A stretch of DNA of 64,000 bases from Corallococcus macrosporus. GTDB lineage: Bacteria > Myxococcota > Myxococcia > Myxococcales > Myxococcaceae. Shown here in pieces: positions 1-64,000 of this stretch (positions within the stretch are counted from its first letter, which is position 1; each line of letters opens with the position of its first letter). The notes beneath the pieces were generated by a model. That model was not told the DNA's origin, made no database searches, and saw only the letters and a program-made list of their open reading frames with translations. The position numbers and the translations under genes were made by a program. The stretch lies in the NCBI RefSeq assembly GCF_017302985.1, contig NZ_JAFIMU010000002.1, forward strand, positions 744,001 to 808,000, given 5' to 3'.

Positions 1-1
1 G

Positions 2-130
2 CAGTCCGAGGCATCCAAGGCGACGGGCCGCACCGGCAGGGGGCGCAACAAGGTCCCCAAGGTGTCGCGCGCGGACTCCTCGGAGAAGAAGGGCGGGAAG
101 CTGCGCGGCAATCACTCCACCAAGGCCTGA
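2..130 (+). CDS. C-terminal end of a basic hypothetical protein (5' truncated)
   Basis: An open frame enters from the left edge and ends at TGA 128-130. The visible 42 residues are very rich in Lys, Arg, Ser and Gly, including the stretches TGRTGRGRNKVPKV and SSEKKGGKLRGNHSTKA. Such tails are common on nucleic-acid-binding proteins or as disordered linkers, but nothing here identifies a family. It is convergent with the minus-strand gene ending at 167, leaving only 36 bp between the stops. The real start and any domain lie outside the window. Confidence 0.5.
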   Translation, partial: QSEASKATGRTGRGRNKVPKVSRADSSEKKGGKLRGNHSTKA

Positions 131-166
131 CGTGGCCCGCGGGAGCCTGTGGCCCAGGTGCCCCTA

Positions 167-646
167 TCAGGGATGGTAGGGGTACCGCGCCAGGACCTTC
201 CCCTCTGGCGATACGGCATACAGTTCGTACCAGTGCGCGGAGGGGTTGAATCCAGGTGCTGCCCAGCCGCACTTCTCGACGCGCCGGTTGATCTGCACGA
301 AGTACAGACCGCCATGCTGAGCGACGGAGACCTCCATCGCCTTGGCGGTGTACGAACAATCTTTCGCATACTCCTTTGGAAAGCTCGCCAGCAGCCGCTG
401 CAAGGCCGCATGGGCGGCGAGGAGCGCCGGGCCATCCAGCGTTGCCAGGGGCCGCAGGTCCTCAGGCCATTCGATTCCCTCCGCGATAAGAGGCGTGCGT
501 GGGGTGGTGCCTCCGTCCGCGCTTGTCACCGTGGCGGAGGACACGGGGCTGCCCCCATCTCTCGCGGCGGTACCAGAGGAGGCGGGAGGCGTGCCTCCAT
601 CCAGCAGGAGCGTCATGAGAAGGACGTGGTGAGGAAGTTTCATCAT
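167..646 (-). CDS. secreted hypothetical protein
   Basis: A 159-residue protein of unknown function. The N-terminus has a short basic and hydrophobic stretch (MMKLPHHVLLMTLLL) resembling a weak signal peptide. A Gly/Ser/Ala-rich low-complexity segment follows to about residue 60, then a compact C-terminal domain of about 95 residues with two Cys (in KDCSYTAK and VEKCGWAA) that could form a disulfide in the periplasm. Two adjacent ATGs (646 and 643) are possible starts; a GGAG-like site precedes them. It sits 22 bp downstream of the JAMM-like lipoprotein gene on the same strand and is probably co-transcribed with it. I do not recognise the family. Confidence 0.65.
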   Translation of the reverse strand: MMKLPHHVLLMTLLLDGGTPPASSGTAARDGGSPVSSATVTSADGGTTPRTPLIAEGIEWPEDLRPLATLDGPALLAAHAALQRLLASFPKEYAKDCSYTAKAMEVSVAQHGGLYFVQINRRVEKCGWAAPGFNPSAHWYELYAVSPEGKVLARYPYHP

Positions 647-668
647 GGGGACAGGCTCCAGGGAACTT

Positions 669-1451
669 CTACCACTTCAGTTCGGGCGAGCAGCGAGGCA
701 GCAGCATGCGGGGGCTGCGCATGCCGGAGGACTCTTGTGGACGACAGTTCGCCTGGAACTCCCAACGCGCCTTGTCCTCGCTCCACTGGAAGACCTCCCC
801 GGCGGTGTTCCACTTGTAGAAACGGGGTTCGTCCTTGTGACCCGTGGCGAGCCAGGCCCATGCGGGGATCAACCGGTTGCTTGAATCACGCGCCAGCTGT
901 CCATCCGGGCTTGCCGCATAGGACACCATTGTCCACAACCCATCCGCCATCTTCACTGCGGGAAACTGCCCCAGGTCGTCACTGCTCATGCGCGTCGAGC
1001 AGGGATGGTTGTGCGCGAAGCCGATGATGGGCACGCCCCGGCCATAGGACTCATCGTCGACGCCACCGAAGGGAGGCTGGCAGGAGCTGCGCTCCTTCAG
1101 CAGGTTGCGGATGGGCCAGGAAACACGCCAGTCCTGCGGCGTCTTGTAGAGGGCGACACAATATTCGGCTGCATCCGGCCGTGGACCACCGGTGTTCGGG
1201 TCGCAGGCGTCCGCCGCGCCCGGCAAGGCCATCAGGGCCCGGAGCGTTGGCAGCACCAGGTCATCCGGAATCGTGTCTGAGCCCGAGATGACAGTCGGGA
1301 CGTTCTCGTGCGGCCATGGCCCGGGCGCCACAGCGAGGTCGAACCGGCCCTCCAGGATGGGCAGCTCGGAGCGGAGGAAGTAGTGGCGACGGCCCGCGCA
1401 TCCCAGGGCCAGCAAGAACAAGAGGGTGCGGGTCCGTCGCAATCCGGGCAT
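669..1451 (-). CDS. lipoprotein with a JAMM/MPN-like metal motif
   Basis: A 260-residue predicted lipoprotein. The start at 1451 (MPGLRRTRTLLFLLALGC) is chosen because it gives a signal peptide ending in a lipobox-like Cys18; longer in-frame starts add only Arg/Gly-rich sequence of shadow character. Residues 142-160 (IIGFAHNHPCSTRMSSDDL) resemble the JAMM metalloprotease signature: His147-x-His149-Pro, then Ser156 and Asp159. The usual spacing is H-x-H-x7-S-x2-D and here it is one residue shorter, so activity is uncertain. JAB/MPN proteins hydrolyse isopeptide or peptide bonds using Zn. The gene starts 23 bp after the permease stop and is followed by another exported protein, suggesting a three-gene envelope operon. 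Confidence 0.65.
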   Translation of the reverse strand: MPGLRRTRTLLFLLALGCAGRRHYFLRSELPILEGRFDLAVAPGPWPHENVPTVISGSDTIPDDLVLPTLRALMALPGAADACDPNTGGPRPDAAEYCVALYKTPQDWRVSWPIRNLLKERSSCQPPFGGVDDESYGRGVPIIGFAHNHPCSTRMSSDDLGQFPAVKMADGLWTMVSYAASPDGQLARDSSNRLIPAWAWLATGHKDEPRFYKWNTAGEVFQWSEDKARWEFQANCRPQESSGMRSPRMLLPRCSPELKW

Positions 1452-1474
1452 GGCTCTTTCAGGATAGCGGGCCG

Positions 1475-3907
1475 TCAGTCCGCGCGGAGCACGACCGCGG
1501 GGGGCACGTTCGCGGCCCTCCGCGCGGGCAGCAGGGCCGCGAGGAAGGCCACGGCTCCGAGCACCGCCACCACCAGTCCGTAGGTGAGCGGATCCGTGGG
1601 CCGCACCCCGTTGAGCAGGTGTGACAACGCGCGGCTGGCTCCCCACGCGAGCCCCAACCCCAGCACGAGCCCCACCGCCGTGAGCCGCAGGTAGTGGCTC
1701 AACACCATCCCCATGAGCTGGCCCGCTCGCGCTCCCAATGCCATGCGGATGCCCAGCTCGCGCGTGCGCTGCACCACCGCGTAGGCCACCACCCCGTAGA
1801 GCCCCACCGCCGCCAGCACCAGCGCCACGCCCGCGAAGAGGCTCGCCAGCAGCAGATAGAAGCGCAGCGGCGCCACCGTCGCATCCACCACCGACGCCAG
1901 CGTCCGCACGCTGCCCACCGCGAGGTTCGCGTCCATCGCGCGAACCTCCGTGCGCACCGCCCTGGCCAGCGCGAGCGGCTCCCCGGAGGTGCGCAGCACC
2001 AGCGTCATGTCCGTGGAGCGCGCCTGCTCATAGGGCACGTACACCTCCGGCGCGGCGGGCACCGCCAGCCCCTCCGTCGCCAGGTTCGCCACCACCCCCA
2101 CCACCCGGCCCCCGAACGCGCCGTTGCCCCAGTCCATGTCCGTGTCCACGGTGCGGCCCAACGGATCCTCTCCCGGCCAGAAGCGCCGCGCCGCCTCCGC
2201 GTTGATCAACACCGCGCGCCCTCCCGCGCCCCGGTCCTCCGGCAAGAGTCCCCGGCCGCGAAGCACCGGCACGCGCAGCGCCTCCAGCGCCCCCGGCGTG
2301 ACGATGCGGATGCTGGCCTGCCAGGGCTCCGTTCCCGGCGGCACCGGCCGCGTCGGATCGCGCACCGCGAGCGTCCAGCGCTTGCCCTCCATGGGCAGCG
2401 CGTTCACCACGCCCGCGGCCTCCACGCCGGGCAGGGCCCGCAGCCGCTCGAGCAGCGCGTCATAGAACGCCGCGGGCGCCGCGCCGCCAAAGGCATAGCG
2501 GATGGGCGGCAGGTCGAGCTTCACCGTCAACACGCCCTCGGACCGGAAGCCCGGGTCGATGCGCCGCAGGTGCACGAAGCTGCGCAGGAGCAGCCCCGCG
2601 CTCACCAGCAGCAGCACCGCCAGCGCCGTCTCCGCCACGATGAGCGCCGCGCGGGTGCGGTGGTGGTGCGCGGCGCCTCCCGCGCCCTCGCCCGTGGTCC
2701 TGAGCACGCGCGCCAGCTCCACCCGCGACGTCTGCCACGCGGGCACCAGCCCGAAGAGGAGCGTGGTGAACACCGACAGGCCCGCGGTGAACGCCAGCAC
2801 CGTGCCGTCGAGCGACACCTCGTCGATGCGCGGAATGTCCCGGGGCCCGAACGCCGCCAGCGCATCCAGTGCCCACATGGCCGCGAGCAGCCCCGCCACG
2901 CCGCCCAGCACCGACAGGAGCGTGCTCTCCATCAGCAGCTCCCGCGCGATGCGCCCCCGGCTGGCGCCCAACGCCAGACGCACGGACGTCTCTCCCTCGC
3001 GCGACGCGGCCCGCGCCAGCAGGAGGTGCATGAGGTTGGCGCACGCGATGAGCAGCACCAGCCCCACCGCGCCCAGCATCAGCAGCAGCGAGGGGCGCAC
3101 CGGGCCCAGCAGCACGTCGCGCAGCGGCTCCACGCTCGCGCCCATGTCCGCGTTCGTCGCCGGGTACCGCGCCGCCAGGCTCCGCGCCACCGCCGAGGCC
3201 TCCTCCCTCGCCCGCGCGAGGCTCACGCCCGGTGCCAGCCGTCCGTACACCTCCAGCCAGTGCGCGCCGCGCGCCTCCGGCTTCGTCATGGACTCGTCCT
3301 GGACCAGCGGCGTCCACAGCTCCGCGCGCGAGGGGAAGTCGAACCCCGGCGCCATCACGCCCACCACCGTCCACGGCAGGGGCCCGCCCAGGTTCAGCGT
3401 GCGTCCCAGCACGTCCGGGCTGCCGCCAAAGCGGCGCTGCCAGAGCGAATAGGACAGCACCGCGACCTGCGGCGCCCCCGGCGCGTCATCCCCCGCCTGG
3501 AGCGCGCGGCCCAGCTGCACCCGGGGCCCCAGCACCTGGAAGAACCCGGCCGTCACCAGCCCGGCCTGCACCTTCATGGGCGAGGCCTCCGTGCGGTCCG
3601 CGCCGAGCGTCACCATCGCGGGGGCCACGCCGATGAGCCCCTCGAAGGACCGCGTCTGTTCGCGCAGGTCCACCAGGTCCGGCGGCGAGGTGAGCCCCGC
3701 GCCCTGCCGGCCCACGCTGAACAGCCGCACGAGCCGCGCGTCGTCGTGCAGGGGCAACGGCCGCAGCAGCACCGCGTGCACCACGCTGAAGATGGCGACG
3801 TTGGCGCCGATGCCCAGCGCCAGCGTGGCCACCGCCACGACGGTGAAGGTGGGGCTGCCGCGCAGCCGCCGCAGCGCGAGCCGGAGGTCCTGGAGGAGGG
3901 AGGCCAT
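1475..3907 (-). CDS. ADOP-family FtsX/MacB-like permease
   Basis: An 810-residue membrane protein of the orphan duplicated permease type found in Acidobacteria and myxobacteria. It begins with LLQDLRLALRRLRGSPTFT, a first TM helix at about 21-42, then a MacB periplasmic core domain. FtsX-type TM blocks follow near 270-400 (LLLMLGAVGLVLLIACANL), then a second periplasmic domain and a C-terminal FtsX block (residues about 690-800). FtsX/MacB permeases work with an ABC ATPase in lipoprotein release or envelope mechanotransmission; no ATPase gene lies next to it. The Met at 3907 is favoured over 3925 because an AAGG-like site precedes it and it matches the usual N-terminus. It probably leads an operon with the two exported proteins downstream. 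Confidence 0.85.
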   Translation of the reverse strand: MASLLQDLRLALRRLRGSPTFTVVAVATLALGIGANVAIFSVVHAVLLRPLPLHDDARLVRLFSVGRQGAGLTSPPDLVDLREQTRSFEGLIGVAPAMVTLGADRTEASPMKVQAGLVTAGFFQVLGPRVQLGRALQAGDDAPGAPQVAVLSYSLWQRRFGGSPDVLGRTLNLGGPLPWTVVGVMAPGFDFPSRAELWTPLVQDESMTKPEARGAHWLEVYGRLAPGVSLARAREEASAVARSLAARYPATNADMGASVEPLRDVLLGPVRPSLLLMLGAVGLVLLIACANLMHLLLARAASREGETSVRLALGASRGRIARELLMESTLLSVLGGVAGLLAAMWALDALAAFGPRDIPRIDEVSLDGTVLAFTAGLSVFTTLLFGLVPAWQTSRVELARVLRTTGEGAGGAAHHHRTRAALIVAETALAVLLLVSAGLLLRSFVHLRRIDPGFRSEGVLTVKLDLPPIRYAFGGAAPAAFYDALLERLRALPGVEAAGVVNALPMEGKRWTLAVRDPTRPVPPGTEPWQASIRIVTPGALEALRVPVLRGRGLLPEDRGAGGRAVLINAEAARRFWPGEDPLGRTVDTDMDWGNGAFGGRVVGVVANLATEGLAVPAAPEVYVPYEQARSTDMTLVLRTSGEPLALARAVRTEVRAMDANLAVGSVRTLASVVDATVAPLRFYLLLASLFAGVALVLAAVGLYGVVAYAVVQRTRELGIRMALGARAGQLMGMVLSHYLRLTAVGLVLGLGLAWGASRALSHLLNGVRPTDPLTYGLVVAVLGAVAFLAALLPARRAANVPPAVVLRAD

Positions 3908-4039
3908 GTCGGACGCCTTGAGCATGGCGCATGCCACGGGGGCCGGGACAGCCACTCCCGGGCGACAGGGGGATGAACCCCTCACGTCGCTGACCGGCGC
4001 TGGGAATCCGCATCCCGCATCCGGACACGCCGGAAGGAG

Positions 4040-4074
4040 AACGGGAGGGCGTCCAGCACGGGCGCCCTCCCGTT
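4040..4074 (-). terminator. hairpin terminator of the MYXO-CTERM gene
   Basis: A perfect 12-bp stem (4040-4051 with 4063-4074, AACGGGAGGGCG and its complement) closes an 11-nt loop. It lies 21 bp past the stop at 4095 on the minus strand. The downstream U-tract is weak (TCTCCTTCC), so efficiency is uncertain. Confidence 0.6.
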
Positions 4075-4094
4075 GTTGCGTCAGGAGCTGGGGC

Positions 4095-6890
4095 TCACTC
4101 CGCGCGCGACCGCTTGCGACGGGCCGCCAGCGCGGCGAGCGCCAGCCACGCGAGCGGGGCCACCGGGGCCGCACCGCAGCCGCAGCCGGAGTCCTCCTCG
4201 GGCAGGGGCTTGCTCGTGCCCGAGCCGGCATCCGTGCCCGAGCCGGCATCCGTGCCCGAGCCGGCATCCGTGCCCGAGCCGGCATCCGTGCCCGAGCCGG
4301 CATCCATACCCGTGCCGGCATCCGGCTGCCCCGGCTCGCAGCTTCCGTCCCCGACGCAGACCGTCGCCGTGGCCTCGGCCTGGGCGCCGTTCGTGTCCAC
4401 CACGACGAAGCGCACGATGTGCGGGCCCGGCGTCAGGCCCGTGGTGTCCCAGCGGTTGTGCGTGCCCCCGAAGTGGAAGTGATTGTCCGAACGGACGTCC
4501 GTGTATTGCAGCGTGCCGTCCACGTAGAACTCGGCGCGGGTGCAGCCCACGTCGTCCACGCAGTCGCCGAAGAACTCCGCCATGGCGCCGGACACGCGCT
4601 CGCCCTGGGTGGGGCGGGTGAGGACGGCGCTCGGCGCCGCATTCGCCTTCGTGACGATGCTGAAGGTCTGCTCCGCGTCCGGAGGCACGCCATTGGCCAC
4701 GCGCACGCGCACGTCCACCGTGCCCGCCGCCGGGGGCGTCCAGGTGATGAGGCCGGTGACCGGGTCGATGCTCATGCCCTGCGGCACCGCGCCCTCCAGC
4801 GAATAGGTGGGCTCCGGCCGGCCCACCGCCTCCACGTCGTAGCGGTACGCGATGCCCACCACGGCGGTGGTGACGGGCGTGGAGGAGAGGGCGGGCGCGA
4901 GCGGCTCGTCGTCCGCCTCCACGGCCTCCAGCGTGCGCGCGTCCAGGCCCGGCATGGCGACCGTGATGGTGGCCACGCCGTCCACGTTGTCCGCGTCCTG
5001 CGCGGCCTGGAGCGTGACCGTCTGCGCCGTGCTCCAGTTGGAGACGGTGAACGGGAGCGTGCCCCCGGAGGTCACGGTGACGTCCGTGTCTCCCTGGGTG
5101 GGCGCCAGGGTGACGGTGACGTTCGAAGAGGGCCGCGCGGACAGGGCCACGGTGAAGGTCGCGGTGCCTCCCTCGGGCACGGAGACCCGGGCGGTGGACA
5201 GCACCAGCCGGGGCGAGTTGTTGTCGATGGTGGTGGCCACCACCGCCTCGTCCGCCATCCCCTCCGAGGTCACGGTGAAGGTGGCGGTGTCCGCGACCGC
5301 GTCCGCGTCCTCCACCGCCTCGAGCAGGACGACCTGCGGCGTGCTCCAGTCCTGCGGAGAGAAGGTGAGGGTGTCACCGCCCAGGACGCGCAGGTCCTCG
5401 GAGCCACCCATGGCCCGGGCCACGCGCACCGTCACGGGCGCGGCCGGCGCCTGGGCCAGCCGCACGGTGAAGGTCGCGCGGCCTCCCTCCATCAGCCGCA
5501 GGTGGAGTCCCGACACGACCAGCTTCTGGACGGTCGCCGTGGGCGTCACCCGCCGCACCACACCGTTGGTGTACCCGAGCGCGTAGAGCGCGCCGTCCGG
5601 CCCCACGCTCAGGTCCACGTTGGAGGTGAACTCCTTCCCCCACTCGTCCACCGTCGCCACCGAGTCGTCGGCCGCGAGCGTGGCGCGCGTCACCTGCCCG
5701 GTGTTGAAGTCGCCGAAGAAGTAGTTGCCGCGGTACTCCGGCGGGAAGAGGGTCGCGTCGTAGAAGGTGCCGCCGGTGATGGAGCCGCCCAGCCGCTGCG
5801 TCGTCGCGCTGCCCCCGCCACTCGTCGCATCCGGCAGGCCCGGCTGGGCCACGGTGAACGTGGTGGTGCCGGGCGCGTTGTTGGCGCTGGCGACGTAGAG
5901 GGTGCCGTTGAAGCTCGAGTTCCCGACGCCCGCGACGGTGAGCCGCTCCCCCTTGCGGAAGCCGTGCGACTCCGCGGTGGTGAAGGTCGTGACGCCGCCG
6001 CTGCGCACCGCGCCCGTGGCGGTGACGGAGCGCGTCTCCGTCCCGTTGGTGCGGTACTTGATGACAGGGGTGATGTAGTCGTTCCCGAGCGGCTGGTTGT
6101 TCTCGTAGTCGTCGTAGCCGGCGTGGCTGCGCCGGTTCACGACGAAGACCTGCTCGTAGTTCGTGCCCACGCCGTTGACCCACATCCGGCCGTTTCTGGG
6201 CTGGAACGTGAAGGTGAACGGATTGCGGAGGCCGCGCGCCCAGACGTATTCGTTGTTGGGACCGACGCCGTCGTTGAAGGGGTTGTCATTGGCGGGCGTG
6301 CCGTCCAGGTTCGCGCGGCCCACCTTGGCCGCCAGTGACGTCAGGTCCGCGTCCACGCCGGTGCCGTTGCCCAGGTCGCCAATGGACCAGTAGAGCTTGC
6401 CGTCCGGTCCGAAGCCCAGCCCGCCGCCGTCGTGGTTCTCACCACGCGTGGGCAGCTTCGTGACGACCTCCGTGCGCGCGATGCCCGTGCCGTTGGAGTC
6501 CGTGTAGCGGACGATGCGCTGCTCGGAAGGGGAGACGGTGACGAAGAAGTAGACGTACCGGTTGACCACGTAGTTCGGGTCGAACGCGATGCCGATGAGC
6601 CCGCACTCACTGTTGGTGTGGACCGAGGGCTCCGTGGCGAACGTGCGGGTCACCAGCGTAGAGGTGCCCGGCTGCGTCTCCAGCACGCCGTCCTTCAGGG
6701 CCACCGTCCGCACCACGCCGTTCTTCAGCGTGATGAACAGGCGCCCCGAACCATCCGGTGCCCACGCCATGCCCGTCGCCGGCGTCAGTTGGTTGGACGA
6801 ATAGTTCGTTTCCACGAAGCCGGGCACTTCCGCCCGGGCTGGCGAGGACAGCATCAGGAACAGCAGTGAGGCCATGAGGGGGGTCCGCAT
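4095..6890 (-). CDS. PQQ-dependent sugar dehydrogenase-like protein with Calx-beta-like repeats and MYXO-CTERM tail
   Basis: A 931-residue secreted protein. A signal peptide (cleavage after SSPARA) is followed by a six-bladed GSDH beta-propeller, residues about 23-455. It keeps the quinoprotein motif NHDGGGLGFGPDGKLYW, whose His is the expected PQQ-proximal base, and GLRNPFTF. A module of about 70 residues is inserted near residues 285-350. Two Calx-beta-like repeats (about 460-660), a putative Ig fold (ALSSTPVTTA onward) and a further beta domain follow. A GSGTDA hexapeptide linker leads to the tail SGCGCGAA, a hydrophobic helix and ARRKRSRAE, the MYXO-CTERM signal for outer-surface sorting. 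Soluble members oxidise aldose sugars with PQQ; the substrate here is unknown. The gene appears monocistronic with its own hairpin. Confidence 0.85.
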   Translation of the reverse strand: MRTPLMASLLFLMLSSPARAEVPGFVETNYSSNQLTPATGMAWAPDGSGRLFITLKNGVVRTVALKDGVLETQPGTSTLVTRTFATEPSVHTNSECGLIGIAFDPNYVVNRYVYFFVTVSPSEQRIVRYTDSNGTGIARTEVVTKLPTRGENHDGGGLGFGPDGKLYWSIGDLGNGTGVDADLTSLAAKVGRANLDGTPANDNPFNDGVGPNNEYVWARGLRNPFTFTFQPRNGRMWVNGVGTNYEQVFVVNRRSHAGYDDYENNQPLGNDYITPVIKYRTNGTETRSVTATGAVRSGGVTTFTTAESHGFRKGERLTVAGVGNSSFNGTLYVASANNAPGTTTFTVAQPGLPDATSGGGSATTQRLGGSITGGTFYDATLFPPEYRGNYFFGDFNTGQVTRATLAADDSVATVDEWGKEFTSNVDLSVGPDGALYALGYTNGVVRRVTPTATVQKLVVSGLHLRLMEGGRATFTVRLAQAPAAPVTVRVARAMGGSEDLRVLGGDTLTFSPQDWSTPQVVLLEAVEDADAVADTATFTVTSEGMADEAVVATTIDNNSPRLVLSTARVSVPEGGTATFTVALSARPSSNVTVTLAPTQGDTDVTVTSGGTLPFTVSNWSTAQTVTLQAAQDADNVDGVATITVAMPGLDARTLEAVEADDEPLAPALSSTPVTTAVVGIAYRYDVEAVGRPEPTYSLEGAVPQGMSIDPVTGLITWTPPAAGTVDVRVRVANGVPPDAEQTFSIVTKANAAPSAVLTRPTQGERVSGAMAEFFGDCVDDVGCTRAEFYVDGTLQYTDVRSDNHFHFGGTHNRWDTTGLTPGPHIVRFVVVDTNGAQAEATATVCVGDGSCEPGQPDAGTGMDAGSGTDAGSGTDAGSGTDAGSGTDAGSGTSKPLPEEDSGCGCGAAPVAPLAWLALAALAARRKRSRAE
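4216..4323 (-). repeat. 18-bp tandem repeat coding for GSGTDA linker
   Basis: About five to six copies of an 18-bp unit (CCGGCATCCGTGCCCGAG on the plus strand) encode Gly-Ser-Gly-Thr-Asp-Ala hexapeptides just before the MYXO-CTERM signal. The copies are almost identical; the unit nearest 4320 has diverged (GTGMDA). Length should vary between strains by replication slippage without shifting frame. The array probably forms a flexible spacer between the catalytic part and the cell surface. Confidence 0.9.
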
Positions 6891-6930
6891 GGCTCTGAAC
6901 CTACCGCACCCGCAGTGCAGTCCGAGGGCC

Positions 6931-7470
6931 CTACCGCGTCGCGGTGAAGTTCCGCTGGATGAGGCACTTCAAGGCCGTGTTCTCGGTGGAGACGAGCTCC
7001 AGCACGTACTCACCCTCGATGACCGAGCGGTCGGTGGAGGAGCTGGGCGAGGGCGCGGCCACCGTCGAGGTGATGCGGACGGTGCGATCGAGCTTCTTGT
7101 CCGTGAGGCGCTGCCCGACGGCGAAGTCGAGCTTCCGGGACGGCTCGCCCGAGTAGTAGGTCGACAGCGTGATGCCGTCGAGCGTCGCCGTGATGTAGCC
7201 ATTGGCTTCTTCCAGCACGAGCGGCCCCTGGGGCACACCCGCGCCCCAGGTCTCGCATTGTCCGCCCGGAGGCGAGGGATCCGCGAACTGGAGCTGATAG
7301 GTGCCTCCGATGTCGCAGCCCTCTTCACAGTCCGGAACCGAGCTGCTGCCACAGCCCGGGTTCCCCATGCCGCTGCCCATCGTCATCATGCCCACGGCGA
7401 GCAGCACGGGGACGCGGAGGAACGTGAGGGCCTTCGGGGAACGGGCGCTGCGCGGGGACCTGGTGTGCAT
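6931..7470 (-). CDS. hypothetical secreted protein
   Basis: A 179-residue protein. The start at 7470 (MHTRSPRSARSPKALTF) is chosen because GGAG lies 6-7 nt upstream and a hydrophobic stretch LRVPVLLAVGMMTMG follows, giving an export signal. The mature part has a Cys cluster (NPGCGSSSVPDCEEGCDIG) and then a beta-rich domain with two more Cys (GQCETWG and TALKCLIQRN), suggesting disulfides outside the cytoplasm. The theme Cys-Asp-Ile-Gly-Gly-Thr-Tyr is typical of small myxobacterial surface lipoproteins but I know no function. It lies 85 bp downstream of another small lipoprotein gene on the same strand. Confidence 0.7.
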   Translation of the reverse strand: MHTRSPRSARSPKALTFLRVPVLLAVGMMTMGSGMGNPGCGSSSVPDCEEGCDIGGTYQLQFADPSPPGGQCETWGAGVPQGPLVLEEANGYITATLDGITLSTYYSGEPSRKLDFAVGQRLTDKKLDRTVRITSTVAAPSPSSSTDRSVIEGEYVLELVSTENTALKCLIQRNFTATR

Positions 7471-7555
7471 GGACGACTCCGGGTGGAAGCAGGGAGGCGT
7501 GAGGATAGCCCAGACGCCCGCACCCCTTCTCACCCGGAGTCCGTCGTGCTTCACG

Positions 7556-8092
7556 TCACAGCGTGACGCTGCCGGACACCACCTGGGTGAACTTGCAGGG
7601 GATGTCGCTGGAGAGCGTGGCGCAGGTGGACGGCTGCGCCGGGGTCCACGTGGTGGCGTTCAGCTTGATGGCCGCCTGAGCGCGCTGACGATAGACGCCC
7701 GGGACGTTGGGCGTGGGGTTCGCCGTCTGGCCGCCGAAGTCGGTGTTCGTCTCCGGCCAGCAGCTGCGGCTGCCCTCCACCGCCGTCCAGGTCACGGTGC
7801 CCGTGCTGCTCACCGAGCGCTTCTCCACGATGGAGCAGATGTAGATGATGGGGTAGTCCTGGTCGCAATCCCAGGCGGACGCCTGGGCGCTGATGGGACC
7901 GCCCACGTCGTACGTATAGGGCTTCGTCGCTTCCACCACGCACGTCGTGCCCGGGATGGCCTTCGTCACTTCGGACCGCACCTGCGCGACGTCGCCTCCG
8001 GCGGGGGCCGGCTCCTTCGCTTCCGGCGCGGGACCGCAGGCGCTGAAGGCAAGGGCCACCACGGCGAGGCTGTACGTCTTGAACTTGAACAT
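7556..8092 (-). CDS. hypothetical lipoprotein
   Basis: A 178-residue predicted lipoprotein. The signal peptide MFKFKTYSLAVVALAFSACG ends in a good lipobox (FSAC), with Cys19 as the lipidated residue. The mature domain has about seven further Cys (for example TTCVVEATK, WDCDQDYP, IYICSIVEK, PSTCATLSS, IPCKFTQ), so it is probably disulfide-rich and on the surface. No catalytic motif is visible and the family is not recognised. Upstream of the start are two short inverted repeats (8152-8169 and 8198-8214), plausible regulatory sites. Confidence 0.7.
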   Translation of the reverse strand: MFKFKTYSLAVVALAFSACGPAPEAKEPAPAGGDVAQVRSEVTKAIPGTTCVVEATKPYTYDVGGPISAQASAWDCDQDYPIIYICSIVEKRSVSSTGTVTWTAVEGSRSCWPETNTDFGGQTANPTPNVPGVYRQRAQAAIKLNATTWTPAQPSTCATLSSDIPCKFTQVVSGSVTL

Positions 8093-8151
8093 GGGGGAGT
8101 GTCTCGGGGGATGAGAGGTCTGAACGCGCGGCCACCGCTCCTCGCTTGAAT

Positions 8152-8214
8152 CCCATGCATGTCCATGGGTTCCATGTCAGGAACGATTAGCGCGCCAGAA
8201 AGGTAAAACCTTTC
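8152..8214. promoter_or_regulatory. two small inverted repeats upstream of a lipoprotein gene
   Basis: CCCATG and CATGGG flank a 6-nt loop at 8152-8169. GAAAGGT-AAA-ACCTTTC forms a perfect 7-bp-arm inverted repeat at 8198-8214. The second sits in an unusually AT-rich patch for this genome, 106-122 bp before the lipoprotein start at 8092, and is the best candidate for promoter or operator DNA here. No convincing -35/-10 pair can be assigned by eye. Confidence 0.35.
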
Positions 8215-8223
8215 ATCCCCTGT

Positions 8224-8260
8224 CGTCCACCCACGCGCCGTGCAAGGGCATGGGTGGACG
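8224..8260 (-). terminator. probable terminator of the thioredoxin-fold-like gene
   Basis: A perfect 10-bp stem (CGTCCACCCA at 8224-8233 with TGGGTGGACG at 8251-8260) with a 17-nt loop lies 27 bp beyond the stop at 8287. There is no clear U-tract. Confidence 0.5.
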
Positions 8261-8286
8261 CCCCGTGAAGTCACGGTGGGGTGACG

Positions 8287-8841
8287 TCAGGGCCTGCGGG
8301 ACGCCACGCTGGGCGCGGCGGTCATGGCCTGGCTGAGCTTGCGGGTGCCGGCCGAGAAGGCGCCCCGTGCGACCTCCTGCCCGGAGGTGCTCAGCACCTG
8401 GGCGAACACACGGTCAAAGCCCTTCTTGAGTCCCATGGACTCGTGGGGTTCGCCCTTGGAGTCGGCGACCATGTAGAGCGACGTGTCCAGCTCCGCGGGA
8501 GGCGCCTCGCCCTTTTCACGGAAGAGGTCCTTCATGGCGGTGAGCGACTCGTTGTGGCTCTTGCGGATCTCCCCGCGCGCCATGCCCTTGAAGAGCCCCG
8601 GGACGTCGCGCAGGTCCACGTGGATGACGACGATGGGCTTCTTCTCACGGACTTCATAGAGGAACTGGGAGGCATGCTGGCGCAGCTCCTCCCGGGTGCC
8701 CTTGTTGGCGTACAGCACCAGGGTGGGGCGGCCCTGCCCGATGGGGACCTCCTTGCCGAACACGTCCTTGAGCTCAGAAGCGGTGGCCGGGAGGGCTCCC
8801 AACAATCCGAGCAGGCAGGTCAGCAGTGCGGTCTTCTTCAT
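8287..8841 (-). CDS. exported thioredoxin-fold-like hypothetical protein
   Basis: A 184-residue periplasmic protein. The start at 8841 (MKKTALLTCLLGLLGALPATA) has GGAG upstream and gives a clean Sec signal peptide cleaved near ATASELKDVFG. The opening GKEVPIGQGRPTLVLYANKGTR resembles the first strands of a thioredoxin or peroxiredoxin-like fold, but the redox CxxC motif is missing: the residues after the strand are NKGTREEL. It may therefore be a non-redox thioredoxin-like protein. The rest is helical and charged. It lies 78 bp downstream of the citrate synthase-like gene, on the same strand. Confidence 0.65.
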   Translation of the reverse strand: MKKTALLTCLLGLLGALPATASELKDVFGKEVPIGQGRPTLVLYANKGTREELRQHASQFLYEVREKKPIVVIHVDLRDVPGLFKGMARGEIRKSHNESLTAMKDLFREKGEAPPAELDTSLYMVADSKGEPHESMGLKKGFDRVFAQVLSTSGQEVARGAFSAGTRKLSQAMTAAPSVASRRP

Positions 8842-8919
8842 GCAGTGGCTCCAGAAGGTGAACAGACGCATTGGGTCCACCAACAGCGCCATGTCACTCC
8901 TGAATCCCCACGAATGGAT

Positions 8920-10227
8920 TCAATCCTCCGGGGGCGATGAGGGGCCGACGAAGCGAGCCCTGGGGCGCAGCAGGTGTCCCTGCTCGCGCTGCTCCATCAC
9001 ATGTGCCACCCAGCCCGCCGCGCGCCCCACGGCGAACACCGTCGCGGCGGCGCCCTTGGGCAAGCCCAGCGCCTCCGCCAGCATCACCAGTCCCACCTCC
9101 ATCGACGGCGCGGGATGTCCCCCGTCGCGCATCACCTCCACCAGCGCGGAGCCCACGCGGACCGCTCGCGCGTCCGGGCGCAGCTCCCGCGCGGCGAGGA
9201 TGAGCGGGGGCGTGCGTGGATCTCCCTGGGGATACAGCCGGTGGCCGAAACCCGGCACCGCTTCGCCCCGTTCGAGGTACGTGGCCACCGCCTCCTTCGC
9301 CTGCTCCGGACGGCCCACCTCCGCGAGGAGCGCCTCCACCCGGTCGCACGCGCCCCCGTGTTTCGCGCCGGAGAGCGCCGCCATCGCCGCGCTCACGCAC
9401 GCGTACAGGTCCGCGCCGGAGGAGGCCGTCACCCGGGCGGCGAACGTCGACACGTTCAGCTCATGGTCCGCGCAGAGCACCAGGGCCTGGTTCAACACGG
9501 CGGGAGCGTGTGATGAGCGGGCGTCCCACGCGCGCGCCAGCGAATCCGCCACCGTCCCTTCGCGCAAGGCGAGCTCCACGCGCTCCGGCGCCCGGGCCGC
9601 GCACACCCACGCCGCCAGGTGACGCAGCAGGCTCCGGGCCCGTGCGAGCTCCTGGTCCGGTGGCGCGGCGAAGCGCACCGTGTCCCGTGCGCCCAGCAGG
9701 GACACCAGCGTCGCCAGCACCTCCGCGGGAGGTGTGCCCTGGGGCAGGAGCGCCGCCAGCGCGGAAGGCGGGAAGGGCATGGGCGGCCTGGGCCACGTCG
9801 TGTCCCGCCGCTTCGGCAGCACGCCGGACCAGAGCAGCTCCGCCACGTCCTCGAAGGAGCACCCTTGCGTGGCCAGCTCCACCGCGGAGTGGAGTCCCCG
9901 GTACGCCAGGCCTCGCGCCTCCACGCGCGACACGGCCGAGTCGATGACGGGCTCCCCCCACAGCAGCGCTCCCGCCGCGACCGCCGCGTGTCCCGCTCTT
10001 GCGTCGTGGCGGACCTTCAGCCGCTCCAGGTCCGCGCGCGCGTAGCGGTTCTCCTTCGTTCCCGGCACCGGCACGCACCGCACCAGGCCCCGGCTCACGT
10101 AGGTGTAGAGCGTCGCGAGCTTCACGCCGAGCAGCGCCGCGGCCTCGCTCGCGGACACCAGGGCTTCCTCGCGCTCAGGTCGATGGTCGAATCGAGATTG
10201 AGAGCGTCCACCCCGGCGTCTATCCAT
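8920..10227 (-). CDS. citrate synthase-family protein with N-terminal helix-turn-helix domain
   Basis: A 435-residue fusion. Residues about 24-70 form a MerR/excisionase-type winged HTH (VSASEAAALLGVKLATLYTY, then GLVRCVPVPGTKENRYARADL). The remainder is a citrate synthase fold with conserved active-site segments: CADHELNVSTFAARVTAS (first catalytic His), SGAKHGGA (oxaloacetate-binding His), PGFGHRLYPQGDPR (His and Arg) and a final RARFVGP. Proteins of this type are annotated as citrate synthase with HTH and may act as citrate or methylcitrate synthases, as regulators, or both; which applies is not known. The start at 10227 has a strong AGGAGG 8 nt upstream. The gene is divergent from a methyltransferase over a 104-bp gap with a repeated TGTCGAC motif. 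Confidence 0.85.
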   Translation of the reverse strand: MDRRRGGRSQSRFDHRPEREEALVSASEAAALLGVKLATLYTYVSRGLVRCVPVPGTKENRYARADLERLKVRHDARAGHAAVAAGALLWGEPVIDSAVSRVEARGLAYRGLHSAVELATQGCSFEDVAELLWSGVLPKRRDTTWPRPPMPFPPSALAALLPQGTPPAEVLATLVSLLGARDTVRFAAPPDQELARARSLLRHLAAWVCAARAPERVELALREGTVADSLARAWDARSSHAPAVLNQALVLCADHELNVSTFAARVTASSGADLYACVSAAMAALSGAKHGGACDRVEALLAEVGRPEQAKEAVATYLERGEAVPGFGHRLYPQGDPRTPPLILAARELRPDARAVRVGSALVEVMRDGGHPAPSMEVGLVMLAEALGLPKGAAATVFAVGRAAGWVAHVMEQREQGHLLRPRARFVGPSSPPED

Positions 10228-10253
10228 GATCCACCCACCTCCTGGAAGCAGAG

Positions 10254-10285
10254 TGTCGACGCGGCGCGGACGCGCTGTCGACGTG
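10254..10285. promoter_or_regulatory. repeated TGTCGAC sites in a divergent promoter
   Basis: TGTCGACGCG (10254-10263) and TGTCGACGTG (10276-10285) match at 9 of 10 positions and are spaced 22 bp apart, about two helical turns. Each contains the palindrome GTCGAC. They lie between the start codons of the HTH-citrate synthase (10227) and the methyltransferase (10332). A plausible reading is an operator bound by the HTH domain of the citrate synthase-like protein; this is inference. Confidence 0.4.
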
Positions 10286-10331
10286 TCTTTCCTCATGGAT
10301 GCGTGGAGCCCCGGACACAGGAGGACATGCC

Positions 10332-11108
10332 ATGCAGGTGGACTTTGGCCGCACGTCGGAGGACTACGCCCGGCACCGCGCCGGCTTCCCGGACGCCTTC
10401 TTCGAGCGCCTGCTGCGGGAGGGCGTCTTCCATCCTGGCCAGCGTGTCCTGGACCTGGGCGCGGGCACGGGCACGATCGCGCGGGGACTGGCGAGGCGCG
10501 GGGGCGACGTCACCGCGCTCGACCTCTCCGCGTCCATGCTGGACTCGGCCCGGCGGCTTGCTCACGAGGAGGGGCTGACCATCGACTTCCGCGTGGCGCC
10601 CGCGGAGCGGACCGGGCTGCCTTCGGGCGCCTTCGGGCTGGTGACGGCCGGCACGTGCTGGCACTGGTTCGACCGCGCCGCCGCGGCCCGCGAGGCCTTC
10701 CGGGTGCTGGCGCCCGGGGGACGGCTGGTCATCGCGCACTTCGACTGGCTGCCCTTGCCGGGCAACGTCGTGGAGGTCGTCCACACCCTCATCGACACCT
10801 TCAATCCCTCACAGGTCGCGCCCTACGTCAGCTTCGGGCACGACGCGGGCATCTACCCGCGCTGGTTCGCGGACGCCGCCTCGGCGGGCTTCACCGGCCT
10901 GGAGTCCTTCACCTTCGACACCGTCGTCCATTACTCGCATGAGGCGTGGATGGGCCGGGTGCGGGCCAGCGCGAAGGTGGGGCCGGTGCTGCCTCCGGAC
11001 GCCGCCGCGCGCTTCGACGTCGCGCACGCGAAGCTCCTCGAGGAGCGCTTCCCGGACGCACCGCTCGCCGTGCCCCACCGCGTGTTCGCCTTGCTGGCCA
11101 CGCGCTGA
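10332..11108 (+). CDS. class I SAM-dependent methyltransferase
   Basis: A 258-residue Methyltransf_11-type enzyme. Motif I is VLDLGAGTGTIARGLARRG near residue 40, followed by VTALDLSASML (acidic residue for the SAM ribose) and the later strand FGLVTAGTCWHWFDR, a pattern seen in small-molecule methyltransferases of this family. The start at 10332 is preceded by AGGAGG at the right distance; the longer frame starting at 10299 is rejected. It is divergent from the HTH-citrate synthase and may share its operator. The substrate cannot be deduced. Confidence 0.85.
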   Translation: MQVDFGRTSEDYARHRAGFPDAFFERLLREGVFHPGQRVLDLGAGTGTIARGLARRGGDVTALDLSASMLDSARRLAHEEGLTIDFRVAPAERTGLPSGAFGLVTAGTCWHWFDRAAAAREAFRVLAPGGRLVIAHFDWLPLPGNVVEVVHTLIDTFNPSQVAPYVSFGHDAGIYPRWFADAASAGFTGLESFTFDTVVHYSHEAWMGRVRASAKVGPVLPPDAAARFDVAHAKLLEERFPDAPLAVPHRVFALLATR

Positions 11109-11177
11109 GCGGGTGACAGAAAGCATGGCCCCCGGTGTTCGACCCGCCAGCATCCACTTCGCTGGAGGTCACAGACC

Positions 11178-12515
11178 ATGGGCATCTCATTGGACCGTCG
11201 CTCCCTCATCCAGGCCAGCCTGGGTTTGACCGGAGGGCTCGCGCTCCTCCGGGGCTCTCCGGCCAGCGCGGCGGGACGGCCGTCCACGAATGCTACCGCC
11301 GCCGAGGAGCCCCGGCCCTGGTGGGAGCTGGGGTTGATGGCGGACCCCATCATGGAGAGCCAGCTCCTGCACTTCCTGGCGGGGACCTACAGCGCCCAGT
11401 CGGACATCAGCGAGGTGCTGGACACCGCGACCCGCATCGTCGCGGGGGATGACTGGAGCTGGCCCAACGAGTGGGTCCGCACCGCCGACCGCATCCGCGC
11501 CATGGGCGACACGAGCCTGGCCCGCCGTCACCCCATCAGCGCGGGCAATGCCTACCTGCGCGCCGCCAACTACTACCGCGCCGCGCTCATCCACCACCCG
11601 GAGCCCACCCACCCGAGCGTGGTCGCCACCGGGCGCAAGGCGGTGGACGCCTACAACAAGGCGCTCCCGCTGCTGAGGATTCCGGGCACGCCCGTGCGCA
11701 TCCCGTACGAGGGCACCACGCTGCCCGGCTACTTCTTCCGCGCCCCGAGCGCCCGGAGCATCGCGCCGCTGCTCATCTTCCAGCAGGGCCGCGACGCGTG
11801 GCCGGAGGAGTCCAAGTACGTCATCGACGCGGCGCTCGCGCGCGGCTACCACTGCCTCATCGTGCACGCGCCCGGCCAGGGCATGGCCATCCGCGAGCAG
11901 GGGCTGCCCTTCCGCCACGACTGGGAGAACGTCATCCGGCCGGTGGTGGACTTCGCGCTGTGCATCGCGGGCGTGGACTCGCGGCGCATCGCGCTCCTGG
12001 GCTGGAGCATGGGCGGCGCCCTGGTGCCGCGCGCCGCCGCGTTCGAGCGGCGCATCAAGATCCTCATCCCCAACCCCGGCGTCCTTAACTGGGGCGATTC
12101 CTCCTTCGAGCAGTTCAACATGTACTTCCCGGAGGTGATGCCGCTGCTCGACAGCGACCCCCAGGCCTTCGACGCGGCCATGGCGCAGCTCATGGAGCAG
12201 GTGTTCCTCTACCGCTGGTACATGAAGGACTCGATGTCCAAGCACGGCGTCAGCACGCCGTCGGCCCTGCTCTTCGAGCTGCGCCGGTTCAACAACGAGC
12301 CTGTCGTCCACCGCATCCGCTGCCGCACGCTGGTGATGGATGGCACCGCGGAGGCCTTCTCCCAGGGCCAGGCCCAGCTGCTCTTCGACGCGCTGGAGTG
12401 CCCGAAGGACTACATGCTCTTCACCGCCGGGGACACGGGGCTCTTGCACTGCCAGGAGGGCGCGCAGGCCGTCGCCAACCACCGGATGTTCGACTGGCTG
12501 GACGAGTACCTCTAG
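11178..12515 (+). CDS. Tat-exported alpha/beta hydrolase
   Basis: A 445-residue hydrolase of the FrsA / 2,6-dihydropseudooxynicotine-hydrolase-like group. The N-terminus DRRSLIQASLGLTGGLALL is a twin-arginine signal peptide with cleavage near ASAAG. A helical cap domain (about 45-165) precedes the alpha/beta core (YEGTTLPGYFFRAP, PLLIFQQGRDAW). The nucleophile elbow is GWSMGG with Ser277; the acid is probably the Asp in LVMDGTAEAF and the base the His in TGLLHCQEG. Export suggests it attacks an external ester or C-C substrate. It ends in a CTAG shared with the stop of tyrA on the other strand. Confidence 0.8.
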   Translation: MGISLDRRSLIQASLGLTGGLALLRGSPASAAGRPSTNATAAEEPRPWWELGLMADPIMESQLLHFLAGTYSAQSDISEVLDTATRIVAGDDWSWPNEWVRTADRIRAMGDTSLARRHPISAGNAYLRAANYYRAALIHHPEPTHPSVVATGRKAVDAYNKALPLLRIPGTPVRIPYEGTTLPGYFFRAPSARSIAPLLIFQQGRDAWPEESKYVIDAALARGYHCLIVHAPGQGMAIREQGLPFRHDWENVIRPVVDFALCIAGVDSRRIALLGWSMGGALVPRAAAFERRIKILIPNPGVLNWGDSSFEQFNMYFPEVMPLLDSDPQAFDAAMAQLMEQVFLYRWYMKDSMSKHGVSTPSALLFELRRFNNEPVVHRIRCRTLVMDGTAEAFSQGQAQLLFDALECPKDYMLFTAGDTGLLHCQEGAQAVANHRMFDWLDEYL

Positions 12516-13537
12516 CGCAGACCGCTGCCCAGCACCGCGCGGAAGACGGCCTCCACCTCCTGCGCGTCGGCCCCCAGCTCGCGGGCCCACGCGCGGCGCA
12601 CGGCGAGCAGCGCCTCGAAGAGCGCGGGCTCGTTGCCGGAGGCCTGCGCGCGGCGCTGACGGCGGGCCAGCTCCTCGCGGCGGGCGAGCAGCTCCACCAG
12701 CTCCCGGTCGAGCGCGTCGAGGTGCTCGCGCGGCTCCCGGGGCGCGGGAGCCGCGGGCTCCAGTCCAGGCACGGCGATGCCCGAGGCCCTGGGCTCCTCC
12801 ACGGAGGGCGCGGCCTGCAGGTCGCGGTGGATGCCCTGGAGCGCCGCGAGCAGCCGCCCGCGTGCCTCCGTTGCGAAGGGGTTCTCCTGCTGGATGGCGT
12901 TGAAGAGGTGGCCCGCGTCCGCGCGCACCGTCTCGATGGTGCGCGACAGCGCCTTGAAGCTGGCCGGCGCGAAGGGCACGTCCGCCGCCGCGCCGGAGTC
13001 CACCATCCCCTTGGCCACGAAGAACGTGAGGGCGTGCGTGCGCGCCATCACCCGGTCATGGCCTTCCGGCGTCTGCTCGATCACCTCGCAGCCCAGCCCC
13101 TCGTAGAAGCGCCGCGCGCGCGGGGCCGCCTCCGGATGCAGCGGGTTGGGGCAGAGCACGACGCGCATGGGGCGCTCGGCCATGGCCAGGCTCAAGGGGC
13201 CGAAGAGTGGATGCGTCCCCACCCAGGGCACCTGCGTGCCCAGCACCTCCGTCAGCGCCTCCACGGGCTTCACCTTCACGCTGCCCACGTCCAGCACCAG
13301 GTGCTCCGGCCGCAGGTGGGGCTTGAGGGCGCGCAGCACGTCCTGCATCTGGGGCACCGGCACGGCCACCACGACCAGCTCCGCGCCCGCCAGCAGCTCC
13401 GGCAGCGAGTGCGCGCGAAGCGGCTGCGGGATGTCCGCCACCGGGTCCAGGGCGCGGTGCTCCACGCCCACCGCCTCCAGCAGTGTTCCCAGCGCGCGTC
13501 CAAAACGTCCGTATCCCACGAGGGCGACATGCGGCAT
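12512..13537 (-). CDS. tyrA: prephenate dehydrogenase with C-terminal chorismate mutase domain
   Basis: A 341-residue enzyme for tyrosine synthesis. Residues 1-30 carry the NAD-binding Rossmann loop VALVGYGRFGRALG. LVLDVGSVKVKPVEAL and WVGTHPLFGPLSLAMAER are the substrate-site segments of prephenate dehydrogenase, including the HP-x-FGP motif. After a Pro/Ala linker (about 240-268), residues about 270-335 (LDALDRELVELLARREELARRQRRAQ) look like a short AroQ-type chorismate mutase helix bundle. Thus the mutase is C-terminal, the reverse of the enterobacterial T-protein. Some AroQ active-site residues, such as the Lys after helix 1, appear replaced by Arg or Gln, so mutase activity needs testing. 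Its stop overlaps the hydrolase stop tail to tail. Confidence 0.85.
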   Translation of the reverse strand: MPHVALVGYGRFGRALGTLLEAVGVEHRALDPVADIPQPLRAHSLPELLAGAELVVVAVPVPQMQDVLRALKPHLRPEHLVLDVGSVKVKPVEALTEVLGTQVPWVGTHPLFGPLSLAMAERPMRVVLCPNPLHPEAAPRARRFYEGLGCEVIEQTPEGHDRVMARTHALTFFVAKGMVDSGAAADVPFAPASFKALSRTIETVRADAGHLFNAIQQENPFATEARGRLLAALQGIHRDLQAAPSVEEPRASGIAVPGLEPAAPAPREPREHLDALDRELVELLARREELARRQRRAQASGNEPALFEALLAVRRAWARELGADAQEVEAVFRAVLGSGLR

Positions 13538-13575
13538 GCGCCGGAGTCTACGCGGGCCCGTGGGGGGATGGACGA

Positions 13576-13608
13576 CCGCCGGACCCCCCGTGAAGAGGGG
13601 CCCGGCGG
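13576..13608 (-). terminator. terminator of the metzincin-like lipoprotein gene
   Basis: A 12-bp stem with one mismatch (CCGCCGGACCCC at 13576-13587 with GGGGCCCGGCGG at 13597-13608) and a 9-nt loop lies 31 bp past the stop at 13640. It is GC-rich and lacks a marked U-tract. Confidence 0.6.
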
Positions 13609-13639
13609 GGGAGGACCTGCCGGGGTGGCAGGCCGGGGA

Positions 13640-15142
13640 CTACCGGGCGCGGACCATATCCGCGGTGAGGCAGGCGTCGGTCTTCTCCGGGACGACGAAG
13701 AAGGGCTGCTGGCGGCTCAGGCCCTGCGTGGTGCCCAGCCAACCGTCGCCAATCTGGTTGGCGCCGTCGTACACCAGGGCCAGCCAGTCATGCTGCGACG
13801 CGGGGAAGAAGTCCACGCTGTCGGAGTCGCGGTTGAAGTTGTAGGCGAAGGACGCGGCCTGGATGACGCCGCTGCCGTTGATGTCCAGGTTCGCGCTCGC
13901 GGTGCCGGCGCGCTGCACGCCGTTGATGCGCACGCCGATGTGGGCCAGGTCCGCCTCCGTGGTGGGGGCGACGGGCGCGAAGGCGGAGACCTCGTTGACG
14001 GACGCCTCGCTGACGGACGCGACGCGCACGCGCGAGTAGTCCAGCACGCCGTCCGTACCGTCGATGCGCAGGCCGAAGGTCTGGTACTCGTAGTTCATCA
14101 CGCTCAGGTAGTTGGGCTTGTAGTTGGCGTCGTCGTTGCCGCCGTGCCGCAGGCCGATGTTGTGCCCCAGCTCGTGCATGAGCGTGCCGGCCTGCTGCAG
14201 CTCCGTGCCGCCCGGCGTGGACCAGCCGCCCAGCGTCACGATGAGGTCATGGCCGGGGATGCCGCGCGACAGGCCGCTGGAGCTCGTCGTGCCGTAGGTG
14301 TTCGCGAACAGCGCGTAGTGGAAGAAGGGCGCCCGGCGCGAGGCGAAGTACTTGCTCTTGATGGTATCGACGCCCACCCAGCCGGTGTCCAGGTTGGAGA
14401 TGACGTCCGCGGCGGCGATCTGCGAGTCCAGCACCAGGTGCAGCGCGATGCCCGTGGTGCCGTTGGGGTTGGAGACGGGCGCGTTGGCGAAGGCCGTCGT
14501 CACGCGGTCCAGCGCCGCCTGCGTGGGCTTGCGGTCCGCGTAGTAGTCCACCTCCACGAAGACGTCCTTCTTACGCGGATCCGCGCCCCAGTAGTGCAGG
14601 TCCACGCCGCCGTAGCCGTACAGCTCCGCGAGGTCGCTGATGCGGTCGCCGTCCGTGTCGGAGCTGTTGGGGTTGGTGCCGTACTGGGACTCGGCCGCGT
14701 CGCAGACGCCGTCGCTGTCGGCGTCCGGCGCGAAGAGCGCGCACAGGTACACGGGCTGCACGGCGGAGATGTCGTAGCTGTTCCCGTCCTGCGTCACCGT
14801 CTCGTACTTGGGCCGGTGGTAGACCGTGACGGAGCGGTAGCCCGTGCGCGAGTAGACGAGCCGCAGGGCCTCCTCGCCGGAGGCCGGCATGATGATCTGG
14901 ATGTGGTCCTCGCCGTTGTGGTTGCCGTACGCGTCGAAGACGTAGAGGCCGGACGAGTCCGTCTTCTGGAACGTGGGGTTGGTCCCGCAGCCGTTGCCGG
15001 AGCAGATGCCGGAGGCGACGGTCACCGTCACGTCCTGCACGGCGCTGCCGGAAGCCGCATCGTAGATGTAACCGTAGACACACCCGTTCAGGCCGACGAG
15101 CGCCATGGACGCCGTCAGAAGGCTCTTGTGAAACGTGGACAT
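13640..15142 (-). CDS. zinc metalloprotease lipoprotein (metzincin-like)
   Basis: A 500-residue lipoprotein. The signal MSTFHKSLLTASMALVGLNGC has a lipobox ending in Cys21. An N-terminal carboxypeptidase-regulatory-like beta domain (VYGYIYDAASGSAVQDVTV) is followed by calcium-binding repeats near 140-175 (DADSDGVCDAAESQYGTNP, DTDGDRISDLAEL). The catalytic centre is HELGHNIGLRHGG: His323, Glu324, His327 and His333, an HExxHxxGxxH zinc motif. A downstream YLSVMNYEYQ supplies the Met-turn typical of metzincins. It should be an outer-membrane or surface endopeptidase, suited to predation or matrix turnover. The start at 15142 has a GAGGGGGAA ribosome site. It has no operon partners. Confidence 0.85.
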   Translation of the reverse strand: MSTFHKSLLTASMALVGLNGCVYGYIYDAASGSAVQDVTVTVASGICSGNGCGTNPTFQKTDSSGLYVFDAYGNHNGEDHIQIIMPASGEEALRLVYSRTGYRSVTVYHRPKYETVTQDGNSYDISAVQPVYLCALFAPDADSDGVCDAAESQYGTNPNSSDTDGDRISDLAELYGYGGVDLHYWGADPRKKDVFVEVDYYADRKPTQAALDRVTTAFANAPVSNPNGTTGIALHLVLDSQIAAADVISNLDTGWVGVDTIKSKYFASRRAPFFHYALFANTYGTTSSSGLSRGIPGHDLIVTLGGWSTPGGTELQQAGTLMHELGHNIGLRHGGNDDANYKPNYLSVMNYEYQTFGLRIDGTDGVLDYSRVRVASVSEASVNEVSAFAPVAPTTEADLAHIGVRINGVQRAGTASANLDINGSGVIQAASFAYNFNRDSDSVDFFPASQHDWLALVYDGANQIGDGWLGTTQGLSRQQPFFVVPEKTDACLTADMVRAR

Positions 15143-15244
15143 GCTTTCCCCCTCGGAGGATTCAGGGGCTGGCGTCTGGCGCCAACCGCCACGTCTACGG
15201 CGCGCGCGGCGGATATTCTTTCCGGGGATTTATTTCCCGTCGGA

Positions 15245-15274
15245 TTGACAGGCAGGGGGTCGTGTTTTACTTGT
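15245..15274 (+). promoter_or_regulatory. candidate sigma-70-type promoter far upstream of fusA paralogue
   Basis: A perfect TTGACA at 15245-15250 lies in a locally AT-richer patch and is followed after about 16-18 bp by TTACTT/TACTTG, a poor -10 box. A transcript from here would have a leader of more than 300 nt before the EF-G start at 15608 and would contain the 33-codon ORF at 15283. The -10 match is weak, so this remains a candidate. Confidence 0.4.
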
Positions 15275-15282
15275 AAGGAGTC

Positions 15283-15384
15283 ATGAGGCCCGTCTCCTTC
15301 ACTGCCCTGCCGACCCTGAGCGCGTTCGCGCCGGCGGCGGACGTGCGCCTCGCCCCCCGTCACGAGGTTCTGCTCGATATTTGA
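15283..15384 (+). CDS. possible 33-residue leader peptide upstream of EF-G
   Basis: ATG at 15283 opens a 33-codon frame (beginning MRPVSFTALPTLSAF and ending HEVLLDI) closed by TGA at 15382-15384. TAAGGAG ends 2 nt before the ATG, closer than the usual 5-9 nt. It sits in the 465-bp gap between the divergent metalloprotease gene and the EF-G paralogue, downstream of a TTGACA box. The rest of the gap (15385-15607) shows no other frame or strong structure. A leader ORF before a translation-factor gene could serve attenuation, but coding is unproven and chance is a real alternative. Confidence 0.3.
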   Translation: MRPVSFTALPTLSAFAPAADVRLAPRHEVLLDI

Positions 15385-15607
15385 GCAGGCGGACCGGAAG
15401 TCTCCGGTGCGCGCCGTGGCTGGTTGCCCGCGTGCCGTGAGCCCCGTCTCCGCCCGAGAAGTCCCCGGAGTGCCCTCGTGTGCCCTCGCGCGTCCCTGGA
15501 CGCGTGCGCGCCTGAGGCCTGCCCCGGGCTGATTCCTCTCATCCAACCGGCGTCTCAATCCAATACACCCGCGGGCCTCGCTGCCCGGACGGGAACGGGA
15601 GTCTTCC

Positions 15608-17713
15608 ATGTCTCGCACCACGCGCATCGAGCGGTACCGCAACATCGGCATCATGGCCCACATCGACGCGGGCAAGACGACGCTCACCGAGCGCGTCCTC
15701 TTCTTCACCGGCCGCATCCACTCCACGGGAGAGGTGCACACGGGCTCCACGGAGATGGACTGGATGGAGCAGGAGAAGAAGCGCGGCATCACCATCACGT
15801 CCGCGGCGACGACGGCCTTCTGGCAGCCGCGTCACGGGCGCGAGGCGGGCGTGCCCCACCGCATCAACATCCTGGACACGCCGGGCCACGTGGACTTCAC
15901 CATCGAGGTGGAGCGCTCGCTGCGCGTGCTGGACGGCGCGGTGGCGGTGTTCGACGCCAGCCAGGGCGTGGAGCCGCAGTCGGAGACGGTGTGGCGCCAG
16001 GCGGACCGCTACGGCGTCCCGCGCATCGCGTTCATCAACAAGATGGACAAGGTGGGCGCGGACTTCGGCCTGAGCGTGCAGTCCATGGTGGACCGGCTGG
16101 GCGTGCGCCCGGTGGCCGTGCAGTGGCCCGTGGGCGACGGCGCGGACTTCCAGGGGCTCGTGGACCTGGTGCGCATGCGGATGGTGCGCTTCCAGGGCGA
16201 CGACGGCGGCTTTGACGATGGCGCGCCCGTGCCGCCGGAGCTGATGGAAGCGGTGCGGCCGTACCGCATGCGCCTCATCGAGGAGTGCGCGGACGTGGAC
16301 GCGGGCGTGATGGAGAAGTTCGTGGACGGGCGGGTGGAGGACATCACCGCGGAGGAGCTGGAGCGCGCGCTGCGCTCGGGCACCCTGTCGCGGACCCTGG
16401 TGCCGGTGCTGTGCGGGTCGGCCTTCAAGAAGAAGGGAGTGCAGATGCTCTTGGATGCGGTCGTCAGCTACCTGCCGTCGCCCGCGGACGTGGCCACCGT
16501 GGAGGGCTTTGCGCCCGTCACCGGCGAGCGCGTCAGCCGTCCGGTGTCGGACTCGGGTCCGCCAGCGGCCCTGGCGTTCAAGCTGATGAGCGACAAGGCC
16601 GTGGGCGGCATCGTCTTCCTGCGGGTGTACTCGGGCACGCTGCGCGCGGGCACCGTCCTGCTCAACCCCGTCACGGGGCGCAAGGAGCGGGTGGGGCGCC
16701 TGATGTTCATGCACGCCAACCGCCGCGAGGAGGTGGCGGAGGTGCACGCGGGCGACCTGTGCGCGGCGCTGGGGCTCAAGGGCGTGCGCACGGGCGACAC
16801 GCTGTGCGACCCGGAGGCGCCGGTGGTGCTGGAGGCGTTGAACGTGATGGAGCCCGTGGTGCAGCTCGCCGTGGAGGCGCGCTCCCCCGCGGAGCTGCCG
16901 AAGTTGGAAGAGGGCCTGCAACGGCTGGCGGCGGAGGACCCGTCGCTGCGCCTGGGCGTGGACCCGGAGAGCGGCCAGGTGCTGCTGTCCGGCATGGGTG
17001 AGCTGCACCTGGAGGTGGTCGTGGACCGGTTGAGGACGGAGTTCGGCGTGGAGGCGCGCGTGGGACAGCCGAAGGTGGCGTACCGCGACACGCTCCGGGG
17101 CGCGGTGCGCCAGGAGTACCGCCACGTCCGCCAGTCCGGCGGGCCCGGACAGTACGCGCGCGTGGTGCTGGACGTGGGGCCGGCGCCGCGAGGGGCGGGG
17201 CTCGTCTTCGTGGACGCCACCAAGGGCGGCACCATCCCCCGGGAGCTGGTGCCCGCGATTGAAAAGGGCGTGGCCGGCGCCATGGCGCGGGGCGTGCGCG
17301 AGGGCGTGCCGCTGGTGGACGTGGAGGTGCGGCTGGTGGATGGGGACACGCACGTGAAGGACAGCACGCCGCAGGCGTTCGCGGTGGCGGGCTCGCTGGC
17401 ACTCCAGGAGGCCGCCCGGCGCGTGGGCGTGCAGGGGCTGGAGCCGGTGATGGAGGTGGAGGTGGTGACGCCGGAGGAGTTCCTGGGCGACGTGCTGGGT
17501 GACCTGGCGTCGCGGCGGGGACGGGTGCTGGGGATGGAGGCGAAGGGCCCGGCGCGGTGCGTGTCCGCGCGGGTGCCCATGGCACGCCTGTTCGGCTACG
17601 TGACGGCGCTGCGCGGCCGCACGCAGGGACGCGCCCAGGCCAGCATGCGCCTGGGGACGTACGAGCCGGTGCCGGAGGCGGCCAGCGCCACCCACGCCGA
17701 GGCGCGGGCCTGA
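15608..17713 (+). CDS. fusA: elongation factor G (stand-alone paralogue)
   Basis: A 701-residue translational GTPase, full length for EF-G. G1 is [14 protein letters not shown] (residues 17-30), the switch region is [14 protein letters not shown]3 is [16 protein letters not shown] and G4 is [10 protein letters not shown]. Domains II to V follow in order, with the domain IV segment [16 protein letters not shown] and the domain [31 protein letters not shown]. It drives ribosome translocation and, with RRF, recycling. No rpsL, rpsG or tuf gene is adjacent, so this is probably a second EF-G copy outside the str operon, as in other myxobacteria with several EF-G genes. A possible promoter and short leader ORF lie upstream, and a strong terminator directly downstream. 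Confidence 0.93.
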
Positions 17714-17719
17714 GGTGAC

Positions 17720-17757
17720 GGCCCCGGGCTTCTCCCACGAGGGGGAGGCCCGGGGCC
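17720..17757 (+). terminator. intrinsic terminator of fusA paralogue
   Basis: GGCCCCGGGC pairs with GCCCGGGGCC in a long GC-rich stem, seven bases after the stop codon. T-rich GTGTTGTTTCCTG follows, as expected of an intrinsic terminator. Confidence 0.8.
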
Positions 17758-17838
17758 GTGTTGTTTCCTGAAGGGAAATCGCCCCCCGTGTCGATTTCCG
17801 GGGCGCCCATTCGACGTGCATTTGATTGAGTTCGCGCC

Positions 17839-19101
17839 GTGACGGTTTCCAAGGCGCAGGCCGCGGTGCACGCGGTGTGGAGAATCGAGTCCGCCCGGCT
17901 CATCGCCGGGCTTGCGCGCATGGTGCGCGACGTGGGGCAGGCGGAGGAGCTGGCGCAGGACGCGCTGGTGGCGGCGTTGGAGAAGTGGCCGGTGTCGGGC
18001 GTGCCGGAGAACCCGGGCGCGTGGCTCATGGCCACCGCGAAGCGCCGCGCCATCGACGAGATGCGCCGTCACAAGCTGCTCGCGCGCAAGCACGAGGAGC
18101 TGGGCCACGGGCTGGAGGAGGCGGAGGTGCCAGACCTGGACGCGGCCCTGGACGACGACGTCGGAGACGACCTCCTGCGCCTCATCTTCACGTCCTGCCA
18201 CCCGGTGCTGTCCCCGGAGGCGCGCGTGGCGCTCACGCTGCGGCTGTTGGGCGGCCTGACGACGGATGAGATTGCCCGCGCGTTCCTGGTGCCGGAGCCC
18301 ACGGTGGCCCAGCGCATCGTGCGGGCCAAGCGGACGCTGGCGGAGAAGGGCGTCCCCTTCGAAGTGCCCCGGGGCGAGGAGTTGGCGGCGCGGCTCGCGT
18401 CGGTGCTGGAGGTCATCTACCTCATCTTCAACGAGGGCTACGCCGCCACCGCGGGCGACGGCTGGATGCGCCCGGAGCTCTGCCAGGACGCGCTGCGCCT
18501 GGGCCGCATCCTGGCGGAGCTGGCGCCGGGTGAGCCGGAGGTGCACGGGCTGGTGGCGCTGATGGAGATCCAGGCGTCGCGGGCCCGGGCGCGGGTGGGG
18601 CCCTCCGGGGAGCCCGTGCTGCTGCTGGAGCAGAACCGCGCGCTGTGGGATCAGCTCCTCATCCGCCGCGGGCTCGCGGCGCTGGAGCGCGCGGAGAAGG
18701 CGGGCGCGGCGGGGCCGTACGTGTTGCAGGCCTCCATCGCCGCGTGCCACGCGCGGGCTCGCACGCCGGAGGAGACGGACTGGCCCCGCATCGCGGCGCT
18801 CTACACGGTGCTCGCGCGGCTCACGCCGTCACCGGTGGTGGAGCTGAACCGCGCCGTCGCCCTGTCCATGGCGTTCGGTCCCGCGACGGGCTTGGAGCTG
18901 GTGGATCAGCTCGTGGCCGAGCCGTCGCTCAAGCACTACCACCTGCTGCCCGCCGTGCGCGGCGACCTGCTCCAGAAGCTGGGACGTCTGAAGGAAGCCA
19001 GGGCGGAGTTCGAGCGGGCCGCGTCGCTCACGCGCAACGCGAAGGAGCAGGCGCTGCTGCGCTCGCGTGCCGCCGCGTGCGCGGGTGAGAAGCCGTCTTA
19101 G
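17839..19101 (+). CDS. ECF42-like RNA polymerase sigma factor with C-terminal TPR extension
   Basis: A 420-residue sigma factor starting at GTG 17839. Region 2 lies at about 10-80 (GQAEELAQDALVAALEKWP, PGAWLMATAKRRAIDEMRR) and region 4 at about 128-172 (ARVALTLRLLGGLTTDEIAR, then PTVAQRIVRAKRTLAE). A DUF6596 segment follows (ASVLEVIYLIFNEGYAATAG), then a tetratricopeptide-like C-terminus (ALYTVLARLTPSPVVELNRA, GRLKEARAEFERAASLTRN). This is the architecture of ECF42 sigma factors, which recruit RNA polymerase to a small regulon and are controlled by their own C-terminal extension rather than an anti-sigma factor. They usually sit beside YCII/DGPF proteins; none is next to this gene. It is convergent with the DUF4082 gene. 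Confidence 0.88.
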   Translation: MTVSKAQAAVHAVWRIESARLIAGLARMVRDVGQAEELAQDALVAALEKWPVSGVPENPGAWLMATAKRRAIDEMRRHKLLARKHEELGHGLEEAEVPDLDAALDDDVGDDLLRLIFTSCHPVLSPEARVALTLRLLGGLTTDEIARAFLVPEPTVAQRIVRAKRTLAEKGVPFEVPRGEELAARLASVLEVIYLIFNEGYAATAGDGWMRPELCQDALRLGRILAELAPGEPEVHGLVALMEIQASRARARVGPSGEPVLLLEQNRALWDQLLIRRGLAALERAEKAGAAGPYVLQASIAACHARARTPEETDWPRIAALYTVLARLTPSPVVELNRAVALSMAFGPATGLELVDQLVAEPSLKHYHLLPAVRGDLLQKLGRLKEARAEFERAASLTRNAKEQALLRSRAAACAGEKPS

Positions 19102-19123
19102 CCACGTCGCGGCACCCAGGAGC

Positions 19124-19163
19124 AGGGAGCGGCGGGCATCCGTGAAGCATGCCCGCCCTCCCT
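19124..19163. terminator. bidirectional terminator between convergent genes
   Basis: A 16-bp stem with one mismatch (AGGGAGCGGCGGGCAT from 19124, paired with ATGCCCGCCCTCCCT ending 19163) fills the 75-bp gap between the sigma factor and DUF4082 gene stops. It can serve both strands. Confidence 0.75.
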
Positions 19164-19176
19164 TCACGTCACGCGC

Positions 19177-21378
19177 TCAGGGGAGCGGCGACAGCTCCAG
19201 GTTGTCGAAGTTCGTGTCCCAGCCGTTGGACGTCTTCACGGTGAGCACCGAGCAGGGCGTAGTCCAGGTCGGCACCAGGTGCGTAATCGCCCCCGCCGTC
19301 AGGGGGAAGGTGATGGCGGGCTGGTCGAGGCAGCTCAGCGTGACCGTGGCGCCGGTGTCCCACGTGAAGGCATCCAGGCCCAGGACGCGCCGCTGGCCCA
19401 GGAAGGACAGGTTGGCCTGGGTGAGGCCGCCGCCGTTGAAGGAGATGCTCTTCGTGTCGAACCCGCCCCAGGGCGACGCGATGTACCAGCGGTTGAGGCC
19501 GAACTGGACGGGGCCGTGCGTGCCGTTGAAGGTCTCGTCCTGTCCGGGGAAGGTGTCGAAGGTGACGAGGTTGGTGGACGGGCCCACGGGGATGGGCAGC
19601 GCGTGGGTGTTGTTGCCGGGCACGAAGTCCGCCTGCGTGGCGGAGATGGTGGCCTGGCTGGTGAACGTCCCGGTGCCGAAGGGGATGGCCTCCACGTGGA
19701 TGGTGAAGCTGCCGCCCGGCGGCAGGGTGGGGGCGCCGCACTGCAGGTCGCTGAAGAACCCGCAGTGGCTGCCGCTCATGCCCGGCGCGTTCGCGGAGTA
19801 GAAGAAGTAGTTCAGGCCCGCGGGGATCGGGACGTCGAGCACGACGTCCGTGGCGGTCGCCGGGCCGTTGTTCGTCACGGTGATGTCGTAGAGGAGCAGG
19901 TCACCGTTGGCGCCCGTACCGGCGGGGAACGACTGCGTCACGGCCAGGTCCGCCGTCGCGGGACCGCCCGGCGCCGAGGGGACGAACGTCACGTCCACCC
20001 AGAAGTTGGTGTTGAGCCACGCCTCCGTGGGGAACGCGCTGCCGTTGAGGTTGCGCACGCCGTTGCCGCCCGCCGCCACGGTGGAGGGCGCGTGCAGCGG
20101 GGGCATGTCCACGCCCGCGGTGCTGAAGTAGTTCGGGGTGATGGCGTAGCGCCCGCCCGTGGCGAAGTACGACACGACATAGGTCGTGTTCGCGGTCAGG
20201 CTCACCGGCGCGGGGAAGGACAGCTCACGCCAGCCGAAGCCCGTCTCCGCGGGCGTCGTCTCCGTGGTGGCCAGCAGCGTGCCGGTGGCGCTCCACAGGT
20301 GGCCCACGTGCGGGCCGTTGTCGGTGCTGCCCTTGTAGTAGCGGACCTTCGTCACCGTGCCCGCCACGTCGGTGCGGAACTTCACGCCGACCTCCGCGGG
20401 GGTGGTGTCGGCGTTCTCGAACTGCGGGTCGCCCGTCACGCTGTTCCACAGGCTGCAGGGGTTGCAGGCCATGTTCGCCAGCGTGGTGCCGAGGACGATG
20501 GTGGAGGACGGGCTGAGGTTGCCGGCGGCGTCACGTCCGCGCACGGCGTAGTTGTAGCTGGTGGAGGGCGTCAGGCCGGTGTCGCGGAAGCGCGTGGTGG
20601 TGCCGGGCAGCTCCGCGATGAGCTCGTTGTTGCGGTACACCAGGTGCCAGCGGGCGTTGCCCTGCGTCTCGCCCGTGCCGTCCACGGACGCGTACCAGGT
20701 CAGGTCGATGGCGGTCGGCGAGTTGGCCACGGCGGTGACGTTGGTGGGCGCGCGCGGGGCCGTGGTGTCGTTGGGCTGGAAGGCCACGTCCACCCAGTAG
20801 TTGCTCGCGTTGAAGGAGCTCGTCGGGAAGCCGCTGGTGCTGCCGTAGCGGTAGAGGCCGTTGCTGGTCGCCTCGGCGTGCAGGGGCGGCACGTCCAGCG
20901 CGGTGGCGAAGCCATTGCCCGTCACCGCGTAGTGCCCGGCGGGCGCGTAGTACGAGACGACGTAGTTCGTGTCCGCCGCGATGGTGACCGGCGTGGTGAA
21001 GCGCGCCTCCTGCCAGCCGGAGGCCGTCTCGTTCTGGAACGTCACGGTGGCCAGCAGCGAACCGGACGCCGTCCACAGGCTGCCGGTGTGCGTGCCCGTG
21101 TTGCCCGGGCCCTTGTAGAAGCGCACGCCCATGATCCGCCCGGGCGCGTCGCTGCGGAAGCGCACGCCCAGCTCCACCGCGCCGCTGTCGTCCGCGGCCG
21201 CGACGGCCGGGACCGCGGTGGTGCCCAGCAGCGACCGCTCACCGGCCAGCAGCGGCTGCGCGGCCGCCGTGGCCTCCGGTGTCTCCGGAGTGGCCGTTTC
21301 CGCGGGCGCACAGCCCGCCTGAATCCAGGTGATACCCAATACGAATGTCGTGACCCATCGTGATGCACGTCGAAGCAC
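19177..21378 (-). CDS. surface lipoprotein with two DUF4082 domains, Fn3 and DUF11
   Basis: A 733-residue exported protein starting at GTG 21378, with AAGGAG 6 nt upstream. The signal ends in QAGCAP, a lipobox-like site. Two homologous DUF4082 beta-sandwiches occur at about 70-205 (VELGVRFRSDAPGRIMGVRF, then HTGSLWTASG) and about 325-475 (EVGVKFRTDVAGTVTKVRYY). They are separated by a fibronectin type III domain (APTNVTAVANSPTAIDLTWY). A DUF11-like domain follows (ADLAVTQSFPAGTG, then LYDITVTNNGPA). A final jelly-roll-like domain (about 600-733) begins near NLVTFDTFPG. DUF4082 is a proposed carbohydrate-binding fold. There is no catalytic motif, so an adhesin or matrix role is likely. Confidence 0.8.
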   Translation of the reverse strand: MLRRASRWVTTFVLGITWIQAGCAPAETATPETPEATAAAQPLLAGERSLLGTTAVPAVAAADDSGAVELGVRFRSDAPGRIMGVRFYKGPGNTGTHTGSLWTASGSLLATVTFQNETASGWQEARFTTPVTIAADTNYVVSYYAPAGHYAVTGNGFATALDVPPLHAEATSNGLYRYGSTSGFPTSSFNASNYWVDVAFQPNDTTAPRAPTNVTAVANSPTAIDLTWYASVDGTGETQGNARWHLVYRNNELIAELPGTTTRFRDTGLTPSTSYNYAVRGRDAAGNLSPSSTIVLGTTLANMACNPCSLWNSVTGDPQFENADTTPAEVGVKFRTDVAGTVTKVRYYKGSTDNGPHVGHLWSATGTLLATTETTPAETGFGWRELSFPAPVSLTANTTYVVSYFATGGRYAITPNYFSTAGVDMPPLHAPSTVAAGGNGVRNLNGSAFPTEAWLNTNFWVDVTFVPSAPGGPATADLAVTQSFPAGTGANGDLLLYDITVTNNGPATATDVVLDVPIPAGLNYFFYSANAPGMSGSHCGFFSDLQCGAPTLPPGGSFTIHVEAIPFGTGTFTSQATISATQADFVPGNNTHALPIPVGPSTNLVTFDTFPGQDETFNGTHGPVQFGLNRWYIASPWGGFDTKSISFNGGGLTQANLSFLGQRRVLGLDAFTWDTGATVTLSCLDQPAITFPLTAGAITHLVPTWTTPCSVLTVKTSNGWDTNFDNLELSPLP

Positions 21379-21485
21379 GTCGGACTCCTTGTCTGGGAAA
21401 GCCGGACGTGGGTTCGCACAGTGTCAACCTGGAATTCAAGTGTTCCATGAGTGGTCGACATTTCTTGCGTGGCTGACGCCGTGTC

Positions 21486-22214
21486 TCACGGTGCTCGCGA
21501 CAATTCCGCCAGGAATTGAAACAACGCCGCCTGTTCGGATGGGAGGGCCAGCAACCATGTATGGCCCTGGCCCGGCACCTCGCGCGTCTCCAGTCTCAGC
21601 TCGGCCGTGCGCCAGGATTCACTCGCGGTCCTCCACAAGGGCGCGCTGCCATCCGTCTCACCGATGAACGACAGGATGGGCACCCGGGCATGCGCGGCGG
21701 TCCGGGGCGGGGTGTGTTCATCGCCTTGTGACAGACGCGGGGCGCCAGCGATGAGGACCAGCGCCCGGAAGGCCTCGGGACGCGCGGCCCACAGCTCCAG
21801 CGCCATCTGCGCGCCCGCGCTGAAGCCCAGGAGCACCGGCCGCTCCGCGTCCACGCCAGGGACCCGAGCCACTTCTGGCAGCGTGCCGAGCATCATCCGG
21901 TTCGCGTCCGCGCCGCTCCAGCCCTCCGCGTGCTGGCGGGGGAACGTCAGCAGCGCGAAGCCCTGATCCGCGAAGGCCCCGGCCAGGGGCTCCACCAGCG
22001 TCAGTCCATCCGAGCCTGTCGGATGCAGCCAGACCACCAGGCGGTGCGGGTGTTCCGGGGTGGCCTGCCCGGAGACGAAGAGGCGGTAGGGCAGTCCGTT
22101 GGCGGGAGCGCCCGTCCGCGTCGGAGAGGCCGTCTCCACGGGCGTCCCGGGCACGGTGGCGCACGCGGTGGCCAGGGCCATGGCCAGGAGGACACGGAGG
22201 GGCTTCAGGCTCAT
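21486..22214 (-). CDS. exported alpha/beta hydrolase (esterase/phospholipase-carboxylesterase type)
   Basis: A 242-residue hydrolase. The start at 22214 (MSLKPLRVLLAMALATACAT) has AGGAGG 10 nt upstream and a lipoprotein-type signal ending at Cys18. The core has VVWLHPTGSDGLTLVEPL (oxyanion region), the nucleophile GFSAGAQMALEL, an acid in SFIGETDGSAP and the base His in GQGHTWLLAL: a complete Ser-Asp-His triad. It resembles dienelactone hydrolase and poly(3-hydroxybutyrate) depolymerase-type esterases. It lies 107 bp downstream of the DUF4082 lipoprotein on the same strand and may share its transcript. The longer open frame to 22598 is shadow sequence antisense to the intergenic region. Confidence 0.78.
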   Translation of the reverse strand: MSLKPLRVLLAMALATACATVPGTPVETASPTRTGAPANGLPYRLFVSGQATPEHPHRLVVWLHPTGSDGLTLVEPLAGAFADQGFALLTFPRQHAEGWSGADANRMMLGTLPEVARVPGVDAERPVLLGFSAGAQMALELWAARPEAFRALVLIAGAPRLSQGDEHTPPRTAAHARVPILSFIGETDGSAPLWRTASESWRTAELRLETREVPGQGHTWLLALPSEQAALFQFLAELSRAP

Positions 22215-22596
22215 GCGGTGGGAAGCCTCCTGGCCGGGACGGACGCCTTCAGTCCAGCAGGGCTTGGAGGGTGCTCGCCAGCATGAGGAGGAGGATCCGC
22301 CACGCGACGCCCTTTCGCTTCCGGCCGCGTTGAACCCCCGTGACGTGCTCTTGCGCAGTCGTGATCGGGCAAATCCAAGCAGGGGCTCCGGTGGGGGCCC
22401 CCGGGGGCCTGTAGGCGTTGGAGGCACACGAGTCTTCCGCGGGACGGAAGCCTGGGGCAAACGGGCTGCTTCTCCTCTGGGAGATGCCGCGTCTTCACTC
22501 GTGGCGAAGGACCTTCCACTGCCGGACATCCGCGGGGGCGCCGGGCGCTCGCGGGGGGTTGTGGGCCTGGGGCGCGTGCCTAGCTTGCCGGCGTCC
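22215..22596. other. 382-bp divergent intergenic region
   Basis: This lies between the divergent esterase gene (minus) and the first glycosyltransferase (plus). It should hold promoters for both, but I find no convincing -35/-10 pair. A G/C run near 22390-22410 (GGTGGGGGCCCCCGGGGGCC) can fold on itself. Open frames here have no supported start or coding character. Confidence 0.5.
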
Positions 22597-23736
22597 ATGA
22601 CGAACGAACTGCACCCGACGGCGCGGCCTACGCGCGTGGCTCACGTGATGTATGGCCTGGAGATGGGCGGACTCGAACAGCTGGTGGTCCGGCTGTCCCA
22701 GCATGGCCGCGAGCGGGGCATCGAATCCGTGGTGCTGGCCCTGGGGCCGGACGGTCCGGTGCGCGAGCTGCTCCAGCGCGTCAACGTCCCCACGGTGTGG
22801 CTGGGAGGCCTGGCGGGCATGACGCCCACGGCCATCCGCCGGCTGGCCCAGGAGGTGGACGCCTTTGGCGCCGACGTGGTCCACGGCCACGACGTGGGGC
22901 CCTGGCTCAACGCCGTCGCCACCCGGACGCTGCGTCCGCGCACGCCCGTGCTGGGCACCTTCCACCAGACGGTCGAGCCGCAGGGCAAGCTGCGCCCCGC
23001 CGCCATGGCCGCCGCGATGTTCACCCAGTCCCTGGTCGCGTGCGGCAGTGAAGTGCGCGCCAGCCTGGAGCGCTGGAGCCCGAAGCTGCTGTCGAACGTG
23101 GTCACCATCGAGAACGGCGTGCCGCTGGAGGTCGCCACGGGCGACGAGGCCCGCCGGGCCGCCCGTGAGCGCCTGGGCCTGCCGCAGGACGCCACCGTGG
23201 TGGGCTACCTGGGCCGCCTCTCCGAGGAGAAGGGCCCGGACCTCCTGGTGGACGCCTTCCTGCGCCACTTCGCGGACGCGAAGGACACGCACCTGGTGAT
23301 GATTGGCCCCGGCCCGATGGAGGCCTCGCTGCGCGCTCGAGCCGCCGCGTCGCCGCTGGCCGGACGGGTGCACTTCACGGGCGCGCTGCTGGAGGCGAGC
23401 AAGCTGCTGCCCGCGTTCGACGTCTACGTGCAGCCGTCCCGCCGTGAGGGCCGCTCGCTGTCGCTGCTGGAGGCGATGGCGGTGGGGCTGCCTACGGTGT
23501 CGCACGCCATCCCTGCCATTCAGGAGGTGCACCGCGATGGCCAGACGGCGCTGCTCGTGCCGTCCGGAGACGTGGATGCGCTCGCGGGCGCGGTGAAGCG
23601 CCTGGCCCACGACGCGGAGCTGCGTTCGCGCCTGGGTGAGGCCGCGAAGCGCGAGGTGCAGCGCTACTCGCTGTCCACGATGGTGGACACGTACGCGAAG
23701 CTCTATCGGGGTGCCGCGGCTCGCGCGCAGGCGTGA
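22597..23736 (+). CDS. GT4-family glycosyltransferase
   Basis: A 379-residue GT-B glycosyltransferase. The N-terminal domain begins RVAHVMYGLEMGGLEQLV, with the Gly-Gly-rich acceptor loop typical of GT4, and includes DVVHGHDVGPWLNAVATRTL. The C-terminal nucleotide-sugar domain shows VVGYLGRLSEEKGPDLLVDAF (about 205-225), HFTGALLEASKLLPAFDVYV and the E-x7-E motif in SRREGRSLSLLEAMAVGLP. It transfers a sugar from a nucleotide donor to an unknown acceptor, most likely in exopolysaccharide or O-antigen synthesis. The next glycosyltransferase gene overlaps by 4 nt (GTGA), so they are translationally coupled. Confidence 0.88.
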   Translation: MTNELHPTARPTRVAHVMYGLEMGGLEQLVVRLSQHGRERGIESVVLALGPDGPVRELLQRVNVPTVWLGGLAGMTPTAIRRLAQEVDAFGADVVHGHDVGPWLNAVATRTLRPRTPVLGTFHQTVEPQGKLRPAAMAAAMFTQSLVACGSEVRASLERWSPKLLSNVVTIENGVPLEVATGDEARRAARERLGLPQDATVVGYLGRLSEEKGPDLLVDAFLRHFADAKDTHLVMIGPGPMEASLRARAAASPLAGRVHFTGALLEASKLLPAFDVYVQPSRREGRSLSLLEAMAVGLPTVSHAIPAIQEVHRDGQTALLVPSGDVDALAGAVKRLAHDAELRSRLGEAAKREVQRYSLSTMVDTYAKLYRGAAARAQA

Positions 23737-24896
23737 GCGGCACGGGAGAACGACGGGTGCCGCACTCCACCATCCTCCATGTGCGCAGCACCTGCGGCCT
23801 GTACGGCGCGGAGCGGGCGCTGCTGTCGCTGGCCGCGTCGACGCCGCAGCCGTGGCGGGCGCAGGTGTGCAGCCTCGTGTCGCCCGGACGGGTGGACGTG
23901 TTGTCGGGCGCGGCGCGTGAGCAGGGGCTGGACGCGCTGACGCTGGAGGTGCCCGGCCGCTTCAGCGCGATGGCCGTGGCCACGCTCGCCTCGGAGGTCC
24001 GCCGCCGGGGCGTGGGGTTGCTGCACGCGCATGACTACAAGTCGCTCACGCTGGGCGCCGCCGCGAGCGCGCTCGCCGGAGTGCCGCTGGTGGCCACGTA
24101 CCACGGAGACACCGGTGCCACGCCCGCGTTGATTGCCTACGAAGGGCTGGCGCGAGTGCTGGGCAACTGCACGAGCGCGGTGGCCGCGGTGTCGCGCGAG
24201 CTGACCGCGCGCCTGCGCCGCTACGTCCACCGCTCGCCGGTGGTCTACATCCCCAACGCGCTGCCTCTGTCGGAGCCGTGCACGGAGGAGGAGCGTCTCC
24301 AGGCTCGCGAGTCCCTGGGGCTGGCGCCGGAGGGGGCCGTCATCGCGCTGGTGGGCCGCCTGTCGGTGGAGAAGGGGCCGCAGGTCCTGCTGGACGCGAT
24401 GCAGCGCCTGTCCAGGACACCCGGAGCCACGGTGCCCACGCTGCTGCTGGTGGGCGATGGTCCGCTGCGCGAGTCGCTGGAGGCGCAGGCGCAGGGACTG
24501 CCGGTGCGCTTCCTGGGATTCCGCTCGGAGGTGCGCAGCGTGTACGCCGCGGCGGACGCGGTGGTGATGCCTTCGCTGAGGGAAGGCATGCCGCTGGTCG
24601 CGCTGGAGGCGATGGCGCTGGGACGGCCCCTGGTGGCGTCCGGAGTCGGAGAGCTGCCCCACGTGCTGGGCACGGGGCGCGGGCTCGTGGTGCCACCGGG
24701 AGATGCGGGAACGTTGGCCTCCGCGCTGGCGGGGCTGCTGGCCGCGCCGGGTTGGAGGGCGCGGATGGCGCAGGCCGCGCGGGAGTACGTCGTGGCCCAT
24801 CACGCGCCGGAGCGGATGGCGAATCGGTACATCGAATCGCTCTACCTGCCCGCGCTCATGGATCAGCCTCACGCCCAGGCGGCCGCCGCCGGGTAG
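23733..24896 (+). CDS. GT4-family glycosyltransferase
   Basis: A 387-residue GT-B enzyme starting at GTG 23733, overlapping the previous stop. ILHVRSTCGLYGAERALLSL is the acceptor-domain loop. GLLHAHDYKSLTLGAAASAL follows, then the donor domain VIALVGRLSVEKGPQVLLDAM (about 205-225), FLGFRSEVRSVYAAADAVVM and the E-x7-E motif in REGMPLVALEAMALGRP. It probably acts after or beside its coupled neighbour in one polysaccharide pathway. No polymerase, flippase or chain-length regulator is nearby, so the product cannot be named. Its 3' end faces the 42-bp palindrome array. Confidence 0.88.
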   Translation: MSGTGERRVPHSTILHVRSTCGLYGAERALLSLAASTPQPWRAQVCSLVSPGRVDVLSGAAREQGLDALTLEVPGRFSAMAVATLASEVRRRGVGLLHAHDYKSLTLGAAASALAGVPLVATYHGDTGATPALIAYEGLARVLGNCTSAVAAVSRELTARLRRYVHRSPVVYIPNALPLSEPCTEEERLQARESLGLAPEGAVIALVGRLSVEKGPQVLLDAMQRLSRTPGATVPTLLLVGDGPLRESLEAQAQGLPVRFLGFRSEVRSVYAAADAVVMPSLREGMPLVALEAMALGRPLVASGVGELPHVLGTGRGLVVPPGDAGTLASALAGLLAAPGWRARMAQAAREYVVAHHAPERMANRYIESLYLPALMDQPHAQAAAAG

Positions 24897-25044
24897 GGCA
24901 AGCCCCTGGCATTCTCCTGCCTCGGTCGGGCCCGCGGTCGGTGCCCACCGCACCCTGCAAGGAGGCTCAAGCGGCTCCTGCCCCATCGGCGATGGCCCCA
25001 GGCTCCAGACCCGCATGCGGTCCGCCTTCCGCCCGGCCTGGCCC

Positions 25045-25321
25045 AACTGGTCCGACAGTCGGACCAGTTCGTGAGCCGCACGTCCAAACCGGTCGGGCTG
25101 TAGGACAGGTTCGTGCGCCGCTCGTCCAAGCCGGTCCGGCTGTAGGGCCAGTTCGGACGCCGCGCGTCCAAGCCGGTCCAGCTTTAGGACCAGTCCGTGA
25201 GCCGCTCGTCGAAACCGGTCAGGCTGTCGGACCAGTCCATGAGCCGCTCGTCGAAACCGGTCAGGCTGTCGGACCAGTCCATGAGCCGCGCGCCCAAACT
25301 GGTCCGACTGTCGGACCGGTT
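25045..25321. repeat. 42-bp-period array of seven palindromes between convergent glycosyltransferase genes
   Basis: The 507-bp gap 24897-25403 has no gene. Within it seven imperfect copies of a 25-nt inverted repeat have centres at 25057, 25099, 25141, 25183, 25225, 25267 and 25309, exactly 42 bp apart. The first is perfect: AACTGGTCCGAC, one spacer base, then GTCGGACCAGTT. The 17 bp between palindromes is also conserved (GAGCCGCTCGTC-like). 42 bp is four helical turns, so all sites face the same side of the helix. Any one can form a hairpin in RNA and stop transcription from either flanking gene. The flanks 24897-25044 and 25322-25403 show nothing clear. Confidence 0.9.
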
Positions 25322-25403
25322 CGTGGGCTGGCCGGCCAGTGGTGCGTCACCCCGTTCATTCCTGTAGGCGTGCGGCGCAACCCCACCGCACGCCCGGGAA
25401 GGC

Positions 25404-26648
25404 TCAGGCGGCCTGCGTCCCCGAGGGCTTCTGCCCGCTACCGCCGGTGCCCGACGCGCTCAGGTAGAGGTCGCCCAGGCCCGCGCCGATGCCGTCCCAG
25501 GCGAAGGCCTCCGCCATGCGCCGGGCGTTGTCCGCGAGCTTCTTGCAGAGGGCCGGATCATTCCGCAGCCGGCGCAGCGCGGCGGCGAACTCCTGCGGGG
25601 ACTCCGCGAGCAGCACGTGCTGCCCCTCCACCACCGGCAAGCCCTCCACCGCGAGGCGCGTGGCCACCACGGGCACTCCCGCCGCCGCGGCTTCCAGCAC
25701 CTTGAGACGCGTTCCACTGCCCGCGCGCAGCGGGATGGCCGTCGCCAGCGCTCGCGCCAGGTACGGGGCCACCGACGGCACCGAACCCGTCACCACCAGC
25801 CGCTCGTTCTCCAGCGCGCGCACGGACGCGGGCGGACTGCGGCCCACCACCATGAGCTTGCTGGTCGCCAGGTCCGCCGACACCAGCGGCCACACCTCGC
25901 GCGCCAAGAGCAGCACCGCGTCTTCATTGGGCCACCAGTCCATGGAGCCCACGAAGACCAAATCGTCGCCCGCGGCCTCGCGGGGCGCGAAGTCCGGCAG
26001 CTTCACGCCGTTGGGCACCACGTGCACCCGCTTCGCCCCCAGCGAGCGCAGCTGCTGGGCGTCCACGTCCGAGCACGCCAGCACCGTGTCCGCCTGGCTC
26101 ACGCACTCGCGCTCCAGCCGCTCCACCCGCTTGAACTGCCAGTTCAGGAACGCCCGCAGCGGCGGAGAGCTCAGCGGCGCCATCCGCGCGAGCAGCTGGC
26201 TCTCCACATTGTGCTCGTCGATGACCATGTGCGCGGCCGGGTTGAGCTTCCGCGCCAGCGGCAACAGCTGCGCCATGTGCAGGTGGTCGAAGTGGATGAT
26301 GTCGAAGGGGCCGCGCTCCGCCAGCACCCGGCGCAGCGCGTCCTGCAGGCCCTGGCGCGCGAAGCGGACGTAGGTGAGCGGCGTGCCCCGCAGGAAGGCC
26401 CGCGTGCTGTTCAGCGTCTCCCGAGGCGCCACGCGCGGCAGGTCCACCAGGTGCAGCCTGGAGGCCGGCACGCCCAGCTCTCCCAGCCAGCGCTTGAAGC
26501 CCTCGGCGTCGTTGCCCGCCCGGTGCACCGCGAACACGTCGAGCTCGAAGCGCGAGGCAAGGGCACGCACCAGCTCGAGCGTGCGCAGGGTGCCGCCCGT
26601 ATCCGAAGGCAGCGGAACGTAGGGAAGGATGGCGAGTACGCGTCGCAC
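25404..26648 (-). CDS. GT4-family glycosyltransferase (exopolysaccharide type)
   Basis: A 414-residue glycosyltransferase. The start is taken as GTG 26648 (VRRVLAILPYVPLPSDTGG), where family similarity begins; upstream frame to 27056 is antisense to the aminopeptidase promoter. The ribosome site is weak. The acceptor domain includes FDIIHFDHLHMAQLLPLARK and MVIDEHNVESQLLARM. The donor domain includes DLVFVGSMDWWPNEDAVLLL, PIPLRAGSGTRLKVLEAAAA-like sequence (read here as AIPLRAGSGTRLKVLEAAAA) and GVPVVATRLAVEGLPV. Enzymes of this subgroup occur in exopolysaccharide clusters. It converges on the two other glycosyltransferases, separated by the palindrome array. Confidence 0.85.
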   Translation of the reverse strand: MRRVLAILPYVPLPSDTGGTLRTLELVRALASRFELDVFAVHRAGNDAEGFKRWLGELGVPASRLHLVDLPRVAPRETLNSTRAFLRGTPLTYVRFARQGLQDALRRVLAERGPFDIIHFDHLHMAQLLPLARKLNPAAHMVIDEHNVESQLLARMAPLSSPPLRAFLNWQFKRVERLERECVSQADTVLACSDVDAQQLRSLGAKRVHVVPNGVKLPDFAPREAAGDDLVFVGSMDWWPNEDAVLLLAREVWPLVSADLATSKLMVVGRSPPASVRALENERLVVTGSVPSVAPYLARALATAIPLRAGSGTRLKVLEAAAAGVPVVATRLAVEGLPVVEGQHVLLAESPQEFAAALRRLRNDPALCKKLADNARRMAEAFAWDGIGAGLGDLYLSASGTGGSGQKPSGTQAA

Positions 26649-26942
26649 GGTGGAAAACCAGACCTGCTCAGGAGACGGGTGGACCTGGGCCGCGTGCTCC
26701 TCACCACGGCCACCGGCTTGGTAAGCACCTGCGCGCCATGGGCCCAGGGCCCCGCCGCGCTTTCCCGTCAATGGACAACAGATCGCGGATCCCCCACCCA
26801 ATGGGATGCCGCACCGCGTCTTCCGAGCGACAGCAGGATTCCCGGGAGTCTGGGCCCAGGGGGCACCCGGTGTGCGAGGGCCTCGAAAAGGCGCGCCGTT
26901 TCCGGCATGAGGACGCCGAGCAGCGCAACGACGGAGGAAGCC

Positions 26943-28763
26943 ATGGGCCTGGGGCAGACGCAGGGGGCCGCGGCGCGCGAGCGCATCGCGCGGCTGCGGC
27001 AGGTGATGCGGGAGCGCGGTGTGGCGGCGGTCTGGGTGCCGACGAGCGACCCGCACCTGTCCACCTACCTGCCGGGCCGCTGGAAGGGCCGGGAGTGGGC
27101 GTCTGGCTTCACCGGCTCGCTGGCCACGCTGGTGGTGACTGCGGACTACGCGGGCCTGTGGGTGGACAGCCGCTACTGGGACCAGGCGGACGCCCAGCTG
27201 AAGGGCAGCGGCATCGCGACGGTGCGTACGACGAACGCGCCCGGGCAGTCACACCTGGACTGGCTGGCCGCGAACGTGCCGCCGGGGCAGGTGGTGGCGG
27301 TGGACGGAGCGGTGCTGGGCCTGGGCCAGGCGCGCTCGGCGGCCACGCAGTTGTCGGCGGCGGGGCTGGTGCTGCGCACGGACCTGGACGTGGTGGCGGA
27401 GGCCTGGGCGGACCGGCCGTCCCTGCCCGCCGCACCCGTGTACTCGCACGCGCTGTCCCCGGTGTCGCGCACCGACAAGCTGCGGGCCGTGCGCGCGGAG
27501 ATGGGCGTGCTGGGCGCGACGCACCACTTCATCTCCACGCTGGATGACGTCGCGTGGCTGACCAACCTGCGCGGCGCGGACGTGGACTACATCCCGGTGT
27601 TCCTGGCGCACCTGCTGGTGGAGCCCGGCGGGGCCCGCCTGTTCATCGGCGCGGGCAAGGTGCCGGACGCGCTGCGCGCCGAGCTGGAGGCGGACGGCAT
27701 CACCCTCCATCCCTACGACGAGGCGGCCCGCGCGCTGGGGGCGCTGCCGGAGGGGACGCGGCTGCTCGTGGATCCGCGGCGCATCACCCACGGGCTGCGG
27801 CAGGCGGTGGGCAAGGGCGTGAGCGTGGTGGAGGGGCTCAACCCGTCCACCGTGGCCAAGTCGCGCAAGACGGACGCGGAGCTGGCGCACTTCCGCAACG
27901 CGATGGAGCAGGACGGCGCGGCGCTGTGCGCGTTCTTCGCCTGGTTCGAGTCCGCGCTGGGCCGCGAGCCCATCACCGAGCTGACCGTCGACGAGCGCCT
28001 CTCCGCGGAGCGGGCGCGGCGCCCGGGCTTCGTGTCGCTCAGCTTCTCCACCATCGCCGCGTTCAACGCGAACGCCGCGATGCCGCACTACCGCGCGACG
28101 CAGGCCTCGCACGCGACGGTGTGCCTGCCGGGACAGAAGCCGCGGGGCCTGCTGCTCATCGACTCCGGCGGGCAGTACACGTCCGGCACCACGGACATCA
28201 CCCGCGTGGTGCCCGTGGGGGAGCCCTCGGCGGAGCAGCGGCGCGACTTCACGCTGGTGCTGCGCGGGATGATCAACCTGTCCCGGGCCCGCTTCCCGAA
28301 GGGGACGCGCTCCCCGAACCTGGACGCGCTGGCGCGGGCGCCGCTGTGGGCGGAGGGGCTGGACTACGGCCACGGCACGGGCCACGGCGTGGGCTTCTTC
28401 CTCAACGTGCACGAGGGGCCGCACGGCGTCTCCCCGACGATGCCCAATGACCTCACCACGGCGCTGGAGCCGGGGATGATCACCTCCAACGAGCCCGGCC
28501 TCTACCGCCCGGGCCGCTGGGGCATCCGCATCGAGAACCTCATCGCCGCGGTGCCGGACCAGAAGACGGAGTTCGGCGACTTCCTGCGCTTCGAGACGCT
28601 GAGCCTCTGCCCCATCGACACGCGGCTGGTGGAGAAGGCCTTGCTGTCGCGGGAGGAGACGGACTGGCTCAATGCCTATCACGCCACCGTGCGCGAGCGG
28701 CTCCAGCCCCACGTCGAAGGCGCGGCGCGCGACTGGCTGCTCCAGCGCACCCAGCCGCTCTGA
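26943..28763 (+). CDS. aminopeptidase P family metallopeptidase (M24B)
   Basis: A 606-residue cytosolic-type X-Pro aminopeptidase of the long, three-domain form. The start at 26943 follows GGAGG. Two creatinase-like N-terminal domains (about 10-310) precede the pita-bread catalytic domain. Metal ligands are visible: Asp407 and Asp418 in DSGGQYTSGTTDITR, His481 in GTGHGVGFFLNVHEGP, Glu517 in TSNEPGLYR and Glu531 in IRIENLI. It should remove N-terminal residues from peptides with Pro at position 2 using two Mn or Zn ions, probably in peptide scavenging. It is divergent from the glycosyltransferase ending at 25404 over 294 bp that shows no clear promoter. Confidence 0.92.
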   Translation: MGLGQTQGAAARERIARLRQVMRERGVAAVWVPTSDPHLSTYLPGRWKGREWASGFTGSLATLVVTADYAGLWVDSRYWDQADAQLKGSGIATVRTTNAPGQSHLDWLAANVPPGQVVAVDGAVLGLGQARSAATQLSAAGLVLRTDLDVVAEAWADRPSLPAAPVYSHALSPVSRTDKLRAVRAEMGVLGATHHFISTLDDVAWLTNLRGADVDYIPVFLAHLLVEPGGARLFIGAGKVPDALRAELEADGITLHPYDEAARALGALPEGTRLLVDPRRITHGLRQAVGKGVSVVEGLNPSTVAKSRKTDAELAHFRNAMEQDGAALCAFFAWFESALGREPITELTVDERLSAERARRPGFVSLSFSTIAAFNANAAMPHYRATQASHATVCLPGQKPRGLLLIDSGGQYTSGTTDITRVVPVGEPSAEQRRDFTLVLRGMINLSRARFPKGTRSPNLDALARAPLWAEGLDYGHGTGHGVGFFLNVHEGPHGVSPTMPNDLTTALEPGMITSNEPGLYRPGRWGIRIENLIAAVPDQKTEFGDFLRFETLSLCPIDTRLVEKALLSREETDWLNAYHATVRERLQPHVEGAARDWLLQRTQPL

Positions 28764-28881
28764 AGCCACGCTGCTCACGGCCGGACGGAAGGACAGACAC
28801 GGCCCTGGACGCGCTGGCCCGGCGGCGCGCATGCTGGGCCGCGCGGGGGGCCGGCCCCGCATGGGATGGGAAGGACTTCGC

Positions 28882-29211
28882 ATGCGATTGACCCGAGTGC
28901 TGTTCCCCCTGCTGGCCATCCTCCCCCTCCTCGCCTGCGGCGACAGCGAGGGCGGGGTGGGGGAGAGCTGCGGCGATGAAGGCTGTGATTCCGGCCTCAC
29001 CTGCCGCAGGGACTTCCCCGGCACCTTCTGCGCGCAGGACTGCACCGAGGAAGGGGCGGGCGGCGGCTGTCCGTCCGGCACGCTGTGCACGCGCCAGCTC
29101 GACACGCTGATGTGCTCGCCCGTCTGCGACTCCGAGTCCGACTGCCGCGAGAGCTTCGCCTGCAACGGCGTCAGCAACACGAACCTCAAGGCCTGTCAGG
29201 TCAAGCTGTAG
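28882..29211 (+). CDS. small Cys-rich lipoprotein
   Basis: A 109-residue predicted lipoprotein. The start at 28882 (MRLTRVLFPLLAILPLLACG) has AAGGA upstream and a good lipobox LLAC, with Cys19 lipidated. The mature chain has 12 or more Cys in closely spaced pairs (ESCGDEGCDSGLTCRRDF, TFCAQDCTEEG, GGCPSGTLC, MCSPVCDSESDCRES), a pattern of disulfide-bonded repeats common in myxobacterial surface proteins. Function unknown. It lies between the aminopeptidase and a small membrane protein gene on the same strand. Confidence 0.75.
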   Translation: MRLTRVLFPLLAILPLLACGDSEGGVGESCGDEGCDSGLTCRRDFPGTFCAQDCTEEGAGGGCPSGTLCTRQLDTLMCSPVCDSESDCRESFACNGVSNTNLKACQVKL

Positions 29212-29282
29212 GCCCCGGCCCCACGGACAGTGTCCGCTGGCGGGGAGTAGCCAGCCGCCGGGACATGGGATGGATTGGGCCC

Positions 29283-29645
29283 ATGGCCTCGTCCCCGTCG
29301 TCCCACCGCTGGATGCTGACCGCCTTCCTCGTCTGGCTCCCCGGGCTCGTGCACGTCTTCCCGCTGCTGGGCGTCTACATGCTGATGTTCAACAAGGCCT
29401 ACGCCCTGGCCTTGTTCGTCGGCTTCGCCCTCACCGGGCTCGCCCTGGGCCTCATCCAGGGGCTCACGCGCGGCCCACGGGCGCTGTGGGTCACCCCGGC
29501 GTCCTTCGTCGTGGGGTGGTCACCGCTGGCGCTGCTCATGGCCCTGAACGCCCCCTTCAACGTCGCGTGGACGCTGACCCTGTTCACCTCCGCCGGGTGC
29601 GTGGGCCTGGGGCAGTGGATGCTCCGCTCAGAAGACCGGGCCTGA
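29283..29645 (+). CDS. small integral membrane protein
   Basis: A 120-residue hydrophobic protein with four likely TM helices: LTAFLVWLPGLVHVFPLLGV, ALALFVGFALTGLALGLI, PASFVVGWSPLALLMAL and AWTLTLFTSAGCVGLGQWML. An alternative in-frame ATG at 29265 would add MGWIGP. No family is recognised and no charged residue lies within a helix to suggest transport. It is 72 bp after the Cys-rich lipoprotein gene. Confidence 0.6.
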   Translation: MASSPSSHRWMLTAFLVWLPGLVHVFPLLGVYMLMFNKAYALALFVGFALTGLALGLIQGLTRGPRALWVTPASFVVGWSPLALLMALNAPFNVAWTLTLFTSAGCVGLGQWMLRSEDRA

Positions 29646-29703
29646 GGCACCCCGGAGGGCATGACGCGGCCGGACAGGGGCTGGGCGGCTCCCGTGAAAA
29701 TCC

Positions 29704-29717
29704 ATAGCGTCCGCTAT
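29704..29717. promoter_or_regulatory. short inverted repeat upstream of the Ala-rich giant gene
   Basis: ATAGCG-TC-CGCTAT lies in the 247-bp region before the start at 29893. That region becomes less GC-rich towards 29800-29880 and ends with AGGAG 8 nt before the ATG. The repeat is the only structured element I see; a regulatory role is a guess. Confidence 0.25.
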
Positions 29718-29892
29718 GCCTTCCCGCGTCATGCGGGACCTTCGCGATCCATGTAACCCGCGGAGCGGCAATGGCGTATCGCCTCCATCGCCCCGGGATT
29801 CGTGCGAACGCGGAGAAGCCAGCAACATTCGACGCGAAATGTAGAGAATCCCGAGGACTTTCTCGGTTCTTGAAAAGGTAGGAGTTCCGCCC

Positions 29893-32800
29893 ATGTCCAC
29901 CCCCATCGATAGTGCCGCCGCCGCCGCCGCCGCTGCTGCCCGTGCCGCCGCCGAAGCCGCCGCTCGCGCCGCCGCGGAAGCCGCTGCTCGCGCCGCCGCC
30001 GCCGCCGCGAAGGCCGCCGCCGAGGCCGCCGCGAAGGCCGCCGCCGAGGCCGCCGCGAAGCAGCAGGCGAAGCAGCCGTCGGTGAAGCTCTTCCAGCGGG
30101 ACGAGTTCTCCTCAGGGGGCCCGCAGAACCGCAACGGGGTGAACCGGCTGACGGGGGAGACGACCTCGCCGTTCGCCACGCCGCTCACCTCCAATGGCAG
30201 CGCGCGTCCCGTCAGCGGCCCGGTGCAGCAGAACGTCGCGGCCCCGGCGGCGGACCCGAAGCCGCCCCACGCGGAGGCGCTGCCCGACAAGGCGGAGGAC
30301 CTGCCCAAGCTCTTCCCGGAGCTGAAGGACAAGAAGAAGGAGGACCTGCAGAAGGCCTACGACTCGCTCAACAAGCTGGGCACCGGTTCCTTCTCGGAGA
30401 AGGCCACCGCCCTGGGCGAGCTGGCGTCGCAGTTCCCGGAGACGGTCCCCAACGCGCTGGAGCGCCTGGGCGTCAAGGACGACAAGCTGGCGAAGCTGGC
30501 CACCAACTCCGACGCGCTCACCTCCCTGGGCAAGCTGACGGACCCCAAGGCGAGCACCGTGGACAAGGCGCAGGCCGCCCTCACCCTGGCGAAGGCCACC
30601 GGTGACACCTTCGCGCCGGCGGACCTCAAGGGCGTGCTGGACACCACGCTCAAGGGCCTGCCCGCCGCGGAGAAGCTGGTGGGCGCCATCGGCAAGTGGA
30701 CGGACCCCAACGCCTCCGCCACCGACAAGGCCACCGCCACGCTGGAGCTGGGCAAGGCGCTCAAGGACTTCGCCGGGGACAAGTTCCCGGCGCTCTCCAA
30801 TGACCTGCGCAAGCTGGACGGGTCGCTGCGCGCCGCGGGCTCCGCCATCACCCTGGCGGACCCCAACGCCTCCACGCAGGACAAGGCGCTGGCCGCCGCG
30901 CAGTTGCTGGCGGAGGTGCCCGACCTCAAGAAGGACCTCAAGGCCTTCACGGAGGTCCTCAAGAACGCGGGCGTGAAGAACGCGCAGGACGTGGCCCAGC
31001 AGGGCACGCAGCTGGCCAACGTGAAGGTGAAGGGGCTGGATCCGCAGCTGGCCTCCAAGCTCACGCCGGATCAGCTGAAGAAGCTGGAGGCCGCGGCCAC
31101 CAGGCTGGGCGGTCCGGAGTCGCTGGAGGGCGCGCTCAAGGGCATCAGCGACCCTAAGGCCCTGGACAACCTGGTGGGCCAGCTGGGCAAGGCGGACGCC
31201 GCGGCCGGCAAGCGGATGGTGAGCGCGCTGGCCGGCATGGAGCACAAGGTCCTCAACGAGGTCCTGTCGGATCCGAAGACCACCGAGCAGTTCGCGAAGC
31301 TCGCGGGCAAGCTGGATGACGACGCCGGCAAGGTGCTGTCCAAGCTGGTGACGGACATGGACTCCGGCGCGCTCAAGGCGCTGCTCAAGTTCACCGACGG
31401 CGTCGGCGCGGACGCGCTCAACACCACCGTGAAGGGCCTGGGGCCGCTGCTGGACAAGGCGGGCAGCAAGCTCGTGGGCCAGGGCCTCAAGGTGATGGAC
31501 AAGGTGCTGGGCAAGATCGGCGTGGAGGTCACCGCCGACGTGGCCGGCAAGGTCTTCAAGAACCTGGCGAAGGTCGTCCCGGTGGCGGGCGCCATCCCCA
31601 ACGCCATCGACGCGGTGAAGTACGAGAAGGAGTCGCTGGAGCTGCACGGCAAGAACAACGACCTGGGCTACTTCGCGCACACCGCCGCGGTGCTGAACAC
31701 CGCGGACGGGGCCCTGGGCATCGCCCTGGACCTCACCGGCGTGGGCGTGGCCGTGGACGTGGGCGCCAGCGTGCTGCTGGGCGCCGCCGAGCTGGCGATG
31801 GACATCGGCTTCAGCCAGGAGAAGGAGAAGTTCGAGGCCGACCCCAAGGGCTACGAGGCCCCGGACTGGATGAGGGCCGTGAACGTGGCGGCCGCCGCCG
31901 CGCAGGGCCCCGCGGGCATTGCGCACATGGCCGCGTACTACGGGCCCGAAGGGGCCGCGCAGCTCATCCAGTGGGGCATCGAGAAGGGCGCGAAGGGCGC
32001 CGTGAAGGCCGCCGAGTTCGTCGGCGTGTCGCAGGCGGAGCTGGCCGGCGATGGCCTCAAGGGCGCCGCGAAGGTCATCCACAAGCTGGCGGACGTGGTG
32101 CGCAACCCGTCCAAGTACGGCGAGGCCGCGGCGAAGGCGGCCTCGGAGGCCTTCAACACCGCCATCGAGAAGGGCGGTGAGCTGGCGAAGGAGGCGAAGC
32201 AGGTCCTCGACGGCGTCATCGACGGGGCGAAGAAGCTGGGGGAGAAGGGGCTGGAGACGCTGAAGTACATCGCCCAGAACCCGGGCGAGGCCGCGAAGAA
32301 GGCGCTCGACGGCATCAAGAGCGTGGTGGACAAGGGCCTGGACCTGGCCACGGACGCGGGCAAGGCGCTCTACAAGCAGGCCGTCTCCACGCTCAACGAC
32401 CTGAAGGCCGGCTACGACAAGCTCACCGGCGCCGCGAAGGAGAAGGCGAAGGAGCTCATCGACGGGGCGACGAAGCTCGTCTCCAACACGGTGAACAAGG
32501 CCAAGGAGCTGGGCGAGAAGGGCCTGGAGCTGCTGGCCTGGACGGCCCAGAACCCGGGCGAGGCCGCGGCCAAGGCGAAGGAGGCCATTGGCGACGCCCT
32601 GGCCAAGGGCGGCGAGCTGGCAAAGAAGGCCTGGGGCGCCGTGAAGGACCTGGGCGCCAAGGGCGCCGAGCTGGCGGAGGGCTTGGTGAAGGGCCTGGCC
32701 AACGCGGGCGAGAAGGCCGTGGAGACGCTCAAGTACATCGCCCAGAACCCCGGCGATGCGCTCGCCGAGGCTGGCAAGTGGGTGGGCGGCGCGCTGTCGG

Positions 32801-33246
32801 ACATGGCCCGCAAGGGCGGCGAGCTGGCCACCAAGGCGGCCGGCGCCCTCAAGGACTTCATCGACAACCGCGTGACGTGGGCCACGGACTTCGCGCGGGA
32901 TCTGCTCAAGGACGGCGTGGAGTCGTTCAAGAACGTCGCCAAGGCCTGGAAGGACAACCTCTCGGAGGGCGGCAAGGCGGTGCTCGTCGCCCTGGCGGAC
33001 CTGCAGGACGCGGGCGTGGACGCGCTCAAGGACCTGGCCGGCGTGGGGGGCCAGCTGGCGGAGGCCGCCGTGGGCCACCTGGGCGACCTGGCGAAGAAGG
33101 GCATCGACGTCGCCAAGGACGCGCTGGGCGCGCTGGCGGACCTGCCCGGCGAGGTGGGGGACCTGGCCGGCGACGTCTTCAGCGGCGTGAAGGACTTCCT
33201 CGGCGACCTCGTCCCGGACGACATCCCGGGCATCCCGGGCATCTGA
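29893..33246 (+). CDS. 1,117-residue Ala-rich helical protein, candidate exported effector
   Basis: A protein of unknown family and no signal peptide. Residues 8-56 are almost pure Ala with Arg, Glu and Lys every few residues, a long single helix. A Pro/Ser/Asn-rich linker follows to about 115. Three repeats of about 53 residues begin near 215, 270 and 322 (LTDPKASTVDKAQAALTL, WTDPNASATDKATATLEL, LADPNASTQDKALAAAQL). Residues about 560-650 contain hydrophobic hairpin-like segments (VVPVAGAIPNAIDAV, TGVGVAVDVGASVLLGAAEL), able to enter a membrane. From 700 onward are amphipathic repeats with IAQNPGEA or similar near 792, 883 and 948. It ends PDDIPGIPGI. The make-up suggests a pore-former or large toxin-like effector, but this is inference. 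A strong terminator follows. Confidence 0.85.
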   Translation: MSTPIDSAAAAAAAAARAAAEAAARAAAEAAARAAAAAAKAAAEAAAKAAAEAAAKQQAKQPSVKLFQRDEFSSGGPQNRNGVNRLTGETTSPFATPLTSNGSARPVSGPVQQNVAAPAADPKPPHAEALPDKAEDLPKLFPELKDKKKEDLQKAYDSLNKLGTGSFSEKATALGELASQFPETVPNALERLGVKDDKLAKLATNSDALTSLGKLTDPKASTVDKAQAALTLAKATGDTFAPADLKGVLDTTLKGLPAAEKLVGAIGKWTDPNASATDKATATLELGKALKDFAGDKFPALSNDLRKLDGSLRAAGSAITLADPNASTQDKALAAAQLLAEVPDLKKDLKAFTEVLKNAGVKNAQDVAQQGTQLANVKVKGLDPQLASKLTPDQLKKLEAAATRLGGPESLEGALKGISDPKALDNLVGQLGKADAAAGKRMVSALAGMEHKVLNEVLSDPKTTEQFAKLAGKLDDDAGKVLSKLVTDMDSGALKALLKFTDGVGADALNTTVKGLGPLLDKAGSKLVGQGLKVMDKVLGKIGVEVTADVAGKVFKNLAKVVPVAGAIPNAIDAVKYEKESLELHGKNNDLGYFAHTAAVLNTADGALGIALDLTGVGVAVDVGASVLLGAAELAMDIGFSQEKEKFEADPKGYEAPDWMRAVNVAAAAAQGPAGIAHMAAYYGPEGAAQLIQWGIEKGAKGAVKAAEFVGVSQAELAGDGLKGAAKVIHKLADVVRNPSKYGEAAAKAASEAFNTAIEKGGELAKEAKQVLDGVIDGAKKLGEKGLETLKYIAQNPGEAAKKALDGIKSVVDKGLDLATDAGKALYKQAVSTLNDLKAGYDKLTGAAKEKAKELIDGATKLVSNTVNKAKELGEKGLELLAWTAQNPGEAAAKAKEAIGDALAKGGELAKKAWGAVKDLGAKGAELAEGLVKGLANAGEKAVETLKYIAQNPGDALAEAGKWVGGALSDMARKGGELATKAAGALKDFIDNRVTWATDFARDLLKDGVESFKNVAKAWKDNLSEGGKAVLVALADLQDAGVDALKDLAGVGGQLAEAAVGHLGDLAKKGIDVAKDALGALADLPGEVGDLAGDVFSGVKDFLGDLVPDDIPGIPGI

Positions 33247-33274
33247 TTCGCCGCGTCACGGACCTGTAGCAGCC

Positions 33275-33310
33275 GACGGGGTCTGTTCCTTCACGGGAAC
33301 AGGCCCCGTC
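33275..33310 (+). terminator. intrinsic terminator of the Ala-rich giant gene
   Basis: GACGGGGTCTGTTCC pairs with GGAACAGGCCCCGTC across a short loop. The hairpin starts 28 bp after the stop and is followed by TGCATTT. Confidence 0.85.
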
Positions 33311-33365
33311 TGCATTTGAGGGGTCATTGTTACCCGGTCGTGACAAACCCACAGACAAGACAAGT

Positions 33366-33394
33366 TTGAGCGGAAAATTCCGAACTGGTTAAAC
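33366..33394 (+). promoter_or_regulatory. candidate promoter of the lysozyme-like gene
   Basis: TTGAGC (33366-33371) and TTAAAC (33389-33394) are 17 bp apart in a distinctly AT-rich stretch between the upstream terminator and the ATG at 33489. The spacer contains the inverted repeat CGGAA-AA-TTCCG. The boxes match the sigma-70 consensus only partly. Confidence 0.45.
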
Positions 33395-33488
33395 TGCAAG
33401 ATCTTTATTTCCGGATCTCGCGCAACTCGCCGGGAGACGCCTGGATAATCGGGGCAGGAATCACAGCCGCCACCGAGGAATCCCCCGC

Positions 33489-35102
33489 ATGAGCCTCAAC
33501 GCGACCACGTCCCAGCGCACGAACTCCGTCTATTCGAACCGTTCCCAGGCTGTGACGCCGAGCGCGGTTCGCAACGGCGCGAACCCCAACGCCATCCTGT
33601 CGCAGTACCAGCCGACGGGAGCCTCGGCGCGCACGGCGCGGCAGGACGGGTTGCAGCCCGGCGTGGCCGCATCGCAGAAGATGGCGCAGGCGGACCTGGG
33701 CCGGCTGCAGCAGTTCAAGGGCAACATCGAGGCGGCGGCGGCGAAGCACGGCCTGCCCCCCGCGCTGCTGGCGGCCATCGCGAGCCGCGAGTCCCGCGCG
33801 GGCGGCGCGCTGGACCGCACGGGCCACGGCGACGGCGGCAACGGCTTCGGCGTGATGCAGGTGGATCACCGCTACCACCAGACGCAGGGCGGCCCCACCA
33901 GCGCGCAGCACATCGACCAGGCGGCGGGCATCCTCAAGGGCTACCTCAACGACGTGAAGAAGGCGCACCCGGACTGGCCGGAGGCGCAGCAGCTGCGCGG
34001 CGCGGTGGCCGCGTACAACTCGGGCCCGGGCAACGTGCGCACCCTCCAGGGCATGGATGTGGGCACCACGGGCAATGACTACTCCAACGACGTGTGGGCG
34101 CGCGCGCAGGCGCTGGCGCCGCACTTCGGCGGTGCCGCGAACAGCACCGGCACCAACACCAACACCCCGACGCGCCCGTCGCAGACCGCCGACACCTTCG
34201 AGCCCTCGGCCACGCAGCGGCCGATGCGCTGGACGGCCGCGCCCTCGATGGACCAGGTGAAGGTGCGTGGCAACAACCTGCGCGAGGGCATGCAGGGCCC
34301 GGCGGTGAAGCAGCTCCAGCAGATGCTGGGCGTCCCGGCGGACGGCAAGTTCGGCCCCGTGACGAAGAAGGCCGTGGAGGACTTCCAGCGGGCCAACGGT
34401 GTGCGCGCGGGCAACAACCTGGGCCAGGTCGGCCCGGACACGCTCAACGCGCTGCAGGGCAAGCGCCCCGGTGGCACGAACACCACGGGCGGCACGAACT
34501 CCACCGGTGGCACGAACACCACGGGCGGCACGAACACCACGGGCGGCACGAACTCCACGCAGGGCACGAACAACAACGGCGCGGTGCTGGGCAACGGCGT
34601 CCGCATCGACACGAACAACGCCACGCTGAAGAAGCTGGCCACGTCGCGCCTGAACAACGGCCAGACGGGCTACTGCGTGCGCACCACGCTGGACAACATG
34701 AGCCGGCTGGGCATCCCGAACACGCCGGCGGCGACGGGCAACGACCCGAACAACCCCCGCGGCGGCATGGCGCAGATGCTGCGCAACGGCTGGGAGTCCA
34801 TCCCGTTCCCGGGCGCGCAGCAGAAGGCCATCAAGAGCCCCTACGGCAACGCCACCGCGAACGTCGTGTCCGCGGACCAGTACCGCAAGCTCGTCGCGGA
34901 CGGGAAGGTGCCGGACGGCGCCATCATCTTCCAGTCGCGCCACGGCTGGGACTACAGCGGCGGCTCCAAGGGCAACGACATGGGCATCGTGCGCAACGGC
35001 GGCAAGACGACCCACAACTACCAGGACATGAACTCCATCATCTACTCGGACTGCAAGGAGGTCGTCATCCTGGTCCCGAAGGGCGCCATCCAGCGCGACT
35101 GA
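33489..35102 (+). CDS. lysozyme-like / peptidoglycan-binding / Cys-His domain protein, candidate effector
   Basis: A 537-residue protein with no signal peptide and a disordered Ser/Asn/Gln-rich start (MSLNATTSQRTNSVYSNRSQ). Residues about 80-200 are a goose-lysozyme/SLT fold: catalytic Glu in AAIASRESRAGG, GNGFGVMQVDHRYH, and AVAAYNSGPGNV. Residues about 268-325 are a PG_binding_1 domain (GPAVKQLQQMLGVPADGKFG). A GTNTTG hexapeptide linker (329-362) leads to a C-terminal domain with Cys396 (TGYCVRTTLDNM) and His485 (SRHGWDYSGG), arranged like an NlpC/CHAP-type peptidase or amidase, though not clearly assignable. It could cut both glycan and peptide of the cell wall, fitting prey lysis. Own promoter upstream and strong bidirectional terminator downstream. 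Confidence 0.85.
   Translation: MSLNATTSQRTNSVYSNRSQAVTPSAVRNGANPNAILSQYQPTGASARTARQDGLQPGVAASQKMAQADLGRLQQFKGNIEAAAAKHGLPPALLAAIASRESRAGGALDRTGHGDGGNGFGVMQVDHRYHQTQGGPTSAQHIDQAAGILKGYLNDVKKAHPDWPEAQQLRGAVAAYNSGPGNVRTLQGMDVGTTGNDYSNDVWARAQALAPHFGGAANSTGTNTNTPTRPSQTADTFEPSATQRPMRWTAAPSMDQVKVRGNNLREGMQGPAVKQLQQMLGVPADGKFGPVTKKAVEDFQRANGVRAGNNLGQVGPDTLNALQGKRPGGTNTTGGTNSTGGTNTTGGTNTTGGTNSTQGTNNNGAVLGNGVRIDTNNATLKKLATSRLNNGQTGYCVRTTLDNMSRLGIPNTPAATGNDPNNPRGGMAQMLRNGWESIPFPGAQQKAIKSPYGNATANVVSADQYRKLVADGKVPDGAIIFQSRHGWDYSGGSKGNDMGIVRNGGKTTHNYQDMNSIIYSDCKEVVILVPKGAIQRD
34473..34575 (+). repeat. 18-bp tandem repeat coding for Gly-Thr-Asn-Thr/Ser linker
   Basis: Five to six in-frame copies of an 18-bp unit (GGCACGAACACCACGGGC and variants) encode GTNTTG or GTNSTG hexapeptides joining the peptidoglycan-binding and C-terminal domains. 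Copy number may vary between strains. Confidence 0.9.
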
Positions 35103-35125
35103 TGCGCGGATGAGCTGAGCCGTCC

Positions 35126-35167
35126 AGAAGCCCGGCCCGCGCAAGGTGACGCGGGGCCGGGCTTTCT
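35126..35167. terminator. bidirectional terminator between lysozyme-like and TetR genes
   Basis: AGAAGCCCGGCCCGCG and its near-complement ending at 35167 form a long stem with an 8-nt loop. The AGAA/TTCT ends give short U-tracts on both strands. It overlaps the first base of the TetR stop codon. Confidence 0.85.
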
Positions 35168-35751
35168 CATGCGCGGTCGCCGGTCAGCAGCTCCGCGCCC
35201 AGCTTCTTCGCCGCGTCCAGGAACTCGTCTCCCAGCTTCGTGCCGCGCACCGCGCGCGACAGCGACAGCGCGCCGTACATGAGCGCGATGGCGGCCAGCG
35301 CCTTCTCCCGGCGCCGCGCCCCCAAGGGCAGCAGCTCCGCGTACGACTGGACGAACTCCTGGAGCTCCGCCTCCAGCGCGCCCCGGTAGGGCTCCCCCGC
35401 GCGCGACACCTCCGCGGCGATGCTGGGCAAAGGACACGTGGGCGTGACGGCGTCGCGGTGCTGGCGCGACAGGTAGCGCTGCAGGACCTTCAGCGCGGGC
35501 GCGTCCGGCGCGTCCTCCTTCGCCTTCTTCAGGAGCGCGTTCCACACCGTGCGCGCGGTGCCCCGGAGGGTCTCCGTGAACAGGTGCTCCTTCGAGTCGA
35601 AGTGCCCGTAGAAGCCGCCCACCGTGAGCCCGGCGCCCTTCATCACGTCCATGATGGAGCTCGCCTGGATGCCACGTTCCAGGAGCAACGTGGCGGCGGA
35701 CGCGAGGATGGCGTCGTGCGACTTCTGCTTCTGCTCCGTCTTCTGGGTCAT
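35167..35751 (-). CDS. TetR-family transcriptional regulator
   Basis: A 194-residue repressor. The N-terminal HTH is DAILASAATLLLERGIQASS, then VMKGAGLTVGGFYGHFDSKEHLF (about 15-60), the standard TetR signature with GxxxGxxYxHFxSKExL. The C-terminal helical domain (about 70-194) would bind an unknown ligand; it has one Cys (TPTCPLP). This resembles the AcrR/TetR_C subgroup controlling detoxifying enzymes. The start at 35751 (MTQKTEQKQK) is preferred because the longer start at 35781 would translate the operator. No divergent gene faces it: the neighbouring MORN gene runs the same way, 63 bp upstream. The target is therefore at least itself. Confidence 0.88.
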   Translation of the reverse strand: MTQKTEQKQKSHDAILASAATLLLERGIQASSIMDVMKGAGLTVGGFYGHFDSKEHLFTETLRGTARTVWNALLKKAKEDAPDAPALKVLQRYLSRQHRDAVTPTCPLPSIAAEVSRAGEPYRGALEAELQEFVQSYAELLPLGARRREKALAAIALMYGALSLSRAVRGTKLGDEFLDAAKKLGAELLTGDRA

Positions 35752-35755
35752 GATG

Positions 35756-35782
35756 GATGATGGCAGTAATATTGCCGTCATC
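35756..35782. promoter_or_regulatory. TetR operator (27-bp inverted repeat)
   Basis: GATGATGGCA and TGCCGTCATC (9 of 10 complementary) flank an AT-rich 7-bp core, AT-rich being rare in this genome. It lies immediately before the TetR start, so binding would block the gene's own transcription or initiation: the usual TetR autoregulation. Confidence 0.65.
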
Positions 35783-35814
35783 CTCCGTCAAGGCGGCGCT
35801 CCCTCGCGCCCCTG

Positions 35815-37008
35815 CTACTTCTTCTTCTTGCGCGAGCCGTCCTCGTAGAAGGCCTCGTCCTCCACCAGCCCGCCGTCGGGTTCCCAGCGCTTGCGCTCGG
35901 TGACGCGGCCCTTCACCCACTGCGAGTCCTCGATGAGGGTGCCGTTCTCCGCCCACACCTGGCGGCGGCCTTCGGCCTTGCCCTTCACGTAGTGCTCGCG
36001 GCTCTCCGGTCCGCCGTCCGGGAGGAAGGTCTCCGTGACGCCATCGGAGTCGAAGCCGTTGTGGAACTCGCCTTTAATCAGGTTGCGCCGCTCGCGCAGG
36101 GAGCCGTCGTCCTCGAAGAAGGACTCCACCGCGCGCTCGCCCGTCACCACGAGCTCATGCTTGCGCTCGCCGTTCTGGAAGTACTCCACGCGCTTCACCT
36201 GCTGGCGGCCCTTCCAGGTGACGACCTGCTTCTTGCCGCCGTCGCTGAAGAACTCCGTCTCGTCGCCGTCCCGCTCGCCCTGGGCCCAGGTCGTGGAGCT
36301 GAGGGCCTTGCCGGCGGAGTACCGCGTGCTCACGCCGTGGAGCACGCCCGCGGAGAACGCGTTCGTCGCGGTGCGCTGCCCGTCCTTGTCGAAGAGCTCC
36401 GTCACGCCTTCGCGCCGCCCGTCCTTCAACTGGATGACGGCGCGCTTCTGTCCGTTCGGGTGGAAGAACACGAGCGGCGAGGGCCCCTTCCAGACGCAGT
36501 CCTTGAGGCCCGCCTCCCAGGAGGAGCGCAGGCCGCAACCCGCCTTGGTGAGCCGCCCCTCCTCGTCGTAGTCCGCGTAGGTGCTCTTCGCGTCGTCCGG
36601 CTGACGGTCCACGCGCCGGGACACCTTGCCGTTGGGGTGGTAGCGCAGCGACTCGCCCTGCTCGTTGTCGTCCACGTAATGGCTGGTCTCCACCAGCCGG
36701 CCGTCCTCGTAGCGCTTGAAGCCGCCGTGGCGCTTGCCGGCCTTGTACTCCTGCTCCACGGCGCGGCCGTCGGACCAGCGGCGCACCTCCCAGCCGTCCT
36801 GCTGGCCGTTCTTGAACGCGACGGTGTGCGTCTCCTTCTTCGTGTCCTCGTCCACGCAGCGCACGGTGCCGGTGAGCTTCGCGGTGGAGCTGCCGTTGTC
36901 CAGGTTGATGGGCTTGCCCTGGAACGAGCAGCGCTCGATGGCCCACGCGGGCGCGGAGAACAGGGGCACGGACAGCACGAGGAGACGCATCACGGAAGGC
37001 GCACGCAT
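35815..37008 (-). CDS. secreted MORN/YwqK-repeat protein
   Basis: A 397-residue exported protein. A signal peptide (VMRLLVLSVPLFSAPAWA) is cleaved before IERCSFQG. The rest is about 14 repeats of roughly 23 residues of the toxin-antitoxin YwqK/MORN type, each with a motif such as GKRHGGFKRYEDGRLVE, GRREGVTELFDKDGQ or GEFHNGFDSDGV. MORN-like beta-hairpin repeats mediate binding to proteins or lipids. The start is uncertain (37008 or 36990). It lies 93 bp downstream of the cysteine peptidase gene beyond that gene's terminator, and 63 bp upstream of tetR. The name YwqK antitoxin and the effector-rich setting suggest a possible immunity or binding partner, but this is inference. Confidence 0.82.
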   Translation of the reverse strand: MRAPSVMRLLVLSVPLFSAPAWAIERCSFQGKPINLDNGSSTAKLTGTVRCVDEDTKKETHTVAFKNGQQDGWEVRRWSDGRAVEQEYKAGKRHGGFKRYEDGRLVETSHYVDDNEQGESLRYHPNGKVSRRVDRQPDDAKSTYADYDEEGRLTKAGCGLRSSWEAGLKDCVWKGPSPLVFFHPNGQKRAVIQLKDGRREGVTELFDKDGQRTATNAFSAGVLHGVSTRYSAGKALSSTTWAQGERDGDETEFFSDGGKKQVVTWKGRQQVKRVEYFQNGERKHELVVTGERAVESFFEDDGSLRERRNLIKGEFHNGFDSDGVTETFLPDGGPESREHYVKGKAEGRRQVWAENGTLIEDSQWVKGRVTERKRWEPDGGLVEDEAFYEDGSRKKKK

Positions 37009-37025
37009 GGAGGACTCACGGAAGG

Positions 37026-37081
37026 GAAAAACGGCTTCCGGGCCCACACCCGCCACGAAGCGTGGCGAGGGGGCCCGGAAG
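37026..37081 (-). terminator. intrinsic terminator of the cysteine peptidase gene
   Basis: CTTCCGGGCCC (37035-37045) pairs with GGGCCCGGAAG (37071-37081). A second small hairpin is nested inside (GCCACGAAGCGTGGC). On the minus strand the stem is followed by CCGTTTTTCCC, a real U-tract. Confidence 0.88.
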
Positions 37082-37101
37082 GGGGCTGCGAGGAGAAGAG
37101 G

Positions 37102-38484
37102 CTACTCGAAGGTCCAGGCGAGCCGACCCGTCCCCGGGCCGATGCGGGTGTTGCCCGCCGCGATGTCGCTGCCGCGCACCCAGCCCGTCCTGCCGTCCAT
37201 CGGGTCGGTGACCAGGTACTCGCGGTTGGCGCCCTGGCCGCGCACGTCGGACATCACCATCGCGTGGCCGCCACCGCCGCTCCATTGGACGGCGAAGGGC
37301 ACGTCCACGCCGTCGCGCAGCAGCCGGTCCGCGCGGTCCAGCGCGCCCTGACGCGCCTGGGGCGAGTCGGGGATGGTCTGGGTCGCGTAGGTGCGGTTGC
37401 TGCTGGGGGAGACGCCCCGGTTGAACATGTCCCGCATCGCGTCCGGGGAGACGCCCAGGCTGTCGCCCGTGCCGCCCTGGCGGGGCCGCGCGATGCCGCC
37501 GTTGTTCTCCAGCACGCGCCGCTGCTCGCGGCCGATGTTCGTGTTCGCGTCCAGGCTGTGGATGGGCTCGCGGTGCATCCGGCGCGCGTAAACGGGGTCC
37601 GCGTCCGCGTGGGCGACCTGCGCCGCGGTGGGCGCGCACGAGTCGTCGAAGCGCTGCTGGAGCGCGCCCGCGCCCGCGTTCACGTCGATGGCGGTGGACT
37701 GGTTGATGAGCGTGGCGCGCGGCGTGCCCGCGATGTCCCGGGCGAAGCGCGTCACCTCGTCCATGTCCGAGGTCGTGTCGCCGAAGAAGTTGCGCACGCG
37801 GTCGAGCGCGCCGGGCGCCGTCATCTCCTGGCTGCGCGCCCCCACGGCCTTGAGGATGAGCGAGCGCTCCGTCTGCACGTCCGCGTTGGGCACCGGCTGG
37901 CCGTCGCGCGTGCCCGCGTTGCGCAGGGCGCCCTGGAGCGCGTTGAAGTCCTCGCCCGTCATGCCCACCATGGCGCTGGCCGCGGCGCGCGCCTGGGCCG
38001 GACCCAGGATGCCTTCCTGGCCCGCCGCGCCGGTGCCACGCGGCTCCGCCACGCCGCGCGTCAGCGTCTCCACCGTGTCCATGCTCAGCCGGGCCGGACG
38101 CGCGGCCTGCATCGCGGACAGGTCCAGGAACGTGCGCGTGGCGCGGTCCGCGTTGGGCGTGTTGAGGACGTGCTGGTTCAGGAACTGCGTGGCGCGCTCG
38201 CGCTCGGGCGCCGGCATCGCGGAGAGGCGGGCCTGGAGGGCGGTGTTCGTCTCCGGCTGCAGCGGCTCCGCGCGCGTGTTGGCGGCGGGCGCGGCCGGCT
38301 GCGTGGCGGGGGGCGGCGTCGCGCGCTGGGTGCGGCCGCGGCGGCCAATCTCGCCGCCGTCCGCCTGGAACGTGTCGTTCCTGGCGTAGCCCAGCGACGG
38401 AGCAATGGGCGCGCGCGGCGCGACGGGCTGCGACTCGGGCAGGCGCGTCTGCGGGACACCAGCGGCTGGAATGCGGACGGACAC
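37102..38484 (-). CDS. papain-like (C39-like) cysteine peptidase, candidate effector
   Basis: A 460-residue protein with no signal peptide, starting at GTG 38484 behind AGGGGGAAG. Residues 1-100 are disordered, Pro/Ala/Arg-rich (MSVRIPAAGVPQTRLPESQP). A helical region follows to about 270. The C-terminal domain holds a complete triad: Cys283 in RFDDSCAPTAAQVAHADAD, His407 in SGGGGHAMVMSDVRG and Asp427 in YLVTDPMDGRTGWV. This order and spacing fit peptidase C39-like and bacterial effector cysteine proteases. It may cleave prey proteins or mature other exported proteins. It lies between the subtilisin and the MORN protein genes, each separated by an intrinsic terminator, so it is transcribed alone. 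Confidence 0.8.
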   Translation of the reverse strand: MSVRIPAAGVPQTRLPESQPVAPRAPIAPSLGYARNDTFQADGGEIGRRGRTQRATPPPATQPAAPAANTRAEPLQPETNTALQARLSAMPAPERERATQFLNQHVLNTPNADRATRTFLDLSAMQAARPARLSMDTVETLTRGVAEPRGTGAAGQEGILGPAQARAAASAMVGMTGEDFNALQGALRNAGTRDGQPVPNADVQTERSLILKAVGARSQEMTAPGALDRVRNFFGDTTSDMDEVTRFARDIAGTPRATLINQSTAIDVNAGAGALQQRFDDSCAPTAAQVAHADADPVYARRMHREPIHSLDANTNIGREQRRVLENNGGIARPRQGGTGDSLGVSPDAMRDMFNRGVSPSSNRTYATQTIPDSPQARQGALDRADRLLRDGVDVPFAVQWSGGGGHAMVMSDVRGQGANREYLVTDPMDGRTGWVRGSDIAAGNTRIGPGTGRLAWTFE

Positions 38485-38558
38485 GGACTTCCCCCTCTGC
38501 ACAAAACTGGAACCCCCGGATTGTCTCACGGGGGTGGGGGAAGTTGCGTCCGCGCCGG

Positions 38559-38615
38559 AAAAAACCTCCCGGCCTGTGTGTGCCGGAGACCTACCCGGCG
38601 TGAGGGCCGGGGAGG
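38559..38615 (-). terminator. intrinsic terminator of the subtilisin gene
   Basis: GGCCGGGGAGG (38605-38615) pairs with CCTCCCGGCC (38565-38574); on the minus strand the stem is followed directly by TTTTTT (38564-38559). The 30-nt loop contains a second small stem. It starts 2 bp after the stop codon. Confidence 0.85.
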
Positions 38616-38616
38616 A

Positions 38617-39846
38617 TCAGCGCGAGGCGACGGGCTGCGTCTCGGGCTTGGGCTCGACGGTGGCCTTGGCGGCGGCGATGGCGGCCTCGATGTCCAGCTT
38701 GCCGCCGGTGATGACCTTGCCCTTGAGGTCCGGGTCCTGCTGGACCGTCTTGAGGATGAGGTCACGCACCTGCACGGCGGTCAGGTCCGGGTTCTCCGCG
38801 AACATGCGCGCGGCGGTGGCGGCCACGGTGGGGGTGGCCATGGAGGTGCCGCTCATCTCCTCCCAGTCGTTGCCGGGCACGGTGCTGAGGACGTCCTCGC
38901 CCACGGCGGCCAGGTCCACCACCTTGTCGCCGTGCGACGAGAAGCGGGCCAGCTTGTCGTTGTTTCGGTCCATGGACGCCACGGTGAGGACGTTGGGCAG
39001 GTCCACGTTGGCGGGCATGTCCGGCACGTTGTTCATGTTGCTGCCGTTGCCGTTGGCGGTGGCGGCCAGCAGCAGGATGTCCGCGTCCGCCAGCTTCTGG
39101 ATGGCGGCCTCCCAGCGCTTCTGGGACGCGGCGTCGCGGTAGGAGTCACCGAAGCTCGCGTTGGCGGCGCGGATGTTCACGCCGTGCTCGGTCTTCATCT
39201 TGACCAGGTAGTCCACCGAGCGCTCGAAGTTGGTGAGCAGGTCCGCGCCGTCGTACAGGCCGCCCACGCTGAGAATCTTCGCCTTGCCCGCGGCGATGCC
39301 GGTGTTGCCCTCGCCGTTGTCCTCGGCGGCGATGATGCCCGCCACGTGCGTGCCGTGGTCCGTGCCGTCGCCCTTGAACGGGTCGCCCTTGCCGGTGCCC
39401 ACGTTGAAGCCGTGGATGTCGTCCGCGATGCCGTTGTTGTCGTTGTCGACGCCGTCCCCGTCCACCTCACCGGGGTTCGTCCACATCGCGTCGTCCAGGT
39501 CGGTGTGCTTGTAGTCCACGCCGCCGTCGATGACCGCGATGACCGGCTCGCCCGTGAGCTTGGGCTTCGGCTGCGACGGGTCCACCTTCTTCGCGTCGAC
39601 GGCCTTGTTCGCGTCCGGCTTCACCGCGACGTTGGCGCCGCCGAAGGTGAAGGCCGACGCCGGCACGCTGGCGCCCGGGGGCGTGGGGCGGCCCGTCGGG
39701 CGGTCCACGAAGTTGGAGGGCCGCGCACCCTGGGTGTCGAAGCCGTCGCGCACCGTCAGCGGCTTCGCCTTGGGTGCCTGGGCGCGGGAGGTGTCCGTGC
39801 GGGCGGTGGGGGCAATGGAGGCGGGCGACTTGCGGTTGATTTCCAT
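38617..39846 (-). CDS. subtilisin-family serine protease without signal peptide
   Basis: A 409-residue S8 peptidase. The start at 39846 (MEINRKSPASIAPTARTDTS) has GGAGG at good spacing. Residues 1-95 are a disordered, Pro/Thr/Lys-rich extension with neither a Sec/Tat signal nor an I9 pro-domain. The catalytic triad is complete: Asp107 (IAVIDGGVDYKH), His167 (GTDHGTHVAGIIAAED), Ser335 (SGTSMATPTVAA), with oxyanion Asn265 (AATANGNGSN). A calcium-binding-like DGDGVDNDNNG loop lies at 129-139. It would degrade protein broadly if exported. The head resembles those of the neighbouring candidate effectors. A LysR gene ends 65 bp upstream on the same strand. Confidence 0.88.
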   Translation of the reverse strand: MEINRKSPASIAPTARTDTSRAQAPKAKPLTVRDGFDTQGARPSNFVDRPTGRPTPPGASVPASAFTFGGANVAVKPDANKAVDAKKVDPSQPKPKLTGEPVIAVIDGGVDYKHTDLDDAMWTNPGEVDGDGVDNDNNGIADDIHGFNVGTGKGDPFKGDGTDHGTHVAGIIAAEDNGEGNTGIAAGKAKILSVGGLYDGADLLTNFERSVDYLVKMKTEHGVNIRAANASFGDSYRDAASQKRWEAAIQKLADADILLLAATANGNGSNMNNVPDMPANVDLPNVLTVASMDRNNDKLARFSSHGDKVVDLAAVGEDVLSTVPGNDWEEMSGTSMATPTVAATAARMFAENPDLTAVQVRDLILKTVQQDPDLKGKVITGGKLDIEAAIAAAKATVEPKPETQPVASR

Positions 39847-39911
39847 GGTGTTCCTCCGTGGGGGGATGCGGAGCGGACCTACCGACTCCCACATTGTCGC
39901 AGCGCGCTGTT

Positions 39912-40850
39912 TTAAGTTGCGCCTCCATGTTTTTTGGGAGGACGCACGGGCGCCTCGCAGAGTGCCTTCACTGTCCGCCGCAGCCAGACGTGCGCGGGGT
40001 CGTGGTCGAAGCGGGGGTGCCACGCCTGAGCGACGGTGACGCGCGGCAGGGGCAGCGGCACGGGGCGCTCCTTGACGGGCATCAGCGCCGCCACCGCGCG
40101 GGCGAAACCGCCGTTCACGACCGTGACGGCCTCTGTCTCCGCGACGAACGCCGCCGCGGCGAGCAGGTTGGGCACCACCGCCGTCACCCGTCGCGTGTGG
40201 CCGTGCTGCTCCAGCACGTCGTCCAGTGGGGTGCGCAGCTTGCCCCGCCGTGACACGCCGACGTGCTCGGCGCGGGCGAAGCGCTCCAGCGTCAGCCGTC
40301 CTCGCGCGAGCGGCGACGCCCGCCCCACCAGGCACATGAAGCTCTCCTCGCCCAGCTTCTGCACGCGGATCTCCGGCCCCAGCGCGCCCTGCACGCCGAT
40401 GTCCAGGTCCACCTCGCCGTCGCGCAGGGACTCCACGTCCTCCGCTCCCTCCGGCACGAAGCGCAGCGTCACGCCGGGCGCTTCGGCGCGCGCCCGCTGG
40501 TGGAGCGCGGTGCCCAGCAGCGGGATGACGCCGTCGTTCACCCGCAGCGTCAGCGTGCGCGTCAGCGCTTCCGGTGCGGTGGGCGTGCCCGGCGCGAGCA
40601 GCGCGGTGGCCTCCCGCACCACGGCGCGCACCTGCTCCTGGAGCGCCAGGGCCCGGGGCGTGGGGACCAGCCCGCGCCCCGCGCGCACCAGCACCGGGTC
40701 TCCCAGCGCGGTGCGGATGCGGGTGAGCGTGCGGCTCATGGCGGGCGCGCTCAGCCCCAGCCGGTCCGCGGCGCGCGCCACGCTGCCCTCTCGCAGGAGG
40801 GCATCGAGCGCCACGAGCAGGTTGAGGTCCAGGTCCGCCATCCGGGCCAT
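39912..40850 (-). CDS. LysR-family transcriptional regulator
   Basis: A 312-residue regulator. The N-terminal winged HTH is LDLNLLVALDALLREGSVARAA, then LGLSAPAMSRTLTRIRTALGD (about 5-60). The periplasmic-binding-like effector domain follows from about 90 (LTLRVNDGVIPLLGTALHQR, PGVTLRFVPEGAEDVESLRDG). The EVDLDIGVQG pattern places it with the NodD/LinR-like aromatic-responsive group. Starts at 40850 and 40841 are both possible. It follows the O-methyltransferase gene by 15 bp on the same strand, so it is probably co-transcribed with it rather than facing it, and may regulate that gene. Confidence 0.88.
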   Translation of the reverse strand: MARMADLDLNLLVALDALLREGSVARAADRLGLSAPAMSRTLTRIRTALGDPVLVRAGRGLVPTPRALALQEQVRAVVREATALLAPGTPTAPEALTRTLTLRVNDGVIPLLGTALHQRARAEAPGVTLRFVPEGAEDVESLRDGEVDLDIGVQGALGPEIRVQKLGEESFMCLVGRASPLARGRLTLERFARAEHVGVSRRGKLRTPLDDVLEQHGHTRRVTAVVPNLLAAAAFVAETEAVTVVNGGFARAVAALMPVKERPVPLPLPRVTVAQAWHPRFDHDPAHVWLRRTVKALCEAPVRPPKKHGGAT

Positions 40851-40865
40851 CCTAGCCGCGCGTCT

Positions 40866-41537
40866 TCACGCGGCGCGCACGGCGAAGAGGCAGTCGTCGT
40901 CCTCCCAGGGCAGGGGCACGGTGACGTAGCCGTGCTCCGGCCGCGCCAGGTGCGCCGCGAACGCCGGGCTCATCTTCACGTTGTCCGCGACCAGCAGGGC
41001 CCCGGGCCCCAGCTTCGGCTCCAGAAGCCGCAACAGCGGCAGGTAGAGCGGCTTCGCGCCGTCGAAGAGCACCAGGTCGATGCCGTCCGGCACGTCCGTG
41101 CGCAGCGTCTCCAGCGCGTCGCCCACGCGGAACTCCACCAGGTCCACGAGCCCCGCCTGGGTGAGGTGCTCCTTCGCGCGGCGCACCTTGGAGGCCTCGT
41201 ACTCCGTGGTGATGATCCGGCCGCCGCCGCCGTCGCGCAGCGCCGCCGCCAGGTGCACCGTGGAGATGCCGAAGGACGTGCCGAACTCCACCACCGTGCG
41301 GGCGCGGCGCGCGCGGGTGAGCGCGTAGAGCAGCTGCCCCAGCTTCTCCGACACGGGCAGGTACGCCTCCGCGACGCTCGCGTAGAAGGCGCGGGGGTCG
41401 TTGTCCAGCCGGGCCCTGCGCTCTTCCGCGGGGAGGGCGCTGAAGGGCGCGAGCACGGCGGCGTCCGTCTTGCGCGCGTCCGCGAAGAGGTGGGTGAGCA
41501 GCGAGGCGACAGGGGGCGAATGCAGGGTCGTGGTCAT
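40866..41537 (-). CDS. O-methyltransferase (family 3 / CCoAOMT type)
   Basis: A 223-residue SAM-dependent methyltransferase. Motif I is VVEFGTSFGISTVHLAAALR, followed by GRIITTEYEASKVRRAKEHL (acidic residue for the SAM ribose). VDLVEFRVGDALETL and DGIDLVLFDGAKPLYLPLL carry the metal-binding Asp typical of cation-dependent catechol or caffeoyl-CoA methyltransferases, and GPGALLVADNVKMSP follows. The start at 41537 has a G-rich site upstream; the longer frame to 41798 overlaps the M13 peptidase antisense and is rejected. It precedes the LysR gene in one transcript. The substrate is unknown, perhaps a small phenolic. Confidence 0.85.
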   Translation of the reverse strand: MTTTLHSPPVASLLTHLFADARKTDAAVLAPFSALPAEERRARLDNDPRAFYASVAEAYLPVSEKLGQLLYALTRARRARTVVEFGTSFGISTVHLAAALRDGGGGRIITTEYEASKVRRAKEHLTQAGLVDLVEFRVGDALETLRTDVPDGIDLVLFDGAKPLYLPLLRLLEPKLGPGALLVADNVKMSPAFAAHLARPEHGYVTVPLPWEDDDCLFAVRAA

Positions 41538-41576
41538 GCCCCCACCGTGCGCCCGCGCCGCGCCATGCACCAGTGC

Positions 41577-41605
41577 ACCGGACGCACGGACTTCGTGCGC
41601 CCGGT
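41577..41605 (-). terminator. hairpin after the M13 peptidase gene
   Basis: ACCGGACGCAC and GTGCGCCCGGT form an 11-bp stem with one mismatch and a 7-nt loop, 15 bp beyond the stop at 41621. There is no U-tract, and it could instead be part of the promoter region for the O-methyltransferase gene. Confidence 0.45.
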
Positions 41606-41620
41606 GCGGGGATGCTTCGG

Positions 41621-43777
41621 CTACCAGACCTTCACGCGCTGCTCCGGCTTCAGGTAGAGGCCCTGGCCGGGCTTCACGTCGAACGCCGGGTACCACGCAT
41701 CCAGGTTGCGCACGGTGGCCGCGCGGTACATGCCGGGCGAGTGCCCATCCGTCACGAGCAGCCGGCGCAGCATCGGCTCGCGGAACTTGTTGCGCCACGC
41801 CTGGGCGAAGCCCATGAAGAAGCGCTGCTCACCCGTGAAGCCGTCCAGCGTGGGCGCGGGCTTGCCGTCCAGGGACATCTGGTAGGCGTCATGCGCGATG
41901 GACAGGCCCGCCACGTCGGCGATGTTCTCGCCCAGCGTCAGCTCGCCGTTCACGTTCATGTCGGGCAGGGGCTTGTACGCGCTGAACTGGGCGGACAGCG
42001 CCTGGCCCGCGGCCTTGAACTGCTCCAGGTCCTTGGGCGTCCACCAGTTGGCCAGCTTGCCCTTCGCGTCGAACTGCGCGCCCACGTCGTCGAAGCTGTG
42101 GACGATTTCGTGGCCGATGACGGAGCCGATGCCGCCGTAGTTCACCGCCGGATCCGCGTTCGGGTCGAAGAAGGGCGGCTGGAGGATGGCGGCCGGGAAG
42201 ATGATGGAGTTCTGCTGCGGCGAGTTGAGCGCGTTGACCTCCTGGGGCGTCATGAACCACTCCTTGCGGTCCACGGGCTTGCCCAGCTTGGCCAGGTTGC
42301 GCTGGTGGTCGAAGAGCTCCGCGCGCTCCGCGTTGCCGAAGGCGTCGCCCTTCACGATTTCCAGACCGGAGTAGTCACGCCAGGTGTCCGGGTGGCCAAT
42401 GCCCACCTGCACCGTGCCCAGCTTCTCCTTGGCGCGGGCCTTGGTCTCCGGCGACATCCACTCGAGCGCGTCGATGTGGCGGCCCAGCGCGGCCAGGATG
42501 TTGCGCACCATCACGTCCGCCTCGGCCTTGGCGGCGGGCGGGAAGTGCTTCTCCACGTAGCGCTTGCCCACGGCCTCGCCCATGGCGCCGTTGGTGAAGT
42601 CCACGCCGCGCTTCCAGCGCGGGCGCAGTTGCTGCGCGCCGGACATGGTGCGGCCGTTGAAGTCGAAGCCCGCGTCCACGAAGGGCTTGGACAGGACCGA
42701 GGCGTTGCGCAGGATGGTGTGGAAGGACAGGTAGTCCTTCCAGGCCTGGATGGGCTCGCTGCCCACGAGCTTCGCGATGCCGGTGATGGCGGACGGCTGC
42801 CAGACGATGAAGTCCTTCTGGGACGCGAGGCCCGCGCTGGCGAAGTACGCGGCCCAGTCCATGCCGGGCGCCTTCTTCGCGAAGTCCGTCTGCTTCCAGG
42901 GGTTGTTCACCTTGGCGACGTCCTGCGTGTCCTGGGCCGCCCAGTGGATCTGGGCAATCTTCTTCTCCAAACCGAAGATGGCGCGGGCCTTGGCCTCCGC
43001 GTCGGCGATGCCCGCGTTCTTCAGCTGGATGGCGATGTGCTGCTGGTACTTCTCCCGCACCTCTTTGAAGCGCGGCGTGTCCTTCAGGTAGAAGTCGCGG
43101 TCCGGCAGGCCCAGGCCACCCTGGAGGAGGTAGGCCGCGTAGCGGCTGGGGTCGTTCAGGTCCTCCGCCACCCACAGGCCCAGCAGGCGCTCCGTGGTGG
43201 CCTGCCCGGTGTTGAGCGGATCCACGTCGCTGCGCAGCGTGGTGCCCAGCAGCGAGGCCAGGTCCTTGCGGTTGGCGACCGCGGAGATGCGGTCCAGCTC
43301 CGGCTTGAGCGGCGTGGCGCCGCGGGCGTCGATGGCGGCCTCGTCGATGATGCTGGAGTAGAAGTCGCCCAGCTTGCGCTCCTCGCTGCCGGCGGGGGCG
43401 TCCGACTTCGCGGCGGCCTCCAGCAGCTCGCGCGTCTGCTGTGCGGCGTCATCGGACAGCCGCGAGAACATGCCGTAGGAGGAGCGGTCGGGAGGAATCT
43501 CCGTGTTGTCCACCCACTTGCCGTTGACGTAGCGGTAGAAGTCGTCGCCGGGCGCCACGGACGTGTCCATGCCCGGCGTGTCGACGCCGAAGCTCCCGTA
43601 GTGCGGCTTGGGAGCGGCGGGGGCCGCGGGCGCGGGGGCCGGGGTGGCGGCGGCCTGGGCCTGCGGCGGGGACTTCTCCGCGGGCGCGGTGGAGGCGCAC
43701 GCGGTGATGAGCGCGGACGCACAGACGCCGAGCGTCATGCGCGCGGCGCCAAACGGCGGTCTGGAACGGAACGACAT
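41621..43777 (-). CDS. M13-family metallopeptidase lipoprotein (PepO/neprilysin-like)
   Basis: A 718-residue peptidase. The start at 43777 has AGGAG upstream. The signal ends in ALITACAS, with a lipobox Cys. An Ala/Pro linker (about 35-58) leads to the M13 N-domain (YGSFGVDTPGMDTSVAPGDD, FYRYVNGKW). The catalytic domain has NSIIFPAAILQPPFF, then GSVIGHEIVHSFDDVGAQFD with zinc ligands His556 and His560 and catalytic Glu557. GELTLGENIADVAGLSIAH gives the third ligand Glu and Asp, and the last strand ends with WYPAFDVKPG. M13 enzymes cleave small peptides; anchored outside the cytoplasm, this one would process prey or signal peptides. Monocistronic. Confidence 0.93.
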   Translation of the reverse strand: MSFRSRPPFGAARMTLGVCASALITACASTAPAEKSPPQAQAAATPAPAPAAPAAPKPHYGSFGVDTPGMDTSVAPGDDFYRYVNGKWVDNTEIPPDRSSYGMFSRLSDDAAQQTRELLEAAAKSDAPAGSEERKLGDFYSSIIDEAAIDARGATPLKPELDRISAVANRKDLASLLGTTLRSDVDPLNTGQATTERLLGLWVAEDLNDPSRYAAYLLQGGLGLPDRDFYLKDTPRFKEVREKYQQHIAIQLKNAGIADAEAKARAIFGLEKKIAQIHWAAQDTQDVAKVNNPWKQTDFAKKAPGMDWAAYFASAGLASQKDFIVWQPSAITGIAKLVGSEPIQAWKDYLSFHTILRNASVLSKPFVDAGFDFNGRTMSGAQQLRPRWKRGVDFTNGAMGEAVGKRYVEKHFPPAAKAEADVMVRNILAALGRHIDALEWMSPETKARAKEKLGTVQVGIGHPDTWRDYSGLEIVKGDAFGNAERAELFDHQRNLAKLGKPVDRKEWFMTPQEVNALNSPQQNSIIFPAAILQPPFFDPNADPAVNYGGIGSVIGHEIVHSFDDVGAQFDAKGKLANWWTPKDLEQFKAAGQALSAQFSAYKPLPDMNVNGELTLGENIADVAGLSIAHDAYQMSLDGKPAPTLDGFTGEQRFFMGFAQAWRNKFREPMLRRLLVTDGHSPGMYRAATVRNLDAWYPAFDVKPGQGLYLKPEQRVKVW

Positions 43778-43890
43778 GGAGGCTCCTGGAAGTGCCCGAA
43801 CGGGGTGGCGCACTCTGGCGCACGCGGGCCCGTCTCCAACAGCCCAAACGTCGGTTTCATCCCAGCCATTTCATTCCAGCCGCCCGGGCC

Positions 43891-46356
43891 CTAGCGATAC
43901 CAGCGCAGGCCGGCCACGGCATCGCCCCCGTGCTCGTAGTACTCCATGACCACGGAGTGCTCGCCGGCGGTCATCCAGCGGCCCACGAAGTAGCTGGTGG
44001 TGGACTGGTCCTTCCACCCGTCGATGACGCGCGAGCCGTCCACGAACACCCGGACGCCGTCATCCGCCTGGGCGATGAAGTAGTACAGGTCCGACACGAA
44101 GTAGAACCGCCCCGTCCAGCGCACGGAGAAGTCGTCGGGCCCCACCTCCGGCACGGGGCTGCCCGTGCCCCAGAAGTTTTCGAGCGGCGCCGACTCGCAT
44201 CGCACCCTCGCCGGGGAGCCCTCCAGGTCGCGGTTGCCGAAGTACTCCGCGCGGTACTGGCCGGGGGGGCACTCCAGGGGGGCGACGGGGTCGAAGAAGG
44301 CCGTGTAGCTGGCGCCGTCCGGGCCCACCTGGATGACGTGCTCCGCGGCACCGCCGTCGGACCACTCGCGGAACCCGAAGACGCCTTGCGGCGAGGGCGC
44401 GCGCAGGGTGTGCGTGGAGCCGACGATGACCGGGAGCACCCGGGGCGCCGGTGCGCTCGTGCCGTCGAACACCAGCTCCAGCCCCGGCGGTGACGTCTGG
44501 AGCGTCAGCTGCACGAGCAGCGGGTCCACGGTGATCATCCAACTGCTCGTCAGCCCGGTGGAGCTCATCGCGGTCAGCTTGAGATCGAAGTGCACCTCGT
44601 CGCCGTGGTCCGGCACGGTGAAGGATCCGGTCACGCCCGTGCTCGTGGAGTACGGGTGGGTGTGGCAGCCGCCCGCGGTGCAGTGGCGCAGGGTGACGGT
44701 CCACCTCAACCGGTCGCCGGGAATGGGGCCCTCGTTGGGGTCCACCGCCGAGCCCGAGTAGGTCACCACGTCGCCGACCTTGAAGCGGTACGTCGGCGGG
44801 GGCGACTGGATGGTCACGACGGGCAGCACGTTGCCCACGACGGTGCTCACCGCGGCGGAGTGGCTGCCCCCGCGTCCGTCGCTGACGGTCAGCCGGGCCA
44901 CGTAGAAGCCGGCGGTTGTGTACGTGTGCTCCGGGGAGGGCAGCGTCGACACGGGGGAGTTGTCCCCGAAGTCCCAGCGGTACTGGAGCGCGTCCCCGTC
45001 CGGGTCGCTGGAGCCCGCGCTGGAGAAGCGCACGAGCAGGGGCGGCTGACCCCGGCGCGGCGTGGACGAGGCCACGGCCACGGGCGGCGTGTTGCCCGCC
45101 GTGTAGCGGATGCGGCGCAGCTCGCCGGCGACGACGTCCACGAAGAAGAGGTTGGAGTCCGGCCCGAAGCCCAGCTCCACCAGCCCGCCCACGCCGGTCG
45201 CGAACACCGTCACGCTGTCGGGCACGAGCTGATCATTCGCATCCACTCTCAGGGTTCGGATCCACTGCTGGCTGTAGTCGCCGAAGAAGTAGGCGCCCCG
45301 CCACGCCTCCGGGTACGCCATGCCGGTGTAGAAGCCGCCCCCCGTCGCCGTCTGTCCCACGCCGTGATCCCAGACATACAGCGGAGGCCGCACCGCGCCG
45401 GGCCCCCGGGCATAGAGCGCCTGACAGACGGACTTGGATTCGTAGCCGCGCTGGCGGAAGTTGCCCTCGTAGCAGGGCCAGCCCAGGTTCGCCCCCGGCG
45501 CCGCGACGTTGATCTCCTCGTAGGTGTTCCAGCCGACGTCGCCCAGGTAGGGCATGGAGGTGCCCGGGCGCAGGCTGAAGCGATAGGGATTGCGCAGCCC
45601 CAGCGCCCACACCTTCGAGCGGTTGGCCCCGGCGTCCCCGTTCCAGAACGGGTTCGAGCCCACGCCCGCGCCCGTGCGCGTGATGTGCAGGACCTTGCCC
45701 GCGAGGGAGTCCAGGCTCTGCGCCCGCAGGGCGTCGTCGTCCACCGCGTCGAAGCTGGCCGCGTCGCCCGTCGTCACGAAGAGGGTGCCGTCCGGCGCGA
45801 ACCGGACGGTGCCCACGGAGTGCGAAGCGCTGTCCGAGGGAATGCAGTCCGCTCCCAGGGGAAGGTCGTTGCAGGAGGCCCCCACCGCGGTGCCGAGCAG
45901 GACAAGCTCGCTCGTGGGCGAGGCCATGTCGCCCACGGCGGTGTAGCGCGCCAGCCGCGCCGTCTTGGGGCCGGCGTCATCCGTGTCGTCGTCGTCATAG
46001 GTGTAGAGCAGGTAGACGAAGCCGTTGGTGGCGAAGGCCGGGTCCACCGCCAGCCCCAGCAGCCCGCGGTCATGGTGCGAGTTCACCCGGCCACGGATGT
46101 CGATGAAGGGCACGGGCTGGAGGACGCCGTCCTTGAAGCGCCGGACCACGCCCTCCTTCTCCGCGATGAGGAGGCTGCCGTCGGGGAGGTTCGCGAACGT
46201 CGTCGGGTATTGCAGGCCGGTGACGACGGGCTCGGAGGAGAAGCCCTCCGGGAGGGTGAGAGGCGCCAGGGGTTGGGCTCCGGCGAGGGACCCTCCACCC
46301 AGACAGAGCGCCAGCAGGACAACGAGGCAAGGCGGACAGCGTCGCGGTGACGGCAT
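43891..46356 (-). CDS. PQQ-dependent dehydrogenase-like protein with PKD and PA14 modules
   Basis: An 821-residue secreted protein. The signal peptide (CLVVLLALCLGGGSLAGA) is followed by a GSDH beta-propeller (about 28-400): LPDGSLLIAEKEGVVRRFKD, HHDRGLLGLAVDPAF, SHSVGTVRFAPDGTLFVTTG with a possible PQQ His, and GLRNPYRFSL. A PKD domain follows (PPVAVASSTPRRGQPPLLVR, YRWDFGDNSPVST). Next come a further beta domain and a short INTEGRAL-like repeat, and finally a PA14 domain (about 690-821: QYRAEYFGNRDLEGSPA, FSVRWTGRFYF, VRVFVDGSRVIDGW), a carbohydrate-binding fold. It resembles the protein at 4095-6890 only in the propeller and lacks a MYXO-CTERM tail. It probably oxidises or binds polysaccharide-linked sugars. 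Confidence 0.85.
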   Translation of the reverse strand: MPSPRRCPPCLVVLLALCLGGGSLAGAQPLAPLTLPEGFSSEPVVTGLQYPTTFANLPDGSLLIAEKEGVVRRFKDGVLQPVPFIDIRGRVNSHHDRGLLGLAVDPAFATNGFVYLLYTYDDDDTDDAGPKTARLARYTAVGDMASPTSELVLLGTAVGASCNDLPLGADCIPSDSASHSVGTVRFAPDGTLFVTTGDAASFDAVDDDALRAQSLDSLAGKVLHITRTGAGVGSNPFWNGDAGANRSKVWALGLRNPYRFSLRPGTSMPYLGDVGWNTYEEINVAAPGANLGWPCYEGNFRQRGYESKSVCQALYARGPGAVRPPLYVWDHGVGQTATGGGFYTGMAYPEAWRGAYFFGDYSQQWIRTLRVDANDQLVPDSVTVFATGVGGLVELGFGPDSNLFFVDVVAGELRRIRYTAGNTPPVAVASSTPRRGQPPLLVRFSSAGSSDPDGDALQYRWDFGDNSPVSTLPSPEHTYTTAGFYVARLTVSDGRGGSHSAAVSTVVGNVLPVVTIQSPPPTYRFKVGDVVTYSGSAVDPNEGPIPGDRLRWTVTLRHCTAGGCHTHPYSTSTGVTGSFTVPDHGDEVHFDLKLTAMSSTGLTSSWMITVDPLLVQLTLQTSPPGLELVFDGTSAPAPRVLPVIVGSTHTLRAPSPQGVFGFREWSDGGAAEHVIQVGPDGASYTAFFDPVAPLECPPGQYRAEYFGNRDLEGSPARVRCESAPLENFWGTGSPVPEVGPDDFSVRWTGRFYFVSDLYYFIAQADDGVRVFVDGSRVIDGWKDQSTTSYFVGRWMTAGEHSVVMEYYEHGGDAVAGLRWYR

Positions 46357-46474
46357 GGAAGGGTCCCCCGGGTGCGGGCCCGTCCCGCGAGGCGGGAAGC
46401 TGTCACTGCGCCGCCCGTTGGCCATCCGTCCCCCAAGACCCGGGTGGCTGTCCGCCAATGCGCGATGGCTCGGC

Positions 46475-46969
46475 CTACGGCGCGATGACGCCACCCCGGG
46501 GGATGACGTCCTCACGGCCCGCGCGGATCAGCGCGCCGCCCGCGAGCAGCAGGGCCAGCCCGAAGAAGAGGAAGCCCACGTCCCAGGCGGTCTGCGAGGG
46601 GCCGGTGCGCACGTGGTGCACGCCGAGGAGCTGGTGGTCGATGAGTCCTTCGACGACGTTGAAGAGGCCCCAGCCGCCCAGGAGGCAGCCGGCGAAGGTG
46701 CGCGTGGACCACGGCACGTCCGACCTGAGCCCCGCGCGCCAGAGCAGCACCAGGCCGCTGAAGGTCATGAGCCAGGTGAAGGCGTGAAAGAGGCCATCCC
46801 AGAACATATTCACCTTGGCGTTCACCAGCGTGTCCGGCGGCAGGTGGCTGGAGAGCATGTTGTGCCATTGGAGCAGCTGGTGCAGGAGGATGCCGTCGAC
46901 GAAGCCTCCCAGCCCCACGCCCAGCATCACGCCCGCGGAGAGCAGCGGCCCCCGGTGCATCCGGCTCAT
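46475..46969 (-). CDS. DUF2243 membrane protein
   Basis: A 164-residue membrane protein with four TM helices: LLSAGVMLGVGLGGFVDGIL, FHAFTWLMTFSGLVLLWRAG, TFAGCLLGGWGLFNVVEGLI and WDVGFLFFGLALLLAGGAL. The motif GGFVDGILLHQLLQWHNM and the later VVEGLIDHQLLGVHHV, with several conserved His, define DUF2243. The His residues suggest metal or haem binding; no activity is established. Its ATG overlaps the stop of a 66-residue protein gene by 4 nt (ATGA), so the two are coupled. Confidence 0.85.
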   Translation of the reverse strand: MSRMHRGPLLSAGVMLGVGLGGFVDGILLHQLLQWHNMLSSHLPPDTLVNAKVNMFWDGLFHAFTWLMTFSGLVLLWRAGLRSDVPWSTRTFAGCLLGGWGLFNVVEGLIDHQLLGVHHVRTGPSQTAWDVGFLFFGLALLLAGGALIRAGREDVIPRGGVIAP

Positions 46970-47166
46970 CGCTCACGCCCCAGGAAGTGCAGCGGCACCA
47001 CGACGCACAGGACGACGCCGAAGGGCAGCAGCGTGATGGCCAGCCGGCCCCAGAAGTGGTCGTTGAAGATGCCGGCCTGCACCGCGGGACGGCACGTCTC
47101 GCAGGCGAGGGCCGTGCCGCTCGTGAGCAGTGTGCTGGAGAACAGGAGGGCGCGGAGCCTTCGCAT
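46966..47166 (-). CDS. small membrane protein coupled to DUF2243
   Basis: A 66-residue protein. A signal-like N-terminus (LRALLFSSTLLTSGTALA) precedes CETCRPAVQAGIFNDHF, which holds a CxxC pair, then a C-terminal TM helix (LAITLLPFGVVLCVVVPLHF). The start at 47166 is the only short one compatible with an export signal; the frame to 47484 overlaps the divergent S15 gene. CxxC plus a single helix, coupled to the His-rich DUF2243 protein, suggests a two-component metal or redox membrane unit. Function unknown. Confidence 0.7.
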   Translation of the reverse strand: MRRLRALLFSSTLLTSGTALACETCRPAVQAGIFNDHFWGRLAITLLPFGVVLCVVVPLHFLGRER

Positions 47167-47338
47167 GCGATGTTCCTTGGTTCTGGCTACCGTAAGGGAT
47201 TGAGCCAACCGGGAGCCGCATGACTCCAGCCGCGTGTCGTCCTGCATACACAGTCCATCCCGCGCGCCTTCGACATGCTGGGACAGAAGCTGCTTTGAAA
47301 TGACAATCATCGCGCTTGGAATGGAAAGAGGTGTCTCA

Positions 47339-48904
47339 ATGGCGTTGAAGCCCGCTGCGTGGTGCACGCGTCTGCCCGTGGTCCTGCTGCTCCTGCTGTT
47401 GCCGCTCACGAGCATGGCCCTGCCGACGACCGGCTTCCGGTTCGTCGACATCCCCATGAGCGACGGCACCGTGCTCAAGGCCAACTACATCGCGCCCACC
47501 ACGCCGGGCCCGCATCCGGCGGTGGTCTTCATCTCGAGTTGGGGACTCAACGACCTGGAGTACCTGGCCCAGGCCAACGCGCTGGCGCAGAAGGGCTACG
47601 TGGCGCTGTCGTACACGCCGCGCGGCTTCTGGGCCTCCGGCGGCGGCATTGATACGGCCGGCCCGGCGGACATCGCGGACACCTCGCGCGTCCTGGACTG
47701 GATGGTCGCCAACACGACGGCGAATGGCTCGCGCATCGGGCTCGCTGGCGTCTCGTATGGCGCGGGCATCGCGCTCATCGCCTCCGGCTTCGATGCTCGC
47801 GTGAAGGCGGTGGCGGCGCTCTCCGGATGGTCGGACCTGGTGGCGTCGCTGTTCGGCGGCGAGACGCGGCGTCCGCAGGCGGTGGCGCTGCTCGACCTGG
47901 CCGCGACGCTGCTGGGCCGCCCCAGCCCGGAGCTGCGCACGACCATCAACAACTACTTCGCCAACCAGGACATCGAGTCCATCAAGGCCTGGGGCCGCGT
48001 GCGCTCGGCGGCCACGTACATCAGCTGGATCAACACCAACAAGCCCGCCATCCTGATGGCCAACGCCTACGGTGACAGCCTCTTCCCGCCCAACCAACTG
48101 GTGTCGTTCTACGGCCAGCTCTCCGGCCCCAAGCGGCTGGAGTTCGCGCCGGGTGACCACGCCGTCGTGGAGGCCACGGGCCTGCTGGGCCTGCCCAACC
48201 ATGTCTGGGGCAGCGTGACGCGCTGGATGGACCAGTACGTCGCGGGCGTGGACACCGGCATCTCCCGCGAGGCGCCCGTCGTGCTGCGCACCTACGACGG
48301 TGACGTGGAGGGCTATGCGTCGTGGGCCCAGGTCTCGCGCGGCTCGCAGCGCTTCGGCCTGGGCGCCATCCGCCTGCTGGATGGCACGGGTACCCTGGGC
48401 GGCTCGCCCACCTTGAGCGGCTCGCGGGTCGTCTGGTCCGGCTTCGACACCTCCGCCGACGCGGGCGTGGCGCTCCTGACCAACGGGCTCCAGGCGCTGA
48501 CGGGCATCCCGCCCGTGGTGTGGCTGCCGGGCGTGAACCGCCTCAACGCGGGCGTCTGGACGTCGTCGCTCACCACGAGCGGCGTCTCCATCCGTGGCTC
48601 GGCGGTCCTGCGCCTGCGCGTCACGCCCTCCACCGCGTCAGGCACCGTCGTCGCCTACCTGTACGACGTGGCCGGTGACTACGGCGGCCTCATCACCCAC
48701 GTGCCCCTGAGCTGGAAGGGCGCGACGCCGGGCGTGCCGCTCGACCTGGACCTGGCGTTCCCCGCCACCGCGTACGACGTCCCCGTGCTGCACCGGCTGG
48801 CGCTCGTCGTGGACACGGAGGACCCGCTCTACCTGGACGCGAACAGCACGGGCGCGACGGTGTCGTTCGGCGGGCCGTCCTGGCTGGACCTGCCGCTGCG
48901 CTGA
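47339..48904 (+). CDS. secreted S15/CocE-like alpha/beta hydrolase with C-terminal beta domain
   Basis: A 521-residue exported hydrolase. The start at 47339 has AGAGG 8 nt upstream and a signal peptide VVLLLLLLPLTSMALPTTG. The alpha/beta core begins VDIPMSDGTVLKANYIAP. The nucleophile is Ser in GLAGVSYGAGIALIA, the acid Asp in ANAYGDSLFPPNQ and the base His in FAPGDHAVVEATG. A C-terminal jelly roll (about 370-521, ending FGGPSWLDLPLR) matches the X-Pro dipeptidyl-peptidase/CocE architecture. It may be an acyl-peptidase or esterase acting outside the cell. It is divergent from the DUF2243 pair and has its own terminator. Confidence 0.82.
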   Translation: MALKPAAWCTRLPVVLLLLLLPLTSMALPTTGFRFVDIPMSDGTVLKANYIAPTTPGPHPAVVFISSWGLNDLEYLAQANALAQKGYVALSYTPRGFWASGGGIDTAGPADIADTSRVLDWMVANTTANGSRIGLAGVSYGAGIALIASGFDARVKAVAALSGWSDLVASLFGGETRRPQAVALLDLAATLLGRPSPELRTTINNYFANQDIESIKAWGRVRSAATYISWINTNKPAILMANAYGDSLFPPNQLVSFYGQLSGPKRLEFAPGDHAVVEATGLLGLPNHVWGSVTRWMDQYVAGVDTGISREAPVVLRTYDGDVEGYASWAQVSRGSQRFGLGAIRLLDGTGTLGGSPTLSGSRVVWSGFDTSADAGVALLTNGLQALTGIPPVVWLPGVNRLNAGVWTSSLTTSGVSIRGSAVLRLRVTPSTASGTVVAYLYDVAGDYGGLITHVPLSWKGATPGVPLDLDLAFPATAYDVPVLHRLALVVDTEDPLYLDANSTGATVSFGGPSWLDLPLR

Positions 48905-48919
48905 AGTCCTTGGCGCGGG

Positions 48920-48953
48920 GACGGAAGGGCGCGCGTGACAGGCGCCCTCCGTC
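48920..48953 (+). terminator. terminator of the S15-like hydrolase gene
   Basis: GACGGAAGGGCGC pairs with GCGCCCTCCGTC with one bulged A. The hairpin starts 16 bp after the stop and is followed by GTTCC. Confidence 0.65.
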
Positions 48954-48995
48954 GTTCCAGCGGGCCTGCCCGGTGTGTTAACGCTCCCGGCGCCC

Positions 48996-50603
48996 ATGGG
49001 AACCGCCGTCTCGGAACGCACCCGCGTCGCCCTGCTCGTCCTCGTTGGCAGCGTGCTGGCCCTGCTGCTGTCGCACCACCCCGCCATCCTGTCCGGGCTG
49101 CGCCTGGTGCAGGGGGACGAGGGCGACGTGCGCTTCAACCACTACGTCCTGGAGCACGGCTGGCGCTTCGTGTCCGGCGACCCGGCGCACGCGCGCTTCT
49201 GGGATCCGCCGATGTTCTACCCGGAGCCCAACGTCGCCGCGTACTCCGACGTGCTCCTGGGCGTGGCGCCGTTCTACTGGGTGTGGCGCATCCTCGGCCT
49301 GGGCGCGGACCTGTCGTGGCAGGCGTGGGCGCTCACCATGGCCGTGCTGAACTACGCCGCGGCGGTGTGGCTGCTGCGGCGCGGGTTCGGCCTGCGCGCG
49401 TTCCCGGCGGTGGTGGGCGCGGTGCTCTTCACGGCGGGCGCGCCGCGCATCAACCAGCTCAACCACCCGCAGCTCGAAGGGCAGTTCTTCGCGCTCCTCG
49501 CCGTGGGCGCGGTGGTGGCGCTGACGCGGCCGGAGACGGACCGGCGGCGCGGGGTGGCGTGGGCCGCGCTGCTGGTGGGCGCGTTCGTGGCCCAGCTCTA
49601 CGCGGGCTTCTACTGGGGCTGGTTCCTCTTCTTCTTCCTGCTCCTGGCGTTCATCGCCGGGCTCGCCTTCCGGGACACGCGCGGCCCACTGCTGACGGCG
49701 CTGCGCCGCCACCTCCCGGCGCTCGTGGGCTTTGGCGTCGTGGGGCTGGCGCTGCTCGCGCCGCTCGTTTTGCACTCGCGTCAGGCCATTGGCACGGTGG
49801 GCCTGCGCAGCTTCGGCGAAGTCTCACCCATGGTGCCGCGCATCTGGAGCTGGTTCTACCTGGGCCAGGACAGCTGGCTGTACGGCTGGACGAACGGCTT
49901 CTCCAAGTTCCAGCGCATGCCCGTGGCGTGGGAGCACCGGCTGGGCTTCGGCTTCGTCACGCCGGTGCTCGCGGGCATCGGCCTGTGGAAGGCGCGCTCA
50001 CGGCCCGCCGTGCGGCTGCTGCTCGTCGTGACGGTGGCCACGGTGCTGCTCGCCTCGCGCTACACCGGCGGCGTCACGCCCTGGTGGCTCGTCTTCCACG
50101 GCGTGCCCGGAGCGGCGGCCATCCGCGCCCTGGCCCGCATCGGCATGTGGCTGCTGGTGCCCGCGGGCGTGGGGCTGGCGCTCTACCTCCAGCGGCAGTG
50201 GGACGCCGGCCGCGCGGCGCTGGCGGTGGGGCTGGGAGCGCTGTGCCTGCTGGAGCAGGGGCTCACGGGCCCCGTCTACGACCGGCACGAGGCCCGCGCG
50301 GACGTGGAGGCGGTGGCCGCGCGCATCCCGTCCGGCTGCGCGACCTTCTTCTACGCGCCGACGTCCGGCGAGTCGCAGGAGTGGAAGTACAACCTGGACG
50401 CCGTGTGGGCGTCCTGCGAGCACGGCGTGCCCACGGTGAATGGCTACTCCGGCAACTACCCGCAGGGGTGGAAGCTCCAGGACAACCGCCGCTTCAACCC
50501 GGAGGCCGCCGCGCGCATCGACCGCGACCTGGAGGCCTGGATGCGCTCGCGGAACCTGGCGCCGGAGAGTGTCTGCCGCATCGAGGTGCCGGCGCGGCGG
50601 TAG
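48996..50603 (+). CDS. polytopic membrane protein (glycosyltransferase-like, GT-C type)
   Basis: A 535-residue membrane protein with about ten TM helices. The first luminal loop has GDEGDVRFNHYVLEHGWRF and ARFWDPPMFYPEPNVAAYSD, where the acidic pair after TM1 recalls GT-C glycosyltransferases that use lipid-linked sugars. Later helices include FLFFFLLLAFIAGLAF, ALVGFGVVGLALLAPLVL and LLVVTVATVLLASRY. The soluble C-terminus (about 430-535) has four Cys. No specific family can be named; YfhO or mannosyltransferase relatives are possible. It converges on the aryl-polyene operon, 29 bp stop to stop, and there is no sign it belongs to it. Confidence 0.7.
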   Translation: MGTAVSERTRVALLVLVGSVLALLLSHHPAILSGLRLVQGDEGDVRFNHYVLEHGWRFVSGDPAHARFWDPPMFYPEPNVAAYSDVLLGVAPFYWVWRILGLGADLSWQAWALTMAVLNYAAAVWLLRRGFGLRAFPAVVGAVLFTAGAPRINQLNHPQLEGQFFALLAVGAVVALTRPETDRRRGVAWAALLVGAFVAQLYAGFYWGWFLFFFLLLAFIAGLAFRDTRGPLLTALRRHLPALVGFGVVGLALLAPLVLHSRQAIGTVGLRSFGEVSPMVPRIWSWFYLGQDSWLYGWTNGFSKFQRMPVAWEHRLGFGFVTPVLAGIGLWKARSRPAVRLLLVVTVATVLLASRYTGGVTPWWLVFHGVPGAAAIRALARIGMWLLVPAGVGLALYLQRQWDAGRAALAVGLGALCLLEQGLTGPVYDRHEARADVEAVAARIPSGCATFFYAPTSGESQEWKYNLDAVWASCEHGVPTVNGYSGNYPQGWKLQDNRRFNPEAAARIDRDLEAWMRSRNLAPESVCRIEVPARR

Positions 50604-50632
50604 CGGCCGCCGCGCCCGGGCAGGACGGCGGA

Positions 50633-51064
50633 CTACTTCGCGATGGTGGCGTAGTCGCCCTTGAGCGCGACGCCGGTGACGAAGCTGCCGGCGTGGCACT
50701 CAATCTCGGTGGCGCTCTTGAACTCCACCTTCTTGTAGTAGCTGACGATGTGGACCACCGCGTTGGCGCCGTTCTTCTTCGCGCCCTCCTGCAGTGCGAT
50801 GAGCGCGGAGAGGGCGGCCCACTTGCAGGCGTAGTCGTCCGACTTGCCCACGCCGTTGGTCTTCTTGTTCGCGGTGTCGCTGCCCAGCGTCTTGAGCACG
50901 TTGGGCGTCTTCGCGCCCTCCATGAAGAACTTCACCGAGCCGTCCAGCTTCTGCTTGGCTTCCGGCAGGGCCATCACGTCCGCCAGCTTGATCTTCGTCA
51001 CGTCGTCGCGCGCCAGGGCGGGGGTGGCGGCAATCAGGGCCAGCAACAGGAGGGCTTTCTTCAT
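50633..51064 (-). CDS. small periplasmic protein typical of aryl-polyene clusters ('excinuclease ATPase subunit'-like)
   Basis: A 143-residue protein with a signal peptide (MKKALLLLALIAATPALA) and a conserved domain: KIKLADVMALPEAKQKLDG, TANKKTNGVGKSDDYACKWA, ANAVVHIVSYYKK and IECHAGSFVTGVALKGDY. Small exported proteins of this kind accompany many aryl-polyene gene clusters and are misleadingly annotated as excinuclease ATPase subunit; they have no UvrA motifs. The two Cys (ACKWA, IECHA) may pair. It is the last gene of the minus-strand operon, 16 bp after the ketosynthase stop. Its role in pigment assembly or transport is not known. Confidence 0.82.
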   Translation of the reverse strand: MKKALLLLALIAATPALARDDVTKIKLADVMALPEAKQKLDGSVKFFMEGAKTPNVLKTLGSDTANKKTNGVGKSDDYACKWAALSALIALQEGAKKNGANAVVHIVSYYKKVEFKSATEIECHAGSFVTGVALKGDYATIAK

Positions 51065-51080
51065 CGCGAGGTCTCCAGCG

Positions 51081-52319
51081 TCAGGGCCAGCGGCGGAAGA
51101 TCAACGACGTGTTGATGCCGCCGAAGGCGAAGTTGTTGCTCATCACCAGGTCCGTCTGCAAAGCACGTCCCTCGCCCATGACATAGTCCAGCGGCGCGCA
51201 CTTCGGATCCACGGAGTCCGCCGTCAGGTGCAGCGTCGGCGCGAACCAGTCCGAGCGCATCATCTGGATGCTCATCCACGCCTCCAGCGCGCCGCAGGCC
51301 CCCAGCGTGTGGCCCATGTAGCTCTTGAGGCTGGAGATGGCGACCTTCTCCCCGAAGACCATCTTCGTCGCCGCGCTCTCCGCCACGTCGCCCGTGTCCG
51401 TCGCCGTGCCGTGCGCGTTGACGTACGGAATGGCGGAAGCGGGCACGCCCGCGTCCTCCAGCGCCAGCCGCATGGCCTCCGCCATGGTGTCCGCGTTGGG
51501 CTGCGTGACGTGACGGCCGTCGCTGTTGGTGCCGTAGCCCAGCACCTCCGCGTGGATGGTCGCGCCGCGCGCCTTCGCGTGCTCCAGCTCCTCCAGCACC
51601 AGCGTGCACGCGCCCTCGCCCAGCACCAGGCCGTCGCGCTGGGCGTGGAAGGGGCGGGGGGACTGGTGCGGCGCTTCGTTGTGCTTCGTGCTGGTGGCGA
51701 ACAGCGTGTCGAACACCGCCGCGCCCGTGGCGTCCAGCTCCTCCGCGCCGCCCGCGAGCATCGCCACCTGGCGGCCCAGCTTGATGGCCTCGTACGCGTA
51801 GCCGATGCCCTGGCTGCCGGAGGTGCACGCGCTGGACGTGGTGACGATGCGCCCGGTGACGCCGAAGAAGACGCCGATGTTCACCGCCGCCGTATGGGAC
51901 ATCATCCGCAGGTATGTCGTCGCGGTGATGCCCTCCGTCGTCTTGTGGGTGATCATCTTGCCGAAGTCGCCCATGTTCTCCGGCGTGCCCGCGGAGGACC
52001 CGTAGGCGATGCCCATCCTGCCCCCCTTCACCAGGGGGCTGCCCAGCAGGCCCGCGTCCTGGAGCGCCAGCTCGCTGGCCCGCGTCGCCATCAGGGCCAC
52101 GCGGCCCATGGTGCGCGTCGTCTTGCGCGAGTACGTGGACGGCGGCAATTCAAACGGCAGGGCGGGCGCGCCCAGCCGCGTGTTCAGGCCTTCGTATTCC
52201 TTCCAGGGCTCCATGACCTGGACGGCGTTCTGGCGCGCACGCAGCCGCGCCTCGACCGTCTTCCAGTCGTGTCCCAGCGGGCTCAGCGCACCGACTCCGG
52301 TGACCACCACGCGCTTCAT
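51081..52319 (-). CDS. apeR: aryl-polyene beta-ketoacyl-ACP synthase
   Basis: A 412-residue FabF-like ketosynthase. The active-site Cys165 is in VTTSSACTSGSQG, with His303 in NAHGTATDTGD, Lys332 in SSLKSYMGH and His337 in MGHTLGACGA, the full Cys-His-His set. MKRVVVTGVGALSPLG is the normal N-terminus. It condenses malonyl-ACP with the growing aryl-polyene chain. Its place as the last of four genes ordered KS-DH-KR-KS matches apeO-apeP-apeQ-apeR of the enterobacterial cluster, so the symbol rests on order as well as sequence. Its ATG overlaps the ketoreductase stop by 4 nt. Confidence 0.9.
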   Translation of the reverse strand: MKRVVVTGVGALSPLGHDWKTVEARLRARQNAVQVMEPWKEYEGLNTRLGAPALPFELPPSTYSRKTTRTMGRVALMATRASELALQDAGLLGSPLVKGGRMGIAYGSSAGTPENMGDFGKMITHKTTEGITATTYLRMMSHTAAVNIGVFFGVTGRIVTTSSACTSGSQGIGYAYEAIKLGRQVAMLAGGAEELDATGAAVFDTLFATSTKHNEAPHQSPRPFHAQRDGLVLGEGACTLVLEELEHAKARGATIHAEVLGYGTNSDGRHVTQPNADTMAEAMRLALEDAGVPASAIPYVNAHGTATDTGDVAESAATKMVFGEKVAISSLKSYMGHTLGACGALEAWMSIQMMRSDWFAPTLHLTADSVDPKCAPLDYVMGEGRALQTDLVMSNNFAFGGINTSLIFRRWP

Positions 52320-53047
52320 CCGATCATCCCCCCGTTCACCGAAATCACCTGCCGCGTGATGTAGGCCGCATCCTCCGCCATGAGGAAGCTCACCGCGGCG
52401 GCGACCTCCTCGGGCCTGCCCATCCGGCGGGCGGGGATGATCTTCAGCGCTTCTTCCAGCACTTCCGGAGGCACCATCTCCGTGTCGATGAGGCCCGGCG
52501 CCACGCAGTTGACGGTGATGTTGCGCTTGGCCAGTTCCACCGCCAGGGCCTTCGTCGCGCCGATGATGCCCGCCTTCGCGGCGCTGTAGTTCACCTGGCC
52601 GCGGTTGCCCATGAGCCCGGACACGGACGCCAGCGTGACGATGCGGCCCGGCTTCTTGCGGCGCACCAGCGGCATCGTGAGCGGGTTGAGCACGTTGTAG
52701 AAGGCGTCCAGGTTGGTGTGGATGACGCTGTCCCACTCCTCGGACGTCATGGCGGGGAAGGCGTTGTCGCGAGCGATGCCCGCGTTGCACACCACGCCGT
52801 AGTAGCAGCCGTGGGCCTCCACGTCGGCCAGCAGCGCGGCCTGCGTGCCCGCGCGGTCCGCCACGTCGAACTGGAGCACGCGCGCCTCGCGGCCCGCCTC
52901 GCGCACCTGCGCGGCCACGGCGTCCGCCTCGTCCCGCTTGCTGCGGCAGTGCACCACGACGTCGTAGCCGTCGCGGGCCAGGCGCAGCGCGATGGCGCGG
53001 CCGATGCCCCGGCTGGAGCCCGTCACCAGCACCGTCTTGTCACCCAT
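52316..53047 (-). CDS. apeQ: 3-ketoacyl-ACP reductase of aryl-polyene synthesis
   Basis: A 243-residue short-chain dehydrogenase. The NADPH-binding loop is VLVTGSSRGIGRAIAL, then VVCNAGIARDNAF, and the catalytic residues lie in VTLASVSGLMGNRGQVNYSA with the following Lys (YxxxK). The end ISVNGGMIG is FabG-like. It reduces the 3-keto group after each condensation. It overlaps the dehydratase gene by 8 nt and the downstream ketosynthase by 4 nt, giving tightly coupled translation. No N- or C-terminal addition compared with FabG. Confidence 0.92.
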   Translation of the reverse strand: MGDKTVLVTGSSRGIGRAIALRLARDGYDVVVHCRSKRDEADAVAAQVREAGREARVLQFDVADRAGTQAALLADVEAHGCYYGVVCNAGIARDNAFPAMTSEEWDSVIHTNLDAFYNVLNPLTMPLVRRKKPGRIVTLASVSGLMGNRGQVNYSAAKAGIIGATKALAVELAKRNITVNCVAPGLIDTEMVPPEVLEEALKIIPARRMGRPEEVAAAVSFLMAEDAAYITRQVISVNGGMIG

Positions 53048-53507
53048 CTGTGTTGCCCCTTCCCAGGTCCTGGCCCGGTTGCGGCTCGTAGACCGTCAGC
53101 GCCGCCGTGGCCACCTGCTCCGTCCCGATGCGCAGGGTGCAGTCGAACTGGCCCAGCCCATTGTCCGCGGAGAACTGGCGGTGGACCTCCACGCGCAGGG
53201 TCTCCCCCAGCTTGAAGACGGGGCGGCTGCACTCGTAGCGGCGCGTGCCCAGGAGGAAGCCCACCCGGGGCGTGCCGCCACGCCGGCGCGCGTGCCACCC
53301 GGCCCAGGCGGCCACGGCCTGCGCCATGTACTCGATGCCCACCCAGCCGCCCACGACGCCGTCGGAGAAGAAGAGGCTGTCCTCGCGCACGGTGACCTCC
53401 GCGACGAGCGAGTCCGTGTCGCCCTCCAGGGCGCGGTCGAGCAGCCGCATGCGCCCCTCGTGGGGCACCAGCGCCTCGATGGGCTCGTTGATGACGATGC
53501 GCATCAT
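53040..53507 (-). CDS. apeP: aryl-polyene 3-hydroxyacyl-ACP dehydratase (hotdog fold)
   Basis: A 155-residue single hotdog-fold protein. PIEALVPHEGRMRLLDRALE carries the His of the FabZ-like N-terminal helix region (PHEGRM), and GGWVGIEYMAQAVAAWAGWH the central helix with Glu, as in the APE dehydratases. It removes water from 3-hydroxyacyl-ACP to extend the conjugated polyene. Two ATGs (53507 and 53504) overlap the upstream ketosynthase stop. A second dehydratase domain is fused to the ligase at the right edge, as two are expected in such clusters. Confidence 0.87.
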   Translation of the reverse strand: MMRIVINEPIEALVPHEGRMRLLDRALEGDTDSLVAEVTVREDSLFFSDGVVGGWVGIEYMAQAVAAWAGWHARRRGGTPRVGFLLGTRRYECSRPVFKLGETLRVEVHRQFSADNGLGQFDCTLRIGTEQVATAALTVYEPQPGQDLGRGNTDG

Positions 53508-54682
53508 GCGCGCTCCAGCACGAGGGCCGCGTTGCTGCCCCCGAAGGCGAACGAGTTGCTCAACACGCGCTGCACCGGACGCCCCAGCGCCTCGCCCGGC
53601 TTCACCAGCGACAGCGCCGGCAGCGAGGGGTCCACGGCCCCGTCCCAGAAGTGCCCGGGCAGCCGGCCCTCCGGGTTGTCCACGAGCGTGAGGTACGCGA
53701 ACGCCGCCTCCAGCGCGCCCGCGGCCCCCAGCGTGTGGCCGGTGAGCGGCTTGGTGGAGCTGGCCTTCACGTCCGGCCCCAGCAGCGCGTGCACCGCGCG
53801 GCTCTCCATGGCGTCGTTCTGCACCGTCGCGGTGCCGTGCAGGTTCACGTAGTCCACCTGCTCCGGCGAAAGGCCCGCGCGCTTCAGGGCCTCCTGGATG
53901 GCGGCGATGGCGCCCTTGCCGCCGGGCTCCGGCGCGGAGATGTGGTGCGCGTCGGAGGACTCGCCCCAGCCGGACAGGCGCACCGGCCCCGGCTCGCGCG
54001 TCATCAGGAAGAGCGCCGCGGCTTCACCGATGTTGATGCCGTGGCGGTGGACGCTCATCGGGTTGCAGCGCTCCTCGCTCACGGAGTCCAGCGCGCGGAA
54101 GCCCGCGATGGTGAAGCGGCACAGCGAGTCCACGCCGCCCGTCAGCACCGCGTCCACGGTGCCCGCGCGCAGCATCCGCGCCGCGCTGGACAGGGCCTTG
54201 GCGCTGGAGGAGCACGCGGTGGAGATGACGTAGGCCGGGCCGCCCACGCCCAGCACGTGCGTGAGCGCCATCGCCGGGGAGCCCAGCTCCTGCTGGTGCA
54301 GGTGGAAGCGCGAGGGCAACGCCCCCGTGGTCAGGTGGCTGACCATGGCGGTCTCGCTCTCACCGATGCCGGAGGTGCTGGTGCCCAGCACCACCGCCAC
54401 GCGCGCGGGGCCGAAGCGGGCGAGCGCGGCGTCCACGGCGGGGCGCACCTGCTCCAACGCGGTGAGCAGCAGCGCGTTGTTGCGGCTGTGCTGCGAAGGG
54501 GGCAGGGCGTCCTGGGCCGCGAGCGGGGACGTGACGGCGCCCAGGTGCAGCGGGCGGTCCGCGTAGCCCTCCAGCGAAGTGACGCCGGAGACGGTGTCCG
54601 CGAACAGGGCGCGGGCCACCTCCTGCTTCCCGGAGCCCAACGCGCAGACGAGGCCCAGTTGATTGAGGAAGACAGGAGGCAT
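53504..54682 (-). CDS. apeO: aryl-polyene beta-ketoacyl-ACP synthase
   Basis: A 392-residue ketosynthase of the shorter APE type. Cys157 lies in VISTACSSSAKALSS, His282 in NLHGTATVQND, Lys311 in ASSTKPLTGH and His316 in TGHTLGAAGALEA, a complete active site. It should form the main chain-elongating ketosynthase, normally paired with a chain-length factor (ApeC type) that is not in the window. It begins the KS-DH-KR-KS block, 6 bp after the DUF3261 gene. Confidence 0.88.
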   Translation of the reverse strand: MPPVFLNQLGLVCALGSGKQEVARALFADTVSGVTSLEGYADRPLHLGAVTSPLAAQDALPPSQHSRNNALLLTALEQVRPAVDAALARFGPARVAVVLGTSTSGIGESETAMVSHLTTGALPSRFHLHQQELGSPAMALTHVLGVGGPAYVISTACSSSAKALSSAARMLRAGTVDAVLTGGVDSLCRFTIAGFRALDSVSEERCNPMSVHRHGINIGEAAALFLMTREPGPVRLSGWGESSDAHHISAPEPGGKGAIAAIQEALKRAGLSPEQVDYVNLHGTATVQNDAMESRAVHALLGPDVKASSTKPLTGHTLGAAGALEAAFAYLTLVDNPEGRLPGHFWDGAVDPSLPALSLVKPGEALGRPVQRVLSNSFAFGGSNAALVLERA

Positions 54683-54688
54683 GGGGTG

Positions 54689-55258
54689 TCACTCGTCCGC
54701 GCCGCGCGATTCGATGGTGAGCTGGTAGTGCTCGGACAGGTTGGTGAGCTGCGTGCGCCCTTCCCAGCGCGGTACGCCATCGTAGCGCACCGTCACCCAT
54801 TCCCTGCCGTTCTTCGACAGGGAGCGGCGTCCCGGGCCATCCTCCAGCGTCCAGCCGGCGGGCAGGGCGGCGCGCACGGCGTCGGCCGGCCAGTAGACGA
54901 GCTGCACGTCCCGGAGCACCAGGGCGGAGTCGAACTGGGCGGGCAGACGGGAGTCCCGCTCCTCGTCCAGCTTCGTGCCGTCCCAACGCAGGGTGAGGAT
55001 GCGCTGCCCCATGGCCAGCCCCGCCAACTGAAGCGAGGCCGGGTCCACTTCCATCAAGGCCTCCAGGGAGCGGGGGCCTCCCGGGTCCTGCTCGTGCGCG
55101 AACACCAGCCGCTGCGCCAGGCTCACGGACGCCCCGAAGGCGGCGGGGGCCAGGCGCAGCTCCGGCAGGGGCTCGCCAGGGGCGGCGGGCCTCGGCCGGG
55201 GCGTGCTGGTGCAGGCCACGAGGCCCGCGACGAGCAGGGCGGGAATCAGGCCGCGCAC
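54689..55258 (-). CDS. DUF3261 lipoprotein of aryl-polyene cluster
   Basis: A 189-residue lipoprotein. The start is taken as GTG 55258 (VRGLIPALLVAGLVACTS), giving a signal with lipobox LVAC and overlapping the oxidoreductase gene by 13 nt; the longer frame to 55321 lacks a signal. The mature domain has beta-strands like LEALMEVDPASLQLAGLAMG and AQFDSALVLRDVQLVYWPAD, characteristic of DUF3261 proteins (ApeN position). Such proteins are thought to work with the LolA-like protein and MMPL exporter in moving the aryl-polyene lipid to the outer membrane; direct evidence is lacking. Confidence 0.8.
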   Translation of the reverse strand: MRGLIPALLVAGLVACTSTPRPRPAAPGEPLPELRLAPAAFGASVSLAQRLVFAHEQDPGGPRSLEALMEVDPASLQLAGLAMGQRILTLRWDGTKLDEERDSRLPAQFDSALVLRDVQLVYWPADAVRAALPAGWTLEDGPGRRSLSKNGREWVTVRYDGVPRWEGRTQLTNLSEHYQLTIESRGADE

Positions 55259-56475
55259 AGGGCCTCGAGCACGCCCAGGCGCCGCTTGCTCTCCGCGACG
55301 TAGGGGTTGTTCTTGTCCCACGCGTAGCCGGCGAGGATGGCGGAGATCATCCGGCGCACGTCCTCGGACGGGTTGGGGTGGAAGATGACGTTCTGGAAGC
55401 CGCCCTCGTACCAGGACTCCACGAAGGTGCGGAACGTGTCCACGCCCGCCTTGAGCGGCTTCGCGTACGCGGTCTCCCAGTCCACCTTCTCCCCCGCGAA
55501 CTCCCGGGCGATGCAGGCCGACGCGAGGCTCGCGGACTTCACGGCGATGGTGACGCCCGAGGAGAACACCGGGTCCAGGAACTCACCCGCGTTGCCCAGC
55601 AGCGCGAAGCCCGGGCCCCACAGCGACTTCACGTTGGCCGCGTAGCCGGTGAGCTTGCGCGCGGGCGTGTCCCAGACGGCGTCCTTCAGGAGGTTCTGCA
55701 GCGACGGCGCCTCCTTGACGATGGCCTGCAGCCGCTCCGTGTCCGTGCCGGTGTACTGGTCCAGGTATTCCTTCTTCGCGACCACCCCCAGCGAGCAGCG
55801 GCCGTCGGAGAAGGGGATGGTCCAGTACCAGACGTGCACGTGCTCCGGGTGCGTGGTGACGCGGATCTTGTTCCGGTCGAAGGTGCCCGGCGGGACGTTG
55901 TCCACGACGTGCGTGAAGATGGCGCCGCGCACGGGGAAGTCCGACGGCGTCTCCAGGTTCAACAGGCGCGGCAGCACACGGCCAAAGCCGCTCGCGTCCA
56001 GGACGAAGCGCGCCTTCACGCGGTACGTCTCGCCTTCGGCAGAGCGCGCCGTCACCTCCGGCTGCCCGCTGGCGAAGTCCACGCTCAGCACCTCGTGGCG
56101 GAAGCGCACGGTGGCGCCCTTCTTCTCCGCGGCGTGGGCCAGGAGCTGGTCGAAGCGGGCGCGCTGCACCTGGTAGGTGGTGCCCCAGCCGGGGCTGAAC
56201 TTGTCGCGGAAGTCGAAGTCCGTGTACCTGCCGGCGCGCTCGAAGGCCGCGCCGTTCTTGTACTGGAAGCCCGCCTCCACCACGTCCTGGAGGAAGCCGG
56301 CCTCCTCGATGTACTGCATGCTCTGCGGCAGCAGGCTCTCGCCAATGGAGAAGCGAGGGAACTGCTCGCGCTCCAGCACGAGGACGTCACGGCCCTGCTT
56401 GCGAAGAATGCCCGCCGCGACGGAGCCCGAGGGGCCCGCGCCAATGATGAGGATGTCCGTCGTTTCAGTTTTCAT
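55246..56475 (-). CDS. flavin-dependent halogenase-like FAD oxidoreductase
   Basis: A 409-residue flavoprotein. The FAD loop is DILIIGAGPSGSVAAGILRK (GxGxxG, residues 12-17), followed by the aromatic-hydroxylase-like LEREQFPRFSIGESLLP. GWGTTYQVQRARFDQLL sits near 97-111. Residues 216-221 read WYWTIP, matching the W-x-W-x-I-P signature of flavin-dependent halogenases. AGFQYKNGAAFERAG places Lys73 where phenol and pyrrole halogenases have a conserved Lys. It could therefore halogenate the aryl head group, as in brominated xanthomonadins, or be a related flavin oxidase or hydroxylase. It overlaps the MMPL gene by 4 nt and the DUF3261 gene by 13 nt. Confidence 0.82.
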   Translation of the reverse strand: MKTETTDILIIGAGPSGSVAAGILRKQGRDVLVLEREQFPRFSIGESLLPQSMQYIEEAGFLQDVVEAGFQYKNGAAFERAGRYTDFDFRDKFSPGWGTTYQVQRARFDQLLAHAAEKKGATVRFRHEVLSVDFASGQPEVTARSAEGETYRVKARFVLDASGFGRVLPRLLNLETPSDFPVRGAIFTHVVDNVPPGTFDRNKIRVTTHPEHVHVWYWTIPFSDGRCSLGVVAKKEYLDQYTGTDTERLQAIVKEAPSLQNLLKDAVWDTPARKLTGYAANVKSLWGPGFALLGNAGEFLDPVFSSGVTIAVKSASLASACIAREFAGEKVDWETAYAKPLKAGVDTFRTFVESWYEGGFQNVIFHPNPSEDVRRMISAILAGYAWDKNNPYVAESKRRLGVLEALCAA

Positions 56476-58769
56476 GTGTGGCTCTTCTGGGGTGGAAGTC
56501 GGAAACAGGGGGTGAGGATCCAGATGGTGACCTCGCCCAGCAGCATGGCGAGGCCGAAGGAGCGCAGCGCGGGCGTGGCGGACAGGCCCAGGAGCCCGAA
56601 GGACAGGAGCGTGCTCACGCCGGCCAGCGCCACCGCGAGCCACGCGGAGCCGTCACCGGGGTGCTCCAGCAGGAAGATGCCGTAGTCCACGCCCATGCCC
56701 AGCAGCAGCACCAGCCCGAGCACGGTGAAGAGCTGCAGCGGCGCGCCCACCCAGCCGAAGATGGCGAGCGTCAGGAGCGTGCCCAGCACGGACGGAATCC
56801 ACGCGCGCCACGCCTGGCGCCCGAAGCGCGCCACCAGGGTGAGCAGCACCGCGATGTACCCCGCGACGATGAGCCCGCCCATGATGCGGCGGTAGCGGCT
56901 GAGCAGGCCTGAAATCTCCGCCGTCTTGTCCACCCAGCGGATGCCCTCCAGGCCGTGCGCCACCTCTTCCAGCCGGGGCAGCACCTTGGGGTCGTTGAGG
57001 CCGCGCAGCATGAGGACGCTGTACTGCGCCTTGCCCAGCGTCCCCAGCCACTGCTGCCGGATGGCGCCCGCGGCGGGGCCCGACAGGAAGCGCGAGGGCG
57101 TGAGCGGTTCAGGGGAAAACGCGGCGCGCTCGGGGGCCTCACCGGTGGAGGCGCTGACGGCGGCGACCGCCTGTCCCTCCGCGCGGGCGCTCAGGGCGGC
57201 GTCCTCGCGCTGCTGCGCCTCGGACGGGAGCCAGTCGGACACGGCGCGGTAGCCCGCGAACACCTTCTGGGCGACGAGCGCGTCCAGCTTCGTCTTGAGC
57301 AGGGCCTCGCGCGCGAGCACCTGCTCGTCGCTGTCGCCCTGCACGAGGAAGAACTGCGCCGGGCTGGGCAGCCCCAGCAGGCGCCCCAGCTCGCGCTGAT
57401 CCGCGATGAGGTTGGGAGGCGCGCCCTGCAACTGGCGCAGGTCGTCGCGGGGCTCCAGCTTCCAGATGCCCACGGCCACCAGCACCGTCAGGACCGCGCC
57501 GGAGAGCCACCAGGCCGGGGTGGACGCGACGCGCGGCCAGCGGGTGATGGACGCGGAGAAGCGCTCGGAGAACGACGTGACGGGCAGGGCGCCCGTGTCC
57601 AGCGACGGGAACCAGCACACCACGGTGAGGAACGCGGCGGTGAGGCCGGCGGCGGAGAACACCGCCATCTGCCGCAGGCCCGGGAAGGGCGCGACGCCCA
57701 GCGCCAGGTACGCCACCACGCTGGTGACGAGCGCGAGCACCATGCCCGGCAACAGCGAGCGCATCACCGGCCCGCGCTCCGACGGGGCCTTGCCCTGGCG
57801 CGCGGCGAAGTAGTGGAAGCCGTAGTCCTCCGCCACGCCGACCAGGCTGGAGCCGAAGACGAGCGTGAGCAGGTGCACCCGCTCGAAGACGAGCGCGGTG
57901 ACGGTGAGCGCCACCGCGCAGCCCAGCGTGAGCGACACGCCCACGAGGAGGATGGGCCGCAGCGAGCGGAAGGTGAGCCAGACGAGGAGGAGCACCGCCG
58001 CCAGCGACCCGAAGCCGATGGTGGACATCTCCCAGCTCGCCTGCGCCGCGGCGGCCTCCGCGTACAGCGGCACGCCCGCGGCGACGAGCCGCCCGCCGGG
58101 CACCGCGGCCTCCACCTTCGCCCGCGCCCGCTCCACCGCGGCGGTGACGCGCGAGCCGTCCCCCAGCGCGAAGGCGGACACCTTGCTCTTCCACGTGAGG
58201 AGCACCCACTCGCGGCCCTCGCCGGACAGCCACAGCCGGCCGTCGCGGGGACGGGCGGACGTCTCCGCCGCGCGGGCCTGCCACCAGTCCTGCCACAGGC
58301 CCAGCGGATCCGCGTTCCAGTCCGTCAGCCGCGCGCCCGCGGGCTGGTACAGCTTCATCAGCGCCGTGCCGCCCAGTTCCTCCGGCGTCGCGCGTGAGAG
58401 CCACTGGCGCTGCGCGGGCGTGAGCAGCCTGTCTCTGTACGGGCGGTAGAAGTCCACCGCCTGCTCCAGCGCGGAGGTGTCCACCACCGCCGGCTCCAGC
58501 AGGTCCGAGGACTCCGACAGCACGTGGCTCGCTTCATCCGCGGCGCGCTGAGCGGAGGGCCAGTCCTTCGCGCCCACCAGCAGCACCACCTGCCGTCCGG
58601 CATCGTCCGCCAGCTTGCGCGTGGCGGCGTCCACCTCCGGCGCCTGCTCGTCCTCCGGCAGGAGCGCGAGCACGTCGGTGTCCAGGCGCGCCGAGCGCCA
58701 GAACTGCACCTGGTGCACGCCCACGGCGAGCACCACCAGCGCCCAGAGGATGGCCAGCTTATTTGCCAA
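56472..58769 (-). CDS. MMPL-family exporter of the aryl-polyene cluster
   Basis: A 765-residue RND/MMPL-type membrane protein (ApeM position). The frame starts best at TTG 58769, inside the last codons of the LolA-like gene, giving ANKLAILWALVVLAVGVHQV as TM1; no ATG is suitably placed. A periplasmic domain (about 35-235) is followed by a block of five TM helices (FGSLAAVLLLVWLTFRSLRP, LTLVFGSSLVGVAEDYGFHY with the MMPL D-Y motif), a second periplasmic domain (about 440-620) and a second TM block (LFTVLGLVLLLGMGVDYGIF). It should flip or export the aryl-polyene lipid across the inner membrane using the proton gradient. Confidence 0.88.
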   Translation of the reverse strand: MANKLAILWALVVLAVGVHQVQFWRSARLDTDVLALLPEDEQAPEVDAATRKLADDAGRQVVLLVGAKDWPSAQRAADEASHVLSESSDLLEPAVVDTSALEQAVDFYRPYRDRLLTPAQRQWLSRATPEELGGTALMKLYQPAGARLTDWNADPLGLWQDWWQARAAETSARPRDGRLWLSGEGREWVLLTWKSKVSAFALGDGSRVTAAVERARAKVEAAVPGGRLVAAGVPLYAEAAAAQASWEMSTIGFGSLAAVLLLVWLTFRSLRPILLVGVSLTLGCAVALTVTALVFERVHLLTLVFGSSLVGVAEDYGFHYFAARQGKAPSERGPVMRSLLPGMVLALVTSVVAYLALGVAPFPGLRQMAVFSAAGLTAAFLTVVCWFPSLDTGALPVTSFSERFSASITRWPRVASTPAWWLSGAVLTVLVAVGIWKLEPRDDLRQLQGAPPNLIADQRELGRLLGLPSPAQFFLVQGDSDEQVLAREALLKTKLDALVAQKVFAGYRAVSDWLPSEAQQREDAALSARAEGQAVAAVSASTGEAPERAAFSPEPLTPSRFLSGPAAGAIRQQWLGTLGKAQYSVLMLRGLNDPKVLPRLEEVAHGLEGIRWVDKTAEISGLLSRYRRIMGGLIVAGYIAVLLTLVARFGRQAWRAWIPSVLGTLLTLAIFGWVGAPLQLFTVLGLVLLLGMGVDYGIFLLEHPGDGSAWLAVALAGVSTLLSFGLLGLSATPALRSFGLAMLLGEVTIWILTPCFRLPPQKSHT

Positions 58770-59367
58770 GGCGTTCCGCTTCCGTGGCGTCGGGGGGAGG
58801 CGTCTGTGCCAGCTGCTCGAACGTGATGACGCTGCTGTCGCCACGCGTCTCGTCCAACTGCACCTGGCGCACGTACCCGTCACCCTCCAGCCGGATGTGC
58901 TTGAAGACGCGCGCGAGCCCCGCGTCCGTGGGCGTCAGCTCCAGCTTCCAGCCGGCGGTGCCCACGAGCGCGCCCTCCACCTTGAAGCGCTTCTGGAGCG
59001 ACGCGACGTCGCCGGACAGCAGCGCGAAGAGCAGTTCGTTCACCGCCGCCAGCGCGGGCTCCTTGGTGGAGTCCAGGTGGTACGCCGCGCCGCCCGCGCC
59101 CTGCTCGGCGCTCAGCGACTTGCGCGTGAGCGTCAGGGTGGAGGCGAACGGCGTGCGCGTGTTCCACAGCACGCCCTGGTCGCGCGCGAGGAGGAAGTCC
59201 CCCTTGGACACGAGCGGCTTCTTGAAGCCCGCCACGCTCTTCTTCTGTTCGAACTGGCCGCGCACCAGCGGCGCGTCCACCAGCCGCGCGCGCACGTCCT
59301 TCACCAGGTCCGCGGCGTGGGCGCTGACGGACAGGAGCGACAGCATCAACACGAGGAAGGGCTTCAT
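58759..59367 (-). CDS. LolA-like periplasmic carrier of aryl-polyene cluster
   Basis: A 202-residue protein with a Sec signal (MKPFLVLMLSLLSVSAHA) and a LolA-type half-barrel: ARLVDAPLVRGQFEQKKSVA, KGDFLLARDQGVLWNTRTPF and a C-terminal strand with VQLDETRGDSSVITFEQL. LolA proteins shield a lipid moiety in the periplasm; here it would carry the aryl-polyene lipid from the MMPL exporter (ApeL position). Its start overlaps the thioesterase stop by 4 nt and its end overlaps the MMPL start by 11 nt. Confidence 0.88.
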   Translation of the reverse strand: MKPFLVLMLSLLSVSAHAADLVKDVRARLVDAPLVRGQFEQKKSVAGFKKPLVSKGDFLLARDQGVLWNTRTPFASTLTLTRKSLSAEQGAGGAAYHLDSTKEPALAAVNELLFALLSGDVASLQKRFKVEGALVGTAGWKLELTPTDAGLARVFKHIRLEGDGYVRQVQLDETRGDSSVITFEQLAQTPPPDATEAERLGK

Positions 59368-59783
59368 TCCGGCCTCACTCCCAGCTTCTGCCAGAGGACT
59401 TCCGGACAGACGTATTCCATCTCACCTGTCTTCAACGACACGGCGACCTGGATGGTGTGGGCCTGGTTCACCTTGCGGCCGGTGTCCGCGTCGCGCAGCA
59501 GGTAGTCGAAGCGCAGCCGGTTCTCCCACTCGGTGATTTCGGCGCGCACGATGATGCGCTGCTTGTAGCGGATGGGGGAGACGTACTTGAGCTTCATCTC
59601 CACCACGGGCCAGCCGTAGCCGGACTCGCGCATCTGCGGCCAGTCGTAGTCGTGCTTGCGCAGGATGACGGCGCGCGCCAGCTCCAGGTACTTCACGTAG
59701 TGGCCGTGCCAGACGATCTCCATCATGTCGAGGTCGTGGAACGCCGGGTCAATCAGCAGCTCGCAGCTCAGGTCAGGCTTCAT
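59364..59783 (-). CDS. 4HBT-type acyl thioesterase of aryl-polyene cluster
   Basis: A 139-residue hotdog thioesterase (ApeK position). The YbgC-like active-site loop is FHDLDMMEIVWHGHYVKYLE, with the catalytic Asp in the DLDMMEIV segment, and the later strand is YVSPIRYKQRIIVRAEITEW. It would release the finished acyl chain from its carrier protein or edit stalled chains. It overlaps the ammonia-lyase gene by 11 nt upstream and the LolA-like gene by 4 nt downstream. Confidence 0.88.
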   Translation of the reverse strand: MKPDLSCELLIDPAFHDLDMMEIVWHGHYVKYLELARAVILRKHDYDWPQMRESGYGWPVVEMKLKYVSPIRYKQRIIVRAEITEWENRLRFDYLLRDADTGRKVNQAHTIQVAVSLKTGEMEYVCPEVLWQKLGVRPE

Positions 59784-61332
59784 GCAGCCTCCACTCCCGG
59801 CGGCGGATGGCCGTGAGCAGGCCCTGCAGCTCGCCGTCCAGCGCGCGGTCCTCCACCAGCAGGGGGATGCGCGCCTCCAGGTCCGCCTGCATCGCGGCCA
59901 GGGCGGGGCCGGGCTTCGCGTCCGCGTCCAGCCGCTGGCGCAGGGTGACGCCCTGGCGCGCGGCGATGAGCATGGCCGCGGCCACCTGCTCCGTCAGCTC
60001 CAGCACGCGCAGGCAGTCGCGCGCGGCGATGGTGCCCATGCTCACCTTGTCCTGGTTGTGGCACTCGGTGGAGCGGGAGAAGACGGACGCGGGCATGGTC
60101 TGCTTCAGCGCCTCGGCGGTCCACGCGGAGACGCTGATCTGCGCCGCCTTGAGGCCGTGGTTGATGGCCGCGCGGGCACCCGTGGACGCGGAGAGGTTCG
60201 CGGGCAGCCCGTGGTTGAAGCGCGGGTCCACCAGCAGCGCGAGCTGACGGTCCAGCAGGTCCGCCACGTTGGCCACCGCGTTCTTCAGCCCGTCCATGGC
60301 GAAGGCGATGTGGCCGCCGTAGAAGTGGCCGCCGTGCAGCACCCGCTCTCCGTCGGGGTCGATGAGCGGGTTGTCGTTGGCGCTGTTCAGCTCGTTCTCG
60401 ATGAGCGTGCGGAAATAGGGCAGCGCGTCCTCGAGCACGCCGATGACGTGCGGCGCGCAGCGCAGCGAGTACCGGTCCTGGAGCCGCTGCTCGTTGCGCG
60501 GCGGCCGGTCCGACACGAGGTCCGCGCGCAGCCGGGCCGCGACGCGCTGCTGGCCGGCGTGGGGCTTCGCCGCGAAGAGCGTCTCGTCGAAGTGGTGCGC
60601 GTTGCCGGCGCTCGCCAGCACGTTGAACGCCGTGAGCCGCGTGGCGAGCCGGGACAGGTACTCCGCACGCTCCCACGCCAGGCACGCCAGGGCCGTCATC
60701 ACGGCGGTGCCGTTCATGATGGCCAGGCCTTCCTTCGGCCGCAGCTTGAGGGGAGCGATGCCCAGTTCCTTCAGCACCTGCGCCGCGGGCTTGCGCTCGC
60801 CCCGGTGCCACACGTCGCGCTCGCCGCAGAGCACCGCCGCCACGTAGGACAGGGGCGTCAGGTCGCCGGACGCGCCCACGGACCCCTCCGCGGGAATCAT
60901 GGGGAGCACGTCGTGCTTGAGCAGCAGCTCCAGTTGGGTGAGCAGCGGCACGCCCACGCCGGAGAAGCCCTGCGACAGCGACGCCAGCCGCGTGGCCAGC
61001 ACCGCGCGCGTCTCCTCGGGCGTGAGGAACCGGCCCGCACCGATGCCGTGGTACGTGTAGAGGTGGTGCGGCAGCTCCGCCACCAGCGCGGGCGGGATGG
61101 ACACCGTCACGGAGTCGCCGTAGCCGGTGGTGACGCCGTAGATGACGCCGTCCTCCGCCAGCAGGCGGTCCAGGAACGCGGCGCCCTTGGCGATGCGCTG
61201 GCGGAAGGCCGGGGCCGTGCCCAGCTCCGCCGGGCGCTCGCGGCGCGACAGCGCGCCCACGTCCTCGAGCGTCAGCCGGGTGCCGTCGAAGCGGACCGGG
61301 GTGTCAGAAAGTTGGGGGCTTCGCGGAGACAT
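59773..61332 (-). CDS. aromatic amino acid ammonia-lyase (HAL/TAL family)
   Basis: A 519-residue lyase. Ala154-Ser155-Gly156 in PAEGSVGASGDLTPLS cyclise to the MIO electrophile. Tyr65 lies in VIYGVTTGYGDS. ENELNSANDNPLID, HGGHFYGGHIAFAMDGL and TECHNQDKVSMG are conserved active-site segments. The family includes histidine and tyrosine ammonia-lyases; inside an aryl-polyene operon tyrosine deamination to 4-hydroxycinnamate as starter acid is the likely role, as in flexirubin clusters. The substrate-selecting segment here is LYTYHGIGAGRF. Its start overlaps the acyltransferase gene by 29 nt. Confidence 0.9.
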   Translation of the reverse strand: MSPRSPQLSDTPVRFDGTRLTLEDVGALSRRERPAELGTAPAFRQRIAKGAAFLDRLLAEDGVIYGVTTGYGDSVTVSIPPALVAELPHHLYTYHGIGAGRFLTPEETRAVLATRLASLSQGFSGVGVPLLTQLELLLKHDVLPMIPAEGSVGASGDLTPLSYVAAVLCGERDVWHRGERKPAAQVLKELGIAPLKLRPKEGLAIMNGTAVMTALACLAWERAEYLSRLATRLTAFNVLASAGNAHHFDETLFAAKPHAGQQRVAARLRADLVSDRPPRNEQRLQDRYSLRCAPHVIGVLEDALPYFRTLIENELNSANDNPLIDPDGERVLHGGHFYGGHIAFAMDGLKNAVANVADLLDRQLALLVDPRFNHGLPANLSASTGARAAINHGLKAAQISVSAWTAEALKQTMPASVFSRSTECHNQDKVSMGTIAARDCLRVLELTEQVAAAMLIAARQGVTLRQRLDADAKPGPALAAMQADLEARIPLLVEDRALDGELQGLLTAIRRREWRLHEA

Positions 61333-62251
61333 GCACCTGATCCCAGAAGGGAAAGAAGTTGAACCAGTCGTAGGGGGCGCGCTTCAGCAGCGCCGTCACC
61401 CGGCCCGCGTAGTGCTGGGCACATTCAGTGAGCGCTGCCTCGCGCTTGCCCCGGGGCAGCACGACGCGCTCGAAGAGGCGCTCGAAGTGGATGGTGTAAC
61501 CGTCGCCCTCATGGATGCAGCCCAGCAGGTAGAGCGGACACTTGAGCAGCGCCGCCAGCACGTACGGGCCCACCGGAAATGGCGCCGGGTGGCCGAGGAA
61601 GTCGACGCGCACGGTCTGCGCGGAATTCACCGGGATGCGGTCCCCCGCGATGACCACGAACTCGCCCGCCTCCACGCGCTCGTTCAGCGCGACGGCGGTG
61701 GCGGGGCCCATGTCGGTGACTTCCATCAGGCGGAAGTCGTTCTCCGGGTTGAGGCGCTTGAGCAGGCGGTTGAACTGCTCCGCGTGCAGCGTGTGCACCA
61801 GGATGTTGAGCTTCACCTCGCCCCGGCGCTCCGCCATGGTGCGGCACAGCTCCAGGCAGCCCATGTGCGCGGTGACGATGACGCCGCCCCGGCCGGACGT
61901 CGCAACCTGGTAGAACTCCTCGCGGCCCTCGGTGCGGACGCTCTCGAAGCGGTAGCGCCCGCTCACCGCGAGCAGCTTGTCCAGCATGGTCTCCGCGAAC
62001 ATCAGCACGTGGCGCACGCTGTCGCGCCAGCGGGGCGCGTGCCCCAGGGCCCCCGTCGCGGCCTGCATCCGCTCCAGGTATTCGCGCGACGCCTGACGCA
62101 GCGCCGGGCGCCGGAGCCAGTTCACCAGCACCACCGGGTAGAGGCAGACGCGGAACGGCCAGCGGCCCAGCAGCCGGTGGATCCAGTACAGGAGCCAGAT
62201 GCCAGCGACGAAGGTGGTCTCCCCCATCTCCGCCCAGTGGCGGGACTTCAT
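61304..62251 (-). CDS. LpxL/HtrB-type lipid acyltransferase
   Basis: A 315-residue inner-membrane acyltransferase of the lysophospholipid/lauroyl transferase family. It has an N-terminal membrane helix (FVAGIWLLYWIHRLLGRWPF) and the catalytic H-x4-E motif in VTAHMGCLELCR. Later conserved blocks are VVIAGDRIPVNSAQTVRVDF, FLGHPAPFPVGPYVLAAL and PYDWFNFFPFW. In aryl-polyene clusters it esterifies the polyene or a fatty acid onto the lipid carrier. In enterobacteria this domain is fused to the glycosyltransferase (ApeJ); here the two are separate genes overlapping by 4 nt. Confidence 0.87.
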   Translation of the reverse strand: MKSRHWAEMGETTFVAGIWLLYWIHRLLGRWPFRVCLYPVVLVNWLRRPALRQASREYLERMQAATGALGHAPRWRDSVRHVLMFAETMLDKLLAVSGRYRFESVRTEGREEFYQVATSGRGGVIVTAHMGCLELCRTMAERRGEVKLNILVHTLHAEQFNRLLKRLNPENDFRLMEVTDMGPATAVALNERVEAGEFVVIAGDRIPVNSAQTVRVDFLGHPAPFPVGPYVLAALLKCPLYLLGCIHEGDGYTIHFERLFERVVLPRGKREAALTECAQHYAGRVTALLKRAPYDWFNFFPFWDQVHVSAKPPTF

Positions 62252-62985
62252 TTCGCCACCTTCCGCCAGAGGAGCACCGGCAGCCGCCCCAGCATCCCGA
62301 AGAAGAGCCGGGCGTGCATGCCGGAGATGCGCACGTTGTCCCAGAGCACGTCGAAGTGGGAGATGCCGTCGGTGGGGTAGCGCACCTGGGTGGGCTGATT
62401 GAGGATGTGCATGCCGCGCCAGAACAGGCGCACCAGCACCTCCACGTCGAAGTCCATTCGCTTGCCAATCTTCACCGAGTCGATGAGCGCCACGGTGGGC
62501 TTGAGCGGATACACGCGGAAGCCGCACATGGAGTCGCGGATGGCGAAGGACAGCGTGTTGATCCACACCCAGATGTGCGTGGCGTAGCGGCCGTACAGCC
62601 GGCCCTTGGGCACGGACTCGTCGTAGACGGGGGTGCCGCACACCAGCGTGTCCGGCTGTGCCTTCGCCAGCGCCAGGAAGCGCGGGATGTCGTTGGCGTT
62701 GTGCTGGCCGTCCGCGTCGATTTGCAGCGCGTGGCTGTAGCCCCGCTCCAGCGCCGAGCGCAGGCCCGCCATCATCGCGCCGCCCTTGCCCTCGTTCTGG
62801 GGCAGGCGGACCACGGCGACGTGCTCGCTGTCCTCGCGCGCCAGGCCGTCCAGCACCGCCGCGCAGCCGGGCTCGCTGCCGTCATCCACCAGCACGCAGG
62901 GCAGCCCGTGCTCGCGAACCGCCTTCACCACCGCGCCCACGGCCTCGCCGTGGTTGTAGACCGGAATCACCGCGCAGACCTTCAT
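62248..62985 (-). CDS. GT2-family glycosyltransferase of aryl-polyene cluster
   Basis: A 245-residue GT-A enzyme. KVCAVIPVYNHGEAVGAVVK and LPCVLVDDGSEPG form the nucleotide-binding start. The DxD motif is in ALQIDADGQHNANDIPRF, and DSMCGFRVYPLKPTVALIDS and KIGKRMDFDVEVLVRLFWRG follow, as in dolichyl-phosphate mannose synthase-like proteins. It would add a sugar to the lipid anchor or head group. It overlaps the ligase-dehydratase gene and the acyltransferase gene by 4 nt each. Confidence 0.88.
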   Translation of the reverse strand: MKVCAVIPVYNHGEAVGAVVKAVREHGLPCVLVDDGSEPGCAAVLDGLAREDSEHVAVVRLPQNEGKGGAMMAGLRSALERGYSHALQIDADGQHNANDIPRFLALAKAQPDTLVCGTPVYDESVPKGRLYGRYATHIWVWINTLSFAIRDSMCGFRVYPLKPTVALIDSVKIGKRMDFDVEVLVRLFWRGMHILNQPTQVRYPTDGISHFDVLWDNVRISGMHARLFFGMLGRLPVLLWRKVAK

Positions 62986-64000
62986 CCCGCCTGTCCCCCC
63001 AACACGATGCGGCCGCTGGCGTGCGAGCCCGCGGCCGACGTCAACTTGAACCCCAGCCGCCCGGACTCCTTCGCCCAGGTGAGCTCCACCGTCAGCTTCG
63101 TGCCGGGGGCAATGACCTGCTGGAACTTCAGCGTCTCCAGCCGCAGGAAGTCCGGCGGCAGCGCGAAGTGCTCGCGTCCCAGGAGGAGCGCCCACTCCAA
63201 CTGCACGACGCCGGGCAGGATGGGCGAGCCCGGGAAGTGCCCGTCGAAGTACGGCGAGTTCGCGGGGACCTCCACTTCGAGCAGCGCGCGTTCGGCGGAG
63301 CGCTCCAGCACGCGGAACGGGGGACGCTTCGGGTCGAAGAGCGCGGCGAGCGCCGCCTCGGTGGATTTGCCCTGGGAGTTGACCGGCATGGCCTCCAGAT
63401 ACCGGAACCGGCGCGGCAAGGCACTGGACTCGAAATGCGGGGCCAGCTTCTCGCGCAGCGCCTGGCTCAGGGAGCGCCTGCCCCCCGCCTCCTGGAGCCG
63501 CCAGCCATCCGCGTCCGGCACGCCCACGACGGCCAGGATGACCCGGTGCCCCTCCGTGAGCGGCAGCACGCGCGCCTCGCGCAGGAGCCCTCCGGCCACC
63601 AGCGTCCGCTCCATGGCGGAGAGCGACACGCGCTTCTCCTCCAGCTTGAGCAGCCGGTCGCGGCGTCCCAGCAGCTCGAAGCCGCCGGGCACGGGCCGCG
63701 CGCGGTCCTCCGTGGTGAACCAGTCGTCCGAGGGCAGGTGCGGTGAGCGGACGCGGAGGGCGTCCTCGTCGGCGCGGACCTCCACGCCCGGCATCGTGCG
63801 CCACGACGCGGTGTCGTCCGTGTCGCGCCGGCGCCACGCGACGCCGCCTGTCTCCGAGCTGCCGTAGACCTCCACCGGCGCGCGGCCCAGCAGGTCTCGG
63901 CAGGACTCCAGCGCTTCGGGGGTGAGCGGCCCACCGGAGGAGAACAGCCCGCGCAGGTTCCCGCGCACGGCGGCCCAGTCCAGCGTCGGCGGCAGCCGCT
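62982..64000 (-). CDS. acyl-activating ligase fused to a hotdog dehydratase (5' truncated at window edge)
   Basis: The frame runs open through the right edge, so the start is missing; at least 338 residues are visible. The N-terminal part is the C-terminal half of an AMP-forming ligase: PVEVYGSSETGGVAWRR (A5 motif), LPSDDWFTTEDRARPV (A7 region), LLGRRDRLLKLEEKRVSLSA (A8) and PVNSQGKS (A10 Lys). The last 110 residues are FabA/FabZ-like: ANSPYFDGHFPGSPILPGVV with the catalytic His, then LEWALLLGREHFALP. It would load the aryl acid (4-hydroxybenzoate or 4-hydroxycinnamate) on an acyl carrier protein and also dehydrate intermediates, combining ApeH and ApeI roles. Confidence 0.88.
   Translation of the reverse strand, partial: RLPPTLDWAAVRGNLRGLFSSGGPLTPEALESCRDLLGRAPVEVYGSSETGGVAWRRRDTDDTASWRTMPGVEVRADEDALRVRSPHLPSDDWFTTEDRARPVPGGFELLGRRDRLLKLEEKRVSLSAMERTLVAGGLLREARVLPLTEGHRVILAVVGVPDADGWRLQEAGGRRSLSQALREKLAPHFESSALPRRFRYLEAMPVNSQGKSTEAALAALFDPKRPPFRVLERSAERALLEVEVPANSPYFDGHFPGSPILPGVVQLEWALLLGREHFALPPDFLRLETLKFQQVIAPGTKLTVELTWAKESGRLGFKLTSAAGSHASGRIVLGGQAG

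Follow-up and report, generated by a model that had tools for sequence, protein, structure and literature searches.

A winged-helix protein built on a citrate synthase fold as a probable one-component regulator of its own divergent promoter

The question raised by this Corallococcus locus is what a DNA-binding domain is doing on a citrate synthase fold, and which DNA it might read. The window, i.e. the whole 64 000-nucleotide stretch that was analysed (G000:C2:744001-808000), is part of a 9.8-Mb genome; in it, the fusion gene (HTH-CS hereafter) faces a methyltransferase gene across a short divergent promoter. A preliminary description had proposed a metabolic trigger enzyme with an intact active site, regulating itself and the methyltransferase through repeated TGTCGAC sites, and had made this proposal depend on conservation of the sites upstream of orthologues. 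The reading at which we arrived, and which sequence comparison renders very likely, is that HTH-CS is a dedicated one-component regulator acting at its own divergent promoter, with the citrate synthase (CS) domain as sensor, and that it controls itself and the divergent gene.

The HTH-CS coding sequence occupies 8920..10227 on the minus strand and specifies 435 amino acids from an ATG at 10227; it was delimited by Pfam and by alignment of starts, an ATG aligned with 10227 being found in all Myxococcaceae loci L002-L047. The start given by the ORF tool (ATG 10296) was rejected: besides the window's own copies, it is common to L005 and L007 only, and it would also place both promoter sites within the coding sequence. 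The product matches Citrate_synt (2.5e-70), HTH_17 (3e-6) and MerR_1 (7.4e-5). Its type-II CS domain of about 335 residues (8959..9963, minus strand) scores 237.8 bits against PF00285, the gathering cut-off of which is 27, and a Foldseek search with the full model returned citrate and methylcitrate synthases, ranks 1-4 all being one methylcitrate synthase, 3hwk. The MerR/BldC/Xis-type winged HTH (residues 23-77; 9997..10161, minus strand) is N-terminal. In the AF2 model of the full protein (mean pLDDT 89.8, pTM 0.80) two helices (26-33, 37-45) and two strands (51-53, 60-63) make up this domain, and the fusion of a winged HTH to a citrate synthase fold is thus borne out by both Pfam and AF2. 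The HTH modelled alone had a mean pLDDT of 73.1 and retrieved Xis, BldC and SoxR with a probability of 1.00 but weakly (E at least 0.04); its assignment to the MerR-type winged HTHs comes from the HTH_17 and MerR_1 profiles and the AF2 fold, with weak Foldseek support. The protein falls outside the classical MerR family, since a CS domain stands where the C-terminal coiled coil and effector would be, and outside the BldC family, whose stand-alone winged HTH has about 68 residues whereas this one is fused to the CS domain. Residues T39, L40, Y41, Y43, S45, R46 and G47 are invariant in 30 chosen HTH sequences. Within the HTH, conservation peaks at the recognition helix (motif TLYxYVSRG), which in the rows compared hardly varies from phylum to phylum, in keeping with a constant operator.

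The active site was judged on the residues that we take to be catalytic (His274, His320 and Asp375, pig numbering) and on those that we take to bind oxaloacetate. The window protein equals the genome's own plain CS at six of the seven positions checked; alignment of the two places Glu377 (codon 9097..9099, minus strand) at the position of the catalytic Asp375. The full catalytic and oxaloacetate-binding set is therefore incomplete, and the active site earlier called intact is so at all the checked positions but this one. Glu occurs there in 14 of the 88 rows of the Myxococcota set (the 8 rows of the window clade plus duplicates), the other 74 having Asp, as do all 66 rows of other groups (duplicate loci included). 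Across 154 protein rows H238, H274, R329 and R401 are invariant and R421 varies by 2 gaps only; His320 is replaced by Ala in L183, L185 and L186 and by Gln in two other rows. None of the NCBIfam citrate synthase models matched by the window protein was over its cut-off. The plain type-II CS of L074 likewise has Glu at this position, as has 2c6x, the 'citrate synthase 1' of B. subtilis, and we reject the replacement as proof of a dead enzyme. Given the Asp-to-Glu change in the window clade, 'regulator with enzyme-derived sensor' is a safer label than 'trigger enzyme'.

The divergent promoter region between HTH-CS and the methyltransferase gene spans 104 bp (10228..10331), and the two TGTCGACGYG-type sites reported for it are indeed there, TGTCGACGCG at 10254..10263 and TGTCGACGTG at 10276..10285, both on the plus strand and 22 bp apart. 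A simple sigma-70 scan of 10150-10400 found no promoter. Enrichment over chance was discarded as evidence for the sites, in the window (TGTCGAC found 9 times versus 10.2 expected) as in the genome (59 occurrences of YGTCGA-N15/16-YGTCGA versus 80 for a control pattern). As the pair is not above chance by sequence alone, only conservation can give it meaning. This was assessed in 65 distinct promoters, representing 80 Myxococcaceae HTH-CS rows; loci L114-L143, which are matches to the TGTCGA pattern in the own genome, were excluded from promoter analyses. A strict pair was found in 38 of the 65 (mean 0.06 and maximum 1 in dinucleotide shuffles) and a loose one, defined after the sequences had been seen, in 64 (mean 0.35, maximum 2 in shuffles). 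The sites are thus conserved upstream of orthologues, the condition on which the preliminary description had made its proposal depend. In 62 of the 64 promoters with a loose pair the first site lies 23-27 bp 5' of the HTH-CS ATG; L156 and L166 hold the usual sites too, but there the first hit of the loose pattern is at another place, and the one promoter failing the pattern (L167) has a different spacing. The pair is kept with a methyltransferase, a cupin or another gene as divergent partner, which argues that it belongs to HTH-CS.

A stronger element, absent from the preliminary description, is shared by HTH-CS genes of several phyla outside the main Myxococcaceae set, where it lies 5' of the gene and mostly outside the coding region: TCAAYNTTGAT-N6/7-ATCAAY. 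TTGAT-N6-ATCAA was present in 41 of 73 such loci and the N7 form in 10 (shuffle means 0.05 and 0.1, respectively; L184 and L187, which hold partial HTH-CS genes, were excluded from all operator counts). Over the 14 fixed letters of the operator there were no mismatches in 50 loci, one in 8 and two in 4, so that 62 of the 73 have at most two, compared with 0 of 73 control stretches of 450 nt, one cut from the distal end of each locus. These loci are partly non-independent and HTH-CS proteins were therefore clustered; at 90% identity the operator was found in 57 of 67 clusters, and at 70% in 38 of 47. Five of the remaining 11 loci (L057, L059, L078, L081 and L113) do possess a perfect copy, 1.06-2.2 kb upstream, between HTH-CS and a plain CS gene that it faces. 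On the HTH-CS strand this copy is followed by 322-636 codons free of stops, which gives HTH-CS the look of a later gene in an operon behind the distant operator. The best match has 5 mismatches in L070 and three in each of L182 and L183, and no operator with up to two mismatches was present in the roughly 3 kb searched per locus for L053, L054 and L060. In L055, two copies on opposite strands occupy the gap between the plain CS and HTH-CS genes (1510-1588).

The pattern was derived from these loci and its presence there is circular; its near-uniqueness in genomes is not. Among 30 genomes with HTH-CS, TCAAYNTTGATN6-7ATCAAY has 30 sites in 29 genomes (reversed control 0), of which 29 are at the HTH-CS locus and one elsewhere (G161). 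A blind forward search, which went from DNA to protein and is not circular, was carried out in 398 evenly drawn genomes of the phylum of L091 (Pseudomonadota) and yielded 62 sites in 59 genomes (control 2). When the 61 sites other than the known one of L091 were examined, an HTH-CS gene adjoined 40 of them (29 nucleotide clusters), in all 40 cases on the same strand and with a median distance of 5 bp from the operator end to the predicted first HTH-CS codon (range -43 to 48). A second CS gene is present in 32 of these 40 loci and prpB in 4 (either one in 33). No HTH-CS gene was seen near the other 21 sites and the motif is therefore not exclusive to HTH-CS loci. The operator was also found on plasmids, in a check of 2 of the 222 matching records from a protein search: on pAt of Agrobacterium fabrum C58, where ATU_RS25370 faces ATU_RS25365, and on a plasmid of Azospirillum thermophilum, where HTH-CS faces a CoA transferase. 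On pAt (L257, 2884-2980) ATU_RS25370 as annotated reaches through the operator into the start of the divergent CS gene; translation more likely begins at ATG 2980. No sign of a wider regulon came from the two off-locus matches, G045:C8:395005 (L194) and G161:C7:384457 (L195), whose neighbouring ORFs show no clear link with citrate metabolism.

How is this element related to the window, where the TGTCGAC pair had drawn attention? In the Myxococcaceae translation of HTH-CS begins further 5', and a GC-rich form of the operator occupies codons 9-16. Those of the window gene (TCT CAA TCT CGA TTC GAC CAT CGA, for SQSRFDHR; 10180..10201, minus strand) can be read as TCAA-TC-TCGAT-TCGACC-ATCGA, i.e. 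TCAATCTCGAT-TCGACC-ATCGA, and are the single match to TCAAYNTYGATN5-7ATCRA in the 9.8-Mb genome (control 0). The second HTH-CS gene of this genome (copy A, L002) is unmatched because its last half-site differs. By means of a QSRF or PSRL motif, 61 of the 65 distinct Myxococcaceae genes could be placed (L022, L046, L158 and L166 carry variants); TCAAYNTYGA is present in 59 of the 61 and the full pattern in 33, the third half-site being often changed. The exact 16-base core CTCAATCTCGATTCGA has 48 sites in 39 of 91 family genomes (control 0), 47 of them at HTH-CS starts and one elsewhere (G045:C8, L194); the 52 genomes without it include some without HTH-CS and some with variant sites. Intermediates link the two forms of the operator: TCAACGTTGATTCGACAATCCA in L175, TCAACGTGGATTCGACAATCAA in L172, TCCATCTGGATTCGACAATCCA in L182 and TCAATCTCGATTCGACCATCGA in the window. 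The sites of the preliminary description are thus truly conserved, though within Myxococcaceae, of which the TGTCGAC pair is a feature, while the widely conserved operator is the other element, intragenic here. On the HTH-CS strand the TGTCGA element is made of TCGA units, of which the window clade has lost the middle ones and kept the outer two, the sites of the preliminary description; this element may have descended from the operator.

The intragenic operator is written in rare codons that hardly vary. Among rows having the residue in question, Ser9 is TCT in 54 of 54, Gln10 is CAA in 63 of 63, Ser11 is TCT in 98% of 62 and Arg12 is CGA in 98% of 65. In the background, formed by the rest of the HTH-CS genes and the neighbouring methyltransferase genes (GC3 0.89), TCT accounts for 78 of 2152 Ser codons (3.6%), CAA for 104 of 786 Gln codons (13.2%) and CGA for 314 of 4122 Arg codons (7.6%). 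Only 10 of 274 conserved-residue columns prefer an A/T-ending codon, and a preference of at least 98% is confined to codons 9-12; GC3 is 0.572 over codons 1-24 versus 0.89 elsewhere. Residues 1-18 have a pLDDT under 50 in the AF2 model and are predicted to be disordered, which fits a peptide dictated by DNA. The whole resembles a regulatory site captured by a reading frame.

The partner across the divergent promoter is far less constant. In the window it is a class-I SAM methyltransferase (10332..11108, plus strand; Methyltransf_11, 3.5e-23), for which the 25 NCBIfam models listed (of 36) all stayed below their cut-offs. An alpha/beta-hydrolase gene follows on the same strand about 70 bp further 3' (11178-12515, plus strand), possibly co-transcribed with it; in copy-A loci of the same genus (e.g. 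L149-L152) the gene next after the methyltransferase is a cupin gene. Besides an ordinary Citrate_synt gene (L001) and the window gene, the genome holds a third and last one, copy A (G000:C7), with HTH-CS at 1471-2772 (minus strand) and a divergent methyltransferase at 2874-3653 (plus strand). Copy A has Asp at the catalytic position and its promoter holds TCTCGACTCG...TGTCGAGTTG. In a tree of 72 proteins the window gene belongs to a clade of 8 same-genus rows (100/100), all of the Glu377 type, apart from the 16 copy-A rows of the genus; the tree does not place the two clades as sisters, and the window clade may have arisen by a recent duplication, by an older one followed by loss, or by transfer.

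Partners in other phyla were surveyed in 66 loci (L048-L113), from a sample of the best 80 of 270 relatives that leans to close ones. On the divergent side, 41 loci carry a plain CS gene (preceded in some by one or two others), 12 carry prpB followed by a CS gene, 3 an HMGL/homocitrate-synthase-like gene, 2 a cupin gene and 1 a methyltransferase gene, and in 7 no partner was recognised by the queries used; another CS gene is therefore found there in 53 of the 66. The 12 loci flanked by prpB, among these best 80 of 270 relatives, are all from Xanthomonadaceae, and NCBIfam equivalogs confirmed PrpB and PrpC over cut-off in L091 only. Re-citrate synthase genes are often annotated as homocitrate synthase, according to a passage of PMC12016533, and the HMGL-like partners (L063, L068 and L084) may be Re-citrate synthases; HMGL superfamily membership was found for L063 only. 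The HMGL-like gene of L084, whose record is titled as a Klebsiella pneumoniae MAG, is 87% identical to that of the Deltaproteobacteria MAG L068, and the species label looks like a binning error. The methyltransferase is thus a replaceable partner, with a plain citrate/methylcitrate synthase gene the commonest one in other phyla. The preliminary proposal that a DNA-binding citrate synthase regulates itself and its divergent gene has good support from these comparisons.

The mechanism that we infer, from DNA binding and ligand to the dimer and the sign of control, would be as follows. The winged HTH would recognise an operator at the divergent promoter of its own gene. In most phyla this is TCAAYNTTGAT-N6/7-ATCAAY, directly 5' of the coding sequence; in Myxococcaceae it is the GC-rich form within codons 9-16, together with the upstream TGTCGA pair. 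HTH-CS would in this way regulate its own gene and the divergent one. The putative sensor is the (methyl)citrate synthase domain, with its oxaloacetate-binding residues kept. Ligand binding closes the domains of citrate synthase, and binding of oxaloacetate, acyl-CoA or (methyl)citrate could move the two HTHs in a dimer relative to each other. Since the commonest divergent gene is a citrate/methylcitrate synthase gene, the regulator would be sensing what enters or leaves the very reaction under its control. The Myxococcaceae would represent a variant with a methyltransferase, cupin or other gene as presumed target, including one Corallococcus clade with Glu377. Repression is our guess, because the operator abuts or overlaps the gene start.

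Several other explanations bear on the same data. A trigger enzyme proper, that is, a working (methyl)citrate synthase which also binds DNA and couples catalysis to regulation, is possible but rather unlikely. The binding residues are kept, the catalytic Asp is present in 74 of 88 Myxococcota-set rows and in 66 of 66 others, and Glu need not abolish activity, as the plain CS of L074 and 2c6x illustrate; yet His320 has become Ala in three loci (L183, L185 and L186) and Gln in two other rows, the window clade has Glu, the activity would be redundant in the 53 of 66 loci with another CS gene on the divergent side, and no matched NCBIfam citrate synthase model was over its cut-off. It is very improbable that HTH-CS is an ordinary isozyme whose winged HTH has drifted to a structural or oligomerisation role next to the DNA element of an unrelated regulator. 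Such an isozyme would account for the well-conserved CS domain and for the usual public annotation as 'citrate synthase family protein' (among the plasmid matches listed), but neither for the recognition helix, where conservation of the HTH between phyla is highest, nor for a DNA element that follows the HTH-CS gene, on its strand, through changes of partner and of phylum.

The near-invariant 5' codons might alternatively be a translational or RNA element (a rare-codon ramp, an RNA structure or a small-RNA site) instead of protein-binding DNA, and the generally lower GC3 of codons 1-24 (0.572 versus 0.89) is in keeping with this. We give this explanation the least credence, since the element recurs in other phyla ahead of the HTH codons, where it is mostly non-coding, while in Myxococcaceae exact codons are conserved, beyond mere low GC, over a part of the protein (residues 1-18) that AF2 predicts to be disordered. 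The operator could also be read by another factor that tracks the HTH-CS locus.

We return to the preferred reading, a dedicated regulator with a CS-derived sensor. If autoregulators of this kind are defined by a winged HTH-CS fusion and by the operator, or a derivative of it, at their own divergent promoter, the window gene is one of them. Beyond this locus, it seems probable that HTH-CS forms one widespread one-component family in which a (methyl)citrate synthase pocket has been turned into the sensor for a citrate- or propionate-entry gene, and that its nearly genome-unique operator, conserved from Chloroflexi through to Proteobacteria, has outlasted exchange of the target for unrelated genes and has been overrun by the start codon in Myxococcaceae, where it yields the peptide SQSRFDH. 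For several phyla this amounts to a prediction, at the level of base pairs, of where a CS-derived regulator binds and which gene it controls, and it opens a way to study bacterial sensing of oxaloacetate, acyl-CoA or (methyl)citrate at the entrance to the TCA and methylcitrate cycles. For genes now labelled 'citrate synthase family protein' a new annotation as regulators may be in order, and HTH-CS operators could serve as metabolite sensors.

The fusion itself is already in public annotation, mostly under that name (among the 20 plasmid rows listed), and no paper on an HTH-citrate synthase regulator was found by title among the matches listed, in a search covering mainly the openly accessible literature. 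The nearest concept is that of trigger or moonlighting enzymes, of which CitA of Caulobacter is the citrate synthase case: passages of PMC7083601 describe a citrate synthase with a catalysis-independent role in the cell cycle, and like HTH-CS it is a citrate synthase homologue put to regulatory use. It differs in that these passages describe no operator binding by CitA, and the term 'helix-turn-helix' has 0 occurrences in the text of that article. The same source reports that CitB complements E. coli gltA and CitC does not; citB and citC are consecutive (CCNA_03757/03758) and may be a plain-CS/HTH-CS pair. With BldC and the MerR-type regulators, HTH-CS shares the HTH_17 and MerR_1 profiles, weak Foldseek matches (BldC, SoxR) and an operator of repeated half-sites. 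BldC (PMC5859096) is a stand-alone winged HTH of about 68 residues that sits head-to-tail on direct repeats; the sensor of HTH-CS is a full CS domain, in contrast to the coiled coil plus effector of classical MerR proteins or the lack of any further domain in BldC. PrpC and the type-II citrate synthases (3hwk, 6s6f and 3tqg) have the same fold and agree at six of the seven active-site positions checked, and to these HTH-CS adds the N-terminal winged HTH, the divergent operator and, in the window clade, Glu for the catalytic Asp. PrpR, the regulator of the enterobacterial prp operon, is a sigma-54 activator of another architecture; HTH-CS takes the place of the divergent regulator beside prpB in the 12 Xanthomonadaceae loci.
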